Below are positions 1-64,000 of a stretch of 64,000 bases of DNA, piece by piece. Every line of letters begins with the position of its first letter. Within the stretch, counting starts at the first letter, position 1. Below the pieces are notes generated by a model. The model was given only the letters and a program-made list of their open reading frames with translations. It did not search any database and had not been told where the DNA came from. A program made the translations under genes and the position numbers. The stretch spans positions 1 to 64,000 of the forward strand of contig CADWAF010000148.1 in assembly GCA_902984215.1 (NCBI GenBank), read 5' to 3'. Source of the stretch: Willaertia magna (Eukaryota > Heterolobosea > Eutetramitea > Acrasida > Naegleriidae).

Positions 1-263
1 TTAACAATGCAATTTATGCCAAGTAAGTAGAAGCAACATGTTTGAATAAATTTAAAATGATTAATGAAAGGTGGTAGTTTAAGAATCTTTTGAAATTAAA
101 GCCATAAATTAATTATTTAACGCACTTTTTTTTTTCAAAATGCATTGTTTGTAAATAATTATTAATCAATAAACAAAATTTATTAAAAATTACAAGAAAT
201 ATTAAAACTGATTGTGCAATCAAGTTTTACAGTTGTCTCAACATACATATGAAAATAAAAATC

Positions 264-917
264 TCATTGGTAATCCTTCTCAATTTTTAGTAATTTCCTT
301 AACATTTCATTTTCATCTTTCAAAGACTTTTCATTTGTATCTAATAAAATTAATTCCATATTTCTTTCCCTAGATACTTCTCTCATTACATTTATTGATT
401 CCATTAATTTACTTTTTAAAATAATATTTTGATTAAGTAATTGATTATTTTCAATCTCTAATTTTTGTAATCTATTTGTTAATAAAGATTTTTCTTGTTC
501 ATATTTATCATTTATTGATTGAATTTTATTATGTGACCTTTCTAAAATTAATTGAATAGCATTTTCATAGTTTTGTATTTTACATTGTTGTTGAAAGTTT
601 ATTTCTTTTTGTATAGCTAATTCTTTTAATAAATCTTCTTCTTTTTTATCAATTAAGAATGAAACTTTAACTGCTTCTTCTTTTTCGGAAGAATTAGATT
701 GTAGAACTTTAATTTCTTGTTGTAATTTTTGAATAGTTTCTTGTAAAATTTGTGTTTGATTTGATGATCTGGGTGTAATACATTTTTGTTCCGATATTTG
801 TGTTATTGTTGATTGTGTATGTTTTAATTGTAGATGTAATTGTTGTACACGTTGAGATAACCCATCAAAAATACTATTGACTTGTTGTTGTTCTTGTTGG
901 TTTGTTGTTGGTTGCAT
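264..917 (-). CDS. FGFR1OP2: SIKE/FGFR1OP2-family coiled-coil protein
   Basis: Predicted coiled-coil protein of the SIKE/FGFR1OP2 family, whose animal members sit in STRIPAK phosphatase-kinase complexes. The whole protein is heptad-rich. The pieces matching the family are a PRS element followed by a long QQE-rich helix, a segment like YENAIQLILERSHNKIQS (family ALELIMSKYREQM), a VMREV stretch and the C-terminal NEMLRKLLKI (family NKGLREILQI). I chose the ATG at 917 (MQPTTNQQ) because it follows an A-run, the usual start context here; an upstream in-frame ATG at 1007 would add 30 non-conserved residues. It stops at TGA, unlike most neighbours. Family assignment is moderately sure; the STRIPAK role is inferred. 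Confidence 0.6.
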   Translation of the reverse strand: MQPTTNQQEQQQVNSIFDGLSQRVQQLHLQLKHTQSTITQISEQKCITPRSSNQTQILQETIQKLQQEIKVLQSNSSEKEEAVKVSFLIDKKEEDLLKELAIQKEINFQQQCKIQNYENAIQLILERSHNKIQSINDKYEQEKSLLTNRLQKLEIENNQLLNQNIILKSKLMESINVMREVSRERNMELILLDTNEKSLKDENEMLRKLLKIEKDYQ

Positions 918-1892
918 TTTTATTAAAGATGATGACTTTTTTACAATATAAAAGTTTATTGCTACAGGACTATTATTGTCTACAATAATAATATCAATCT
1001 CTGCCATTGTCTTTGTTACTTGATGATAATCTTCAATTTTCGAATTTTAATAGACGAAAAATCTATTCTCGTATTAATATTAATAGAGGTATGGTTTGTT
1101 TTTGAATTTTAATGCATTGTTGACTTTTCCGAAGCCATTACTTTTTGACTTGGAAATTATTATTTTTCATATCTGTTAATGTTGTAACTTTTACCAATGA
1201 ATGCATATTTAATGATGAACATCAAAAGGAGGAGAAGTTTTCTTTCATTTACTTTTAAACATTGTTATAATTTGAATGTTGTGTATATGGTCTAGACCCC
1301 AGATAAGAGCTGATTCTTTGTTTGATGACACTATTCCTATCGGTTATTTCAGTAGGACGAGAGATGTAAAGTCCTTTTCCAGCTGTGTTAGAAATCTTTC
1401 AGTAAATTAGTTAGGATATATTTCTGTGCGTGCGATATATCACCAAAGAAATATCCAAGAAGAATTTGATGCGCAATGTCGCTATACAACACCAAACCAA
1501 CACCATTAATCTAAGTGAACCTTCATGCCTTCTTAACGATTAGTATTTTCTGTTATCCAATTTCCATTCACTCGTTACACTTGCCTTCTGTGTTTCCTGC
1601 TTGATAAAAATAACGGAAGCTGTTGTCTATTTGCAACAGTAAAGTATAAATTCCAGAAAGTGGATGTCACTGATGGCAATTCTTTGTAATCTGTTTGGGA
1701 TAATCAACTGGAACTTTAATCAACAATGGCAATTAATGTGAGGTGGGCATAATAAGCCAACGACAAACCATTTTACAACGCCAATCATTTTTTCTCTGGG
1801 ATGACGGCTGACTCAGTTCTAAAAGGCAATAAATATCAAGGAAGTCTGCTTGACAGTATTCCATCGTGAAAAAAAAAATTAACACAAATAAG
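918..1892. other. Long intergenic region, divergent promoters
   Basis: About 970 bases between two divergently transcribed genes, long for this window. From about 1260 to 1860 the base composition looks visibly richer in G+C than most intergenic DNA here, and I find no convincing ORF, tRNA or rRNA in it. It probably carries the promoter of the well-expressed-looking Cys-rich protein gene downstream. An unannotated non-coding transcript is possible but nothing in the sequence proves one. Confidence 0.4.
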
Positions 1893-3287
1893 ATGAAAGC
1901 AATCGTTTTATTCGCATTAATCTTAAGTTTAACATTCGCTTATGTTAACTCTCAAACTTGTTCTGCAAGATGGGTCCAAGGAAGTAATGATGGTACACTC
2001 TCAGCTTCATTCGTTAATTGTCCAGTTGGTCAAATCACTGGAACTGATAATGGTAAAACAGTTTGTTTAGATTATGCAGCAACTGCAAAGAATTTATTAG
2101 GTGCAACTTGTACTGCTGATTCTGAATGTAAATTCACATGGATGACTTGTCAAGGTGGTAAATGTGTTGTTAAACAAACTAGAAGAGAAGGTGATGCTTG
2201 TTCCGTTAAACAAAACTGTGCTACATCTTACAGTAGAACTCAAAACTGTCACTCAAGTGTCTGTAAACCATACTCATATGTTTATCTTAAGAAGGGAGAA
2301 ACATGTTCAGGAAACACTGTTGATGATGCAGCAAATACTGTTAAGACTTGTGATTCTAACTTAGTTTGTATGCCAAAAGATTTAACTACTAGTTTATGTT
2401 ATGAAATTAAGGCAAACGGTGAAAATGAAGCTTGTTCAACAAAGGATGATACTAACATGATTGTTAATACTTGTAAATCTGGTTTAACTTGTATCTCAAG
2501 CGTCTGTAAACCAATCACTATTGTCAAACAAGGTGAATCATGTGCAGATTTCCCACAACAACAAAAACAATGTGATACCAATTTAATGTGTAGAAAGGCA
2601 TCTGCAACTGCATCTGGAAATACTTGTGAAAAATCAGCAGATTGGGATCAATATTGTGATAGTGATGCTTCATGTTTATGGGGTGGTGTTCAACATGGTG
2701 CTTTAACTGTATGTGCACAAAACGTTTGTAAGAGAAAGTATGAAAAGAAGGATGGTGAAACTTGTGAAAAGAATATTGAATGTTATTCTGGATATTGTAC
2801 TGGTGGTAAATGTACTGCAGTCTCTGCTTCATGTTCTACTACTAATGCTTGTCCAACTTATGATGGTAACTCTGGTTGTGCTTGTGGTGGTAACGTTACT
2901 GCAACTGGATCAAATGGTACTTGTGTTGCTTCATGCCAAGGTTTCGCAACTGATTTACAAGCATGTTTATGGAATAACTATTATAATGATATGTCTACTG
3001 TTGTCCCATCATTAGGTTCATTAGGTTATTCTCAAATTATTGATACTGGTGCAGCAGCTTTCTCTAAATGTAAGGAAGAATATGCACACTTATATACTTG
3101 TTTAAAGAATAATTTAAGTGCAGCAGGTATTAAGAACGTTGGTACTTTAGATACTACTATTGTTGATTTAGCAACTGCAACTGCAGCAACACCAAAATAT
3201 ACTAGACCAATTCAAAGAAGCTCTGCAGTCAGTATTGTTGCATCTATGGTTTTAATGATTGTTGCAATCTTCTTAGTTATGTTCTAA
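1893..3287 (+). CDS. Secreted Cys-rich surface protein, GPI-type C-terminus
   Basis: Predicted cell-surface protein of 464 residues. It opens with a clear signal peptide (MKAIVLFALILSLTFAYVNS), then about 400 residues with repeated Cys modules of the form GE-x-C...C...L-x-C...C-K, a CACGG knot-like stretch with NVT and NGT glycosylation sites, and ends in a short hydrophobic tail (SIVASMVLMIVAIFLVMF), as in GPI-anchor signals or a terminal membrane helix. The open frame extends upstream to a GTG, but the first ATG, at 1893, begins exactly at the signal peptide. Codon use is more uniform (TGT, GGT, ACT, GTT) than in neighbours, suggesting high expression. I do not recognise the family; a function in adhesion or surface coat is only a guess. 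Confidence 0.8.
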   Translation: MKAIVLFALILSLTFAYVNSQTCSARWVQGSNDGTLSASFVNCPVGQITGTDNGKTVCLDYAATAKNLLGATCTADSECKFTWMTCQGGKCVVKQTRREGDACSVKQNCATSYSRTQNCHSSVCKPYSYVYLKKGETCSGNTVDDAANTVKTCDSNLVCMPKDLTTSLCYEIKANGENEACSTKDDTNMIVNTCKSGLTCISSVCKPITIVKQGESCADFPQQQKQCDTNLMCRKASATASGNTCEKSADWDQYCDSDASCLWGGVQHGALTVCAQNVCKRKYEKKDGETCEKNIECYSGYCTGGKCTAVSASCSTTNACPTYDGNSGCACGGNVTATGSNGTCVASCQGFATDLQACLWNNYYNDMSTVVPSLGSLGYSQIIDTGAAAFSKCKEEYAHLYTCLKNNLSAAGIKNVGTLDTTIVDLATATAATPKYTRPIQRSSAVSIVASMVLMIVAIFLVMF

Positions 3288-3723
3288 ATTAATTTACTAA
3301 ATAAAATTATTTATTTATTCTAAGTTAATGTTAATTATTTGCAGTAGTTAAATGTATTTAAGAAAACTAGCTGTTGTGCTGGTTTTACCTAGATTTTATA
3401 CCAAGGTCTTATCAAACAAAAATGACACCTTGAAACACACACCTAAAAGCTTAATTCAAAACAAAGGAAATCAATTGTTTGTTTGAAAAAAGCTATAAAT
3501 TCATTTAAAATTAACATTTGCTAGTTCAGAATCAGGCCAATTCAACCGGTTCTCTAACTTACTAGCCGGTCAACCATTTTTTGTAAAGAAAGTGATTTGG
3601 CGCCACTTCTTGACGTTGCGAAACTGATGTTAGAAATAAAATCCCTCCAATTTTCTATAGACTCACCAATAAAAAAAAGCTTTTAACTCTAATTGTTATT
3701 AATTTATTTTCACACATAAAACC
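3288..3723. other. Intergenic region upstream of CKS1
   Basis: About 435 bases between two genes on the same strand. The first part should hold the 3' end of the Cys-rich gene. The later part holds the CKS1 promoter, including an E2F-type motif annotated separately and a short A-rich stretch just before the start. No other ORF or RNA gene is seen. Confidence 0.5.
3596..3603 (+). promoter_or_regulatory. E2F-type site upstream of CKS1
   Basis: The octamer TTTGGCGC matches the E2F/DP consensus TTTSSCGC exactly and lies about 120 bases before the CKS1 start codon, in otherwise AT-rich DNA. E2F control of CKS/CDK genes is known in animals and plants; use of the site in this organism is inferred. 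A similar site precedes the CDK1 gene at about 30190. Confidence 0.5.
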
Positions 3724-4196
3724 ATGGAAGGCCGCGACGGAAAGGAAATTACTCTAGATGATCTTCGTCAACAATTCCACTATAGTGACAAATACTATGA
3801 TGAACAAAACGAATACAGACACGTGACTTTGCCTAGAGAATATGGTGTATATATCTATAAACAATATGGTGGTAAATTATTGACCGAAAATGAATGGAGA
3901 TCTGTTGGTATTGAAATGTCTAAAGGTAAATATTTATTTATATTATTATTGTTAAGTATTAATTATTAATGTGTAACATTATATATTTAAATTCAAAGGT
4001 TGGGTTCATGTAAGTATTAAGAAAATTATTTTCACTAATTACTATTCTTCTTTAGTATGGTTTCTCTCCTTCAGAACCACATATCTTATTGTTCTATAGA
4101 AAGTTTACTGGAAACGGAGTAACACCACGTGTTAAGCAAGAACAACAATATCAAAAAATCATTCAAGAAAGAGAGAAAAGAGTACAACAATTGTAA
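3724..4196 (+). CDS. CKS1: Cyclin-dependent kinase regulatory subunit CKS1
   Basis: Small CDK-binding adaptor of 117 residues that docks phosphorylated substrates onto cyclin-CDK. Family hallmarks are visible in order: YSDKYYDEQNEYRHVTLPRE, LTENEWRSVGIEMSKGWVH, and SEPHILLFYRK (the HxPEPHILLF motif with S-E-P). Spliced as 3724-3925, 3999-4009, 4056-4196; the middle exon is only 11 nt and encodes part of GWVH, restoring the conserved G-W-V-H-Y run exactly. Both introns are GT-AG. The C-terminal tail (QEQQYQKIIQEREKRVQQL) is charged and longer than in human CKS1. The partner kinase CDK1 lies at 28.9-30.1 kb. Confidence 0.95.
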
Positions 4197-4378
4197 TTTT
4201 ATCCATCCCAATAGTTAATTAATAATTTTTGTCCTATGAATGAATGTGTTGAATAAACCATTCATTCAAAATATTATTTATTATTCAAACAAATTAATTT
4301 ATTTTGTTGCATCTTATGAAAAGAAGTTTTTCCTAAAGTTGCAATAATAAAACTTGACTAATTAATAAAATTAATTAT

Positions 4379-6274
4379 TTATTTCCTATTTGATTTTCTC
4401 TTTTTCTGCTCTGGCTCTGTAAATTTTTCTGGTTTCTTTCCCAGCCTAGAAGCAAATGATTTTGTCCTTTCTTCTTTGCCTTTAGATGCAAATAATGAAT
4501 TAGATCCATAGGAAAGTGATTGAGAGTTTTCTATACCATATATTCCAATATCATCTTCATTATTATCTTCTTGGGATAGTCCATGTATTGCCTTCTTTCT
4601 TTGTATTTTTCTTTCTTCACGTTTTCTCTTCTTTTCTTCTTCGTCAACTTTAGCTTCAGGATTATTAAGTAATTCAGCAAATCTTTCATCGTCAACTGAT
4701 GCAATCTTTTGAGTCTTCTTTTGTTTCTTTGGTTTTTTATTCTTATTCTCCTCTTCAGTAATAAAGTCAACTAACTTTTTAATACGTTGTTCTGTAAGTC
4801 TTTCTTCAGATATCTTATCTATATTTTCAATATTTTCAATTGAACTATCTTTCTTATCAGCATATTCTAATGCACGTTTATATAAAGACATCTTAATGAA
4901 GAAACCATGCATGTAAGGTTTAAGTAAGTCTGTACCATGTAAATCTTCCAAACCAAGATCTTTAATTTCTTCAAGAGTAAGGAATTTAAAGTCTTGATAA
5001 ACAGTATTCTTCTTAAATTCTTCTAATTCTTCAGTCATTGTATCTACGAATGAACACCATTTAGGAGCTGGACCTAGACTAGGAATATAATAAGGTTTAA
5101 CTTTAGATCTTTCACCTCCAACCATTATCATACCACTTTGAGGAATAACACAAAAGTCAGAAATGTTTGTTGGATATTCAAGATTAGTAAAGTTGTTACC
5201 AGTTGACTTATCCCAAATCTTAATAGTTCTATTATCTGCAGAGATAATATTCTTTGTTAAATCATGATAAGAAATCTTTACAACTCGTTGTTCAGATAAA
5301 TGATCTTTAACGAATATAGCTCCTTGTTTTCTCAAATCAAATAATCCAACTCTTCCTCTATCATTACCAACAGCGAATGAGATACCATCATTATCAAATT
5401 CAAAGGCTGTTATAGATGAACCTACATTATCTATTGAGGTACTTAACAATTTCCCTATACTTGAGCAAGCATCTAACACTCCAGCAACTCTCTTTGTACG
5501 AGGGTCTACACATTCTACAAAACCATTATCACAACCTAATGCGAATAATTGATGAACTGGATTAATCTTTATAGTATTAATAGCCTCAGAATTGGTATAA
5601 GATTCAGTTGGTTTTCTAAACATTCCTTGTTCTAAATTAAATCTATACATTTCATTACTACTTCCAACCATTAATAACTCTGCACTATGATCATGATAAG
5701 CTATATCTCTACCAAACTTTGGTATTCTAAATCTATAGTAACTACCCCATTGAGCATGTAGTTCTACATATCTATCAACACAAAGTGTAGCTAACTTTTT
5801 GAAATCGGAAGTTAATGGACAGAGTTTTAAAATTTCATAATCTACATGACGTTTAAATTTCATTGTTAATTCATCTAATAAGAAACATCTTATTTGAGGA
5901 GGATATAACCCAGTAGCAAATAAATGGTTTTCATCTCCGGCTAAACAAATATTACTTGTAGCAGTCGGAAATTCTAAATCATCAATTAAATTGAAATAGT
6001 TTTTTACTGCGGTATTATATTTAGCTTTAATATTTGATTTATTAATTATATCAACTAAACTTTGTTTTCCTTCTAAATCATAGACTTGAACACCATAATT
6101 TGTAGAAGCAATATTCATATCATTTGAAGAAGCTTTTAATTTTTCAATGTCATTATTTCCAAATATTTTAAATTTATCACTCTTTTTATTATTATTTGAT
6201 TTCCTATTGTTATTTTCATTTGGTTTTCTCTTTCTCCTGTTTTCTATCTCTCCTAAAAGTTGATGTATGTTCAT
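4379..6274 (-). CDS. NOL10: NOL10/Enp2 nucleolar ribosome-biogenesis protein
   Basis: Homologue of NOL10 (yeast Enp2), a WD40 protein of the small-subunit processome acting in 18S rRNA maturation in the nucleolus. Diagnostic stretches include FPTATSNICLAGDENHLFATG, YYRFRIPKFGRDIAYH, MYRFNLEQGMF, NVGSSITAFEFDNDG, ILSADNRTIKIWDKSTG-like text, and LGPAPKWCSFVDTMTEELEE followed by HGTDLLKPYMHGFFI. The tail is a basic, Lys/Glu-rich coil as in the family. About 631 residues. I place the start at the ATG at 6274 (MNIHQLL) after an A-run; the open frame reaches a TTG a few codons earlier. The N-terminal 35 residues are a basic nuclear-type extension. Confidence 0.93.
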   Translation of the reverse strand: MNIHQLLGEIENRRKRKPNENNNRKSNNNKKSDKFKIFGNNDIEKLKASSNDMNIASTNYGVQVYDLEGKQSLVDIINKSNIKAKYNTAVKNYFNLIDDLEFPTATSNICLAGDENHLFATGLYPPQIRCFLLDELTMKFKRHVDYEILKLCPLTSDFKKLATLCVDRYVELHAQWGSYYRFRIPKFGRDIAYHDHSAELLMVGSSNEMYRFNLEQGMFRKPTESYTNSEAINTIKINPVHQLFALGCDNGFVECVDPRTKRVAGVLDACSSIGKLLSTSIDNVGSSITAFEFDNDGISFAVGNDRGRVGLFDLRKQGAIFVKDHLSEQRVVKISYHDLTKNIISADNRTIKIWDKSTGNNFTNLEYPTNISDFCVIPQSGMIMVGGERSKVKPYYIPSLGPAPKWCSFVDTMTEELEEFKKNTVYQDFKFLTLEEIKDLGLEDLHGTDLLKPYMHGFFIKMSLYKRALEYADKKDSSIENIENIDKISEERLTEQRIKKLVDFITEEENKNKKPKKQKKTQKIASVDDERFAELLNNPEAKVDEEEKKRKREERKIQRKKAIHGLSQEDNNEDDIGIYGIENSQSLSYGSNSLFASKGKEERTKSFASRLGKKPEKFTEPEQKKRKSNRK

Positions 6275-6476
6275 TTTTTTTAACAAAATTCAATAAATTA
6301 CGTGAACGATGTCAGCAAGAAGGTAAAAAGTTGGGAGAATTAGACAAACAGGAATTACTCTGAGTAAACTTTCTACATGAGGGCAATATGGAAGAACAAG
6401 TAAAATTGTTTTAACAACCTTTGAGCTATTTGGTTTGTTGTGTTAAAAGAAAAGATTTTTAAATTTTGTAAAAAAA

Positions 6477-8863
6477 ATGCAAGATTTTAAAATTGAGGAA
6501 GCAGATGAAGAAGTTATCGAACAACCAATAATTAACACAGAAGAGAAAATTGAAAGGGATGACCAAGAAATTGATGAAGAGGGTGAACTTTTTAATATGA
6601 AGGAAGATGTAGAAGTTCAGGAAGAAGAAGAGGAAACTAAACCACTTACTACAACTCCTTCCGAAGAAGATGAAGAACCTATTCAAGAGGCAAGTATTCA
6701 AAATCAATCTTCCTACACTTTAGATACACCTATTATTGATGTTACAAATGAAAATTTTGAAGAAATATTAGATGAAATAAAACAACAATTACCTAAAGTT
6801 GCTTTTATTTCTTTCGATCTTGAAATGACTGGATTAGAAGTAGAGTATGTTGTTTTATTAAACCAACATTGTGTTTGATTATTATTGTTTAACAATTTTA
6901 TATTTCTAAACAATTTTATAATAATACAAAAGTGATGAACATAAGGTCCTGTTTATAGATACTATTGAGGATAGATATACTAAATTAAAAGCAAGTGCTA
7001 AAAGTTTCGAAGCAGTGCAATTTGGGTTATGTTTGTGGTTCGTCGTTGAAGAAAAGATTATTTCTCAACAACAAACAACAACTGTTGAGGAATCAAGAGG
7101 CGAAGAATTAACTAGATTACTAAAACAAAGATTAGCTAAATTGAGTACTATTCCACCAACAACAAGTAATAATAACAACTCTTCATTGGTTAATAATGGA
7201 ACTAGATTAGATATGAAATGTTATAATTTTTATTTATTTAAAAAACCTGCGGGAACCTCAAGAGTATTTTCTTGTCAAAATACTTGTTTACAATTTTTAA
7301 TTGAAAATAGAATGGATTTTAATAAGGGTAAGTTTAATTAATTACTGAAATAATTGTTAATAACAATCAAATAGTTGTTATGGAAGGTATTACTTATATG
7401 AATGAAGAAGAAGAACAACAATTAAGACAAAATTTACAAAGGAAAATGAAACAAAAATTATTTCAAAATACTAAAAAACGTTTTGGAGATAAAATTGATA
7501 GAAGTAGATTAACACCTCAACAATTAGAATTTTTAGAAAATACTAAAAGTAGAGTTATAGAATGGTTTGAGAATACTAATGAATTATTATTAGATTTAGA
7601 TCCATGTAATTCATTTGAAAGAAAATTATTATTTGAAGAATTAAATAGTTTATATGAAGATAAAATTACATTATCATCTGTCTATGGAAATGGTACAACT
7701 TATATTAGAGTTGAAAGAATTGCAGCTGAAAGTCAAGAAGAAAAATTAAGTAGAGAATTAGAAGAAGCTGTGAATAAAGAATTGGGTTTTACAAGAGTAC
7801 TCAGAGAAATTAGAAAATATAAACAAATATTTTATGTAGGTCACAATGCAATGCTTGATTTTATGCATGTTTATAATAAGTTTATAAATCCTTTACCTGA
7901 AGATTCAGAAACTTATAAAATTGCATTACATAAATATTTTGAACAGTAAGTATTTAATTTTACAATAATTGTAATGTTTACAATTTTAGTATTGTTGATA
8001 CAAAATATACTGTAGAAAATTATCCACAAATGGCATCACAGTTAGGGAGAGATACAAGTTTAAGATCAGTATTTGAACATGTTCTTCATAATAGTAAACC
8101 CGGTAGTCCAGAATTAGATTTCTTTACCAATAATTATAATCTATTTCAAAATTATAGTCATGTAGCTGCATATGATGCTTTAATGACTGGTTATATATTT
8201 GTTAAAGTTAGTCACTTCATTGGCAAAAATAGAAGTAAATATTATAAATCAATTGGAAATTTAACACATTTGAAAGAATTTGTTAATGTTATTAATTTAC
8301 ATAGTTCTGAACAAAACTTTAAAATTATGAAAGAAAATCCAAAACAAGACAGATCAGATGTATTTTTATTAACTGGAATGACTCAAGAAATTACTAACGA
8401 TACAATTAACAAGGCTTTTAAGAAATATGGTCCAATTAAGATTTACTGGTTGAACGCAAAGTATTGTTTTGTTCAACTAAAGAATAGAGGATTACTTAAG
8501 CAATGCATTAAAGACGTCACTAATATATTCTTATGTCACAATAAGGAATTAAAAGCATTAGTTATTGAAAAAGGTGTTAGCGTTATGACTTATGAACAAG
8601 CAGCACAAGGTCATATTTTATCTTCCTTATCTTCAGTTGGAAGTTCAAATAATTTAGAAGATCAAGAAATGAATCCAAATAAGAGAACCAATGTTGAGAT
8701 GGATGGCGAAGAAGACGAACAACAAACAAGAGTATCTAGGGCATCAACATCATCTACTTTTACAGGAGCAACAACTAATAGAAATAATACTAAGCGTACA
8801 AGAACAACTACAACAACAGAGCAATTACAAACCTCTTCATCAAATTCTTGTGTTATCCTTTAA
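6477..8863 (+). CDS. PARN: PARN-type poly(A)-specific ribonuclease with CaaX end
   Basis: Deadenylase of the PARN/CAF1 DEDD nuclease family, about 735 residues. Exons 6477-6844, 6933-7327, 7375-7945, 7990-8863; the phases agree and rebuild conserved blocks. After an acidic N-terminal extension of about 95 residues come FISFDLEMTGLEVDDEH (first DE pair), AVQFGLCLW, MDFNKVVMEGITYMNEEEE, FTRVLREIRK...VGHNAMLDFMHV (catalytic D), the final D in YDALMTGY, then an RRM-like region (ITNDTINKAFKKYGPIKIYW). The first catalytic pair reads D-L-E as expected. The tail is Ser/Thr-rich and basic and ends in C-V-I-L, a CaaX prenylation box of the geranylgeranyl type, unusual for PARN. Prenylation is inferred. 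Confidence 0.9.
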
Positions 8864-8937
8864 TTTCTCATAATAAAAATTTAAATTGTAATAACAAGCC
8901 TTAGGCTTTCATAGTGAAATAATTTGTTGAAAAAAAA

Positions 8938-9990
8938 ATGTCTGAACAACAACAATCCACAACTTCCTCTAATAGTGTTCCTTCCGAGGTTAACGGTATT
9001 GCAGTTGGTACTCAAGATGGTTTTATTCGTCTTTATCATCATGTACCAAGAAATCAAAAACATGATTTTGATAGTGACCCAACAGGATTATTATTAGGAC
9101 ATACTAAATCAATAAGTGCATTATATAGTAATGAAACACATTTACCAAATTATATTTGTTCAGGAAGTTGGGATTGTGATGTTAGAATTTTTAATCAAAA
9201 AACAATGAAATGTCTTTTTAAATTAACTAAAAAAGCACAAGGAGAAGAAGATGTTAAAGAAATAATTGGAGGACACACAATGGAAGTAGCAAATATCAAT
9301 TCTTTTATGAAGGATTCAATTCCATATTTAGTTACAGGTGGATTAGATTGTCAATTAAAAATATGGCAAATTGAAAATGACAATGTTACATTAAAAAATT
9401 CATTTATTCCAAAAGATGGAACAATGGAATGTTCTATTTGGTGTTCTTCATTTACAAAAGATAATAAATTCTTTATTGGTGGATTACAAGATGGTACAAC
9501 TAGAGGTTTTGATCTAGAAACAGGTAAATTAGTTTCTAGATTTAAAATTCATTCAAATTCAATAAGAAAAATTTTAAATATTCCAACAAATGAAAAGAAT
9601 CTTTTAATTACTGCATCTTCTGATAATTCTATTAAAGCTGTTGATTTACGTGCTAATCAAATTGCATTTCGTTTTGATAATACTCAAAATAGTGGTATGA
9701 TGGATATTGCTTGTTTAAATGATTCTTTATTTGCTGTTGATACAACTGGAAGTATAAAGGAATTAAGTTTGAAAATGTTAAGTGAAAAGAATACTGCTAA
9801 AACAATTGTAAATCAAGTTAAAACTGCACATCGTGGTGTTATTACATCTGCTCTTTTACATAAAGGTTTATTATTTACAGGTGGAGGTGCTGACAAGGTT
9901 GTTAAAGTATGGGATATTAGTAAGAGTTTGAAATTATTACATACTCTCAATTTACAAGATGGTGTATTTGCTTTATCTGGATTACAATAA
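8938..9990 (+). CDS. WD40-repeat protein
   Basis: Intronless 350-residue protein that is nearly all WD40 propeller. Blades are visible as VGTQDGFIRLYHH, SGSWDCDVRIFNQK, TGGLDCQLKIWQI, IGGLQDGTTRGFDLETG, TASSDNSIKAVDL, VDTTGSIKELSL and TGGGADKVVKVWDIS, so seven blades closing on themselves. The first 15 residues are Ser/Gln-rich and disordered. The start follows an A-run. No extra domain is present, so I cannot assign it to one orthologous group; a scaffold role is the general expectation for single-propeller proteins. Confidence 0.85.
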   Translation: MSEQQQSTTSSNSVPSEVNGIAVGTQDGFIRLYHHVPRNQKHDFDSDPTGLLLGHTKSISALYSNETHLPNYICSGSWDCDVRIFNQKTMKCLFKLTKKAQGEEDVKEIIGGHTMEVANINSFMKDSIPYLVTGGLDCQLKIWQIENDNVTLKNSFIPKDGTMECSIWCSSFTKDNKFFIGGLQDGTTRGFDLETGKLVSRFKIHSNSIRKILNIPTNEKNLLITASSDNSIKAVDLRANQIAFRFDNTQNSGMMDIACLNDSLFAVDTTGSIKELSLKMLSEKNTAKTIVNQVKTAHRGVITSALLHKGLLFTGGGADKVVKVWDISKSLKLLHTLNLQDGVFALSGLQ

Positions 9991-10046
9991 ATGATTCAAT
10001 TAGCTTACTTGATTCTTTTTTTATAATTAATGATTGTGACTTGAAA

Positions 10047-10328
10047 ATGAGTATTTATTGCAAAGAAATGTCTAAAGAAGAGGAAGCTATTCTAACAGTA
10101 GAAGTACCAAATGATGACAATGAGGGAGTAGCGGAAGATAAAGAGACTTATTATATAGCTTCTCAAAAAGAAAAGTTTTTGAATTGGTTAATGAAAAAAC
10201 ATCCAAAACTTTATTTCGTTTTAGATGAAGCTTGGTGATATTTAAAAAACGCTTTTTGTTGTTTCTTTTTTGTTCCTTTAATTATTGTGGCTATTATTGT
10301 CATTTTGATTTTTGTGATTATGAAATAA
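10047..10328 (+). CDS. Candidate small membrane selenoprotein (in-frame TGA)
   Basis: Short gene not matching any family I know. Reading from ATG 10047 (MSIYCKEMSKEEE...) gives 63 acidic residues ending FVLDEAW, then an in-frame TGA at 10236-10238. The same frame continues YLKNAFCCFF followed by FVPLIIVAIIVILIFVIMK and TAA at 10326-10328: a perfect C-terminal membrane helix. With TGA read as selenocysteine the product is 93 residues, Sec at 64, at the membrane edge. No AG acceptor lies between the TGA and the helix, so an intron cannot explain the join. A SECIS-like hairpin begins about 20 nt after the TAA. Alternatives are stop readthrough, a recent nonsense mutation, or chance. Sec machinery has been reported in Naegleria (established knowledge); its use here is inferred. 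Confidence 0.65.
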
Positions 10329-10348
10329 TACAATTACTTGAGATTATT

Positions 10349-10436
10349 TAACAAACATTTCAATGACGATCAACTTGAACAAATAATTGGTTTTTGTAAA
10401 ACCTCTTTCACTTTGATCTGAAAATAATGTTTGTTG
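10349..10436 (+). promoter_or_regulatory. SECIS-like hairpin in 3' UTR
   Basis: Hairpin with the layout of a eukaryotic selenocysteine insertion element. Helix I pairs 10350-10359 with 10426-10435 (10 A-U/G-C pairs, no mismatch). A small internal loop follows, then ATGA at 10363-10366 faces TGA at 10419-10421, giving the tandem G.A quartet. Helix II pairs 10368-10373 with 10413-10418, then after a 2x2 mismatch 10376-10379 with 10407-10410. The A-A expected 10-12 nt after the quartet is at 10378-10379, or the AAA at 10381-10383 in the apical part. An extra mini-stem (10379-10383 with 10393-10397) would make a long, type-2-like apex. Found by eye; not folded or scored. Confidence 0.55.
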
Positions 10437-10494
10437 TTGACAGTCAAAATAAAAATACCGAAAAACAACATTAATAAAAAAAATTAAAAAAAAA

Positions 10495-12045
10495 ATGTCT
10501 TCTACTAGTAGTGTTGTCGGTAATACTGATGACAACAATAATGGTTTAGAAATTAAAAAGAATTATAACTTTACAGTTTTTAGAGGAAAGCAAGAAGAAA
10601 ATAATCAAATTGAAAAGAAAAGAAATGAATTATCTCTTAAATATGAAAATAATAAAATGTTAACAAATGAAGAAATGAAAGAAATTGCAAAAGAATTTGA
10701 TAATTTGGATGAATTAAAGGATTTTAGAAAAGAATTTAATTTTCCAACAGAAATACCTGAAATTGAAATGTCAAATGTCAATAATATTATTTATTTTTGT
10801 GGTAATTCATTAGGATTACAACCTAAACAAACATCAGAATATATTCAAAGAGAATTAAATAAATGGAGTTCAATGGCAGTTGGTGGACATTTCACAGATA
10901 AAAACAAAACAATTAAATGGTTTGAAGGAGATGAACCATTAAGAGAAACCTTTAAGAAAATTGTTGGAGCTAATTCAGTTAATGAAATTACAATTATGAA
11001 TTCTTTAACTGTAAATTTACATTTATTATTATCTACTTTTTATAAACCAGTTGGAAAGAAATGTAAAATTTTAATGGAAGAATATCCATTCCCATCTGAT
11101 ATGCATGCTGTGACATCACATTTATTAACTAGATATATTAATAATAAGGATTGGATAAATAAAGAAGAAGGAAATGATAAACTTTGTATGGAAGATTACA
11201 TTTTATTAGTTGGTCCTAGAAAAGGTGAGAATTTTATACGTTCTGAAGATGTTATCGAATGTTTAAGAGAAAATCATGAAGAAATTGCATTATCTTTAAT
11301 TGGTGGTGTACATTTCCTTAGTGGTGTATGTTTTGATATGAAATCAATTGCTAAAACATGTAATGAATTAAATATTGTATGTGGAATGGATTTAGCTCAT
11401 GCCGTTGGTAATGTTCCTTTATATTTACATGATTGGAATGTTGATTTTGCATGTTGGTGTAGTTATAAATATTTAAATGGTGGTCCAGGAAATCTTTCTA
11501 TGATTTATGTTAATGAAAAGTATTCTAAAAAGAGTATGGAAGAATTACCTAGATTTATTGGTTGGTTTGGAAGAGATGCTAAGAGTAGATTTACTTTGGA
11601 TACTGTCACTTTTGATTTACGTGAAGGAGCTGGAGGTTTTCAAATTTCAAATATTTGTCCATTTAATGTTGCATGTTTATTAGCTAGTTCAGATGTTTAT
11701 GATAAGGTTGATAAACAATTCCCTAATGAAAGTATTATGGAAGTATTAAGAAGAAAATCTGTTAAATTGACAAATTATTTAGAATGGTTATTAGAAAAAG
11801 AAATTAATGAGAGTATTTTGGAAATTTTAACACCAAAAGATACAACGAAGAGAGGCTGTCAATTATCAATTAGATTAAGAGGAATAGATTCAGAATTTGT
11901 TAAACATCAATTGTTCAAGCGTCATATAATTGTAGACACAAGAAGACCAGACGTAATTAGAGTTGCTCCAGTTCCACTTTACAATCAATTCATGGAAGTA
12001 TATGAATTTGTAATGGCATTAAAAGAAGTAATAGCAAATAAATAA
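10495..12045 (+). CDS. KYNU: Kynureninase
   Basis: PLP enzyme of tryptophan breakdown that cleaves kynurenine or 3-hydroxykynurenine to anthranilate products plus alanine. Intronless, 516 residues. Seen in order: IIYFCGNSLGLQPKQT, the W-x-x-MAVGGHF loop, GANSVNEITIMNSLTVNLHLLL, MEEYPFPSDMHA, ALSLIGGVHFLSG, the cofactor Asp in GMDLAHAVGNVPL, the Schiff-base Lys in CSYKYLNGGPG, then GWFGRD, FQISN and DTRRPDVIRVAPVPLYNQF. All catalytic features are present. The N-terminal 45 residues are a Lys/Asn-rich extension. Starts at an ATG preceded by an A-run, shortly after the SECIS-like hairpin. Confidence 0.95.
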   Translation: MSSTSSVVGNTDDNNNGLEIKKNYNFTVFRGKQEENNQIEKKRNELSLKYENNKMLTNEEMKEIAKEFDNLDELKDFRKEFNFPTEIPEIEMSNVNNIIYFCGNSLGLQPKQTSEYIQRELNKWSSMAVGGHFTDKNKTIKWFEGDEPLRETFKKIVGANSVNEITIMNSLTVNLHLLLSTFYKPVGKKCKILMEEYPFPSDMHAVTSHLLTRYINNKDWINKEEGNDKLCMEDYILLVGPRKGENFIRSEDVIECLRENHEEIALSLIGGVHFLSGVCFDMKSIAKTCNELNIVCGMDLAHAVGNVPLYLHDWNVDFACWCSYKYLNGGPGNLSMIYVNEKYSKKSMEELPRFIGWFGRDAKSRFTLDTVTFDLREGAGGFQISNICPFNVACLLASSDVYDKVDKQFPNESIMEVLRRKSVKLTNYLEWLLEKEINESILEILTPKDTTKRGCQLSIRLRGIDSEFVKHQLFKRHIIVDTRRPDVIRVAPVPLYNQFMEVYEFVMALKEVIANK

Positions 12046-12110
12046 ATCATTGGTGTTTTTAATTTTAAGTGTTGTACAAAGGTTAAAATCAAATTTACAA
12101 TGTTAGTTAT

Positions 12111-12776
12111 TTAGTCAGATTCTTCATCTTCCGACTCTTCGTCGCTTTCTTCTTGGTCATCTTCAGATTCATCCTTCTTTTTCTTCTTCTTTTTATCTTC
12201 TTCCTCCTCGGATTCTTCCTTCTTATTTTTATCATATTCTTCTTTTAATACTTTGTATTGTTTCTTAAGCTCTTCAGCCTTATCTATATAGGGTTGTTTT
12301 TGCTCAGCGGAAAGTTGCTTCCACAGAGCACCTACTTTCTTAGCAACTTCAGTAACCTTAATTTCTGGAGTTTCTTGTACAATCTTCTTTCTTTGTTCTT
12401 GAGAAAATAGCATATAACTAGTTAATGGTCTTTTAGGAGCATCAGGATCGGTATTCTTTTTCTTAGTAGTTTTTCTTTTTCTCTTCTTTTTATTATCATC
12501 TTCTTCCTCTCCTTCTGACTCGGATTTGTTTTGTTTATAAACTTCCATATCTTTCTTATACTTTTGCATATCATCTTTAGTTCTATCCAAGTAAGTTTGT
12601 TTCTGTTCTTTTGTTAACGCATTCCATCTTTGTCCTAATACTTTACTAACTTCACTAGCAGGTTTTTTACCTCCTAATTCTTCTTTAACTGCTTCTCTAT
12701 GTTCATCACAAAATATAAAGTAACCAGTTTTTGGTTTCTTTGGTTGGTTTGGATCTCTGTTGGATTTCTTTGGCAT
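12111..12776 (-). CDS. HMGB: HMGB-type protein with two HMG boxes
   Basis: DNA-bending chromatin protein of 221 residues. Box A starts RDPNQPKKPKTGYFIFCDEH and contains LGQRWNALTKEQKQTYLD; a basic linker KKKRKRKTTKKKNTD acts as a nuclear signal; box B starts PDAPKRPLTSYMLFSQEQR with VGALWKQLSAEQKQPYID. The last about 45 residues are an acidic Glu/Asp/Ser tail mixed with a Lys run, as in vertebrate HMGB and yeast Nhp6-like relatives. No intron. Likely nuclear and abundant. Confidence 0.9.
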   Translation of the reverse strand: MPKKSNRDPNQPKKPKTGYFIFCDEHREAVKEELGGKKPASEVSKVLGQRWNALTKEQKQTYLDRTKDDMQKYKKDMEVYKQNKSESEGEEEDDNKKKRKRKTTKKKNTDPDAPKRPLTSYMLFSQEQRKKIVQETPEIKVTEVAKKVGALWKQLSAEQKQPYIDKAEELKKQYKVLKEEYDKNKKEESEEEEDKKKKKKKDESEDDQEESDEESEDEESD

Positions 12777-13529
12777 TGTGGGTGTGGTTGTTTGTTTTTG
12801 TTGAGGAAAACAACTGCAAATATTTTAAAGGCGTTTTAGATTGGACGTGCACGACATCCCATTTTGTGTTGAAGTTTTTTTGGTTGCCAATATTCGAACC
12901 AGGCTAAAGTCAACCGATGGATATTAACCAATTACTTTGAGGCTTGTTGGTTGTAAAAACAAGTCTCATTTTTTTTGTGCTTATTATAGATTCAGGTACT
13001 GGTACTGTCTAGTATGACCTGAAGATTGAAGTGGATGTTAGTAATGTTCTTTACTATTATCTTCTATGTATCATGTATTTAACGGGATGGTGCAGGATCG
13101 TAATTTAATCACTCGTTTTAACGTTTAGTTATTGTTTTATCTAATAATGACTATATATATGGTTCTAATCAATGGATTACGTATTTTGCATTCGTAAATC
13201 TCGTTGTTCTCTCAACATCATCTAAAGTATAGCACAGTTGGAAGGTTATTGTTTCAATAATGGATTTTCTCTTGTTTAGGTTGAATGGTCGTACTCCCAC
13301 CAGCATTTTTATGTCAACTTTCCACTACGCACCCAAGGGTGACCGCGTTATGGACTGAAGCTTTTACGCTCATTGTTTGTGGAGGGAAAAGACTCACGAA
13401 GTCTAAGAATGGAACATTTTTTTACAATATCAAAAGGCAACCTAATAGAACCAATAGACATACAATAATTAAACAGGGAGCCAATGATACAGCCAATGAG
13501 ACGTAATAGTTACAAGTACAATAAAAAAA
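12777..13529. other. Long intergenic region, divergent promoters
   Basis: About 750 bases between the divergent HMG-box and RCC1-repeat genes. It is richer in G+C than neighbouring spacers. It contains a 73-codon open frame (13285-13506) with no family features that ends just 23 nt before the next start codon, so I treat it as chance or as upstream leader sequence. A stretch near 12890-12960 looks loosely like a tRNA on the minus strand but fails the T-arm test. Function of the rest not seen. Confidence 0.4.
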
Positions 13530-14648
13530 ATGGAAATTTTATACTTCACAAAAGACAATAATAAGCTACAAACTCTTCCGTTAAATAACATTCCCATCAA
13601 TGATCAAATTAAATTAATAAAATATGGAGCTTCACATATTATTTTTTTAACAGTAAATAATAATATTTACGTTTACGGTTCAAATGAATATGGAGAGCTT
13701 GGTAATTTACAGATAAAAAAAACAAAAACTATTGAAAAATTAAATTATAATTTTGGACTAATTAAATTAATAGAATGTGGAAATTATAGTACGTTTATTG
13801 TAAATAAAGAAAATCATTTATATTTTACTGGACATTATTTATTTAACAAGTTGAGTGAGTTTACAAGATTTAATGACATTACAATAATGGATATAAAATT
13901 TATTCGTGGGAATTCTTTTAATAATTATTTTATTTCTGACAATAAAGTTTATTTTATTGATTTAGATTTACAGAAAAAACAATATTTTGTGGAAGGAATA
14001 CAAATATTTGAAAATGGAATAAAAGATTTACAATGTGGATCAAAAACTATTTTATTAGATAAACAGAGTTTTGTTTATTTATTACCAGATAAAGAAAAAG
14101 AATTTAAAAAAGTTGATTTAAATTTTAAAGTTAAACAAATTGCTTGTTACAATAGTGGGTGTTTAATTTTAAATAATTTTGGTGAAGTTTTTGGAATGGG
14201 AGATAATAACTTTGGTGAATTAGGTTTCGATAATATTGAAAATGATTGTTTTACACAATTTACAAAATTAACTATTCCAGAAAATTTAAATGTTAAAAAT
14301 ATATTTACCTCTTTTGGTGATTATAACATAATTTATACAGCTAACAATAAATTTTACGCTACTGGTCTAAGTAGTGACGAAATGTTTGGAATTAAACAAA
14401 AAGATTGTAAAATTGGACCAGCAATAATGATGGATGATTTTGAATCTTTTTTTATTGATAAATTTACTGAAGTAAAGTTGGTTTCTAGTGAAAAGAAATA
14501 TATTTATTTAATTTTAAATTTTACAATGGTATATTTTATAAAAAGTGATTATCCATTATTAGAAAATGAAAATTATTTACAACCTAACTGTTTTCAAAAA
14601 TTTAAAAACAAACAATTATTGGATATTAAAATTAAATTGTCAAATTAA
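13530..14648 (+). CDS. RCC1-repeat protein
   Basis: Intronless, 372 residues, with RCC1-type propeller repeats: NIYVYGSNEYGELGNL, then LYFTGHYLFNKL, then GEVFGMGDNNFGELGFDN and KFYATGLSSDEMFGI. The G-S-N-x-x-G-E-L-G and G-D-N-x-F-G-E-L-G signatures are typical; the middle blades are degenerate. No other domain is fused. RCC1 itself is a Ran exchange factor, but divergent single-propeller proteins like this have many roles, so I claim only the fold. Confidence 0.8.
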   Translation: MEILYFTKDNNKLQTLPLNNIPINDQIKLIKYGASHIIFLTVNNNIYVYGSNEYGELGNLQIKKTKTIEKLNYNFGLIKLIECGNYSTFIVNKENHLYFTGHYLFNKLSEFTRFNDITIMDIKFIRGNSFNNYFISDNKVYFIDLDLQKKQYFVEGIQIFENGIKDLQCGSKTILLDKQSFVYLLPDKEKEFKKVDLNFKVKQIACYNSGCLILNNFGEVFGMGDNNFGELGFDNIENDCFTQFTKLTIPENLNVKNIFTSFGDYNIIYTANNKFYATGLSSDEMFGIKQKDCKIGPAIMMDDFESFFIDKFTEVKLVSSEKKYIYLILNFTMVYFIKSDYPLLENENYLQPNCFQKFKNKQLLDIKIKLSN

Positions 14649-14667
14649 ATAAGATCATTTAAACAAG

Positions 14668-17600
14668 TTATTTTCTTTTTTTCAAAAGTTTCAATGGATC
14701 ATCTCCATACTTATTGAAAAGTGGTTCTATTTTTTCCTGTCTTTTTCTTTTACTTAGTTTTGTTGGATCATGAACCTTATAGAAATTAGGAGCTAGTTCT
14801 ACTAACCATTTTGGTTCTATAGTTATCACTTCACGCATATATTCTTTTGATGTTAAAATTAAGGAATGATAAATAACCCATTCTGGATTTCTATGGAATA
14901 AGGCACTTCCAGGATGGATATAAACAGGTTGATTTTCTACCAATGTCTTGTATCCCTCTTGTGGATCTTTTTTAGATGCATGGGCAAAGAAACCACTTGT
15001 GATTGCTTTCCTTATTCTAGTATAATTCTTTCCACAAGACAGTATTCTTAGTTTATATCGATCCATAATTGTTAATAATTGTTTTCTGACATCTTGAGCT
15101 CTTTTCATTGATCTAGCTTGAATAAAGTTTTCAAAACACCAAGGAACAGAATAATTATTTCTTTCCCATGATTGATAAACTGCCAGTAAAGTTAAATGGT
15201 CTCCTTCAGGTTGGAAAAATCTTGCTTTCTTCTGGTCTGCTTGTTGCTGTTTATCTCTAGGTCTATAGAATATCCCTTGAACAGATAACATTGAAACAAT
15301 CGTTAACACTTCGTCAGAGCACTTCAAATCAACAGCAGCAATTAATGTTTTAGCCATTTGTGGCTCTAAAGGAAATTCTGCCATCTTTCTTCCTAGTTTT
15401 GTTAATAAACCATCTTCATCTAAGGCACCTAAAGTAAATAATTGTTCCATAGCCGTTATAAGTGTTTGTGGTGGAGGTGGATCCATAAAGTCAAAATTAA
15501 GTAGATCATTAATACCCATAGCTTTTAAAGTTAAAACAACATTTGCCAAGTTGGTTCTTTGGATTTCTGGAACAGTACTTGGCAACATTTCGTTTTTATA
15601 TGCATCTTCAGTGTATAGTCTGTAACATTTACCTGGGCCAGTTCTTCCAGCACGACCAGCTCTTTGATTAGCAGATGCTTGACTGATTGGAACAACAGTC
15701 AACTGATCCATACCAGTCTTAGGGTTATAAATATTTTGTTTAACAAATCCTGGGTCAACTACATAGTAAATACCATCAATAGTAATCGATGTTTCAGCAA
15801 TATTTGTTGCAATAACAACTTTTCTTCCTCCTGCTGGTGCAGGTTCAAAGATTTTAGTTTGCATTTCAGGTGGTAAGGCAGCATAAATTGGCAAAATAAC
15901 TAGCTCTGGTATATCATCACCTAATGCTTTCATACGTTCGAATAGCATTTGACACGCAGTATCAATTTCCTCTTGACCAGTTAAAAAGACAAGTATATCA
16001 CCAGTAGGTTCTGTTAAATGGATTTGCATTACTGTTATGAGGCAAGCATCTAAATAATCTTCCTCAGGCTCTTTTGTATAGAAAATATCAACAGGATACA
16101 TTCTACCCTCAATAGTAAAAATTGGACAACCATAAAAATAACTAGAAAACTTGACAGCATCCATAGTTGCACTTGTAACAATTAACCTTAAATCTTTTCT
16201 TTTTTTAACTAATTTTTTCAATAAACCAAACAATACGTCTGTGTGTAAAGAACGTTCATGAGCTTCATCCAACATGATAATACTATATTTTTCCAATGAA
16301 GTATCCAATAGAGCCTCTCTTAAAAGCATACCGTCTGTCATATATTTGATAACCGTATCTTGTGAAGTACAATCTTCAAAACGAACGGTGTAACCCACTT
16401 CTTGTCCAACTCTACAACCAAACTCTTCAGCTACACGTCTAGCTACAGATATTGCAGCAACACGACGAGGTTGGGTACAAGCAATCATTCCTGTTCCATT
16501 CAAACCTTCTTCAGCTAAAAACTGTGTAAGTTGTGTTGTTTTACCAGAACCTGTCTCACCAATAACAATTAATACTTGGTTGTCCCGTATAGATTGAAGT
16601 AAATCTTTTCTAAACTTATAAGCTGGTAAGCTTTCTCTTTGTTCTTTAATTGTTGCAGAAGTACTTCTAGAACCTATATTCATACCAGATATAGCTGATT
16701 TTCTCCAATCAGGAGCACTCAATCCCTTCATACTTGAGAAATCAGTTGACTCATTAACTCTTCTATAATAATCAAATAATGGATCATCTTCTGAGAAAGG
16801 GGCATCGTCACCAAAAGAACCCAAAGCCTTAGCTTTTTGTTCTTCTCTTATTTCTCTTCTTTCTTGTGATATCTCTAGTTGTTTTTTGGCAGCACTTAAC
16901 AAAGAACCGTCAGGTATCCTTGCTAATCTAAGAGGGGAATAAGTTATTCCACCCTTTTCTGTTTGTCCTTTAAGAAAAGCAGGTTCTTTTTCATTCATTT
17001 CAACCTCCAAATCCTCCTCAATATCTTCGTAATTAACATTCCCCTCATCATCTCCATAAACTTCACTATTAGATATTAAGCCAGATGCTGCTAATTGTTT
17101 TTGTTCCCACAATTGGAAAGGATTTAATTTCTTTAGAGGTCGTTTCCTTTCATCATCTAACAATTTTTCAAGTGGAATTCCAGAATGACTAATTTCTTCT
17201 TCTTCATCGTCACCATCATTAAGAGAAGAACTTCCAATTGAACTATTTTTAGTATGTACAAAATTTCTAGGGAATAAATCTTTCCCTGTTAATTGATCCA
17301 CTTCTCTCATTGAAAGAGAGATTCTAGCATCTGTATTTACAATTACCTTAACCCAAACACGGTCATTTCTTTTTACAAAATCTTCCACACTATTTACTTT
17401 CTTGTCATTACTAATTTCACTAATGTGACAAAGACCATCCTTAGAACCCAATACTGGATTACCATCTATTGATTCTTCAAGTCTTGCAAAAAAACCATAA
17501 CTTTTTATACTTGTTACTCTGGCACCATAAATTTCATTTTCTTTTATATCCACTGGTTGTCTATTTGATTTTTTATAATTTCCTTGTCTAGATGAAGAGG

Positions 17601-18162
17601 AAGAAGAAGCAGAAGAAGAAGATTGTTTAAAATTATCCTTTCGTTGAAAACTTTCTTTGTGAGAACTATTATCTACTTTATCGGGTATAGAAAGACTTGA
17701 AAACTTTTTTAAATGTTCCTTCTTCTTTTTTTCATTATATTCAAATTCTTCTTTAATTACTGAATCTAAAGCGTGTAGTTTTTTAAAATCATCATCTATA
17801 GGACCACTTTGTGACACTTTGACGACATCTCCAGAAACTGTTCCAACAGAAAATTTACCAGCAGAGTTAAATTTATCGGAAATATTAGAGGAAGAAGAAG
17901 GCTTTTCTGAAGAAGAAGAGGAAGAAATAGGAGGAGGTTTTGAAGACATTCTTCTAATCATATTATATAAATTTTCAACGAAATCTCTTGGTAGTTCCGC
18001 GTCATTATCTAATAATTTATTATAAAAATCATCGGAATCTTTCGATTCTTCTCTAGCTAAGTAAATTACAAATTCTGCTAATGCTTTTTCTCCTGATCCA
18101 ATGTGATTTTCTAATTCTTTACAAACCTTTGAAACTAACTGGAGTTCCAAAAGCCTTTCCAT
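14668..18162 (-). CDS. DHX8: DEAH-box splicing helicase PRP22/DHX8
   Basis: Spliceosomal RNA helicase that releases mRNA from the post-catalytic spliceosome. About 1164 residues, intronless. An N-terminal helical region ([18 protein letters not shown]) is followed by a Ser-rich linker, an S1 RNA-binding domain at about residues 205-285 ([20 protein letters not shown]...LCHISEI), then the helicase core: [11 protein letters not shown] (about 535), [12 protein letters not shown] in [13 protein letters not shown] (about 627), [45 protein letters not shown], and the C-terminal HA2/OB modules. The S1 domain separates PRP22 from PRP2, PRP16 and PRP43. The start is the ATG at 18162 (MERLLEL); the frame extends two codons to a TTG. 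Confidence 0.95.
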
Positions 18163-18398
18163 TGTCAATAAATATTTATTTTTTTTGAAATTTTTATTAA
18201 AAAGAATTTATTAATCCACGTTCAACAAAACGTTTTCAAGTTTCCAAAAGGTTAGGTGGGTTGAAGTGAAAAACTCTGTTATTTAAGAACAATCTTTCCC
18301 CTTCTTGAAATCTATCTTCTTTACTATCAATCTATTTGTTTTAGTTTAAAATACTAGATTTTGTAAAGTCTTAATTTAAACCAACAAACCAAGCAAAA

Positions 18399-19714
18399 AT
18401 GAAAAAAGTATCACAACTTAAATTTTTCATCAAAAGTTCGAAATGCATGGTTGGTTGTTCTCTTTTGTCTACCACCTCCTATAATTTCAATATAAATCTT
18501 AATAATAATCAAAATACTAATGATTCTAACCGAATAGACAATAACCTTCCTTTCAATCAAAATTCCGATAGTGAAAAGATTGAAATGATGTTGAGAAAAA
18601 ACATTGAAAATCATAAAGAATTAACAGAATTAATAAATAAAAGCAATAAAAAAACACAAGATAATTTTTGGAATGGATTTATCATTGGTGGAACGATAGT
18701 ATTTGGACTTTGTTTTTATTATTACAATCAACATTTAAAAAAGAATGATAAACCTTGTCTAGAAAACTTAAATGAAATAATAAGATTAAATAATAGAATG
18801 GATGATAAGAAAATAGCACTTATTCAAAAAGAGGATATTACAAAATGGATAAATATTGCTAAACAATCTATTTCATCTGGAGATTCAGATGATGCTATTA
18901 GAATATTAGAATATATTTTATATTGTCACCCAACTGAATACAAGGCTAGAGAATTATATGCTTCAATTCTATTGGAAAAGGGAAATAATTTAGCTGCAAT
19001 TAAACAATTTGAATTTGCTGCTACATATTCTAATTCATTACATTCAACAGCCTCTTGTTATAACAACATTGGCTTAGCTTATTCTAAAATGAAGAAATAT
19101 AATGAAGCCTTAGAATATTATAATGTAAGTTTACTGTAGTTATTTACGTTGCATTCTTAAATGATTTTTAAAATGATTATTAGAAAGCAATACAAACTGC
19201 AGCAGTTGATGATAAGAATACTGGTGTTTATTTCTCTAATAGAGCAGCTATTAATCAACGTTTAAATAATTATCAATCTGCAATTCAAGATTATTCTCGT
19301 TCTATAAATTGGGATGAACATAGAAAATTAAGAGGATTAAAAGGAAGAGCAACATGTTATTCAATATTAAAACAACATGATAAAGCATTAGAGGATTATA
19401 CCACTTGTTTAGAATTAGAAAAAGATAATAAATCAAAGGCTGATATTCAATATTATAGAGGTAAAGAATTAAGAAAATTAAGACGTTACAAAGAAGCTCT
19501 TGAAGATTTAGATAATGCTTTAAAAATTAAAGAAGATTCAAAGTATCTTCATACTAGAGCTGGTATTAAAAGAAAGTTAGGTATTTATGAAGAGGCAATT
19601 AAGGATCATAATCATGCTCTAAAATTACGTCCTAATGATACTAAATACATCAAGAGTTTAGAAAAGACAAAAAGAGCACTAGAAGAAAGTAATGTAAGAA
19701 ATGCAAAATTGTAA
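18399..19714 (+). CDS. TPR protein with N-terminal membrane segment
   Basis: Two exons, 18399-19124 and 19184-19714, 418 residues. The N-terminus is basic and Ser-rich (KKVSQLKFFIKSSK), then one hydrophobic segment WNGFIIGGTIVFGLCFYYY at about residues 90-108, then at least six TPR units: AIRILEYILYCHPTEYKA, AAIKQFEFAATYSNS, NNIGLAYSKMKKYNEALEYYNKAI, YFSNRAAINQRLNNYQSAIQDY, KALEDYTTCLELEKD, YKEALEDLDNALKIKED and EEAIKDHNHALKLRPND. The layout resembles mitochondrial outer-membrane import receptors such as TOM70 but the sequence is not close enough to name it. The splice site falls between two codons inside a TPR. Confidence 0.8.
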
Positions 19715-19769
19715 ATTTTGTAAGGTGCCAAGTTATTATAGTATAATTATTTAATCCCGAAACTAAAAA

Positions 19770-21836
19770 ATGCAGCAACAACCAGTTCAAAGTAATATTT
19801 CTTCTCATGAAGGAATGTTAAGAATGATATTTAATATTTCTCTACAATTATATTCTAGTGTTAATGATTGTTTAGGACCTTTGGGAAATATTAAATTAGT
19901 AACGAAGAGTCAACAAATAAATAATCAAGAAGAATTAATAAATGAAAATAACAAAATTAATATACATTTATGTTCTGATGCTTTTAGTATTTTAAATTAT
20001 TTACAAGTTAAACATCCTATTGGAATAATTATTCAAAAATTAATTAAAAACATTTACATGGGATGTGGTGATGGTACTATTAGTACTTTATGTTTATTGA
20101 CAAGTTTTTTAAAAGAAACATTGAATTTAATTTTAGAAAATGAAATTAAAATTAAAGACATCATTGATGTTTATTCTAAATTAACTAAAATATGTGTAGA
20201 AGAAATGAAAAAAAAGTATGCCATTAATGTTTTAGTAAATGAGGATAATGAACCAGTTAATTTACAAAACTTGACAACTTCTCAAAAAGGAGAGATATTA
20301 AAAGTAAAATTAAAATTAAATGAAAAATTAATCAATGAATTAACTTATTCAACACTTTTTACTAAAATTGGAAAACAATGTGAATTTTTACAAAAAGTTT
20401 GTATTCAAGCTAGTAAAGCATTATACGAAAATTTAACAATTGAAGATTTAAAAAATTTACAATTCTCAAATTATTTTCATAATATTCATATTATACCTCA
20501 ATTATCTATAAAACCAAATGCATTCTTTTATAAAGGTATAATTATAGAACATTCAATTCAAGATATTGAAATGCCATTGTATTTAAATAATTGTAAAATA
20601 ATAATGTTAAATAATATACCTTTAGATTTAGTTAAAAATAAAAAAGAATACCATTTTCATTCAGCAGAAGAGAGGATTTCAATTTTAAAAAAAGAAAGAG
20701 AAGAAATTGATTCAAAAATAAATAAAATTATTGAATTAGGTGTAAATGTAGTTATTTCAAATAGTTTTATTGATAATATTAGTTTAAATAGATTTGCAAA
20801 GAAAGGTATTATTGCATTAAGACATGTTAGACAAGATTTATTTGATATGATTAGTGACATGGTTGGGGCAATTAAATTATTTTCATTAGATTATCCAATT
20901 AAAGAAGAATATATTGGTTATTCAGACGAAATTAAAATTGTAAATGATTTTAGACAAGCAGAAACTTTAATTTATATTAAAGGAAAAGATAATTGTAGAT
21001 GTGGCACTATTGTAGTTTCTTGTACTAATAAATTTAATCAAGAACGATATATAAGAGCAATTAAAAGTACTTTGAAAGTATTAAGGAATACGTTTGAAGA
21101 TTGTTTAATTATTCCTGGAGGAGGAAGTATGGATATGTTGCTAGCTACAACAATAAGGAAATTAATACATAGTGATATGTCACATGTAGAAGAAAGTGTA
21201 TATAATGCATTTTCAAATGCGTTAGAAAATGCTATTCCAGCTACTTTATGTAAAAACGCTGGGTTTAATGTGAATCAAGTTGTAAAATTTAAATGGAGGA
21301 AGCTTTGTGAAAAAGAAAATCAACCAATGACTATTGATTTTAAAAACACCAGTGAATTTGTACCTACTGATAAGATTGGGTTATGGGACTCTTTGAGAGT
21401 TAAAATACAATGTCTTCATCAAGTTATTGAAACAATAAGTACCTTAATACGCCTGGATGCCATCATTATTGAAAAAGATTGGAGTAAGGTTAAGAATGAA
21501 AAAATTAATTCTATTTTATCTGACCTGCAACAAGAAGAGGAAGAAAAAAAACAATTGGAAGAAAAGATAAATGAAGATGGGTCTAGTGAAACTGGATTTA
21601 AAAGCTTCGCTCATATCAAAAAGAATAAGATTAGTGAAACGCACAAGAAGAAAATTATCAAAAAAGAGAAAGTGTTTTACAGCAAAGAAATGATAAAGAT
21701 TAGGAAACAAATTGAGGAACGTCAAGAATTAAATAAGCCAACAAGTATTAAACAAGATAGACAACAACAAGAAAGAGAACGAAAATTAAAAGAAAAAGGG
21801 CTAATAGGGTATTCTCTAGATCCATTCCAGCAATAA
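19770..21836 (+). CDS. CCT/BBS-type chaperonin-like protein
   Basis: 688-residue, intronless relative of group II chaperonins. Family landmarks: NDCLGPLGNIKLV (for GPxGxDKxL), a degenerate nucleotide loop SDAFSILNYLQVKHPIG (for NDGATILKxxxVxHP), GCGDGTIST at about residue 97, EERISILKKEREEID, GVNVVISNSFIDNISLNRFAKKGIIALR, IIPGGGSMDML, and ALENAIPATLCKNAGFN. The C-terminus adds about 110 Lys/Glu-rich coil residues not found in CCT subunits. The altered ATPase loop and extension recall BBS6/BBS10/BBS12-type chaperonin-like proteins of the ciliary BBSome pathway; a divergent CCT subunit is the alternative. GDGT is intact, so ATP binding may survive. Confidence 0.75.
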   Translation: MQQQPVQSNISSHEGMLRMIFNISLQLYSSVNDCLGPLGNIKLVTKSQQINNQEELINENNKINIHLCSDAFSILNYLQVKHPIGIIIQKLIKNIYMGCGDGTISTLCLLTSFLKETLNLILENEIKIKDIIDVYSKLTKICVEEMKKKYAINVLVNEDNEPVNLQNLTTSQKGEILKVKLKLNEKLINELTYSTLFTKIGKQCEFLQKVCIQASKALYENLTIEDLKNLQFSNYFHNIHIIPQLSIKPNAFFYKGIIIEHSIQDIEMPLYLNNCKIIMLNNIPLDLVKNKKEYHFHSAEERISILKKEREEIDSKINKIIELGVNVVISNSFIDNISLNRFAKKGIIALRHVRQDLFDMISDMVGAIKLFSLDYPIKEEYIGYSDEIKIVNDFRQAETLIYIKGKDNCRCGTIVVSCTNKFNQERYIRAIKSTLKVLRNTFEDCLIIPGGGSMDMLLATTIRKLIHSDMSHVEESVYNAFSNALENAIPATLCKNAGFNVNQVVKFKWRKLCEKENQPMTIDFKNTSEFVPTDKIGLWDSLRVKIQCLHQVIETISTLIRLDAIIIEKDWSKVKNEKINSILSDLQQEEEEKKQLEEKINEDGSSETGFKSFAHIKKNKISETHKKKIIKKEKVFYSKEMIKIRKQIEERQELNKPTSIKQDRQQQERERKLKEKGLIGYSLDPFQQ

Positions 21837-21837
21837 C

Positions 21838-23883
21838 CTATTTCATTTTATAAAACGCGTGGAAAGGTTTGTGTGTTGTATACTTAATATTAAGGGAATC
21901 ATAATTTGAGGAATGTAGTTTGTGACACTTATTGCAAAGAATAAAAGACATGCAAGTCTTACACTTGTAAATAGGACCTTGCAAACCTTTCTTTTTACAA
22001 GCAGAACAATTTAATTTTTCATGTACTTGTCTTGGTTCAGGTATTAAAGAAATCTCATGATTTGATTTGTGGTTCTTCGGTTCTTTTTGTAAAAAGAAAC
22101 ATTTCCTACATAAATTTACATCCTTACATTCACTACATTTAAATCTTTCACCAATAATTGGGGAAGTAAGACAACTACTACATCTAACATTAACATGTAC
22201 AGGATAACTATTACCTGGATCAGGAAATTCAATTGCAGTAAAACAATAAACATCATGTTCATGTTTCTTTTCAGAAATAATATAATCAAAACAAGTCTCA
22301 CAAACATCATAATCTGTTGAACATGTCTTACATGAAAACCTAGAACCACATATTGGATATTGTTCACATACATCACAACTATACCAATCGTGAAATATAT
22401 TTTCTACACAATTATTCTCAAAAATAAAAAAATTCTCTTCACTACCATATTTATCTTTACACTTATCAAAACAATCTTTACATAAATTAATAAGTGGATC
22501 TTTTTTATATTTATATCTATTAATATTCTTATCTGTACCCATTAAAGAAGATGAAAATAAATTTACATTACATTCTGTACAATTATAACTTTTCATTTCA
22601 TTATCAAATGCAGGACCTAATCTATTACCTAAACTTAACCAACCTTTTCTAATATTATGATTTCTAGCAAATAATTCAATCTTTCTTGTACCAGGTACCA
22701 TATTCTCAATAATTTCATATAAATCATTAGGTTTTTGAGATTGTATACCAATCTTACTAAAAATAACATCATTAGATACTTTTGAAATATATTGTAATTT
22801 TTGTCCATTCTTTTTAGTTGAACCATGTTTCACACCAATTAAAACAATCTCAGTTGAATGTAAAAAGTAATAACCAGTTCCAACAAATATTTGTTCATTC
22901 TTTTTAGTTTTCTTTACCCACACAATTCTATCTATATATGTAAATCCCCAATGATTTAATAAATTTAATCCAAATTGTAAAGATGAATTCATTACCCATA
23001 AAAAACAGAATCCTTGGTCACATAATATTCCTACATCTATATCTTGTATTTCTTGATATGACAAAGTATTATAATTTAATCTAAAATTAGTATTACTAAA
23101 CATCATACTCTCTTGTGGTCTAGATTGTACAACTCTCCAAGGTGGATCAACTAAAATTACATTAAATTTACCTAATGAACTTAAATTAAAATATCTTAAA
23201 TCACAATTAATATAATGTCCATCTTTATATTCTTTTACTTTATAATTACTACCACTTCCTACTGCATTATTTACATGTTTCTTTACAAATTCTTTATCTT
23301 CTAATAATTTATTATTTATTTTCTTTTCTATTAATCCTTTATAATCTTCAAATCCATTTAATGAATACTGTCCTATTTGTATTTGATCTAATGAATTATT
23401 ATTTATTGCTATATCTATCATTTCATTATCTAATATTTTTCTTTCAATAAATGGTGAATTATTAATTAATGCTATTTCATTATTATTACTATTATTGGTT
23501 ATTACCGATTCACAAAATGTTGAAGTACTAGAAGAACAACAGGATGAAGGAGAAGTATTATGTTTATCTTCTATAATTAATGGAGAGTCATTGCTATTTA
23601 CTACTTTTTTCTTTTCCGATTCAATGTTAAATAATTGATAAAAATTAGAGAATTGTCCATTATTTTTACTACTAGAAGAAGAGGTACTAGAAGATGATGG
23701 TGATGATGATGAACTCCTAGTTTTAGGCTTCGCTTTAGTTTTTACTGTTTTCTTTTTTTTAGTTTTTTTCTTTTCACTACCATCACTATCGCTACTTGGT
23801 TTTTCTTCTTCTTCACTTTCATAATAACTCACTTGCTTTTCTCTCTTCCTTAACTTTTTGAGCACTTGTTGTTCTTGCACCAT
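21838..23883 (-). CDS. MT-A70 (DPPW) methyltransferase fused to ZZ fingers
   Basis: Predicted N6-adenine methyltransferase of the MT-A70 family, about 681 residues. A low-complexity acidic/Ser/Lys N-terminus is followed at about residue 245 by the catalytic DPPW (FNVILVDPPWRVVQS), then CDQGFCFLWVMNSSL, WGFTYIDRIVWVKKTKK, FLHSTEIVLIGVKHGS and KPNDLYEIIENMVPGTRKIELFARN, as in METTL3/METTL4/MTA1. After GWLSLGNRLG come Cys/His clusters: a partial CTEC...CKDC unit and three ZZ-type fingers (YSCDVCEQ...VCETC; VRCSSCLT...LCRKC; LNCSACKK...LCNKC). I know of no standard MT-A70 with ZZ fingers. Whether it methylates RNA or DNA cannot be told. The start is ATG 23883; the frame runs back to a TTG at 24072. 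Confidence 0.85.
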   Translation of the reverse strand: MVQEQQVLKKLRKREKQVSYYESEEEEKPSSDSDGSEKKKTKKKKTVKTKAKPKTRSSSSSPSSSSTSSSSSKNNGQFSNFYQLFNIESEKKKVVNSNDSPLIIEDKHNTSPSSCCSSSTSTFCESVITNNSNNNEIALINNSPFIERKILDNEMIDIAINNNSLDQIQIGQYSLNGFEDYKGLIEKKINNKLLEDKEFVKKHVNNAVGSGSNYKVKEYKDGHYINCDLRYFNLSSLGKFNVILVDPPWRVVQSRPQESMMFSNTNFRLNYNTLSYQEIQDIDVGILCDQGFCFLWVMNSSLQFGLNLLNHWGFTYIDRIVWVKKTKKNEQIFVGTGYYFLHSTEIVLIGVKHGSTKKNGQKLQYISKVSNDVIFSKIGIQSQKPNDLYEIIENMVPGTRKIELFARNHNIRKGWLSLGNRLGPAFDNEMKSYNCTECNVNLFSSSLMGTDKNINRYKYKKDPLINLCKDCFDKCKDKYGSEENFFIFENNCVENIFHDWYSCDVCEQYPICGSRFSCKTCSTDYDVCETCFDYIISEKKHEHDVYCFTAIEFPDPGNSYPVHVNVRCSSCLTSPIIGERFKCSECKDVNLCRKCFFLQKEPKNHKSNHEISLIPEPRQVHEKLNCSACKKKGLQGPIYKCKTCMSFILCNKCHKLHSSNYDSLNIKYTTHKPFHAFYKMK

Positions 23884-24385
23884 TCTTTTTACAGTTGTTA
23901 TTAATGCCGAGTGAAGCCTTTTTTTTCCGATAAAAATTTTTAGACAGCAACAACTGAATCCATAATGTGTAGTGAAATCGAATTTTTTATCTATTTTGGT
24001 GTTTGAAGTAGATGGCTTGTGTTTCTTTGGGCACAAGATATCCTTATACACCAAAAGCTTTCCTTTTAGCAATGTTTATTTTCAGAACGACAACGTTTTA
24101 AACTGGGTAGATTACATCTGTGGTTGATCAACCTACAAGAAACTTCTTCCAATGCATGTCTATTTACTCAAATAATTAATTTTATTAATGATGTTATCGA
24201 TGTTCTTTAACAGAAGTAATTTATCTAACATTAAATTTATTCAATACTTGCAACGCTATGTTTGAAAAATAAAACAGTTATCTAAAGTACTGGTTTAAAA
24301 GATGATGCAACGTTCTTTCTTCATTTTTTCTTCAAAAGGAATCACCTTTAAATTTCATTAACTTTGTCTCATCAGGTAAATCGTT
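23884..24385. other. Intergenic region
   Basis: About 500 bases between two minus-strand genes. It should contain the promoter of the MT-A70 gene and the 3' region of the fructokinase-like gene lying to its right. The open frame of the MT-A70 gene continues to 24072 without an ATG, so that portion is more likely leader. No RNA gene, repeat or ORF with family features is seen. Confidence 0.4.
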
Positions 24386-25463
24386 TTATTTGTGAATAAT
24401 ATTGGGACTTGTTAAGAGACTAAGCTGTTTGACCAAATACAAAGCACCAACAATGCCTGAATTTTCAGTGTACTTTGATTCTCTAATAATATCTTGTATA
24501 GTATTATCATTAACTTTTACATGATAGTTATTTAAGAGATGAACAGTTTTTAGTCTAATCTTATCAAATAGAACATGTCTCTTCATTACACCTCCACCCA
24601 AAACAATTACTTGACAACTTGACACAAGAATTAAGGTGGCACAGAGATGAGCTAAATAGTGAGCCTCAATATCCCATATTTCATCATCATCTGGAATGCC
24701 TTTAATATCATGAACTGAAATGTTTTTTCTCTTTGCAATGCCAGGAGTAGCTGCCACACCTTCCAAACATCCATCAGTGTGAAATGTACAAAATCCTTTG
24801 AAACCAGTACTTATATCTCTTTCATGTAACGGTACTCTAATGTGACCACCTTTAGATCATTACGTTAAAAATTAAAATGTCTTACAAACATCATAGCTTA
24901 CCTTCTGGATGCATCAATCCATGCACAGGTTTTTGATTGATCACTAAACCTATACCAATACCTGATTCATTTATTGTCACAAAAGCGTGAAATACTTGTA
25001 CTTACCTGTTCCAATTGTCACATATGCCAAATTATCAATACCTTCATCTTTAACTTGTTGAAATTCAGCCATTGCCGGACCGTTAACATCTGTATCAAAA
25101 TTAATATGATCAATCTCTGGAAATTCTTTTTTAAAATAAGAAACAATATTAAATCCTCTCCATGCAACCTTTGGAGTACTGGGTAAAATACTTCCTGCTT
25201 TTATATCTATTGGTCCAAAATTTGCAATACCCAACTTTTTAATCTTACCATTTAATTCTGTTTCCTTTTGTTTAAAGAAAGTTTTAATTGGTTCCAATGT
25301 ATCTTCCGGATTGGTGGTATCTACTTGAAAAATATTGTTTAGAGCTTCATCAAATGTTTTTCCTATGCACACTTTAAAAGATGTACCTCTGTGTTTTGAA
25401 GTAAGATAATATTAATTCAGCAAATATTTACCCTCCTTCTACAGCAGCTATCAATTCAGTCAT
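24386..25463 (-). CDS. ROK-family fructokinase
   Basis: Sugar kinase of the ROK family, 312 residues, four exons on the minus strand: 25432-25463, 25006-25388, 24902-24961 and 24386-24849, all GT-AG with consistent phases. Spliced, it reads MTELIAAVEGGGTSFKVCIG (ATP-binding loop), LAYVTIGTGIGIGLVIN, HGLMHPEGGHIRVPLHERD, GFCTFHTDGCLEGVAATPGI (zinc-site and ROK signature, compare bacterial YHGDCLEGLASGPA) and VIVLGGGVMKRH. The pattern is closest to bacterial ScrK/GmuE fructokinases, so the gene may be an old bacterial acquisition that gained introns. Role: fructose to fructose-6-phosphate; other hexoses are possible. Confidence 0.88.
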
Positions 25464-25532
25464 TTTATTCTTAAATCAGTCAGACTTAATAAAACCTTTT
25501 ATTTTTACAATGATAATTTACAAAATTTTATT

Positions 25533-26483
25533 TTACATTTTGTTTGCAGCAAGCCAACCTTGCATTTGATCGTACAACACTAGAACGAAGGCTGATCCAA
25601 CTGTTCTTACTGCATTGGCCCAAGCTCCCTTAAACATTGCCCTCACACCTTCTTCTCTATAAATCTTTGAGAAACAATCAACTGTTCCTCTATAAATCCA
25701 TTGTTCTTTTGGCTTTTCAGATTGCATCATAAGACGACGCCTCACAGTATCAAATGGATAACTTGCATATCCTGCAGCTATAGAAACAGTTTGAGCTAAA
25801 GCAAACTTTGAAGCGACACCGACTGCCCCCAAATCATTTTTCCATGGATTTTTCTCTCTAAGGGAATCGTAGAGACCAAAGTAGACACCTCTGTATGGAA
25901 TTATACCACAAACTGATACACCAAAACCATTGTATAAACCTCTAAAACCACTAGCCTTATAAGTTTTTACCATACAATCGCCTAAACCCTTAAAATCTCT
26001 GTTATTTCCAATATCTGAAGCAAGACGTGTTCTAGCATAATCTAAAGGGTAAACAAAACAAAGTGAAAGTGCACCAGCAATACCACCACTTGCTAATTGA
26101 ACAAAGAAGAACTTTGTAAAGTTATCCTTTGAAGAATATTCTGGGAAGATTTTCTTTAAACCGTCTTTGAAAGCAAAATTAAAGGCTTGAGTTGGGAAAT
26201 ATCTGTAAATGTTAGTCATATTTCCTCTCCATAGAGATATAGCTCCCTCATTCTTAATAACACGAACAAAACAATCTATAATACCTGTATATCTAGGTAC
26301 TTTACCAGATCTGATCATTGGATTAGCATCTTGGGTTTGTATCAAAAGTTTTACTCTTTCAATTGGAGCAGTTATTGTTTTATCAATTGCTCCAGCAATA
26401 CCTCCTAAAGTAAAATCACGAAGAAAGGCTTGAAATTTAGTTGTCCCTGCAGGTACTGTTGCAGTAGTTGATGAATGAGACAT
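25533..26483 (-). CDS. SLC25A4: Mitochondrial ADP/ATP carrier
   Basis: Six-helix carrier of the mitochondrial inner membrane exchanging ADP and ATP. 316 residues, intronless. Three repeats carry the PX(D/E)XX(K/R) motif: APIERVKLLIQ, YPLDYARTRLA, YPFDTVRRRLMMQ. The family ADP/ATP signature RRRMMM is here RRRLMM at about residue 249, a conservative change. LWRGNMTNIYRYFPTQAFNFAFKD and AMFKGAWANAVRTVGSAFVLVLYD are typical of this subfamily. It shares a 346-bp divergent spacer with the BRCT gene. Confidence 0.93.
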   Translation of the reverse strand: MSHSSTTATVPAGTTKFQAFLRDFTLGGIAGAIDKTITAPIERVKLLIQTQDANPMIRSGKVPRYTGIIDCFVRVIKNEGAISLWRGNMTNIYRYFPTQAFNFAFKDGLKKIFPEYSSKDNFTKFFFVQLASGGIAGALSLCFVYPLDYARTRLASDIGNNRDFKGLGDCMVKTYKASGFRGLYNGFGVSVCGIIPYRGVYFGLYDSLREKNPWKNDLGAVGVASKFALAQTVSIAAGYASYPFDTVRRRLMMQSEKPKEQWIYRGTVDCFSKIYREEGVRAMFKGAWANAVRTVGSAFVLVLYDQMQGWLAANKM

Positions 26484-26829
26484 TTTTTGTTTGGTTGAAA
26501 TCTATTCTTTCCTCTTTAGTTCACACTGAAATAAATTTCGCCAAAAATCGAAAATGAACCTGTAAAAAATTAAAAAGAAATCGACAATCTCATATTCGGG
26601 TTTGATAAAGGATTGTCTAAGAAATTAGATAATTACAAACGACAAAATACTGCATTTCTTTTTACATCAACAAGATCACATAGGACAGCATTATTGGAAT
26701 TTTGAAATACAAAGCTATCTTTTTTTTTTCTCACTCCAAACAACCCCAAGTCAGCACAGGTCCATCACTTACAAAAATTAATTCCAGCCCTTGCTCGACC
26801 TAGTTTTTTCAAATTCATTATTAAAAAAA
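26484..26829. other. Divergent promoter region with E2F-like site
   Basis: Spacer of about 345 bases between the ADP/ATP carrier (minus) and the BRCT protein (plus). TTTCGCCAAA at 26537-26546 (TTTGGCGAAA on the other strand) matches the E2F consensus, about 55 bases from the carrier start and about 280 from the BRCT start. A run of T precedes CTCACTCC near 26720-26740. No ORF or RNA gene is seen. Confidence 0.4.
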
Positions 26830-28776
26830 ATGAGTAATGAAAGAATGCTTTTCACAAAACTATGTTTTTACATCATGCCAGGATTACCTAAAGAAGAATG
26901 CAAAAAATTAGAGAAGGAAATATTAACACATGGTGGAGCGCTTGAAACTGATCCTAAAAGTGAAAATATTACTCATGTAATTTCAGTAGATTTAAATTTT
27001 GCATATAAAAGATTTATGGAAAACCTTCACGATCCTACTACTACATCTCAAACAGAAATATTAGAAGCACCTAATAGACCAAGTGTACCATTAGTTTCAC
27101 CACAATTTATATTTCAATCAATAGAAAAACAACAATTATTAAATGACAATAATTATCTATTATGTTATCCTTATGTATTTCATGGATTAATATTTTCATG
27201 TAGTAAAAAAGTAGAAAGTAATTTAATTCCTAAAATTATATTTATGGTTAGATATTTAGGTGGGAAGTTTATTGAACCATCGGAATTAGAAGATACAGAA
27301 TCATTTGATGATGTAACACATATTATTACAGAATCAGATGATTTTGAAACAATATCAACAAGAGATGAAGTATTAATACTTTCAATTGAATGGTTAAAAT
27401 TATGTTTTTTAAATAAAAGTTATATAAAAGAAGATGAATATTTAGTTGGTAAATCTAAAGAAACATATCATTCAATTTATAAACCAAAAACATTATTTTC
27501 TAATTTAACTTTTTTAGTTATAAATTATCCATCAGATTTTACAAAATATGTTCAATTAATGATTTGTTTAAGTGGAGGTAAAGTAATTAATAAAAAAGTA
27601 ATTAATGAAGATGAAAAGATTAATTATTTAATTACAAGATATGCAACTGAAACAACTAAATCTTTAAAGACTGTAGATTTTACTACAACTGCTCAATGGA
27701 TAGATGATTGTATGAGAGCATGTAAATTAATTCCACTTTCTGAGAAAATAATTTATAAACCTTTAAGATCAAATATAAATATACCTGGATTTGAAAATTT
27801 AAGGATTGCTGTCACTGGTCTAAATGGTATTGAAAGATCTGATATTATTTATTTAATTAAACAAACTGGTGCATTATATACTGGTTTTTTAACAAGAGAG
27901 AATAATTATTTAGTTTGTAAAGGAGATGAAGTTGAAGATACTAAAAAATTAATTAAGGCTCGTGAATGGGGTGTTAATTTAGTTAGAATTGAATATATTT
28001 ATGATTGTATAAGTCATTGGAAGAAATTAAATGATGAACCTTATATTATTGATTTAAATGAAAAGAAGAAGAGAAAAGTAAATGATGATTCAATTAAATC
28101 AAAAGTAAAGAAGAAGAAGAAAATAACTAAAAAATTTCAAATATCAGTTGCTGATAAAGATACTTTAAATTATACTGAAATTATTCTTAAATTTGGTGGT
28201 AGAGTTGTTGAAGAAGGTTTTACACATTTAATAACAAATGAATTAAAAAGAACAAAGAAATATTTAGCTGCCTGTGCATCAGGGGCTTGGATATTAAAAC
28301 CAAGTTTTATGTAAGTTTTTTATAATTGACTTTAGGTATTAAGATTTAATAGTTTTGAGTCTGATAAAAACGATGGATTTGTAGATGAAGAGGAACATGA
28401 ATGGACTGCAGAAAATGATGATGACAAGACTGATAAGGGATTGTGGTTGGGTATTCCAAGAAAGTGGAGATTGTATCATGAAGAACGAGGCCATGGACCT
28501 TTTTATGGTTGGAAAGTTTTTATTCACTTAATAAAACTTGATGGACCTCCACCAGAAATATTTAGTGCAGTTATAACAGCTGGAGGTGGAGTTGTCAGTG
28601 ATGTAATTGATAAAAGTGTAACTTTAGCACTTGTAGATAACTCTGCTACCAAAAAAACTGATACAAAAACAAAACGATTGAAACAATTAGAAATACCAAC
28701 TGTGAATGGTGCTTTCTTCTTGGACTATTTCACTCTAAAAGAAACACCAAATCTAGAAGATTACAAAGTTTTTTAA
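26830..28776 (+). CDS. Six-BRCT DNA-damage protein, PTIP/Rtt107-like
   Basis: Chain of BRCT domains: 1 at KLCFYIMPGLPKEECKKLEK, 2 at HGLIFSCSKKVE...WLKLCFLNK, 3 at LTFLVINYPSDFTKYVQLMI...WIDDCMRACK, 4 at ENLRIAVTGLNGIERSDII...YIYDCISHWK, then a basic nuclear linker, 5 at KFQISVADKD...FTHLITNELKRTKKYLAA, and 6 at YGWKVFIHLIKLDGPPPEIF...AVITAGGGVV. The last pair resembles the phosphopeptide-binding tandem of PTIP, MDC1 and Brc1/Rtt107. Two exons; the first ends 28310 and the second starts at 28353 (42-nt intron) or 28344 (33 nt), both in frame. About 630 residues. Likely nuclear, DNA-damage signalling. The ATG at 26830 follows an A-run. Confidence 0.82.
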
Positions 28777-28906
28777 GAAATTAATAAATTTATTACTAAT
28801 TGTACATAGTATATTATATGACTTTCCTTTTATAACTTGTTCTATTTATTTCTAATCTTGTACAAAGTTTGTGTTACCTTCCTAAAGTAACATTACAAAA
28901 TACAAT

Positions 28907-30113
28907 TTAAAACACAGATTTATCTAAATCATCAAAGTAAGGGTGATTTAATGCATCTTTTGCAGTGATACGAAGATTTGGTTGATAAATTAACATTTTC
29001 TAAATAACATTGTTAACAATTAAATAAATAATTCAAACTTACAGAAAGTAAATCAACTCCAGCGTCAGAAAGATTTGGAACAAGACCACGAAGTAAATTA
29101 CCTTTCCACTTTGGAAAGATTGGTTTCCAATTTGGCAAAGAAGTAACTTTACAATAATTTAAATAAATCTTAATATTCTAATAATTACTTACCTCCATTC
29201 CAAAGTTCTTCTGTAGGAGTACCAAGAGCTTGGAAAATCTTGTATAACATATCAATTTCAGAATCTGCTGGGAATAAAGCATAACCAACACACAATTCAG
29301 CAAATATACAACCAATTGACCAAATATCAACAGGTGTTGAATATCTTCTACAGCCAAGTAAAATTTCAGGAGCTCTATACCACAAAGTAACTACTTCATG
29401 AGTTAAAGTTCTCATTGGAATTTGGAATGCTCTTGCCAAACCCTAATTATTACAATGAACATTGTTAATAAAACTTTACAAAAAATACTTACAAAATCTG
29501 CCAATTTAATTTCACCTTCTTGACTGATAAGAATATTTTGTGGTTTTAAATCTCTATGAATAATTCTTTGAGAATGACAAAATGCAATTCCCTTAATTAT
29601 TTGATACATTGTTGATTTAATATCATCTGATGGAATTAATTGTTTTAATTGTTTTCTATAAATGTCAATCTTTTTCTTTAAATCAAAATCAATAAATTCA
29701 AAAACTAAATGTAATTGATTAGTTCCATGAATTACTTGATGAAGACTTTTAAAACACGTTAATATTAATTTATAATGAAATAAAACTTACCCAACAACAT
29801 TTGGATGATTTAATTCTTTCAATAAAGAAATTTCACGAATTGATGTTGAAGGTACTCCTTCATCTTCTTGTTCTAATCTAATTTTTTTAATTGCAACTGT
29901 TTTACCGGTCTCTAAATCAATGGCCTTTTTTTATTTGTAAATTTATAATTTCTTTTAATTATGAAAACTTACTTTATAAACTACACCGTACGTTCCTTCA
30001 CCGATTTTTTCTTCTCTTTTATATCTCATTAATTTTTGATAGTTTGGTGAATATGGAGTTTCATCTTCTTCTTGTTCGTCCATAACAGTTTCACTATAAA
30101 TTTCTTCTTCCAT
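28907..30113 (-). CDS. CDK1: Cyclin-dependent kinase 1 (PSTSIRE variant)
   Basis: Cell-cycle kinase of 324 residues in six exons: 29973-30113, 29791-29924, 29493-29745, 29193-29442, 29043-29146 and 28907-28999. Visible features: [12 protein letters not shown] with the inhibitory T-Y pair, AIKKIRLE, cyclin helix [14 protein letters not shown] (family PSTAIRE), [20 protein letters not shown]-loop [19 protein letters not shown] with the activating Thr, [28 protein letters not shown] and a final [12 protein letters not shown] 30-residue acidic extension ([20 protein letters not shown]) precedes the kinase. An E2F-type site lies about 80 bases upstream. Partner adaptor CKS1 is in this window. Confidence 0.95.
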
Positions 30114-30189
30114 TCTTTTTTTAATTTTAATTAAACAATAATTATTGGTCTTTTTGTTTATCAGTTTTTAGCAATTTTCATTTCAAATA

Positions 30190-30199
30190 TTCCCGCCAA
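30190..30199 (-). promoter_or_regulatory. E2F-type site upstream of CDK1
   Basis: On the CDK1 strand this reads TTGGCGGGAA, the canonical E2F/DP site, about 77 bases before the start codon and surrounded by AT-rich DNA. It parallels the TTTGGCGC motif before CKS1. Function in this organism is inferred. Confidence 0.55.
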
Positions 30200-30321
30200 G
30201 TTGTGTAACGGGTAGAAATTTGAATTTGTTGACATTTCCTTTACCCTCTAGAAAAAAACAATTAAGGTGATAGATGTGCAACAAGGATATGAGCCAAGTA
30301 TTCTTTATTGTTGCCACAATC

Positions 30322-31804
30322 CTACAAAAATAATCTTTTAAGATAGTCATTCATAAATGTATTGTTTGGATCCATTTCTTCCCTTAGTTGTTTAAATCTA
30401 TTCCACATTGGATACATTGTTGGTAAATCTTTCACATCTAAAGTGAATTCCTTTGCCCAATGAGGTCTACCACCTAATTTCTTCATAATTTCACAATATT
30501 CATCAAAATATTTTTGGAATGGTATTGTAAAATCATAAGGTCTATACATTATAATACCAATATAACAACTATCTCTACCAAAACATGGATTTAACCAATT
30601 ATCATCTCCTTTAACAAATCTAACTTCTATTGGAAAGTGAACATTAAGCTTTTCATTTTCAATCATTTTCTTTAATTCTCTTAATGCAGTTGCTGTATTT
30701 TCTATTGGAATAGCCCATTCATTCACATACTGTTTAAATAAACAATCAAAATTGAATACTTTATAACTTAAATCTAAAACTTGTTTCTTTTGACTAAAAA
30801 GTAAATTAAACCAAAGACTATTAATTGAAGGAACAATCCAATTCATATATTTAGATAAAAATAATGCAAATTGTAATCCATGAAATCCAACAATGGTTTC
30901 CATAAAATAACTCTTAATTCTTTGCCATATACTCTTGGGCTTTTGTGAATCTCCAATAAATAATTTTGTATTCTCAATTGGTAATCTATTTGCACTATTT
31001 GTGATACATTTATCATTCTTTGTGTGAGGGAACCACCAAAATCTAAAATTATTTAAATAATTAATAAATTAAATAAAATTAAAAACTAACCTCCAATGAT
31101 CTGCACTTTTAATAAATGAATTTAAATTAGAAAGAATATCTTCTAAGTAAGAAGGTTCTTGAACTGCTTGTAATGCAAAGGCTTGACAACATTGAATAGT
31201 TACAGTAGAGATAACGCCTAAACAACCTAAAGAACAAGCAAAGGCCTTTAATCTTTCATCTCCTTTCGTCAATTTTAAAATTTCACCATTTGGTGCTGCG
31301 ACAATTTCCATCTCAATAATATAAGAGCCTACTGCATAAAAATCAATTCCAGTACCATGTGTTCCAGTAGAAACAGCTCCAGATATAGTTTGTTCAGAAA
31401 TTGATCCTAAAACCATTAGTGACATATTATTATTTTTCAGTATTTCATTTAGTTCAAATAAACGTATTCCAGCTTGAACTTTTATCGTTTTATTGACATG
31501 GTCTATGTCTAAAACTTTATTATATTTCGATAAAACAATCATGTGGTCTTTTGTTATTGCAATATTACTTGGTGAATGTCCTGAACCAATTACTTTTACT
31601 TTTTCATTGTGTTCTACAGCATATTTAATAATTTGTTGAATGTCCGATTCTGTTTCTGGGAAATGAACGTACTTTATCGTTTAATGTATTTCAAAAGTTA
31701 CAACTTTTAACACCTACCTTTGGTTTCACTTGGTAAATATTAGCCCAATTTCGGAACGTAAAGCTCTTGTTCGTGGGAAAAACTCTAGCGTACACTTCTT
31801 CCAT
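30322..31804 (-). CDS. GULO: L-gulonolactone / arabinonolactone oxidase
   Basis: FAD enzyme for the last step of ascorbate (or erythroascorbate) synthesis, 462 residues, exons 31718-31804, 31091-31671 and 30322-31042. FRNWANIYQVKPKYVHFPET opens the FAD_binding_4 domain; KVIGSGHSPSNIA holds the His that binds FAD covalently; LGSISEQTISGAVSTGTHGTG, ADHWRFWWFPHT, and the C-terminal ALO domain with PIEVRFVKGDD, CYIGIIMYRPYD and the substrate motif GGRPHWAKEF. This matches rat GULO closely; fungal-type ALO is the alternative. The start at 31804 (MEEVYAR) follows an A-run; a frame exists further upstream. Confidence 0.9.
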
Positions 31805-31997
31805 TTTTTTTGAAAGTGATACCCAATTAATCATTGCGGAAAGATTAAGGAAGATATTCCTTAGATTCGCGACGAGACAAATGTGATTGTTAAGGTAGTT
31901 ACCCAACAATAATTTAAGGTGGTGCTATCCTGCTATTATTCTTTAAATTAAACTACGGAGGTTTAAATTAAATTGCGTAAAGAATTGTTCAAACCAC

Positions 31998-32318
31998 ATG
32001 GGATCGTTTAGCTCTAGAAAAGTTTATCCAAAATGTAATTCACTTGATAATATTGAGGAAGGGAATATTAAGGTAGAAGGAAGGAATGAGAAAACCATAG
32101 TTTATCATAATAATATTAATACACGCGTTTTGTTTGTTAGATCAAAATCAGAACCATTAGCGAATAAATCTAGAACAAAACACCATCTGCAACCCCATTT
32201 TCACTCTGTGCCTTTAATTATACCAGAAATTGTAATATCACCACCCATGAATGAACCAATTGTTAGTAAATACACTAATTATTACTCTATAGAAATACGA
32301 GAGAGTTTCACAGTGTAA
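31998..32318 (+). CDS. Small protein with myristoylation motif
   Basis: A 106-residue open frame with a good N-myristoylation start (MGSFSSRKVY: Gly2, Ser6, basic 8). The rest is basic and polar with His clusters and a Pro/Ile stretch (VPLIIPEIVISPPMNEP), with no domain I recognise. Its start is about 195 bases from the divergent oxidase start and it ends about 125 bases before the DDB1 start. Probably membrane-attached if real; the motif supports it but length and lack of relatives limit confidence. Confidence 0.45.
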   Translation: MGSFSSRKVYPKCNSLDNIEEGNIKVEGRNEKTIVYHNNINTRVLFVRSKSEPLANKSRTKHHLQPHFHSVPLIIPEIVISPPMNEPIVSKYTNYYSIEIRESFTV

Positions 32319-32443
32319 AGGGTTGTCTCCTGCTAGTGCAAACAAAAAACCCAAAAATCGGAATTCACAACAATTTTGTTTGAAGAGAATGAATATTTAT
32401 TTCAAAATATATTTTTTAAGCTTTTTTTTATTGTTAAAAAAAT

Positions 32444-35400
32444 ATGGCTTACAACTATTGTGTTTATGCACAAAAACCAACTTGTGTTTCTCACTCATGT
32501 TCTGGTAATTTTACTTCCCCATCGGATGTAAATCTAATTATGTGGTAAGTAATGATCATATTGATTTTATTGTCAGCTTGACATTGTTGATAGTAAAAAT
32601 CAATATATTCAAGTTAACAAAATAACAGAGGAAGGAGTCTCCTCAGTTGTTGAATTTGAAGTTCCCGGAAGAGTAGAAACAATGTCATTGTTCAGACCAA
32701 CTGGAGAAAGAACAGATGTATTATTTATTACTACCAGAGATACATTCTTTACTTTAGGATATGTTGACGGAAAGATTGAAACACTATCTAATGGATCTAT
32801 TGAAGATTCCGTTGGTAGAAGAACAGAAACTGGTTCAATCGCTATCATTGATCCACAATGTAGAGCGGTAGCACTTTCTCTATATGAAGGCTTACTTAAG
32901 GTAATTCCTTTTGATAACAATAAGAGTCAATTTAAAGAAGCCTTTAATTTAAGAATTGAAGAATTAAATATTATTGATATTGCATTCTTTGAATCTATTA
33001 GTTCAAAAAAGAAACCATGTAAACAACCAACATTTGCTATATTATATCAAGATAACACTGGTTCTAGACATTTAATGTCTTATGAAATTAATCTTTTAGA
33101 AAAAGAATTATCTGAAGGAACATTTAAACATTTAAATATTGATAGAGGTTCAAATATTCTTATACCTGTATCAATGCCTTTAGGAGGAATGATTTGTATA
33201 GGAGAATCTCAAATAACTTATTTTGATGAGAAATATAAGAAATCTGTTGATTCACCTTCAAATACTCGTTTAGCTATTCGTTGTTATGGTAATGTAGATC
33301 CTACTCGATGGCTACTTGGTGATCAATCTGGTACACTTTATTTATTAAGGTTACAAACAAATGATAATAATGAAGTTACAGGTTTAATATTACAAGAATT
33401 AGGAATTACTTCTATAGCATCTTGTATTTCTTATTTAGATAATGGTTTTATATTTGTAGGTTCATATTATGGTGACTCTCAAGTTGTAAGAATTGAAGGA
33501 AATAATGAAACTGGAAATAATTTACAACCACTTCACACTTATACAAATATTGGTCCAATTGTTGATTTTTGTTTTGTTGACTCTGAAAGACAGGGACAAG
33601 GTCAAATTGTAACATGTTCTGGAGCTTTTAAAGATGGTTCTCTAAGAGTAATTAGAAATGGTATTGGTATTGAAGAACTTACTAGCATTGGTGAGTTGAC
33701 TGGTTTAAGTAGAGTGTGGTCGCTAAAAGTTTCTTTACAAAGTAGAGGAGAAAAATATTTAGTAATGGGTTTCACTAAACAAACAATGGTTTTTGCAGTT
33801 GAAGATGAATCATTAGGTCCTATTGTAATACCTGGTTTTGATTCTGATGCAATGACAGTTTGTTGTGACACTGTTATTGGTGATTGTTATCTTCAAGTAA
33901 CAGAAAACTCTGCTAGATTAATCAGTTCATCTACACTGGAACTAATTGATGAATGGAAACCTAATAATGCCCGTATAAGCTTAGCTGCCTCAAATCCTAC
34001 TCAACTTGTTGTTTCCTTAGGAGAAGGTAAATTGGTTTATCTTGAAATATCTCCAAATGGTTTTAAACAAGTTCAACAAACAAAATTAGAATATGAAGTA
34101 TCTTGTATAGATATAAGTGCCGAAGAAAATCAAACTTCTTCACCTATCTGTGCTGTTGGTATGTGGACAGAAATATCTGTTCGTATTTTGAAATTGCCAA
34201 CTTTTGAGCATGTAACAACTCAACAACTTGGTGGTGAAATTTTACCTAGAAGTATCCTTTTAGCAACATTTGAAAATATTTCTTATTTATTATGTGGTTT
34301 AGGTGATGGTAACTTATTTTCATTCAAAATGGATAGAAATATGGGAATATTAACTGATAAGAAGAGAGTATCTATTGGTACTAAACCTATTATGCTAAGA
34401 CCATTCTTGTCAAAAGATAATCAACTTAATGTTTTTGCTGCCTCTGATAAACCAACTGTTATTTATAGTAGAAATCAAAAGTTGGTTTATTCTAATGTAA
34501 ATCTAGGTGAGGTTAGTGACATGTGTTCTTTCCACCATGAATCTTTCCAAGATCAATTGGCAATTGCTAGTGAAAACTCTGTTTTAATTGGTCAAATAGA
34601 TGAAATCCAAAAATTACATATTAAGGATATCCCATTACACGCACAACCAATGAAGATTTGTCACCAAGAATCTTCTCAAACCTATGGAGTATTAATAACT
34701 CAATTTGAAGAACCTGAGACAAGTGCTATTTATCTTCTTGATGAAGAATCATTTGAAAAGAAATCAGAAATAAGATTGGAACCAAATGAAATTGGTCAAT
34801 CAATTGTTTCTTGTAAATTTGAAGATGATTACAATGATTATTATATTGTAGGTACTGCCATTACAGAACCTGAAGAAGATGAACCAAGTAAGGGTAGATT
34901 AATTGTTCTCCAAGTTCAAGATGGAAAATTAATTATTAGAGCAGAAAAAGAAGTAAAAGGTTCAGTCATGGCACTATGTCCATTCAATGGAAAGATATTA
35001 GCTAGTGGAACAGGAAGATTAAACTTATTTAAATGGACAGAGAATCAAGATGAAACAAAAGAATTAGTTTTAGAGTGTTCATGTGGTGGAGGTGTTCAAA
35101 TTTTAAATATTCATTCAAAAGGTGATTTTATTTTAATTTCTGATATGATGAAATCTATACATTTATTTGTATATAAACAAGATGATACAACTGTAAATGG
35201 AAAGATTGAATTAATTTGTAAGGATTATCAATACTCATGGTTGATAGCCTCTGAAATGTTTGATGAACATGAATTTATTGCTTCTGATAATACTTATAAT
35301 CTTTTCACTTTACAAAAGAATGAAGATGCAACAACTGAAGAAGAAAGAAAGAAATTAATTAGAGTTGGAAAGTATCATTTAGCAGATCAAGTAAACAAAA

Positions 35401-35822
35401 TTGTTCATGGATTTATTGGTATGAGGGTTGGAACAGAATTATCTCTTCCAGGACTGCACTTAGATAAAGATGGAACATATCCAGTGAAGACATTAATATT
35501 CGGAACAATTAGTGGAGGTATTGGTGTAATTGCAAAGTTACCTAAGGAAACATTTGACTATTTCAATAAGGTACAAATTGTAATGTCAAATGTTGCAAAG
35601 GGTTTAGCTAACATGCCAAGAGATCAATATAGAGCATTCAGAACAGAAAGATCTAAAGAACAATTAGAATCCTTTTTAGATGGTGATTTTATTGAAAGCT
35701 TCTTAGAATTCGATGTTGAATTACAGCGAAAGGTAGTAGAAGAGCTTAATCGCGAAGATGCAATGGTTACGTTGGAAGAATTAGCAAAACAAATTGAAGA
35801 TTTAGGACAGTTGTTGCATTAA
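32444..35822 (+). CDS. DDB1: DNA damage-binding protein 1 (CUL4 adaptor)
   Basis: Three-propeller adaptor linking CUL4 ubiquitin ligases to DCAF receptors, 1109 residues (human 1140). Exon 1 (32444-32544) encodes MAYNYCVYAQKPTCVSH, matching human MSYNYVVTAQKPT. A 49-nt intron ends at 32593 and the junction gives VNLIMCKNQYIQV, aligned with human LNLLIAKNTRLEI. Later blocks: ETGSIAIIDPQCRAVALSLY, ITSIASCISYLDNGFIFVGS, GSLRVIRNGIGIEE, MVFAVEDESLG, GKILASGTGRLNLFKW and the C-terminal helical end FLEFDVELQRKVVEELNRED. CPSF160 and SF3B3 are relatives, but the N-terminus is DDB1-specific. Confidence 0.95.
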
Positions 35823-35896
35823 TAAAAAGCTTTGAATAAAAAGAAGAATAAAGTTTTAATTGTACAATTTTAAGAAAATGTTTTTTATTTGGGTGT

Positions 35897-36241
35897 TTAG
35901 AAAAGACCACCGAATGCATCTTCCTCTTCTTCTTCTTCGGATTCTGGTTTCTTTTCTTCTTCTTGTTTTTCTTCAACAGCTGCTGCTCCTCCAGTTGGTG
36001 CTGCGACAGCTCCTGCAGGTGAACCACCAATATTTGATAAAATATCAGAAACTTTTACTTTAGCGAAGAATTTTGCGAAAAGAGTTGGCCAGAATGGTTC
36101 AACAGTGATGTTTGCTGCAACAGTTAAATCTTTAATTTTATCAGCAGTGATGGAGATACCTTCATCGTGTAAAATGAGAGCAGCATAAGTACATGCTAAT
36201 TCATCAACTTTATCCTTTGTGTATGATGTTGGGAGGACCAT
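35897..36241 (-). CDS. RPLP1: 60S acidic ribosomal protein P1
   Basis: Stalk protein of the large ribosomal subunit, 114 residues. DELACTYAALILHDEGISIT and ADKIKDLTVAANITVEPFWP form the dimerising N-terminal domain, followed by an Ala/Gly/Pro hinge (GGSPAGAVAAPTGGAAA) and the conserved acidic end EEEDAFGGLF, where P proteins end with (D)MGFGLFD. The tail here has DAFGGLF with no final Asp. Intronless and convergent with DDB1, 74 bases apart. Confidence 0.93.
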   Translation of the reverse strand: MVLPTSYTKDKVDELACTYAALILHDEGISITADKIKDLTVAANITVEPFWPTLFAKFFAKVKVSDILSNIGGSPAGAVAAPTGGAAAVEEKQEEEKKPESEEEEEEDAFGGLF

Positions 36242-36661
36242 TTTATTATCGTTTTGACTTATTTTTTTTCAAAATCAACCAACCAATTATTTTTACAAAA
36301 TAATTTTTTTTGAATAAAAAATTTGAAAAAATGAATTGCCTGACAATATCTTGGAGATTGATATAAGGCAAACTAGAAATAAATCACTGCAGTAACTAAT
36401 TGAATTGTTAATTATTGAGTACTAGAATTGAACAAAAATAACTAAAATGATTATTTGGTAAAACTCTGCAAATGGATACCTCAAGTTTAGTAATCTAACT
36501 GTGATTTATTTATTTTATATATTGCGCACAGTGTATTATGATTCCTTTTTGACTAATAAAAATAGAATTCTCTCCTTAATTTAAAAAGTTAATAGAAAAA
36601 AACTAGCTTAATAGTTCCAATAGATTCTGGTTAACAATAATTATTAAAAAAAACGACATCA
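36242..36661. other. Intergenic region upstream of P1
   Basis: About 420 very AT-rich bases with several A/T runs, between the P1 gene (minus) and a small plus-strand ORF. It must contain the P1 promoter; I see no clear motif beyond the A-run at the P1 start. Confidence 0.4.
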
Positions 36662-36907
36662 ATGTTATATGACTTTGTTGACATGACCACAGATACTGCT
36701 AGAAAAGTGCAAAAACATTCAACAAATAATTCAAAGCACATTCCAAACAGTAAGGAAAGAAATGGTATTAAGAAAATTCAAAAATCAATGAGGAATAATA
36801 AATCTTTTACAAAAAACTATTTTGTGTTCAATAATGTTAATAATCCCTCTCTTCCAGCTGGAGCTGTTAGCAATAACAAACCTAATATAGAGCAACATCT
36901 GTCATAG
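36662..36907 (+). CDS. Hypothetical small basic ORF
   Basis: An 81-codon open frame rich in Lys, Asn and Ser (for example VQKHSTNNSKHIPNSKERNG) with no recognisable domain, membrane segment or signal peptide. It ends in TAG, and the start lacks the usual A-run. It lies in a 966-bp gap between two minus-strand genes. It could be a real short gene or a chance frame; about 300 bases after it hold nothing recognisable. Confidence 0.25.
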   Translation: MLYDFVDMTTDTARKVQKHSTNNSKHIPNSKERNGIKKIQKSMRNNKSFTKNYFVFNNVNNPSLPAGAVSNNKPNIEQHLS

Positions 36908-37207
36908 GAATGATAACTACTAATGGTTTTAGCTTAAGGATTAAATATTGACAATAAAGTTTTTAGTTTGGTTGTAATCAATTTGTATTTCCTTGATATT
37001 CTTTTTATGGTTATGAACCAAATAAAAATTTGGTATAATTGTAAAGGAAAGAATTTCTCTTTAAGGTAATTGTTAAATTATAATAAATAGAAATTCTAAT
37101 TATAAATGTTTCTTTAATTCAATGGGATCTTTGTTGCCTTTTGATTATTGTTATCATTATTCATTGAATAAACGTTTATTAATAACGTAATGTTTTAAAT
37201 ACAAAAT

Positions 37208-38248
37208 TTATTCTTCATTATTTTCTAATAATAAACCTCTTCTTCTCTTTGTATCAGATATATCAATCATCAAATTAATATTATCATAAACATTTTGACA
37301 TGCATTATTTAATATTAATTCTTTTTCATTTAAATTTTCTAAAGAGATTGAATCCTTTTTTAAATCATTATTTAATTCTTTTAATAATAATAACATTGCT
37401 TCAACAGTTGATATTCTTCCTTCACATTTAGATGTTCTAACAACTTTAAATATATAATTATAATCAATTGGTACATTTACTTTAATTCTTTTTAAATTAT
37501 TTAAATAATCTTTTCTTAATAACATTCTAGCTCCATTCCATGTAGAATCTAATACAATTATATGAATATTATATTCTTTATTTGTTAATTCATTATTTAT
37601 TAATTCATTATTATTTAAAATATCCATTGTAATTGCATCATGAATAGAGATGGCATCATTTGATGGAAATAAAACATAAACAAATGTATTTTTATTTTTT
37701 GATAAATTAATTAAACTATTTAATTTATTTTCATGTAATTTTAATTCATCTAAATATAAATTACAATTATTAAAAGTATTACATTGTAATAATATTTTAC
37801 AACTATTAGTTGATTTACCAAATTCTTTACGTGTATATAAAACATCAAAATAAATATTTAAATTTCCTATTTTAGTATTCCATTTTGAATTAAAATGAAA
37901 TGGTTTTAATTTATTACAAAAACATTGTGAATGAATCATCCAACAATATTTACAAATATTATTATTTAATAATTTTCTATATAAATTACTCATTGTAAAA
38001 TAATTTTGAATATTTTCTTTATTAAAATTATGAATTGCATATTCTTTATCTAAAGTAGCAATAGATAAATTATCTTTAACAATAGATATCATTTCATTAA
38101 TATTTTCTTTAAAATTTTCATTTATTTTACAACAATTTTGTTCTTCTGAAGGTATTAAAGAACAAGTTGAATGATGATGCATTGTGTGGTGGTAGTGATA
38201 AAGAGTTGTTGTTATTCTTTTAGGATAAACTAGTATTTTTCTTTTCAT
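37208..38248 (-). CDS. DTW-domain tRNA aminocarboxypropyltransferase
   Basis: Protein of 346 residues with a DTW domain, the family that adds the acp group to uridine in tRNA using S-adenosylmethionine (DTWD1/DTWD2, bacterial TapT). Seen: a Cys cluster CKYCWMIHSQCFC at about residue 98, FVYVLFPSNDAISIHDA, the D-x-T-W motif in IVLDSTWNGARMLL, VNVPIDYNYIFKVVRTSKCEGRISTVEAMLLLLKEL, which fits the family's R...xxST-E-A motif. The N-terminal about 60 residues are a His/Lys-rich extension that could be a targeting sequence. Intronless. Confidence 0.82.
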   Translation of the reverse strand: MKRKILVYPKRITTTLYHYHHTMHHHSTCSLIPSEEQNCCKINENFKENINEMISIVKDNLSIATLDKEYAIHNFNKENIQNYFTMSNLYRKLLNNNICKYCWMIHSQCFCNKLKPFHFNSKWNTKIGNLNIYFDVLYTRKEFGKSTNSCKILLQCNTFNNCNLYLDELKLHENKLNSLINLSKNKNTFVYVLFPSNDAISIHDAITMDILNNNELINNELTNKEYNIHIIVLDSTWNGARMLLRKDYLNNLKRIKVNVPIDYNYIFKVVRTSKCEGRISTVEAMLLLLKELNNDLKKDSISLENLNEKELILNNACQNVYDNINLMIDISDTKRRRGLLLENNEE

Positions 38249-38458
38249 TTAATTTTTTTAAAACCAATAAAAAATTATTTAAAAAAATAAAATACCGAAT
38301 GCTTTTTCACAAGTTATAAAACTACATAATAAGTGGTATGAATATACCAAAGCCAATTATTGTTGTTAGCCAATAACATATTCTCCCATAAATGCTTTCG
38401 TTTGTGGATAAGAAGAAATAGCCTGAAGCCAACTTTGTCGTAAATATTATAAAAAAAA

Positions 38459-40048
38459 ATGAGTAAACTCATAGTAAAACCTCATATTGTCCCTCATGAT
38501 GAAATCTTTAAAGCCATTGATAAGAATAGTGATAAAATAATTAAAGAGATAATTAATAAACATTTAGAAAATATGGAATTATTTTTTGAAACCTATCCTA
38601 ATATGAATAAAGATGATGATGATTTATTTGATAATGAAGATTATTTATCATATGATTTATTAAATATAATGAATGAAGAATATAATACACCATTACATTA
38701 TTCTATCATATCAGATAATATAGATGATAATATAATTGAAGATTTAATTAAAATAGCTAAAGTAAGATGTGATATTGTAAATAAAGATGGATTAACACCA
38801 TTATTATTAGCAGTTAAGAAAAATAAACCTAAAATTGTAACAATATTATCAAAATATGGAAATCAATGTACAGTAAATGACAAATGTCAACAATCACCAT
38901 ATACAGGATATTCACCATTACATTATTGTAGTACATGGACATTAATGGAAATAAATAGAGAAGAAGAACCTAATGCATTAGAGAATATGGCTAGATTATT
39001 AATTACATTAGGAGCTAATGTAAATATTAAAAACACTGAAGGAGAAACACCATTACATGTTTGTTGTAGAAATGGAGTATTAAGTGTAGCTAAATTATTA
39101 ATTAGTGAAGGAGCTGATGTTAATATTCAAAATAAACATAAAGTAACACCTATAATGATTGCAGCTACATTAGGTAATTTATCTATGGTTGAATTATTAT
39201 TAGATATTGAATTACAAGATGAAGGAAATATTAATTTAAATAATAATAATATTAAAATTAATTTACAAGATCAATTTGGTGATACTGTTTTACATTTTGC
39301 TTTTCAAAGTCAATTACAAAGAGTATTTCCTAATGGAATTGAAGTAAGTGAAGAACATGAAAGAATTGCTTATCGTTTAGTTCATGAAGGAAATGTTGAT
39401 TTAAATATTAAATCTAAAGATGGTTATTTAGCAACTGATTTTACAAGTGATGCTTTTAAATTTATTTTAAAAATTGTATCTGAAAATAGAGAATTATTTC
39501 CACCTAATTTAGAATTATTATTAGAATTACCTGAACATTTATCAGCACCATTACATTTAGATCCATTATTAAGAAATAAATTTATTGAAAGTGTTAAGGA
39601 ATATAGGAAAGAACGTACTTTATCAAATGAATTGGAAAGTAAGAAGTCGGGATGTCCAATGGTTACCGCAAATAAAAATTTAATGAAAAAAAGAGGACAA
39701 CTTGGTAATAAGAGTAATAATAGCAATAATAAAGAGATAGTAATGAAGGAAGAAAAGAAGGAAGAAATGAAAATGCCAATGAATCATCCTCATTTTAGTG
39801 GTGGTGATGCTTCTAAATGTCCATTCTTACATTCTCAAGGTGGAAAGAGTAATAATACAGAAACAACATCTAGTACTACTAATACCAGTGCTTTAGAAAA
39901 TAATAGTAGTAGTACCGTAGCTATATCAGGAGAAAAGGGAAAATGTCCAATTCCTTTCCATAATGAATTGGCAATGATTTTTAACAAACAAAATTTAATC
40001 TTTTTAGTAATATTAATTGTAGCTGTAATTATTGCTAGAAGTGTATAA
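38459..40048 (+). CDS. Ankyrin-repeat tail-anchored protein with Cys-Pro motifs
   Basis: Intronless, 529 residues. Five or so ankyrin repeats at about 75-320: NTPLHYSIISDNIDDN, DGLTPLLLAVKKNKPKIV, YSPLHYCSTW, EGETPLHVCCRNGVLSVAKLL, HKVTPIMIAATLGNLSMVELL and DTVLHFAFQSQ. After an acidic/Ser-rich linker come three Cys-Pro sites, KSGCPMVT (about 397), SKCPFLHSQ (about 453) and KGKCPIPFH (about 495), then a C-terminal helix FLVILIVAVIIARSV with no room after it: a tail anchor. C-P sites with a following hydrophobic/His resemble heme regulatory motifs. Heme binding is inferred. Confidence 0.8.
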   Translation: MSKLIVKPHIVPHDEIFKAIDKNSDKIIKEIINKHLENMELFFETYPNMNKDDDDLFDNEDYLSYDLLNIMNEEYNTPLHYSIISDNIDDNIIEDLIKIAKVRCDIVNKDGLTPLLLAVKKNKPKIVTILSKYGNQCTVNDKCQQSPYTGYSPLHYCSTWTLMEINREEEPNALENMARLLITLGANVNIKNTEGETPLHVCCRNGVLSVAKLLISEGADVNIQNKHKVTPIMIAATLGNLSMVELLLDIELQDEGNINLNNNNIKINLQDQFGDTVLHFAFQSQLQRVFPNGIEVSEEHERIAYRLVHEGNVDLNIKSKDGYLATDFTSDAFKFILKIVSENRELFPPNLELLLELPEHLSAPLHLDPLLRNKFIESVKEYRKERTLSNELESKKSGCPMVTANKNLMKKRGQLGNKSNNSNNKEIVMKEEKKEEMKMPMNHPHFSGGDASKCPFLHSQGGKSNNTETTSSTTNTSALENNSSSTVAISGEKGKCPIPFHNELAMIFNKQNLIFLVILIVAVIIARSV

Positions 40049-40119
40049 ATTACTAATAATTCCAGTGAAATAAATATTTTGTAAATTAATTGAACGTGTA
40101 AGAAATAATTTAAAAAAAA

Positions 40120-41025
40120 ATGTCAATAAAAGAATTGTCAGAGAGCTATAGTGGTAGTAACAGTGATGAAGAAATGGAAGAGGCAGTAGAAGATAATAAT
40201 GATAGATACATTACAGAAGAAGAAATGCAAAGATTAATTAAAGAACATTCTAAACGAAAAGATAATCAAGATGATAATGAAATAATTAATAATTCAGAAT
40301 TTAACACAATTCATTCAATTAATTTTCAAAATTTAATTGAACATATTACTAGAAATAAAATATTTAATAGTAAATATTATAAAGAACAATGTTTTGGATT
40401 AAATTCAGCAACATTAATTGATAAAGCAATTGAATTAGATTGTGTTGGTGGAACATTTGGTGGATTTCGTAAACCAACTAATTTTTTATGTTTATTAATG
40501 AAAATGTTACAAATACAAATAGAATTAGAAATTATATTTGAATATATTCATAATAATTATGGTTTTAAATATTTAACTGCATTAGGTGCTATTTATTTAA
40601 GATTAGTTGGATCAGCTAAAGATATTTATGAACAATTAGAACCTTTATATAAAGATTTTAGAAAATTAAGATATTTAAATATTGATGGATCTTATAAAAT
40701 TATACATTTAGATGAATTTATTGATCAATTATTAAATAATGAATCATGTTGTGATATTAAATTACCTTTCCTTACAAAAAGAATTATTTTAGAAAAGAAT
40801 AATATTTTGGATTTATATCATTCACCTTTAGAAGATAAAAGAAGAATATTAAATATTAATGAACCTATAAATAATGAAAAGAATTCAGTAAATGATAAGA
40901 ATGGATTTAAATTAAAATTAAAAAAGAAATCTCAGAAAGAAGAGAAAGAACAAGTTAAAGAATCAATATCAATTGAAGAAACTAATGAATTAAGAAAACA
41001 ATTAGGATTAAAACCATTAAAATAA
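40120..41025 (+). CDS. PRPF38A: Pre-mRNA splicing factor PRP38
   Basis: Component of the tri-snRNP/spliceosomal B complex. 301 residues, intronless. After an acidic 65-residue leader the PRP38 domain is nearly complete: IEHITRNKIFNSKYYKEQCFG, FGGFRKPTNFLCLLMKMLQI, FKYLTALGAIYLRLVGSAKD, YEQLEPLYKDFRKLRY, HLDEFIDQLLNNESCCDIKL, PFLTKRIILEKN. It aligns well with human PRPF38A. The Lys/Glu C-terminal tail is short and lacks the long RS region of animal versions. Confidence 0.93.
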   Translation: MSIKELSESYSGSNSDEEMEEAVEDNNDRYITEEEMQRLIKEHSKRKDNQDDNEIINNSEFNTIHSINFQNLIEHITRNKIFNSKYYKEQCFGLNSATLIDKAIELDCVGGTFGGFRKPTNFLCLLMKMLQIQIELEIIFEYIHNNYGFKYLTALGAIYLRLVGSAKDIYEQLEPLYKDFRKLRYLNIDGSYKIIHLDEFIDQLLNNESCCDIKLPFLTKRIILEKNNILDLYHSPLEDKRRILNINEPINNEKNSVNDKNGFKLKLKKKSQKEEKEQVKESISIEETNELRKQLGLKPLK

Positions 41026-41033
41026 TTATTTAT

Positions 41034-41351
41034 TTAAGTTATATGAGATTTATCAATCCCTTCTTTAAAGAATTGTTTATCTTTTGCATTATTATTAGCA
41101 CTGGTAGTTGATTGCTTATCATTATTATTTGTTACAACAGTTGTCATGTAATCGAATATTTGGAAGTAATTGGTGAAGGTTGATATAAAGGATTTAATAT
41201 TTCCCCATAACGTTACTTGCTCTGTTTCTTTCTTTGCTTGTTGAGCATCTTTATTAAGAGTATCTTCTGGGATTTTACAATCAACCGCTAATGTTGCTGT
41301 GAAATAAAATAGAACAATTAAGAGAAAAATTACAAAATGTTTTGAATTCAT
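41034..41351 (-). CDS. Small secreted protein
   Basis: A 105-residue protein with a clear signal peptide (SKHFVIFLLIVLFYFTATLA, then V-D-C). The mature part has one Cys (CKIPEDTLN), a Lys/Gln/Glu helix, a Phe-rich stretch (NIKSFISTFTNYFQIFDYMT) and an Asn/Ser tail. No family recognised. It sits in the tight convergent interval between PRP38 and NBAS. A single Cys means no internal disulphide. Confidence 0.6.
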   Translation of the reverse strand: MNSKHFVIFLLIVLFYFTATLAVDCKIPEDTLNKDAQQAKKETEQVTLWGNIKSFISTFTNYFQIFDYMTTVVTNNNDKQSTTSANNNAKDKQFFKEGIDKSHIT

Positions 41352-41467
41352 TTGTTTTTGATTTTTAAGCTTGCAAAATTGTTAGACTTTCTTCTTTAGC
41401 TTGCATTAATTTATATAAAAATAAATTATCTATTTATGGATGTATATAAAAATAATTTTATATAAAA

Positions 41468-44400
41468 TTAGTTAAAGTGTTTTGTTAATTTTTGTAAAGC
41501 AATATTGCATAATTCTTCAACTATACTTTCCTTATTTAATAATACTTGTTGTTGTAAATATCTTCGTAATAAACTTAAACTAGTTTTTAAATCACAAAAC
41601 ATGAAATGCATTCCATAAATCTTAGAACATACATATTCACAAGCACATAATAAGTAATGATTATATTCATTATTTTTCAATCCATTTAAACAAAGTTCTG
41701 CTATTAATTGAGCTTCACAACTATCTTCTAATTTAATTCCAGATTGAAGAATCATTCTTAATACACTATCAACTTCAATTAAATTTAAAGTATATCCATT
41801 AGAAATACATGATGAAATAATATCACCAAATTCTTCAAAAGTATTTTCTTCATCTACTAATTGTTTTACTTTTTCAATAGCCATTAAATGTAAACTTCTA
41901 TGTTTAAGTTGAAGAGCAAATTCACATGCCAATAAATCTTTCTTCTCATTAAATAATAATTTAATAAAATCATTTCCTTTCTCTTCAGATAAAAGATCAT
42001 AATGTTCTAATGCAATTGTTAATAAAATATTTTCAAAATCTTTAACTTTAATTAATAAATCAATTAATAATTCTTCTAAGAATTTATGATTCATTTCATT
42101 ATCTTTAGACCATATTCTAATAATAAAGGAAAGACCTTTCCATTGATTTTCTTTTGTTGATTCTTCAATTAATTCTTTAAATTGTTTAGAGAATTCCTCA
42201 CTTGGTGGAATAGCATTACTAAGACTTTCCTTTTTATTTGGAAAGTTCTCAGCAACAACATCTCTAGTTTGATAAGTTTGAAGAGTTGTACTCTCCTGAG
42301 TATTACTTGTTGTGTTATCTTCAATTGGTGTTGCTATTGATTTTACATCTTCTTTCTTCTTGTATTTATGAATGATTTTAAGTAATACAATTCTAATTTT
42401 CAATGGGAAATCATTTTCATTCTTTGAATATTGTTCTAATTGATCTATAAGAGTATTAAATAGATCTTGATTAATTTGATTAATGGATTGAATTATTGTG
42501 TGAATATAATGAATAGATAATTTAGCAGTATTAGGTGGGAAAATAGTTTCTTCATCTTCTAATAATTCTTCTTCTTCATCTTCTGAATCACTTTCATTTT
42601 CAATTTCATCAACTTGTCTAATTATAAAGTAAATAATAACATTTGAATTTATAATACTTACGTTATTAATGATTTGGTAATAATTTCAATTACTCTCAAA
42701 TAAGTTTGTTTAGTATCTAAAGTCATAAATAATGGTTGGTTAGTCAATTCAACATTTCCAAATATATTTTGATATTCTTCTTTTAATTCACTTAAAATAA
42801 TATCTATTATATGATCATTCTTTACAATTAATATAACATAGGCAAGAGGATCAATAATTGTAATATCCTTTTTATCTCTGAAGAAATTATCCCAAACTTC
42901 AAGTGTTTCTTCTAACTCTTGTTTTTGGAATATTCTCTTTGCTGCTTTTAATCTAAATAATGTATCTTTCATTTGGTTTAATATATCCTCATTCGTTTCT
43001 CTCTTTTTAAGAAGATTTATAATATCTTCAATTAATGATGTTCTTATTGGTAAAGGAAGTTTATAGTTATTTTCAAAAGCCATATTATTCACAATAATAG
43101 ATAGTTGATTTGCTGTTAATGTATCTAAGTGAGTTTGACATCTATTAATTCTTTCTTTTGAATCCATGTTAGTATTTGATAGAATCTTTTCTAATGAATA
43201 AAATAGTAATTTACTTAAATCTACATCTTCAAGCTCAATAGTATTTAATAATAAAGGTGTAATTATATACACATTATTTTCATTTAAAATAACATCTATT
43301 ATTGAAATAAGAGTATTGAAATTCTTGCATTCAAGTAAGTCAAAGAAATTAATTTCGTTTTCAGTCCTAGATTCTTCCTTCTCTTTAATAATAATATCAA
43401 TAAGATCCTTTTTCTTTTTAGTATTTTCATTGTTATCACCCATTACCTGTAATAATAATTCATATAAAAATTGAAGTTTTAATAAATTCTTTCCAGAAAT
43501 TTTAGTTGGTTCAAGTAATAAAGTAATTAAAGAATTAACATCTTCTTTCATTCCTGTCAATAATGATGGCAACAATGTTAATATATGTTTTCTTTCATGA
43601 GTTGAAATATAATCTTTTTCTAAAATAGTTTTAAAGTGAGCAAAGTAAAGTTTCTCCTTATTTACTTTAATTTCTTCAGCCAATTTAATTATATCATTAA
43701 ATTGTTCAATATCTTTTGTATTAGAGGCATCAATAAAAATATTATTTCTATATTCTTGATTACTTATAAACTCAACACCATTAATTTCCTTTTTCATAAT
43801 ACTAGATACAGTTTGAACATTTTTACATAATTTTGACATATTGTTGTATTCCTGAATATAATTGAACAATATTGAATTTAATTCAGTTTTTGGAATTTCT
43901 TGGGCCTTTTCATAGATGTCATCGTTATTCATTTCATCCAAGTATTCATGTAATGTGCTTCTTTCTTCATTATCCATTATTAATATCTTTAAACTGAAAT
44001 AATAAGCAAATACTTTCATTATTCTTTCTAAATCTTTAATGTTAATATTCTTAGGTTGTTTTTGAAGAATACTATCAAATAAATCTTTAACTTGTGAAAT
44101 GTTTTCTATAGAAATACTTAACAATATAGTCACGAATGAGATGATATTTCCTCTATTTAAAGCAAGAATTGAATACTCAATTAAATCTTTAGAATTTGAT
44201 AAAGATCCTTTATAAAGTAATAATTCCATTTCTAATTGTTTCATTCTACTCATTTGTTCTTTACTTTCATCTACTCTATTTAATATTCCAAATTGAGATA
44301 AAAAGGAACCTGAAGAAACCCAATAGAAATGATGTATTCTAGAAAAACTATCTTTAAGTATTGAACTTTCGTTATATAATTTAACAAATTCTTCGTGATA

Positions 44401-47400
44401 TGATGAAATACACCTTGAAATAAAGTTAATATCATTTACATCAACCAAAGAAGTAATATTTTCTTCATTAAGATTATTTAAGGTTTCTAACTTTTTGTGG
44501 CTTTCTAATATTACAGAAATTTCTTGAGCTGGGCAATGCTTAATAGCATAGGTTATTAACTCCCTTCGTTTATCGAAAGAAATATTTTTTGTTGTGTCTA
44601 AAGCTAAAGTTGAACATAGTTTATAAATACTAGATTGATTTTGTTTCATTAAAGTTTCAATTGTTTCTAAACTAGTTCCTTTTTTACTTGCTTTTTGTAG
44701 ACATGTTTCAATTACTACTCTTTTTATTTCTTCATGTTCTGATTTTAATTCAAATCCTAAATAAGTAGCAATAGATATAATTGCATTAATAGTTTCTTCA
44801 TCTGTTGTAAATTCATTATTATCAATAATATATTTGATAATATTTAAAGATTTATTCCTTTTGATATCCATTCTCATATCTAATGGTAATTTATAATTAT
44901 TAAAATATTTTGATGAAATATTTAATATGTTTATAATATTTTCCTCTAATTTCCATTTACTATCATTTTCCAAATTTAGTTTTTGAATTATATTTTTATG
45001 AAGTGAAATACATTTCTCTGCAATTTCAATTGAATTATCTTCAAAAGAAATACTACTATTAATTAATTCCATTGTTGCTCTGAATAGAACATCATCAGAT
45101 TCTTTAGGAGGAAGTATTTTAGTAATTGTAATATAATCGTTAACTAACTCAAAATGTCCAGCTAGACAACAATTCAATAAGAATTGGGTATAAATATCAG
45201 ATAAATTTATATCATTAAAAACCAATTCATAAAGTCTATTGATATCCATAAAGAGTGTTTGGAAAGTTCTCTCAGTACTATTTTTTTCTTTCATACTTCT
45301 TTGTAAAATTAGTTGGAAAATAGACATTGAATATCTTTCCTTCTCGACAAAAATACTAATTGGCTTGTGAATACCATAATTGGCTAAAATAGAAAGTGCT
45401 TCAACATGGTCTTTAACTTCATTAACTTTTTTCTTTAATTCTTCATTTGATATATCTTTAGGAAGACACTAATTATGTCAATTTTAAAAAGTGAAAATAA
45501 AAAACTTACCTTTAGTATTACATTCAATTGTTGTGTAACATTTTCTTGTTTGCATGAATAAATACAATCTATTGCTAATTTAGTCATCATTTCGTCATCT
45601 TTTATAATTCTATGTTTTTCATTAGGCTTGCTTGCTTCAAATATTTGTACACATTTAGAAATCTCTTGAGGTGCTAACTCTTCCAAAATGTACTTATATA
45701 ACATTGATTCTTTAGCAGCTTTAGATTCATTACATTGATCAATAAATATTAATCCTCTGTTTTTAAGTTGAGATACAATATCATCACTGTAAACATTAAT
45801 TAATAGCTTAAACTTTTCATAATTTGATAATTTGTCAACGTATTCTTCGAAACCTAATAATTGTTTTTCAATATCATGCGAATTATTAGAACTATAAATA
45901 ATTAAATTTAAAAAGCCAAATTGGTTATATAATTTATCTAAATTTAAAACGCCATGACTATTTCTTCCTATATCTAATAAAACCAATGAGTGACTTACTA
46001 AACCAGAAACTTCCTCAATAGTTGTAGCTCTTTTAAGGTACCACTGGGTAATCTCTTCTGATGTTAAATTATTGTAGACAATGTTATTATTTAAAAATCG
46101 TTTCTGGAACCAATAAGTTTCAACAAAATCGACTTTCTTTCGACATCTCTCTGCAAAATCCCATTTTGCCATCATTTTAGTTTCTGGATCTACATTAGGG
46201 AGCAGTTCTTCAAATTCATTTGGATCAGTTGTTTCTGGTATATTGTTTAATATTTCTAGTTGTTGTTGGGGGGATATCACATTAGTTAAACAAGAGTTTT
46301 CATCTAACAAAACGTAGGTCCAAATAATATTTAAAGAAAGAAAATCTCTTAATAAAGCTCTTTCTTTTGCATATTCTACAATGTCACATTCTCTGAAAGT
46401 TAAATATTGATCAGCTAAATATATATTATCATTAATATTTAAAAATTCAATTAACCTATCATAATATAAAAGTAATTTAGCTCTAATAATACAAATATCT
46501 TTTATATTAGAAGGTATTTCATCATTTTCTAAATTATTAAAGTATTGATACAAATCATTACTATTTGTTTCTTTTTTTAATAAATGGTCTGTTGCAACAA
46601 TACCATATTGTAAAAGTGCTTTCATTGTATCTATTGAACCAGTTACTTTAGTTAAACATTCATTTAATACCCATTTTGTATCTGTAATACTTGCTAACTT
46701 TTCAATAGATTCAAGTGTCACTTTTTGTCTCTTCCACATCTTTTTAAATATATCATCTGAATTAATATTATATATTTTAGCTAATTCTAGAGCTTCTTCA
46801 AACCTTATTATTTTATTAATAATAATTTAATTAATTAATACTTACTCTCCCTCATCTACTTTTCTTTGAAACTCTAATTGAGGTAATTTCTCCCAAAAAT
46901 AAAATAGTTTATATGCCATTGAAACAGAAGATGGTATCATTTCTTCTTCTTTTAAATCTTCATTTACATCACGTGATGGAGAAGAAAGAAATGAAAATAA
47001 AGAAGAAAAAGCACTAAATATAGAAGTTTGTTTACCTCTTTCCATTAATTCATCCATTTGTTCTTTTTGTTTTTGTAATAACACTAATTTTTGATCAATT
47101 ACAAGTTGACTAATAATTTTAAACTTTAAATATGGAACTATTAAATACTTACTCTTTGTTAAAATCATATTGTAACATAAAAAACCTTCCATCTACAGCT
47201 TTCGTTATAATTGGAATTCCTTCTACCTCTTCTACACTATTTAATAAATTTTCTTTTGTATCAATATTACAAATAGTAATTTCTCTATTTAATGTACATA
47301 ATATAATAGAAGATGTAGTCCACCAATTAAATTCTAAAATATCTTCAAATTTTGTTGTAAAAACAACTCTAGATTCATTTTCTTCAATTTGTTTAAATCT

Positions 47401-48433
47401 AAATAAATATAAAGTATTACTCTTATTAGATAATGAAAGACATGAAGAACCATCTTTTGAGAAGATTATTCTTGTTCTTTCATCATTTAAATTATATTGA
47501 TTCTTATGTTTAATTATTTCTTGTTTTTGTTCATTAATTTTAATTAATTCATTCCCTTCAGGATAATTTCTAAATATACATTCAGTTTCACTTGATTTTA
47601 AAGAAATTGCAATTAAATAAGATGATTCATTAAAAACATCAAATCCAATTATTTGATTATTATAAATATTATATTTATATAATTCTATATTTGTATTATC
47701 TCTTAAAAAGGGAATACAATAAATATTATTATTAAATAAAAAAGTAATATCATATTTTTCATTACTTATTAAATTTGATCTTGTTATTTTCAAATGTTGT
47801 ATTCCATCTTGTTCAAATAGTTTTAAATTATTATTTATTGTAAAATATTTTCCTAAATCAATTTTAATTAAGGTAGTTTTTAATAAATCACTGTAAATAA
47901 TTAATTGAAATGGATAAATTAAAAGTACACATAGATCATCACATATTGAAATTAATTTCTTTTTATCTGTCCAATCAACAGATTTAATATGACGTACTGG
48001 AATTAAATCTTGATAAAAATATAATATATTATCTTTACAAATATATAATCCATAATTATTGTAATCTATTGCCCAAGTATTTTTATAATAATCAATAATT
48101 GATTCTCTTAAATTATTATTTGATGTCTCTTCTTCTTTCTGATTTGATGATTTATTTGGTAAAACAACTAAAAAAATATTAATCTTATATTTTAATATAA
48201 AACTTACTTGAATATAAATTAGTAAGAAATTGAGTAATATTTCCTATAATTGAAAGATTTTTCTTTTGATCTATTGTTTCATAATTGTTATTAATATTTT
48301 TAGGTAATTGTTTTACATTCCTTGTAGAATGTTCTTCTAATTCTTCAAAACAATAAAGAATTGGCTTATTAATGTTATTTCCGTTCATATCATCTGATTC
48401 CGAAATTAATGTATCATTTAAATCACCATTCAT
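41468..48433 (-). CDS. NBAS: NBAS, Sec39-domain NRZ/Dsl1 tether subunit
   Basis: Largest gene here: about 2251 residues, six exons 48208-48433, 47153-48167, 46846-47109, 45510-46803, 42662-45468 and 41468-42617 (introns 40-44 nt, phases agree). NBAS tethers Golgi-to-ER vesicles and in animals also works in nonsense-mediated decay. A divergent N-terminal propeller is followed by the Sec39 region: FEEALELAKIYNI...KKMWKRQKVTLESIEK, DTKWVLNECLTKVTGSID, LEILNNIPETTDPNEFEELLP, EEITQWYLKRATTIEEVSGL, APQEISKCVQIFEAS and DDEMMTKLAIDCIYSC. These match human NBAS in order. The long C-terminal helical half is less conserved. The start is the ATG at 48433; the frame extends to a GTG. Confidence 0.88.
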
Positions 48434-48671
48434 CTTATTTTTTTTCACTTTTACTTCTTGGAAAAGACTTTTAGCAGCGTTACAACTGTTTACGTGGTTT
48501 GTTAGAATTTGCCAACCCTATTATTGGTACATGTAGTATATAGCTACTTCATAAAGGAGTTTTTATACAAGATACCTTGCCATTAAACAACTGTTGACAA
48601 AGTTCCCTTGATGTTGTGTTTTGTTTTTACCATGCACATGCTAGCAGAGCAGATCACCAACAAAATAAAAA

Positions 48672-49358
48672 ATGGAATTGTGGCTTTTTGCTTTCTTGTG
48701 GTTTGTTGCTCTAGTCATTGTTTTTCACATCGGAGAGTTTCTAGTAACTTATTTATATAATAGAAAGATATGTTCAATTTCTTGTAAGTCAATTCTTTAT
48801 CAATTTAATTTACATTTTTAAATAAGCTTTGGCCATTCAAAAGGATTATGTTATTGCAATGAGTGCTGCAGTTATTGAATTTACAATTGAAACTTATTTC
48901 TTCCCTTCTTTAAAACAATATACTTGGATTTGTTATATTGGAATAATTTTGACAATAATTGGTGAAGTAATTCGTAAAACTGGAATGGTTACTGCTGGAA
49001 TGGCTTTTACACATTACATTCAACATCATAGAAGAGAAGGTCACAATTTAGTCACCAATGGAATTTATCAATATATTCGTCATCCAGGATATCTTGGATG
49101 GTTCATTTGGGCTCGTAAGTAATTTCACAATACTTCAAAAAAAACTTAAAAACATTAGCTGCCACACAATTAATTTTAATGAATCCATTCTGCACTCTTG
49201 CTTTCCTTGCAGTTGCTTGGTATTTCTTTTATGATAGAATTCCATATGAAGAAGAAACTCTTATTGGAATGTTTGGTAATCAATATATTGAATATAGAAA
49301 GAAAACACCAAGTTATATTCCATTCATTGATAGTATTACAATCAATAAAAATAAATAA
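48672..49358 (+). CDS. ICMT: Isoprenylcysteine carboxyl methyltransferase
   Basis: Membrane methyltransferase that caps prenylated, cleaved CaaX proteins in the ER. 199 residues, exons 48672-48783, 48827-49114 and 49159-49358. Four or more hydrophobic segments, then the ICMT signature: HYIQHHRREGHNLVTNGIYQYIRHPGYLGWFIWAPATQLILMNPFC, given here in pieces as YIRHPGYLGWFIWA, PATQLILMNPFC, and FYDRIPYEEETLIGMFGNQ with the ending QYIEYRKKTPSYIPF. It fits the human protein without its N-terminal extra helices. A likely substrate in this window is the CaaX-ended PARN. Confidence 0.95.
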
Positions 49359-49365
49359 TTTTATT

Positions 49366-51057
49366 TTACAATCTTGGTAAATTTTTTTTGTAATAAGAAG
49401 AATTTCTACTATTATTATCTTCTTCATCATTATCTAAAGTATATGCTGTTTGAATAGCATCTGTATTTCCAAAACTATCATCAGTTAATTTAAATGCTGT
49501 TTTAGATTGACCAATACAAGTACAACAATAAATCTCTTTCATTTCATTAAATGGAGTCATTTGATAAATCATTGTCGATGCTAAAACACACATCGTTACA
49601 TCTAATACACCAAAATTGGTAGCTCTGTAAAATAGACCAAATGTGACTGTACTTGCAGCATATTCAATAATTACAAATATCATTTGTATTATGACTATTG
49701 TAGCAATTAAACTTAATACAATTACAAATTTTGTAAATTTAATTTGGAATATAGATAAATTATTAGCTTTTCTTAATTTTAAATATAATTTAGTACCAAA
49801 AATAATAAAAACAAAAATAAAAAACATCATAAATCCAACAGTTAAAGAAAAGTACACAATATTAAATATTTTAACAATGCTCTTCTCAAAAGTGTAAACA
49901 AAAGGAAGTACAGCCAATGCAATAACAAATAAATAGAAAATTACTAAAATTATCTTTAAACCAAAATGTGTATTAACTGTATCTGATCTATTCATAGAAG
50001 TTAATAAAACATTAACCCAAATAACAAAAGTAACAAATAGTGCTGTAATTAAAGGTAATAAACTAAGTGCTCTAAAGAATCCAGCACCAATATCTACTTT
50101 TTGAATATAAACATCAATAAAAGCAAAACTTAATACATTTTCTAATGAAATAAATAAAAAGTAAATTAATAGAAAAATAATTACTTTCCAATTTAATGAA
50201 AATACTTCATCATATATTGCTTTATGTAATGGAACAAATCTAAATTTAACTTTTTGTCTAATCTTTTTAAAATTTCTATATGCTAATGGTATAACATTAA
50301 ATACCATTGTAACAAATATTAAAAACATTGATATTACAAAACATATAATTGGAAAACCTCTAAATGTTACAGGTACAATATTTATAGAAAAAATATCACA
50401 TCTATATCCATAATATTTACTGTCACATAAACAAATATATGGATTCTTAGATGTTTTTAATAATGATTGTCCTTGAAATAAAGGTGTACTTATAGTATTA
50501 TCCATCCAAAAATAAGAACTATCAAAACATGCATTATCTTCAGTTTCATATGAAAAACAAGTAGCATTATTTTCTACAATGTATTCATGAAATGAAATAA
50601 AATCATCTCTTTTACAATAATTACAATAATTCATTAATATACCCATTTCTTTAAGAGATGTTCTTAAAATAATATCATTTGTAATTCCATATGTTTGATT
50701 CATAAATGATTTAGCATTACTTATTAATTTTGGTGCTGTATTACAAAATAAAGAGCTACATGAATCTATAGAATACTTTTCAGATAGTTTTTTAAAATTA
50801 TCGGGACTACAAATATTGATGGATGAAGTATCAAAAAATTCATAATAAATGAAATAATCTACTGATGATTCATATCTATAAACATATTCATCTTCATCTA
50901 AAACAAATACGGAACTACATGCGATTGTAGATATATTTTGATGTGTAACTGTTGATAAAGTACAATTTTGCCAAACAGGAGAACACAAACAAACAGAAGT
51001 TAAAATTTGAGAAATCACTAGAGTGAATATTATCCTATTAAAATATGTTTCTGTCAT
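49366..51057 (-). CDS. EGF-like seven-helix membrane protein
   Basis: Intronless, 563 residues. Signal-peptide-like start (MTETYFNRIIFTLVISQILT), then a 220-residue Cys-rich ectodomain with many paired Cys and a final EGF-like unit, CLCDSKYYGYRCDI. Then seven hydrophobic helices: FPIICFVISMFLIFVTMVF, IIFLLIYFLFISLENVLSF, SLLPLITALFVTFVIWVNVL, LKIILVIFYLFVIALAVLPF, IVYFSLTVGFMMFFIFVFII, IVLSLIATIVIIQMIFVII and FGVLDVTMCVLASTMIYQM. The tail has an Asp/Asn-rich segment. Looks like a receptor, perhaps GPCR-like; no family named. The start at 51057 follows an A-run; an ATG at 51081 is in frame. Confidence 0.75.
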   Translation of the reverse strand: MTETYFNRIIFTLVISQILTSVCLCSPVWQNCTLSTVTHQNISTIACSSVFVLDEDEYVYRYESSVDYFIYYEFFDTSSINICSPDNFKKLSEKYSIDSCSSLFCNTAPKLISNAKSFMNQTYGITNDIILRTSLKEMGILMNYCNYCKRDDFISFHEYIVENNATCFSYETEDNACFDSSYFWMDNTISTPLFQGQSLLKTSKNPYICLCDSKYYGYRCDIFSINIVPVTFRGFPIICFVISMFLIFVTMVFNVIPLAYRNFKKIRQKVKFRFVPLHKAIYDEVFSLNWKVIIFLLIYFLFISLENVLSFAFIDVYIQKVDIGAGFFRALSLLPLITALFVTFVIWVNVLLTSMNRSDTVNTHFGLKIILVIFYLFVIALAVLPFVYTFEKSIVKIFNIVYFSLTVGFMMFFIFVFIIFGTKLYLKLRKANNLSIFQIKFTKFVIVLSLIATIVIIQMIFVIIEYAASTVTFGLFYRATNFGVLDVTMCVLASTMIYQMTPFNEMKEIYCCTCIGQSKTAFKLTDDSFGNTDAIQTAYTLDNDEEDNNSRNSSYYKKNLPRL

Positions 51058-51115
51058 TTTTTTGATTGCTGATTCAAGCATCTCGGGATTATGTTATTTC
51101 ACAAAGTAATTAAAA

Positions 51116-51884
51116 ATGGGCGGGAAACAAACAAGAGAAACACCTCCAAAAACCATTATTCTACCTTTGGATAAAATGTAGGTTTCTTGTTATTGTTGTT
51201 AGCAATAGTTGACTAGAGATTAGTGCTGTTATTGGTTTGAGAGGTTCGGGAAAGAGTTGTTTTGTAAATAGTATGGAAAGTCATTCAAATAATACAAGCA
51301 TTGCTACCCTAGACCATAAATTAATTAATGACTTACTCCTGAATAAGATATTTGAGCTACAAGAATTTAGTACTGATCATTTATTGAGAAACACTTCTTC
51401 AACATGTAAATTTGGACCAGATGTATTTCCCTTTATTAAGGGAATGATTTTCTTAATTAACAGAAATGAAACTATATCTCTACACTATTCATTAGAATGT
51501 TTATTAAATATCTTTGCTACCTATCGTAAGTTACCTATTTGCTGAGGCATGATTTATCATCCTTTTTGTTAATTAATAGCTGTATTTCATAGTTTACCTG
51601 TAGTTTTATTATTAAATTTATTTGAAACAAGTGCAGACTGTTTGCCTTTAAGTTCTGATTTTGAAAAGGCTTTGGAACAAGCTTTAATATTAATTCAAAC
51701 TAATTATAAAAGTATGTGTTATACTTTTGAGGTCAACTTGAACCGATGTTTAGAAAAAACATTATTACAAGAAATTGCACAATGTTTTTATGTAAATACT
51801 CTTCCAACTGATAAGAATAATAATTCTCAAGATATAATACAAGAAGATAATTATCAACATTATAGACAAAGTAAATTACATTAA
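51116..51884 (+). CDS. Degenerate Arf-like protein, myristoylation motif
   Basis: Three exons: 51116-51177, 51224-51525, 51580-51884; 222 residues. Starts MGGKQTRE (myristoylation motif), then LPLDKIAVIGLRGSGKSCFV, an Arf/SRP-receptor-like beta strand with an intact P-loop GLRGSGKS. After that the G-domain erodes: no W-D-x-G-G switch II is found where FIKGMIFLINRNET (Arf: VDGIIFVVDSND) begins, and the N-K-x-D base motif is replaced by VVLLLNLFETSAD. The C-terminal tail is polar with Asn/Gln. It may bind GTP weakly or act as a pseudo-GTPase. Its stop overlaps that of the convergent phosphoesterase by three bases. Confidence 0.65.
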
Positions 51885-53128
51885 TTAAATGTTACAGTCA
51901 AATGAGCAATTTCAGGAGCACAAAACAATCTAAAAGGGAAATGAGTACCTACACCACTAGAAGTATAACAAAATCTACCTCTATTAAATTTAGATTTTCT
52001 ATAAATCATTTTAATTTCTGATTGTTGTTGGTGTTGTTGATGTAAATGAGAAAATCTATCTATTAATGTAGAAGAATCAATATCATTATTAAGTTCACAT
52101 AATCCACTACCCCATTCCCAATTCTTACAAACATTTAATACTCTTTGAACTATTTTAAATTTTTCAATTCTTTTTCTTAAAACTGACCAAATTGGTAACT
52201 TTTTAAAAATATAACCTATAATAGGAATAAGAGGTATGTAAACAAAATAATTTTGTTTCATTTCTTTTTCTTGTTCAGTAGAAATAAATGATAATGAAAG
52301 ATTTCTTAAAAGAATTGAAGGTAAAGGTATTTTAACTTGCCCGTGATGAGTGTGACCCGCTAATATTAAATCGAGGTGTAAAATATCTTGTTTTAACCAT
52401 CGAATAGTATCTGGATTATGACTTAATAATATTCTAAAAGTATTTTCATTAATTGGTTGTTCATTAATAAATTTAACAATTTTATGATAATATTCCCAAA
52501 AGAAATTATCATAAAAATCTGGGAATCCAACAATTTCAACTTCAAATGGATTATTATTATTGTCAATTTTAATTTTTGTAAAGAAATTATGTTGATTGAT
52601 TGATGTTGTTGGATCTAATATTGTGATAATTGATTCATTTAATTTTTGTATTAAAATATTTCGTTGTTGTAAATCACAATGACGCTCATCGTGATTTCCT
52701 AATATACAATAAATACCATATTTAGATTTTAATTTATTTAAAAAATTTTGGGTTAACCAATCAACATCTATATGTAAATATTGTTGAAATAAATCACCTG
52801 TAATTACAATTATATCAACATTTAATTCATTAATATTTTCAATCATTTTACTTAATTGACTTTTTGTAATTCTATGATATTTAATTTTATTTATTAATTT
52901 TTCTCTCCATGTTAAGTTATCTAATTGTTCTTGATAATAATCAAAATGAATATCTGTCAAATGTACAATTTTAAGAATTTTATTATTTAAAATTGATGTT
53001 GTTTGATTTCCAAATGGTAAAATATGATAATGTATTTTAATTTCTTCATTTCGGAATATCCATTTAAAAATCACAAAGAGTAAATTTTGCAAGCTTTTAA
53101 GCATTATTTGAAATAAAAATTGAAACAT
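51881..53128 (-). CDS. Calcineurin-like metallophosphoesterase
   Basis: Protein of 415 residues with the two-metal phosphoesterase fold. N-terminal hydrophobic stretch (MFQFLFQIMLKSLQNLLFVIF) suggests membrane attachment. Metal ligands: KIVHLTDIHFD, DIIVITGDLFQ, YCILGNHDERH, LLSHNPDTI and ILAGHTHHGQVKIPL; the C-terminal GRFCYTSSGVGTHFPFR is typical of the YkuE/MPPE-like group. Substrate unknown. The start follows an A-run. Intronless. Confidence 0.85.
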   Translation of the reverse strand: MFQFLFQIMLKSLQNLLFVIFKWIFRNEEIKIHYHILPFGNQTTSILNNKILKIVHLTDIHFDYYQEQLDNLTWREKLINKIKYHRITKSQLSKMIENINELNVDIIVITGDLFQQYLHIDVDWLTQNFLNKLKSKYGIYCILGNHDERHCDLQQRNILIQKLNESIITILDPTTSINQHNFFTKIKIDNNNNPFEVEIVGFPDFYDNFFWEYYHKIVKFINEQPINENTFRILLSHNPDTIRWLKQDILHLDLILAGHTHHGQVKIPLPSILLRNLSLSFISTEQEKEMKQNYFVYIPLIPIIGYIFKKLPIWSVLRKRIEKFKIVQRVLNVCKNWEWGSGLCELNNDIDSSTLIDRFSHLHQQHQQQSEIKMIYRKSKFNRGRFCYTSSGVGTHFPFRLFCAPEIAHLTVTFN

Positions 53129-53342
53129 TTTTTAGAAGAAAATTGGCATGAAACAACACGTGTTATAGATTCCGGTATCCGATACGAACAGAATTGTCTC
53201 CGGTGTGAGTTTCAAGGCTGTCAGCTGACAATATTGCAATTTGATTTATTATTCAATTTCTCCATTTAAAAATCCTAAAGGCAACACTAGTGGTATGCAG
53301 AGGAGTTATTGAACTGTTGTCTCTTTTTTTACAAAAAAATAG

Positions 53343-53751
53343 ATGAGTTTAGTTCCCAGAGGAAATAGAATTTATAAATTGTTATCTTCAACTTTCCAGC
53401 CATCGGTTTTAAAAATCAGGTAAATAATAATTTACAATGATATTATAATTGTGATTTATTGTAATAAGAAATAAATCAAAGGTACATGAACAAGACCCTT
53501 TACATAAAGAGATACATGAACAAGCCGGAGGAGAGTCCTATATAGATGTTTATATAGTTAGTGATTCTTTTAAAGGAAGACAACAAGTAGAAAGACAAAG
53601 AATGATAATGAAAATTTTACAATCAGAATTTATTAGTGGACTTCATGCTTTAACAGTTAATGCTAAAACGCTATCGGAACATGAGACATTTCAAGATAGA
53701 GTAGAGAGGATGAAAGAGCTGAGGAAACATAATAATACTTCAACTGAGTAA
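53343..53751 (+). CDS. BOLA1: BolA-family protein
   Basis: 119 residues, two exons: 53343-53419 and 53469-53751. BolA proteins partner with monothiol glutaredoxins in iron-sulfur cluster handling. The first 25 residues (MSLVPRGNRIYKLLSSTFQP) are a basic mitochondrial-type presequence. The core reads QAGGESYIDVYIVSDSFKGR, VERQRMIMKILQSEF, GLHALTVNAKTLSEHE, matching VVVVSDAFEG...RHR...GVHALSIRARTPEE. The class is certain; BOLA1 rather than BOLA3 is a guess because the single-Cys site is absent. Confidence 0.9.
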
Positions 53752-53802
53752 CAATTACTTTAATAGGTAATTTGTGAAACTATGGATATTAATTAGGAAA
53801 CT

Positions 53803-55764
53803 TTATAAATTGAATTCAAATTTCTTTTTCTTTTTTTTACCAAATGGTTTAGGTTTTACCTTCTTTACAACTCCTTCCTTAATAGCACGTTTTACTTCAA
53901 ATTCTTTCATGACATCTTCATATCTACCTTCTTTGAAATGTCTCAAGGTTGGTGCAAACTTTAAATCTTCTCCAGTAAGAGTTTTAGTTTGAGAAACCTT
54001 TTGTTTAATACGATTAAAACTTTCTGAATATTTGCTAACAACTTTTTCATCTTCATTTTCCTCAGTTGAGTTGGTCATTGCTTTTTTCTTTTTTCTAGCT
54101 AAAATTTCTAAAGCCTTCTTCTTGGATAATTCTTCAACTTTCTTTGCCTCTTCTTCTAAATTATTAATATAAGGATCTAACCATTCTCCAGGTATTTTTC
54201 TATGTTCTACTTTCTTTGCTAATAATTGTTCAATATTCTTAATAAAATGTTCTTCATTAATTTCAACAAGTCTTCCTCCTATTTCAACAATAGTTGGCGT
54301 TTTTGAAACAAAAGAGAAAGCCATTCCTTCATGTCCTGCTCTTCCAGTTCTACCAACTCTATGAATATAATCTTCAGGTTTAGCTGGTACGTCATAATTT
54401 ATTACAACAGGAAGATCAGGTACATCAATTCCTCTAGCCAAAACATCTGTACTTATAAGTATTTGACATTCATCATTATGAGGTGCTGAAAAAGATTTAA
54501 TAGCCTTAGTTCTGTATGAAATACTTTTATCTTTATGAATAGGTATAGCCTTATATCCACGATTCGTTAAATTCTCTGCTAATCTTTGTACTTTATCTTT
54601 AGTTCTACAAAATATTAAAACTTTCTTATCTCTTAATGATCCTTTTCTTTTTAATAAATAAAGAAGTAATTTAAATTTCATTTCTTTTTTACTAACAAAA
54701 TATTTAACATGTTTAATTGTTTCAGGAATTTTAAATTCTTCATTTAAATTAACTAAATGATGATTAGGTGCAATTCTTAACATTAAATCTTCAATATCTT
54801 TAGTTAAAGTAGCTGAAAACATTAATGTTTGCATATTATCTTTAGAATCTGATACTGGTTTAGGTAAATGATTAAATATTTTCTTTAATTCTGGTAAAAA
54901 TCCCATATTCAACATTTTATCACATTCATCTAAAACAAAATATTTAACATTATCTAAATTAAAATCTTGTGAATGTTTTTTTAATAATTCTACAACTCTT
55001 CCAGGTGTTGCAACTAAAACATCAACTCCTTTCTTTATATTTTTTAATTGACTATTAATTGAAACTCCACCAAAAATTAATCCTGTATTAATAGATATAT
55101 CATTAATAGTCACTCCTTCTTCTTCCATTACTTGTAATGTATATTTAGCATAATTATTAAAATGTTCATGTACTTGTTCAGATAACTCTTTCGTTGGACA
55201 TAAAATTAAACAATGAACTTTGTTACTTTCAATTGGTAATTCTCCTTTTCTTTTTTTTTCAATTAATTTTTGTAAAATTGGTAAACCAAAAGCTGCAGTT
55301 TTACCTGTACCAGTTTCTGCACTAGCAATTATATTAACTTTACTTAAAGCCTTTGGTATTACTTCTTTTTGGATTTGAGTAGGTTCTTCAAATTTTAGGA
55401 AATGTGTTAGTGCTTTTGATATTGGTCCACTTAGTTTTAGTTTAAGAAAATTGGAATAGGCTTCAGGGTTGGTAAGAAATTTACTTGTTTTATGTTCCGT
55501 TGTTGTAGGTTCAGTTTTATTATTTTCATTTTCTATTTTAGTTTCTTCTTTTTTATATTTTTTTGAATATTTATTTAATTCCGATTCAAGAAAACGTTCC
55601 ACATTAGATTTTGATGGAATTATTGAAGAAGAAAATGTTCTAAATTGTTGTGAAATTATTGAAGAATATATTCCACTTTTAGTTAGTAATGAAGAAGTAT
55701 ATTTATTACATCCTTTACCCGAATGATGAGAAAGAGCAGTTAAATGGGAAAGGACTTGTTTCAT
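53803..55764 (-). CDS. Mitochondrial-type DEAD-box (DECD) RNA helicase
   Basis: 653 residues, intronless. N-terminus (KQVLSHLTALSHHSGKGCNK... with Ser/Arg and RTFSSS) looks like a mitochondrial presequence. Core: FEEPTQIQKEVIPKALSKVN (Q motif), ASAETGTGKTAAF (I), CPTKELSEQVH (Ia), TPGRVVELL (Ib), VLDECDKMLN (II, DECD not DEAD), LMFSATLTKD (III), VLIFCRTKDKVQ (IV), VLARGIDVPDL (V), YIHRVGRTGRAG (VI). The tail is Lys-rich and ends KKVKPKPFGKKKKKKFEFNL. Organellar RNA or ribosome assembly role is likely but inferred. Confidence 0.9.
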   Translation of the reverse strand: MKQVLSHLTALSHHSGKGCNKYTSSLLTKSGIYSSIISQQFRTFSSSIIPSKSNVERFLESELNKYSKKYKKEETKIENENNKTEPTTTEHKTSKFLTNPEAYSNFLKLKLSGPISKALTHFLKFEEPTQIQKEVIPKALSKVNIIASAETGTGKTAAFGLPILQKLIEKKRKGELPIESNKVHCLILCPTKELSEQVHEHFNNYAKYTLQVMEEEGVTINDISINTGLIFGGVSINSQLKNIKKGVDVLVATPGRVVELLKKHSQDFNLDNVKYFVLDECDKMLNMGFLPELKKIFNHLPKPVSDSKDNMQTLMFSATLTKDIEDLMLRIAPNHHLVNLNEEFKIPETIKHVKYFVSKKEMKFKLLLYLLKRKGSLRDKKVLIFCRTKDKVQRLAENLTNRGYKAIPIHKDKSISYRTKAIKSFSAPHNDECQILISTDVLARGIDVPDLPVVINYDVPAKPEDYIHRVGRTGRAGHEGMAFSFVSKTPTIVEIGGRLVEINEEHFIKNIEQLLAKKVEHRKIPGEWLDPYINNLEEEAKKVEELSKKKALEILARKKKKAMTNSTEENEDEKVVSKYSESFNRIKQKVSQTKTLTGEDLKFAPTLRHFKEGRYEDVMKEFEVKRAIKEGVVKKVKPKPFGKKKKKKFEFNL

Positions 55765-55869
55765 TATTTTTTTAATTTTTTATTTTGATTTGCTTCAATT
55801 ATTTACTTGTAGTCTTTACAAAATTGACATTTATTCACTTGAAATGTTTATTATTGATTGTAGAATTAT

Positions 55870-57229
55870 TTAACGTAAGGATATCTTTTCGTGAGAACCA
55901 ACTAAACAATCCAATATTGAAATATTAAATTTTGCAGTCAATTGCTTACAAAATTCAATACCTTTTATAGAATTTCCTCTTTTATCTACAAGTGGAGAAT
56001 ATATTGCCATTCCCATTACACCTGGCACAACAACAAATAAACATCCAGATATACCACTCTTTGCAGGTAACCCAATTTGAAATGCAAATGTACCTGAATA
56101 ATCATACATTCCACAAGAATATAATAAACTAAGACAATCTCTTACTGTTTGTGCTTGCTTAATTACTCTTTCTCCACTTATTGGACAAACACCACTATTA
56201 GCTAAAGTTCCTGCAATAATTGACAATTCTCTTGTTGTACAACTTATACTATTACATTGAACATAAAAATCCAGTACATCATTTATATTATCTTCAGAGT
56301 GAATGCCTTTCACACTTGAACTTCTCATAAAATAGCATAAAGCTTTATTTCTCTCATTATGTTCTTTTTCACTTAAATAAGTACATTGAGAGTATGATAT
56401 TTGTGAATTATCATCATTGGAGTCACCAGTTATTGGACAACCTGCTAATCTTTGAATAAATTGATAAACATTTGTAAATCTTTTACTTGAATTATTCTTT
56501 GGTGTTAGTAAACTTGCACAAACTAATCCACCTGTACTCATGAATGGATTGTGAGGTTTGTTATCTTCATTTAAAATAAATGCATTGTAAGCACTTCCAG
56601 AAGGCTCTCTAAAAAGATTTTTAAATTCATTAAATTTTATACTTACCTTCCAATAAATTCATGTATATGTTCTGAACCTAATTGTTCACAAGCTAAACAA
56701 TACATTAAAGGTAACACACAATGCTGTAAAGTAAATACTTTCCTTGTACCATTCCCAATATGAGCTATTTGTCCATCAATAGTACATAAAGAAATTCCAA
56801 ATTGATTAATATCTACATTAGCTAATTCAGGTATATAAGAAGGTAGTTTTCCCTCAGATAATGATATCTTATTTACTTGGTCATGTATCTCTAATAAATT
56901 GTGACAAAATTCTATTTTCTTTAATATTTGTTTTACAATTGAATAGTTTACATACCTTTAAAATTAGGTATTGCTAATTCACCATTTAAACATTTTTGTA
57001 AAAGATTAGGTTTATCACTAGTCATAAATCTAACAAAATCACTGAACGAAATTTTACCATCTTTACAATAAACAGAACATCTACTTAATCCAAATTGTTT
57101 TAAATATTCCGATAATTCTTCTTCTGTAGCATAACCATCTGCATTCTTATCTAATAATAAAAATTTATTTTGTAATTCTTGTTTTCTCCGATGAATAATT
57201 GTTTCAAAACTGTGATGAGAAATGTCCAT
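55870..57229 (-). CDS. GLS: Glutaminase-like protein with EF-hand, catalytic pair lost
   Basis: 425 residues, exons 56956-57229, 56647-56911, 55870-56608. N-terminal EF-hand with a full loop, LLDKNADGYATEEEL, then the glutaminase domain: LPSYIPELANVDINQFGISLC, GREPSGSAYNAFILNEDNKPHNP, GTLANSGVCPISGERV, LYSCGMYDYSGTFAFQIGLP, KSGISGCLFVVVPGVMGMAI. These align with human GLS. But the nucleophile motif, human QSCVK (S286, K289), reads Q-H-C-V-L here, and the Asn of the human MVNAG turn is Ser (FMSTG). So the Ser-x-x-Lys dyad is missing; it is probably a pseudoenzyme or uses different chemistry. Tyr residues that shape the pocket remain. Confidence 0.85.
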
Positions 57230-57474
57230 ATTTCACTAAAATTATTTTTTTTGAATTTGAATTTTCTTATTTTTTATTTTGTAAAAATTAATTGAAAGTT
57301 TTGTCTAATGTGTTACCAATTTATGAAAGCAATCAATAAAAAGATAGTCATCAAAGTGAAAAGAGAGTGCATACGGTGTTATTGTTTAATTCTACATTTT
57401 AACTCATCCCCAACATTGAACCAATACATACAAACAATAAAAATTGAAATCCCGAGATTAAATTTTAAAAAAAA

Positions 57475-59769
57475 ATGGAAGAAGTTCAACGTTATGCTCA
57501 ATTACAAACTAAAATTGACACAATTTTCGAATTACCTAAAGGAAAGAGTTTTAACATAATACCATATATTGAAAAAAGTAATCCAATATTACAATCAGAT
57601 CAAAGAATTACAAGAAATGAAACATTAGATTTAACTCAAAAAGATTTACATTATTTATTATTATTAAATGAAAAAGATTTCTGGTCTCATATGATATTTG
57701 ATAATAGTTTAAAATCATTTATTGAAAGTTATTTAAGATTAAGTCCTAGACCATTTGATTATTTTTATTTTCAAAATATGAATAGTAAAGAATATAAATT
57801 AGAGAATACTATTCATAGAAAGTTTTTTATAATGATGTATAGATTAATTGTAAATAATAATTTACAAAATGATAATTTATTAGATGTAGGTGATATTATT
57901 TATGATAAAACTATAATTGATATTCCAAAAATATTTGATTTATGTTCTATTTATGGATATACTAATACTTTATTGATTAGTGAATTAATTTATAAATATT
58001 TTTATTTACAACCAAAATTATATAAAGATTTAAATGAAAATATTAAAAATATAATAAATATTTCATTAAGAGATTTAAATGATCAAATATTAAAAATAGA
58101 TTTAAATAATAATTTATTAATTTTACAATTCTTTTATGATTTATTATTTTCAATTAGAAATTTATTAGAAATATTTCCATTAAGTAATTATTCATTTATT
58201 TACAATGATAAAAATGATCAAATACCAATAAATTATCAATTTATTTATTTATTAATGGAAATTTATAATTCTATTTTAAATCATCATTTAAAAATTAATG
58301 ATGAAAATGAAGAATTTATGATAAAACAAATACGTTTAAATATTTTAACTATTTTACATATTTTATTTAGAGAATATTATATGAGAAATATTGAAGATTT
58401 ATTATGTAATAATATTCATTCAAATAATTATCAAAATAAGAAACAATATTATGGTGAATTAATATTTAAAAGATATTTAGAAAGTGTGTTACAATTACAA
58501 CAACAATATGATACAAAAAAGGTGGAAGATTTAGTTACTATAATGTCTTTTGATATTTTAATAAATAAGAAACCATCTGATTTAATTTTAGAATTTTTAA
58601 ATTGGTTAAAAATTTTAATTAAATCTGAACAAGGTAATATTGTAAAAGAAAATATAACTTATTTATTAGAAGATTATGATAAACAATATGATTTATATAA
58701 ATGGTTAGAACAAGTTATTAAAAGTCATCAAAATTTATCAAATGAAGTTCAAGAAGCAACAAATGAAGTAATTAATTTCTTAGAAGAAAAGAGAAAGAAG
58801 AAAGAAGAGAAGGTAGCAGAAGATATTTCTCCAAATCTTAAACAATTACAATCATTCTTCCCTGATTATGGATTAGGATTTTTACAATCATGTTTAGATT
58901 ATTATAAATCAGATTTACAAGTGACAATTAATTCTTTAATGGATAGTAAATTACCAAGTGAATTAATGAAACTAGATAAGAAATTATCATTAAATCAAAA
59001 GAAGAAGGCAAATACAATTAGTTCATTACCTTCTCTCACTACTACTACCAGTTCTACAAGTGGTACTACACTTTTATCAACAACATCTCATCCACTTACT
59101 ACTCCAACAAGTCCTATTGTTTCTCCATCTGTGTGGGAAGACACTGATTTCTTTACAAGAATAAGAATTGGTAAAAAAAAAGATTATAGAACAAACTTTA
59201 ATGAGATTGATGAAGAATTAAAACAAAGAATCATTAGTGAATATTATTATGATGATGAATATGATGACAGTTATGATGATATTTTGCCTGCAATGCCTGC
59301 AGAAGGAAATGAAGATGAAAATTTGAATAGAGTTAATAAAAAGGACAAGCATGAAAAGGTTGAAGTGGAACAACAACAAGAAATAACAAATATTGTTACC
59401 AATGACAATAAGAAACAACCAAAGAATACTAAGCAAATAATCAGCAATGAACAACAAGAATCTGCACCAATACAGCAAGCCGGTAGAGGAAGGGGAAGAG
59501 GATTTCATCATAACCCTCCACCACCTAGAGGAAGAGGAGGTCATCAAAATGCGAATAGAGGTAGAGGAAGAGGATATCAAAACCAACAACAACGCCAACA
59601 AGAGAACAACACTGAAAATCAACAACCGCAACAAGAAACAACAAATGATAATCAAGAAATATCAGATAGAGATAAACAATATAAATCTCACAACAAGGCT
59701 AGAATAGCAAATCATAATAGAAAGTCAAGAGGAGCAAAGAAACGCATGAACACTAATTTGTTCAATTAA
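57475..59769 (+). CDS. ASCC2: ASCC2, CUE-domain subunit of ASC-1 complex
   Basis: 764 residues, intronless. The ASC-1 complex recruits ALKBH3/ASCC3 to alkylation damage and splits collided ribosomes; ASCC2 reads K63 ubiquitin. N-terminal matches: DLHYLLLLNEKDFWSHMIFD followed by a helical array; CUE domain at about 450-500 (NLKQLQSFFPDYGLGFLQSC, then a LMDSKLPSELMKLD run); then a Ser/Thr linker, a DDEYDDSYDD acidic patch, an RG/RGG-rich stretch (GRGRGRGF, PRGRGGHQ, RGRGRGYQ) mixed with Gln, and the conserved end NKARIANHNRKSRGAKKR, matching human ASCC2 NKASRANHNRR. The RGG block is not in human ASCC2. Confidence 0.9.
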   Translation: MEEVQRYAQLQTKIDTIFELPKGKSFNIIPYIEKSNPILQSDQRITRNETLDLTQKDLHYLLLLNEKDFWSHMIFDNSLKSFIESYLRLSPRPFDYFYFQNMNSKEYKLENTIHRKFFIMMYRLIVNNNLQNDNLLDVGDIIYDKTIIDIPKIFDLCSIYGYTNTLLISELIYKYFYLQPKLYKDLNENIKNIINISLRDLNDQILKIDLNNNLLILQFFYDLLFSIRNLLEIFPLSNYSFIYNDKNDQIPINYQFIYLLMEIYNSILNHHLKINDENEEFMIKQIRLNILTILHILFREYYMRNIEDLLCNNIHSNNYQNKKQYYGELIFKRYLESVLQLQQQYDTKKVEDLVTIMSFDILINKKPSDLILEFLNWLKILIKSEQGNIVKENITYLLEDYDKQYDLYKWLEQVIKSHQNLSNEVQEATNEVINFLEEKRKKKEEKVAEDISPNLKQLQSFFPDYGLGFLQSCLDYYKSDLQVTINSLMDSKLPSELMKLDKKLSLNQKKKANTISSLPSLTTTTSSTSGTTLLSTTSHPLTTPTSPIVSPSVWEDTDFFTRIRIGKKKDYRTNFNEIDEELKQRIISEYYYDDEYDDSYDDILPAMPAEGNEDENLNRVNKKDKHEKVEVEQQQEITNIVTNDNKKQPKNTKQIISNEQQESAPIQQAGRGRGRGFHHNPPPPRGRGGHQNANRGRGRGYQNQQQRQQENNTENQQPQQETTNDNQEISDRDKQYKSHNKARIANHNRKSRGAKKRMNTNLFN

Positions 59770-59842
59770 ATAAAGATGTTTTTATACAACAACCCTTTAG
59801 AAATACAAAATTCCAATTCGTTAAGGTTTAAATAAAGTTAGT

Positions 59843-60202
59843 TTACTTTTGGGAAGCATAAACTTCTTGTTTCTTAGCTTGGATTTGTTTACATAAAGCC
59901 ATACATTCTCTATCAAAGACACCACAATCAATACATTTTCCCCATGGGTGGAGTTTTGCTCTAATTTTAACATATGATGGTCTACCATCGAAAACATAGA
60001 CAGTTCTAATATGCTCGTTTTCTACTTTATAAACCCATAAAGGTAAAATACCTATTGCTGCAATACCTAATGCGAATGCTTGCCATTTTGCTCCTTTATA
60101 AGTTTTCCATGCACCCTTGTAATCGTATACTGGGTTGGTGTGGAGAGATCTGGATTGGTTTGAACCGAAGTTGAAGAATGAAGATGATTTCTTGTTGAAC
60201 AT
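59843..60202 (-). CDS. Small mitochondrial-type membrane protein
   Basis: 119 residues. N-terminus MFNKKSSSFFNFGSNQSRSL is an Arg/Lys/Ser mitochondrial presequence type. One hydrophobic segment, FALGIAAIGILPLWVY, then a basic loop and a Cys motif C-x2-C-x6-C-x3-C in GKCIDCGVFDRECMALCK. The layout resembles single-helix inner-membrane subunits of respiratory complexes, but I do not recognise it. The four Cys may hold a metal or two disulphides. Confidence 0.7.
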   Translation of the reverse strand: MFNKKSSSFFNFGSNQSRSLHTNPVYDYKGAWKTYKGAKWQAFALGIAAIGILPLWVYKVENEHIRTVYVFDGRPSYVKIRAKLHPWGKCIDCGVFDRECMALCKQIQAKKQEVYASQK

Positions 60203-60315
60203 TTGTTAATATTTTTTTTTTAAAAAATATTTGGGGTTTTTATTTAATATTTCCAAATATACTATTGGTCAACTGCCTCAGCATTACAAACATGAACCCG
60301 CCATAATTTCTTTCC

Positions 60316-60711
60316 TTAATTCTCCAATTTGATATTTTCAAAAGAATGTGAATTGTCAACCTTTGGGACAGAAATTATTTCATCGATACAATTGGTTGGT
60401 AAGAGGCCAAAAATATGTGGAAAGTAATTCTTTCTTGATTCCACCCAATCAAATTTTATCTCTCCTACTTTTTCATCAACTTCTCTTTCTTTTTCTAATT
60501 TTCTTACATTAATTTTTAAAAGAATTAAATCATTTACACTGCTTTGATATAATTTGACACTTTTTTCACATTCCGATGCTAAAGATGTATGAAGAAATCC
60601 ATCTTTTTGATCACCAAAGAAATATTTATCTTCATATTTTGCTTTATCTTCTTCAAAAAGCTTTTTACTGACACCATGATAAGTAAATTGAACGTCGTTA
60701 CTTGAAGACAT
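60316..60711 (-). CDS. DUF952-family protein
   Basis: 131 residues with the DUF952 pattern: TYHGVSKKLFEEDK, KDGFLHTSLASECEKSVKLY, SVNDLILLKINVRKL, and EIKFDWVESRKNYFPHIFGL, then LPTNCIDEIISVP. The HxS and FPHIFGPLP-type motifs are the family hallmark. The biochemical role of DUF952 is unknown. The ATG at 60711 follows an A-run; the frame extends to a GTG. It lies 22 bases beyond the aminotransferase stop, same strand. Confidence 0.8.
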   Translation of the reverse strand: MSSSNDVQFTYHGVSKKLFEEDKAKYEDKYFFGDQKDGFLHTSLASECEKSVKLYQSSVNDLILLKINVRKLEKEREVDEKVGEIKFDWVESRKNYFPHIFGLLPTNCIDEIISVPKVDNSHSFENIKLEN

Positions 60712-60733
60712 TTTTTTCACACAAATTCAAGAT

Positions 60734-62134
60734 TTATTGAGCTTTTTGTTCGTCTACAAGTAATTTTGCAATCTTAATTGCTTTTTCTCTGTCAATTGCA
60801 AAGTTAACCCTAACTAAATGGGATTCAATATTTTCTTCTCCAGGTCTAAAGAAACTACAACCTGTTGCAATTCCTACCCCTCTTTTTAAACCTTCCTTAA
60901 TTGCATCAATATCTTTATCTTTATGATGAACAAATAATCCATACATTGTTCCATGGGGTTTAATTGGTTCTAAATGACAACATTTACAAAGTGGTTCTTT
61001 TAAGGTGTCATAATTTTCTCTTAATAATCTTCCAAATTCTTTTAAATGTTGTTTGTATTCATTTAAATTATTTAAAAGAAATTCTCCCATTGCATGTTGT
61101 AGATATGGAGCACAAATGTATAATGGTTCAAGACATTTTACAATTTCTTTTATGTGATTTGGATGAGCAATAATGTAACCTAATCTCCAAGCTTGACATC
61201 CTAACATTTTAGAAAAAGTTCTACAAACAATTAAATTCTTTAAATTTAAAATTTCTGGATTTCCAACTGGAGAATCTAAGCAATCCATTACTAATTCATC
61301 ATTAACATCTACTGGATCGATTAAGTTACTGTCATTCTTTTTCTTCCAGATAAAATCTATATAACATTCGTCTAAAATTACAAAACAGTTATATTTTGCA
61401 CATAACTTAATTAAATCTTCTACTTGTTGTTTTGGATATACAATAGTTGTAGGATTTCCAGGGTTTGTAAATATTACACAATCTAACAAGCCTTTCTTTA
61501 AGTAGTTTTCTTCGAGACTGTCTAATTCTAATTCAAAGTTGGGAAACTCCTGGAAAGTTTCTGATTTATTAGGTTTTCTAGTTTGTTTGAATGGAATGAA
61601 ACGACAGTATTTATCTGTGTCAATTCCAAAGATTTGTTGTACCATTTGTAAATGAAAAGTGTAAAAAGGAGTAAATAATCCAATTTGTGATTTTCCCTTT
61701 TCCTTAATCCAAGCCAAAGCACTAACGATTCCTCCAGTTGCTCCTTGACATGCAAGTATATTGTCAACAGATAAGTTATGCAGTTTGTAATGTTTCTTAT
61801 TTAAATTTACAATTCCATCTAGAAATATTTCAGAACCAATGCCTGGATTGTACTGATGGATGTCTTTTACCATTGTCCACTTTTGAACTAAATGTTTTAG
61901 CTTTTCTGGAGGAGAAAATTCAACAACACCTTCTGACATGGAGTACAAGTTGTTTTTTAAACAGAAATTGTGAACATCTCTAATTGTAGGAAATTCAGAT
62001 AATTCATTAAGAGGCAACTTTTGTTTTAGTCTTTCTTCAATTTCTTTTATTTCTTTGCCTCTCTTTTCCTTTTCATACCTTAGAAGGTCGTGACCATGTT
62101 CTTTACCTTGTCCGTGTTTATGGTGTAGGTGCAT
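60734..62134 (-). CDS. Class I/II PLP aminotransferase
   Basis: 466 residues, fold-type I aminotransferase. VDNILACQGATGGIVSALAW, GLFTPFYTFHLQMVQQIFG, CVIFTNPGNPTTIVYP, NCFVILDECYIDFIWKK (the D-E-x-Y-x-x-F motif), the Schiff-base Lys in CRTFSKMLGCQAWRLGYIIA, and the Arg in LVRVNFAIDREKA. The start MHLHHKHGQGKEHGHD is strikingly His-rich and probably disordered or metal-binding. Substrate cannot be told; the kynurenine and alanine/aspartate-type families are candidates, and kynureninase is also in this window. Intronless. Confidence 0.82.
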   Translation of the reverse strand: MHLHHKHGQGKEHGHDLLRYEKEKRGKEIKEIEERLKQKLPLNELSEFPTIRDVHNFCLKNNLYSMSEGVVEFSPPEKLKHLVQKWTMVKDIHQYNPGIGSEIFLDGIVNLNKKHYKLHNLSVDNILACQGATGGIVSALAWIKEKGKSQIGLFTPFYTFHLQMVQQIFGIDTDKYCRFIPFKQTRKPNKSETFQEFPNFELELDSLEENYLKKGLLDCVIFTNPGNPTTIVYPKQQVEDLIKLCAKYNCFVILDECYIDFIWKKKNDSNLIDPVDVNDELVMDCLDSPVGNPEILNLKNLIVCRTFSKMLGCQAWRLGYIIAHPNHIKEIVKCLEPLYICAPYLQHAMGEFLLNNLNEYKQHLKEFGRLLRENYDTLKEPLCKCCHLEPIKPHGTMYGLFVHHKDKDIDAIKEGLKRGVGIATGCSFFRPGEENIESHLVRVNFAIDREKAIKIAKLLVDEQKAQ

Positions 62135-62425
62135 TATAAATTTATTAGTGTTTATTGTTTTTTTATATTAAATTAAATTTTAAATTAATTTGGAAATTTT
62201 TTAACACGAAAATTTAACTCCGAGTTGTTTAAAATTAGAACGAAATAAATATTTATTTGAGGGTCTTCCGATGGGTTCGAAATCTCAAAAATTTCTAAAG
62301 TTAATTCCCACTTTTACTTTGAACTCAAATTCAAACCAGAAGTAGAAAATGTAAATATTTACAAGACGGTTGGCTTGATGAATTAAAAAAGATCAATCTC
62401 GAAAAAAAACATATCAAAGTTGCAA

Positions 62426-63454
62426 ATGGGAAAGAAAGTTGGTTCAGTGTCTAGTTTTCAAAAACTTGAAGAAGAAATTTTAATGCATTTGTTTGGGGAA
62501 GAAAGTATTAAAAGCACTGTTTTAATTGACCAATTAATTGTTGAAGCAAAAGAAGAATTAATTACTTTACAAAATAAACCAAACTTAGAAGAAGTTTTAA
62601 TCCTTATAGATGACCAATCTGATGAGAAAATAGACAATACTATAGCTATTGACAATGAAGAAGAAGAGACAAATAATTTTGAAGACGACTACATTTTGAC
62701 AAACCTTGAAGAGCAAGAGGCAGAAGAATTTAATAAATATTTTGAACAAGACTACATAGATATGAAATATGAAAATATAAACAATAACAACAACGTAATA
62801 ATTGGAGGGTATCATTCAAAAATAAAGCTTAATAGTAAAAGAATTAAAAAGAAATATAAACAAGAAAAGATTAATCCTAAAAGATTTATTCATCATTTGA
62901 AACAAAAGAAACAAATTGAAGAAACTAATTGTAAAATATCTAATTTATCATATTATCATGCACCAACTAGTTATTATGAAGGTCAACCAAGAAGTTCATC
63001 AAATAATTATTACAATGATAATAATAGATCAAAGAGTAGAGAAGAACAACAACTTCAAAAAGCAATTGAAAATTCAGTTAGAGATAATCATATGATTAAT
63101 TTTGCAAATGAATGTGGATTAAGTTATGATATTTTACTTTCTTTAACTCAAAGAGAATTAACACCTGAAGATTATGAATTATTATTACAATTAGATAATT
63201 CTGTACAAAAGAAAACAACATCATCTTCTACTTTAAATTCTCTACCAACCTGTACATTACATTTTAATAATCACAATCTACCAAATAATTTACAAGAAGG
63301 AGATATGTGTATTTGTTGCATGAATGATTTTTGTGAAGGAGAAGAAATTCGATGGATACCTAAATGTGAACATGTTTTTCATAAGGAATGTATTGATCAA
63401 TGGTTAAAAACACATTCAACTACATGTCCTATTTGTAGAATAGATCTTTCGTAA
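62426..63454 (+). CDS. RING-H2 E3 ligase with UIM and myristoylation motif
   Basis: 342 residues. Starts MGKKVGSVSS, a strong N-myristoylation motif (Gly2, Gly6, Ser7). A long acidic/Asn region follows, then a UIM-like helix REEQQLQKAIENSVRDN (pattern E-E-x-x-L-x-x-A-I-x-x-S), and at the C-terminus a full RING-H2: CICCMNDFCEGEEI, WIPKCEHVFHKECIDQWLKT, CPICRIDLS. The ring pattern C-x2-C...C-x-H-x2-H-x2-C...C-x2-C is intact, so E2 recruitment is expected. The frame runs back two codons to a TTG; ATG 62426 is chosen. Confidence 0.85.
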   Translation: MGKKVGSVSSFQKLEEEILMHLFGEESIKSTVLIDQLIVEAKEELITLQNKPNLEEVLILIDDQSDEKIDNTIAIDNEEEETNNFEDDYILTNLEEQEAEEFNKYFEQDYIDMKYENINNNNNVIIGGYHSKIKLNSKRIKKKYKQEKINPKRFIHHLKQKKQIEETNCKISNLSYYHAPTSYYEGQPRSSSNNYYNDNNRSKSREEQQLQKAIENSVRDNHMINFANECGLSYDILLSLTQRELTPEDYELLLQLDNSVQKKTTSSSTLNSLPTCTLHFNNHNLPNNLQEGDMCICCMNDFCEGEEIRWIPKCEHVFHKECIDQWLKTHSTTCPICRIDLS

Positions 63455-63466
63455 AGTATTATTATT

Positions 63467-64000
63467 TTAATATTTTGTACACTTTTCTAAAGCTAATTGA
63501 GTTTCTCTTTCTAATTCATCATCATGAGGATAATTTAAATCATTTGTATTTAAAGTGTCGACTGATAATAAACCAACTGGGGTATTAGAAATTAATAGTT
63601 TGACAACATGTCCATTTACTCTACTAATATAAATTTGAATAGTTGATTTAAATTCTCTATCAAATAATTTAATTGTATTCATTTCCCATAATTCACAATG
63701 TATCCCATTCATTAAAGTAAATCCTTTAAAATTAATATTAATTTCATTTTCAATATTTACTTCTTTTAATGTTAATGTTAATGGTATTTGTGATAAATGT
63801 AGTTGACCTGAAATTAATGAACATTTACCATTATTACCAATAATGTACACACCTAAAAATCTTGTAAAATAATTTGGAATTACAATAAATTTAACTTCCT
63901 TTTTTGTACTTGAATCTATTAATTTAACAAATGCTTTCTTTTTAACATAATCAAATAATAAATATCCATAAAGAATAAAGTGGTCATTCTTATTTGTTAA
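63467..64000 (-). CDS. Partial unidentified protein, 5' end cut off
   Basis: Open frame of at least 177 codons that runs through the right edge, so its start is outside the window. It reads upstream as LTNKNDHFILYGYLLFDYVK and FIVIPNYFTRFLGVYIIG, then NGKCSLISGQLHLSQIPLTL and TIQIYISRVNGHVVKLLIS, ending DDELERETQLALEKCTKY. Beta-rich text, no motif I can name. It is convergent with the RING gene. Confidence 0.7.
   Translation of the reverse strand, partial: LTNKNDHFILYGYLLFDYVKKKAFVKLIDSSTKKEVKFIVIPNYFTRFLGVYIIGNNGKCSLISGQLHLSQIPLTLTLKEVNIENEININFKGFTLMNGIHCELWEMNTIKLFDREFKSTIQIYISRVNGHVVKLLISNTPVGLLSVDTLNTNDLNYPHDDELERETQLALEKCTKY

Follow-up and report, generated by a model that had tools for sequence, protein, structure and literature searches.

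The window analysed here, that is, the whole 64,000-nt stretch of DNA, probably contains a real SECIS element together with a gene for a tail-anchored selenoprotein of 93 aa that belongs to no described family. Results of our analysis indicate that a TGA stop codon located just before the membrane anchor of this protein is most likely read as selenocysteine (Sec), and that this reading is directed by a hairpin downstream. The novelty would lie in the protein, as the UGA-Sec mechanism is already known. Only rarely is a new family of selenoproteins found, and the selenoproteins of heteroloboseans have hardly been charted. The interpretation of the locus as a selenoprotein gene, put forward in the original prediction, is supported by the Sec-decoding trait of the organism and by the match of the hairpin to the SECIS elements of two thioredoxin reductase (TrxR) genes of the same genome, which includes signature bases that were not part of that prediction.

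The candidate ORF and the hairpin lie inside the 504-nt interval between a WD40 protein gene and a kynureninase gene, both of the same strand (Table 1). The positions given in the original prediction are all exact to the base. The in-frame TGA is followed by 29 open codons, which encode YLKNAFCCFFFVPLIIVAIIVILIFVIMK, and the frame is closed by the TAA at 10326-10328, so that an in-frame UGA is followed by an open frame up to a later stop, as expected of a eukaryotic selenoprotein gene. The hairpin, which had been placed about 20 nt past this TAA, starts with its helix I 21 nt downstream of it, and the distance from the TGA to the ATGA of the hairpin is 127 nt.

Table 1. Coordinates of the candidate gene, its putative SECIS element, the neighbouring genes and the elements compared with it (positions without a prefix are those of the window)
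Feature	Position	Strand	Remarks
Upstream neighbour, WD40 protein	8938..9990	+	ends in TAA
63-codon N-terminal part	10047..10235	+	acidic start, then helix; codon log-odds +16.1
Start codon ATG	10047-10049	+	alternative start ATG at 10068
In-frame TGA, proposed Sec codon 64	10236..10238	+	
29 open codons and TAA	10239..10328	+	Cys pair, one very hydrophobic helix, two-residue tail (putative tail anchor)
Putative SECIS element	10350..10435	+	built like the TrxR elements L032:1341-1415(-) and L030:1319-1411(-)
Helix I	10350-10359/10426-10435	+	10 perfect pairs
Quartet	ATGA 10363-10366 opposite TGA 10419-10421	+	
Internal loop	AATGAC 10362-10367 opposite TGAAAAT 10419-10425	+	
Helix II	10368-10373/10413-10418, plus 10376-10379/10407-10410	+	
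Unpaired AAA near apex	10381-10383	+	
Apical mini-stem	10389-10394/10398-10403	+	6 bp, GGTTTT/AAAACC; form 2 SECIS
Downstream neighbour, kynureninase	10495..12045	+	starts 60 nt past the putative SECIS element
TrxR SECIS element, C108	L032:1341-1415	-	z -3.48, 0/200 shuffles as stable
TrxR SECIS element, C706	L030:1319-1411	-	z -0.79, 42/200 shuffles as stable
SECIS-like element, C326	L077:1482-1585		signature shared; helix I of 14 pairs; z -3.23, 0/200
ORF and element, C326	L077:1238-1585 = G000:C326:15537-15884		

The hairpin has the architecture of form 2 SECIS elements, with a non-Watson-Crick NTGA/GA quartet between two helices and a mini-stem above an AA bulge. It folds as originally drawn: the element alone (10349-10436) reaches -18.6 kcal/mol with a z-score of -3.74, and none of 200 shuffled sequences is as stable, while in the wider stretch of 121 nt (10330-10450) z amounts to -1.84 and 10 of 200 shuffles are as good. 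According to the general SECIS rule, as given in an excerpt of PMC2375036, the unpaired AA is located 10-13 nt past the NTGA and 15-39 nt before the GA. In the candidate, the distance of 36 nt from the AAA to the facing TGA falls within the latter range, and the distance from the ATGA to the unpaired AA (14 nt) exceeds the former by one nucleotide. The relevant spacing in two TrxR elements of the same genome is 14 and 15 nt, and in the Dictyostelium SECIS pattern the corresponding value works out at 12-14 (same excerpt of PMC2375036). A point against the candidate is that Rfam SECIS_1 does not match its hairpin. Since this model misses both TrxR elements of the same genome as well, it cannot decide here, and we rejected it as an arbiter. 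A covariance model built from the elements themselves was dropped, because MAFFT does not align their helices.

The two TrxR genes, one on contig C706 and the other on C108, terminate with TGC TGA GGA followed by TAA and TAG, which reads Gly-Cys-UGA-Gly-stop and corresponds to the Gly-Cys-Sec-Gly end of large TrxR. Their SECIS elements provide a yardstick from within the genome, a soft one in the case of C706, where the element is no stabler than its shuffles and the centroid fold is devoid of helix II. A generic scanner, which requires helix I and a closing helix II in addition to GA, unpaired AA and either AUGA or GUGA, identified a single element per 3' region in the candidate, TrxR C108 and TrxR C706, and the minimum-energy folds of these three elements follow a common plan. 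The signature AAUGAY...AA...UGAAAAW is common to the candidate and both TrxR elements. When an element found on contig C326 is included, all four carry AAUGAY in the 5' arm and UGAAAAW in the 3' arm, the distance from the ATGA to the unpaired AA is 14-15 nt throughout, and the internal loops measure 8/7 nt in the candidate, 8/9 in C108 and 7/7 in both C706 and C326; the sequences of the helices differ. The elements of Dictyostelium SECIS, according to an excerpt of PMC2375036, share extra bases of their own, which is a precedent for a signature specific to a lineage. A further TrxR-like stretch, spanning the part absent from C108, is present on contig C536 (L031, L036).

A search of the assembly (19.24 Mb in 894 contigs) for genes of the Sec-decoding pathway revealed SelD (L010) as the rear part of a fusion with a NifS-like desulfurase. 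It contains the motif GLGCGCK, which we take to be the Sec/Cys site of SelD, occupied here by Cys. EFsec was found in pieces, the first of which has the solved eEFSec as its best match, and the eukaryote-specific domains euk_SelB_III (8.8e-20) and eEFSec_4th (1.9e-16) were recognized. SelD, EFsec and one of the TrxR genes seem to be split by introns. N. gruberi and Acanthamoeba are described as having NifS-SPS (NifS-SelD) fusions (PMC4561486, in excerpt), and the TrxR of N. fowleri likewise has a UGA and a SECIS (PMC8038987, in excerpt). The Rfam model of tRNA-Sec gave 44 matches in the 19.2 Mb assembly, the best 8 of the 44 being all tRNA-Ser; a pattern search of the assembly gave four, and there was no tRNA-Sec among the three examined. 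SepSecS was not found in the assembly either. We take the missing tRNA-Sec and SepSecS as gaps of the assembly or of the methods, or as divergent genes. The SelT/SelW/SelH family (PF10262) was not found in the genome, and none of the 10 GPx matches in the genome contains an in-frame stop. Because the NifS-SelD fusion, EFsec and two UGA-ending TrxR genes are present, the organism very probably uses selenocysteine. Of the Sec machinery, for which the original prediction had referred to Naegleria, SelD and EFsec were found here in addition to the UGA-containing TrxR, and tRNA-Sec and SepSecS were not. The reference to Naegleria was itself only roughly right: the closest named match of the neighbouring kynureninase in a protein search is that of Naegleria gruberi, with 54% identity, so that the organism is a relative of Naegleria, though probably no close one, and likely a heterolobosean.

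How often a comparable hairpin occurs by chance depends on the filter applied. The generic SECIS filter gave 31 matches in 6.0 Mb of shuffled DNA (both strands), which is about 0.33 per window, and two matches in the real window, namely the candidate and one within another reading frame. With the TrxR signature combined with the fold and helix I, a match was found in 6 of 1200 shuffled windows, and the candidate was the only match in the real one. Two of these six shuffled matches have a helix I score of at least 18, and the candidate belongs to this stronger class. Positions up to 150 nt downstream of a TGA-ended, read-on ORF (one of no fewer than 50 codons, with the frame staying open for 20 codons or more past its TGA before the next stop) account for 750 of the 128,000 strand positions, a number to which the candidate itself contributes part.

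Genome-wide, the pattern AATGACG...AA...TGAAA occurs 93 times as compared to 109 times in a reversed control, and by itself is no commoner than chance; three of the 93 matches passed the fold test, i.e., the candidate, TrxR C108 and C326. The pattern AATGAY...AA...YTGAAAAW occurs 227 times vs. 73 times in the reversed control, an approximately threefold excess over the whole assembly, which we suppose to stem from codon composition. Among 101 of its occurrences (100 of the 227 matches, as listed, and the C706 element added by hand), five passed the fold test: both TrxR elements, the candidate, C326 and C151:30812. The last of these (G000:C151:30812-30883) has a weak SECIS-like inner fold of -5.7 kcal/mol. 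Both patterns were designed with the candidate in view, and therefore its presence among the matches is no evidence; the evidence is the fold test among the pattern matches, plus the shuffles. In 299 kb examined with the generic filter, 11 rows were obtained, of which three represent the candidate, two TrxR C108 and one TrxR C706, while the remaining ones comprise one further site twice and three further sites once each. These four further sites either fall inside open frames or run antisense to TrxR-like sequence, and none of them contains UGAAAA, so that we regard them as chance matches.

The best surviving alternative, unlikely in our opinion, is that the TGA is a true stop, in which case a 63-aa orphan protein would be followed by a T-rich 3'UTR that is open for 29 codons and by a hairpin resembling SECIS by chance. 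An open run of this length would occur about once in 12 times by chance, according to a rough estimate from base composition, and past the TGA the codons are not used as in coding sequence: the tail has a codon log-odds of -7.8, a value so low that just 0.9% of coding windows reach it. With amino acids held fixed, the codon choice of the tail scores -0.85, with lower scores in 12.5% of coding windows and in more than half of noncoding ones, and all of the 116 overlapping coding windows of membrane-like composition score at least as high as the tail. Codon usage was thus discarded as support for the tail, as neither of the two tests supports coding; the score of the N-terminal part also becomes neutral (0.36) when amino acids are held fixed. 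However, TGA serves as a terminator in only 6 of 118 ORFs of at least 150 aa, one of these six being the Sec codon of a TrxR; the 118 ORFs were defined mechanically and some may end in introns, and TGA is a rare stop in this genome. In addition, the maximal 19-residue hydropathy of the tail (3.54) ranks first among 4156 open, overlapping noncoding windows, ahead of a second-best value of 3.14, and a true stop would leave to chance the agreement of the hairpin with the SECIS signature of its own genome, the frequency of which in shuffled windows is given above.

A true stop is also consistent with the fact that no relative that might share the tail turned up in our searches. No homologue of the 93-aa product was detected in 5.8 billion proteins or in viral contigs, nor in prokaryote genomes, where none was expected, and the N-terminal part has no paralogue within its own genome. 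In line with the original statement that the protein belongs to no known family, there is no match to it in Pfam at E<=1, SelK and SelS included, and in NCBIfam there is only a chance-level match to TraM (0.067). For so short a protein, these negative results mean little. In the open literature on heterolobosean or Naegleria, protist-membrane and tail-anchored selenoproteins, titles and the beginnings of abstracts contain nothing on this gene, and neither does an excerpt of PMC11459619.

The chances are considerably smaller that the SECIS is real and the product misdrawn, so that an unseen exon, another start or splicing would make the 93-aa protein partly wrong. The apparent introns of SelD, EFsec and one TrxR gene would fit this, as would the stop-to-stop frame of the candidate, which comprises 104 codons and is thus open upstream of the ATG too. 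On the other hand, the 504-nt interval is bounded by two genes with a common orientation, and inside it the hairpin comes straight after the TGA-interrupted ORF. The WD40 gene upstream ends in TAA and therefore has no use for a SECIS. As had been pointed out in the original prediction, there is no AG between the TGA and the TAA (the next one is at 10341), and hence no splice acceptor there. Readthrough of the UGA without Sec, whether through reassignment, through a leaky stop or because a sense codon (e.g., TGG) was misassembled, is very improbable: while TGA is rare as a stop and the codon preceding it in the candidate is TGG, a SECIS would be superfluous, both TrxR genes carry TGA at the known Sec site and other ORFs still end in TGA.

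The short gene between the WD40 and kynureninase genes would, according to the selenoprotein reading, which we prefer, encode a protein of 93 residues. The hairpin 127 nt downstream of the UGA would act as a form 2 SECIS, recruiting a SECIS-binding protein and EFsec with Sec-tRNA, and the ribosome would read the UGA at codon 64 as Sec. The predicted protein would begin with a flexible, acidic stretch followed by a helix. Sec64 would come just ahead of the membrane, Cys71-Cys72 would sit at its interface, and the C-terminus would form a membrane anchor, past which only two residues remain. An anchor of this kind suggests that the protein is inserted post-translationally and that Sec faces the cytosol. 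A single-sequence AlphaFold2 model, with Cys in place of Sec, has a mean pLDDT of 68.7, a disordered start and helices at residues 32-51 and 53-92; in this model, which is of modest value, Sec64 lies within the predicted helix 53-92 that continues into the membrane anchor. With a selenol and a neighbouring Cys pair close to the membrane, the protein probably has a redox role, in thiol/selenol chemistry at the membrane surface and perhaps in disulfide exchange with a partner. If so, Sec and the Cys pair would be the only plausible redox residues near the membrane, and selenium chemistry would take place at its surface.

The element on contig C326 passes both fold tests and is absent from the output of the generic scanner. 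The ORF that precedes it (L077:1238-1447) reads MVL-Sec-LIISLVEYLFAKC... to TAA, with the TGA as codon 4; with this TGA as U, the product starts with MVLULIISLVEYLFAKCTGREP.... Profile searches assigned it to no family and a protein search found no homologue. It is possibly a second orphan selenoprotein, although the TGA could be intronic, a possible intron being GTATTG...TACAG. It is tempting to speculate, and we consider it a real if somewhat doubtful prospect, that at least two orphan membrane selenoproteins are peculiar to this heterolobosean lineage, the candidate having its Sec where a tail anchor meets the cytosol and C326 having its Sec at codon 4, with a hydrophobic stretch right after it. 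The SECIS elements of both would share the lineage-specific loop NAAUGAY/UGAAAAW and a reach to the apical AA longer than the textbook one, so that standard SECIS models would miss the set. The shared signature offers a ready search rule for heterolobosean genomes, while the Rfam SECIS model and a strict spacing rule of 10-13 nt can miss such elements.

Among known selenoproteins, SelK and SelS are small and have one membrane helix, which precedes Sec, with Sec near the C-terminus and outside the membrane. The candidate resembles them in its small size, single membrane helix and Sec outside the membrane, but differs in the position of the helix, which follows Sec. The TrxR of the same genome have a comparable distance from the UGA to the ATGA (122 nt in C706 and 101 nt in C108, as compared to 127 nt in the candidate); they are, however, large enzymes with a penultimate Sec, whereas the candidate would be a membrane protein of 93 aa in which no known domain was recognized. 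The SECIS of Acanthamoeba TrxR is described, in an excerpt of PMC8038987, as type 1, in contrast to the form 2 hairpin of the candidate. The membrane selenoprotein MSP of Dictyostelium and green algae is similar to the candidate in being a membrane selenoprotein of narrow distribution, in this case in unicellular eukaryotes and Volvox; by its description in an excerpt of PMC2375036, it is set apart by two Sec residues, as opposed to the single one proposed here.
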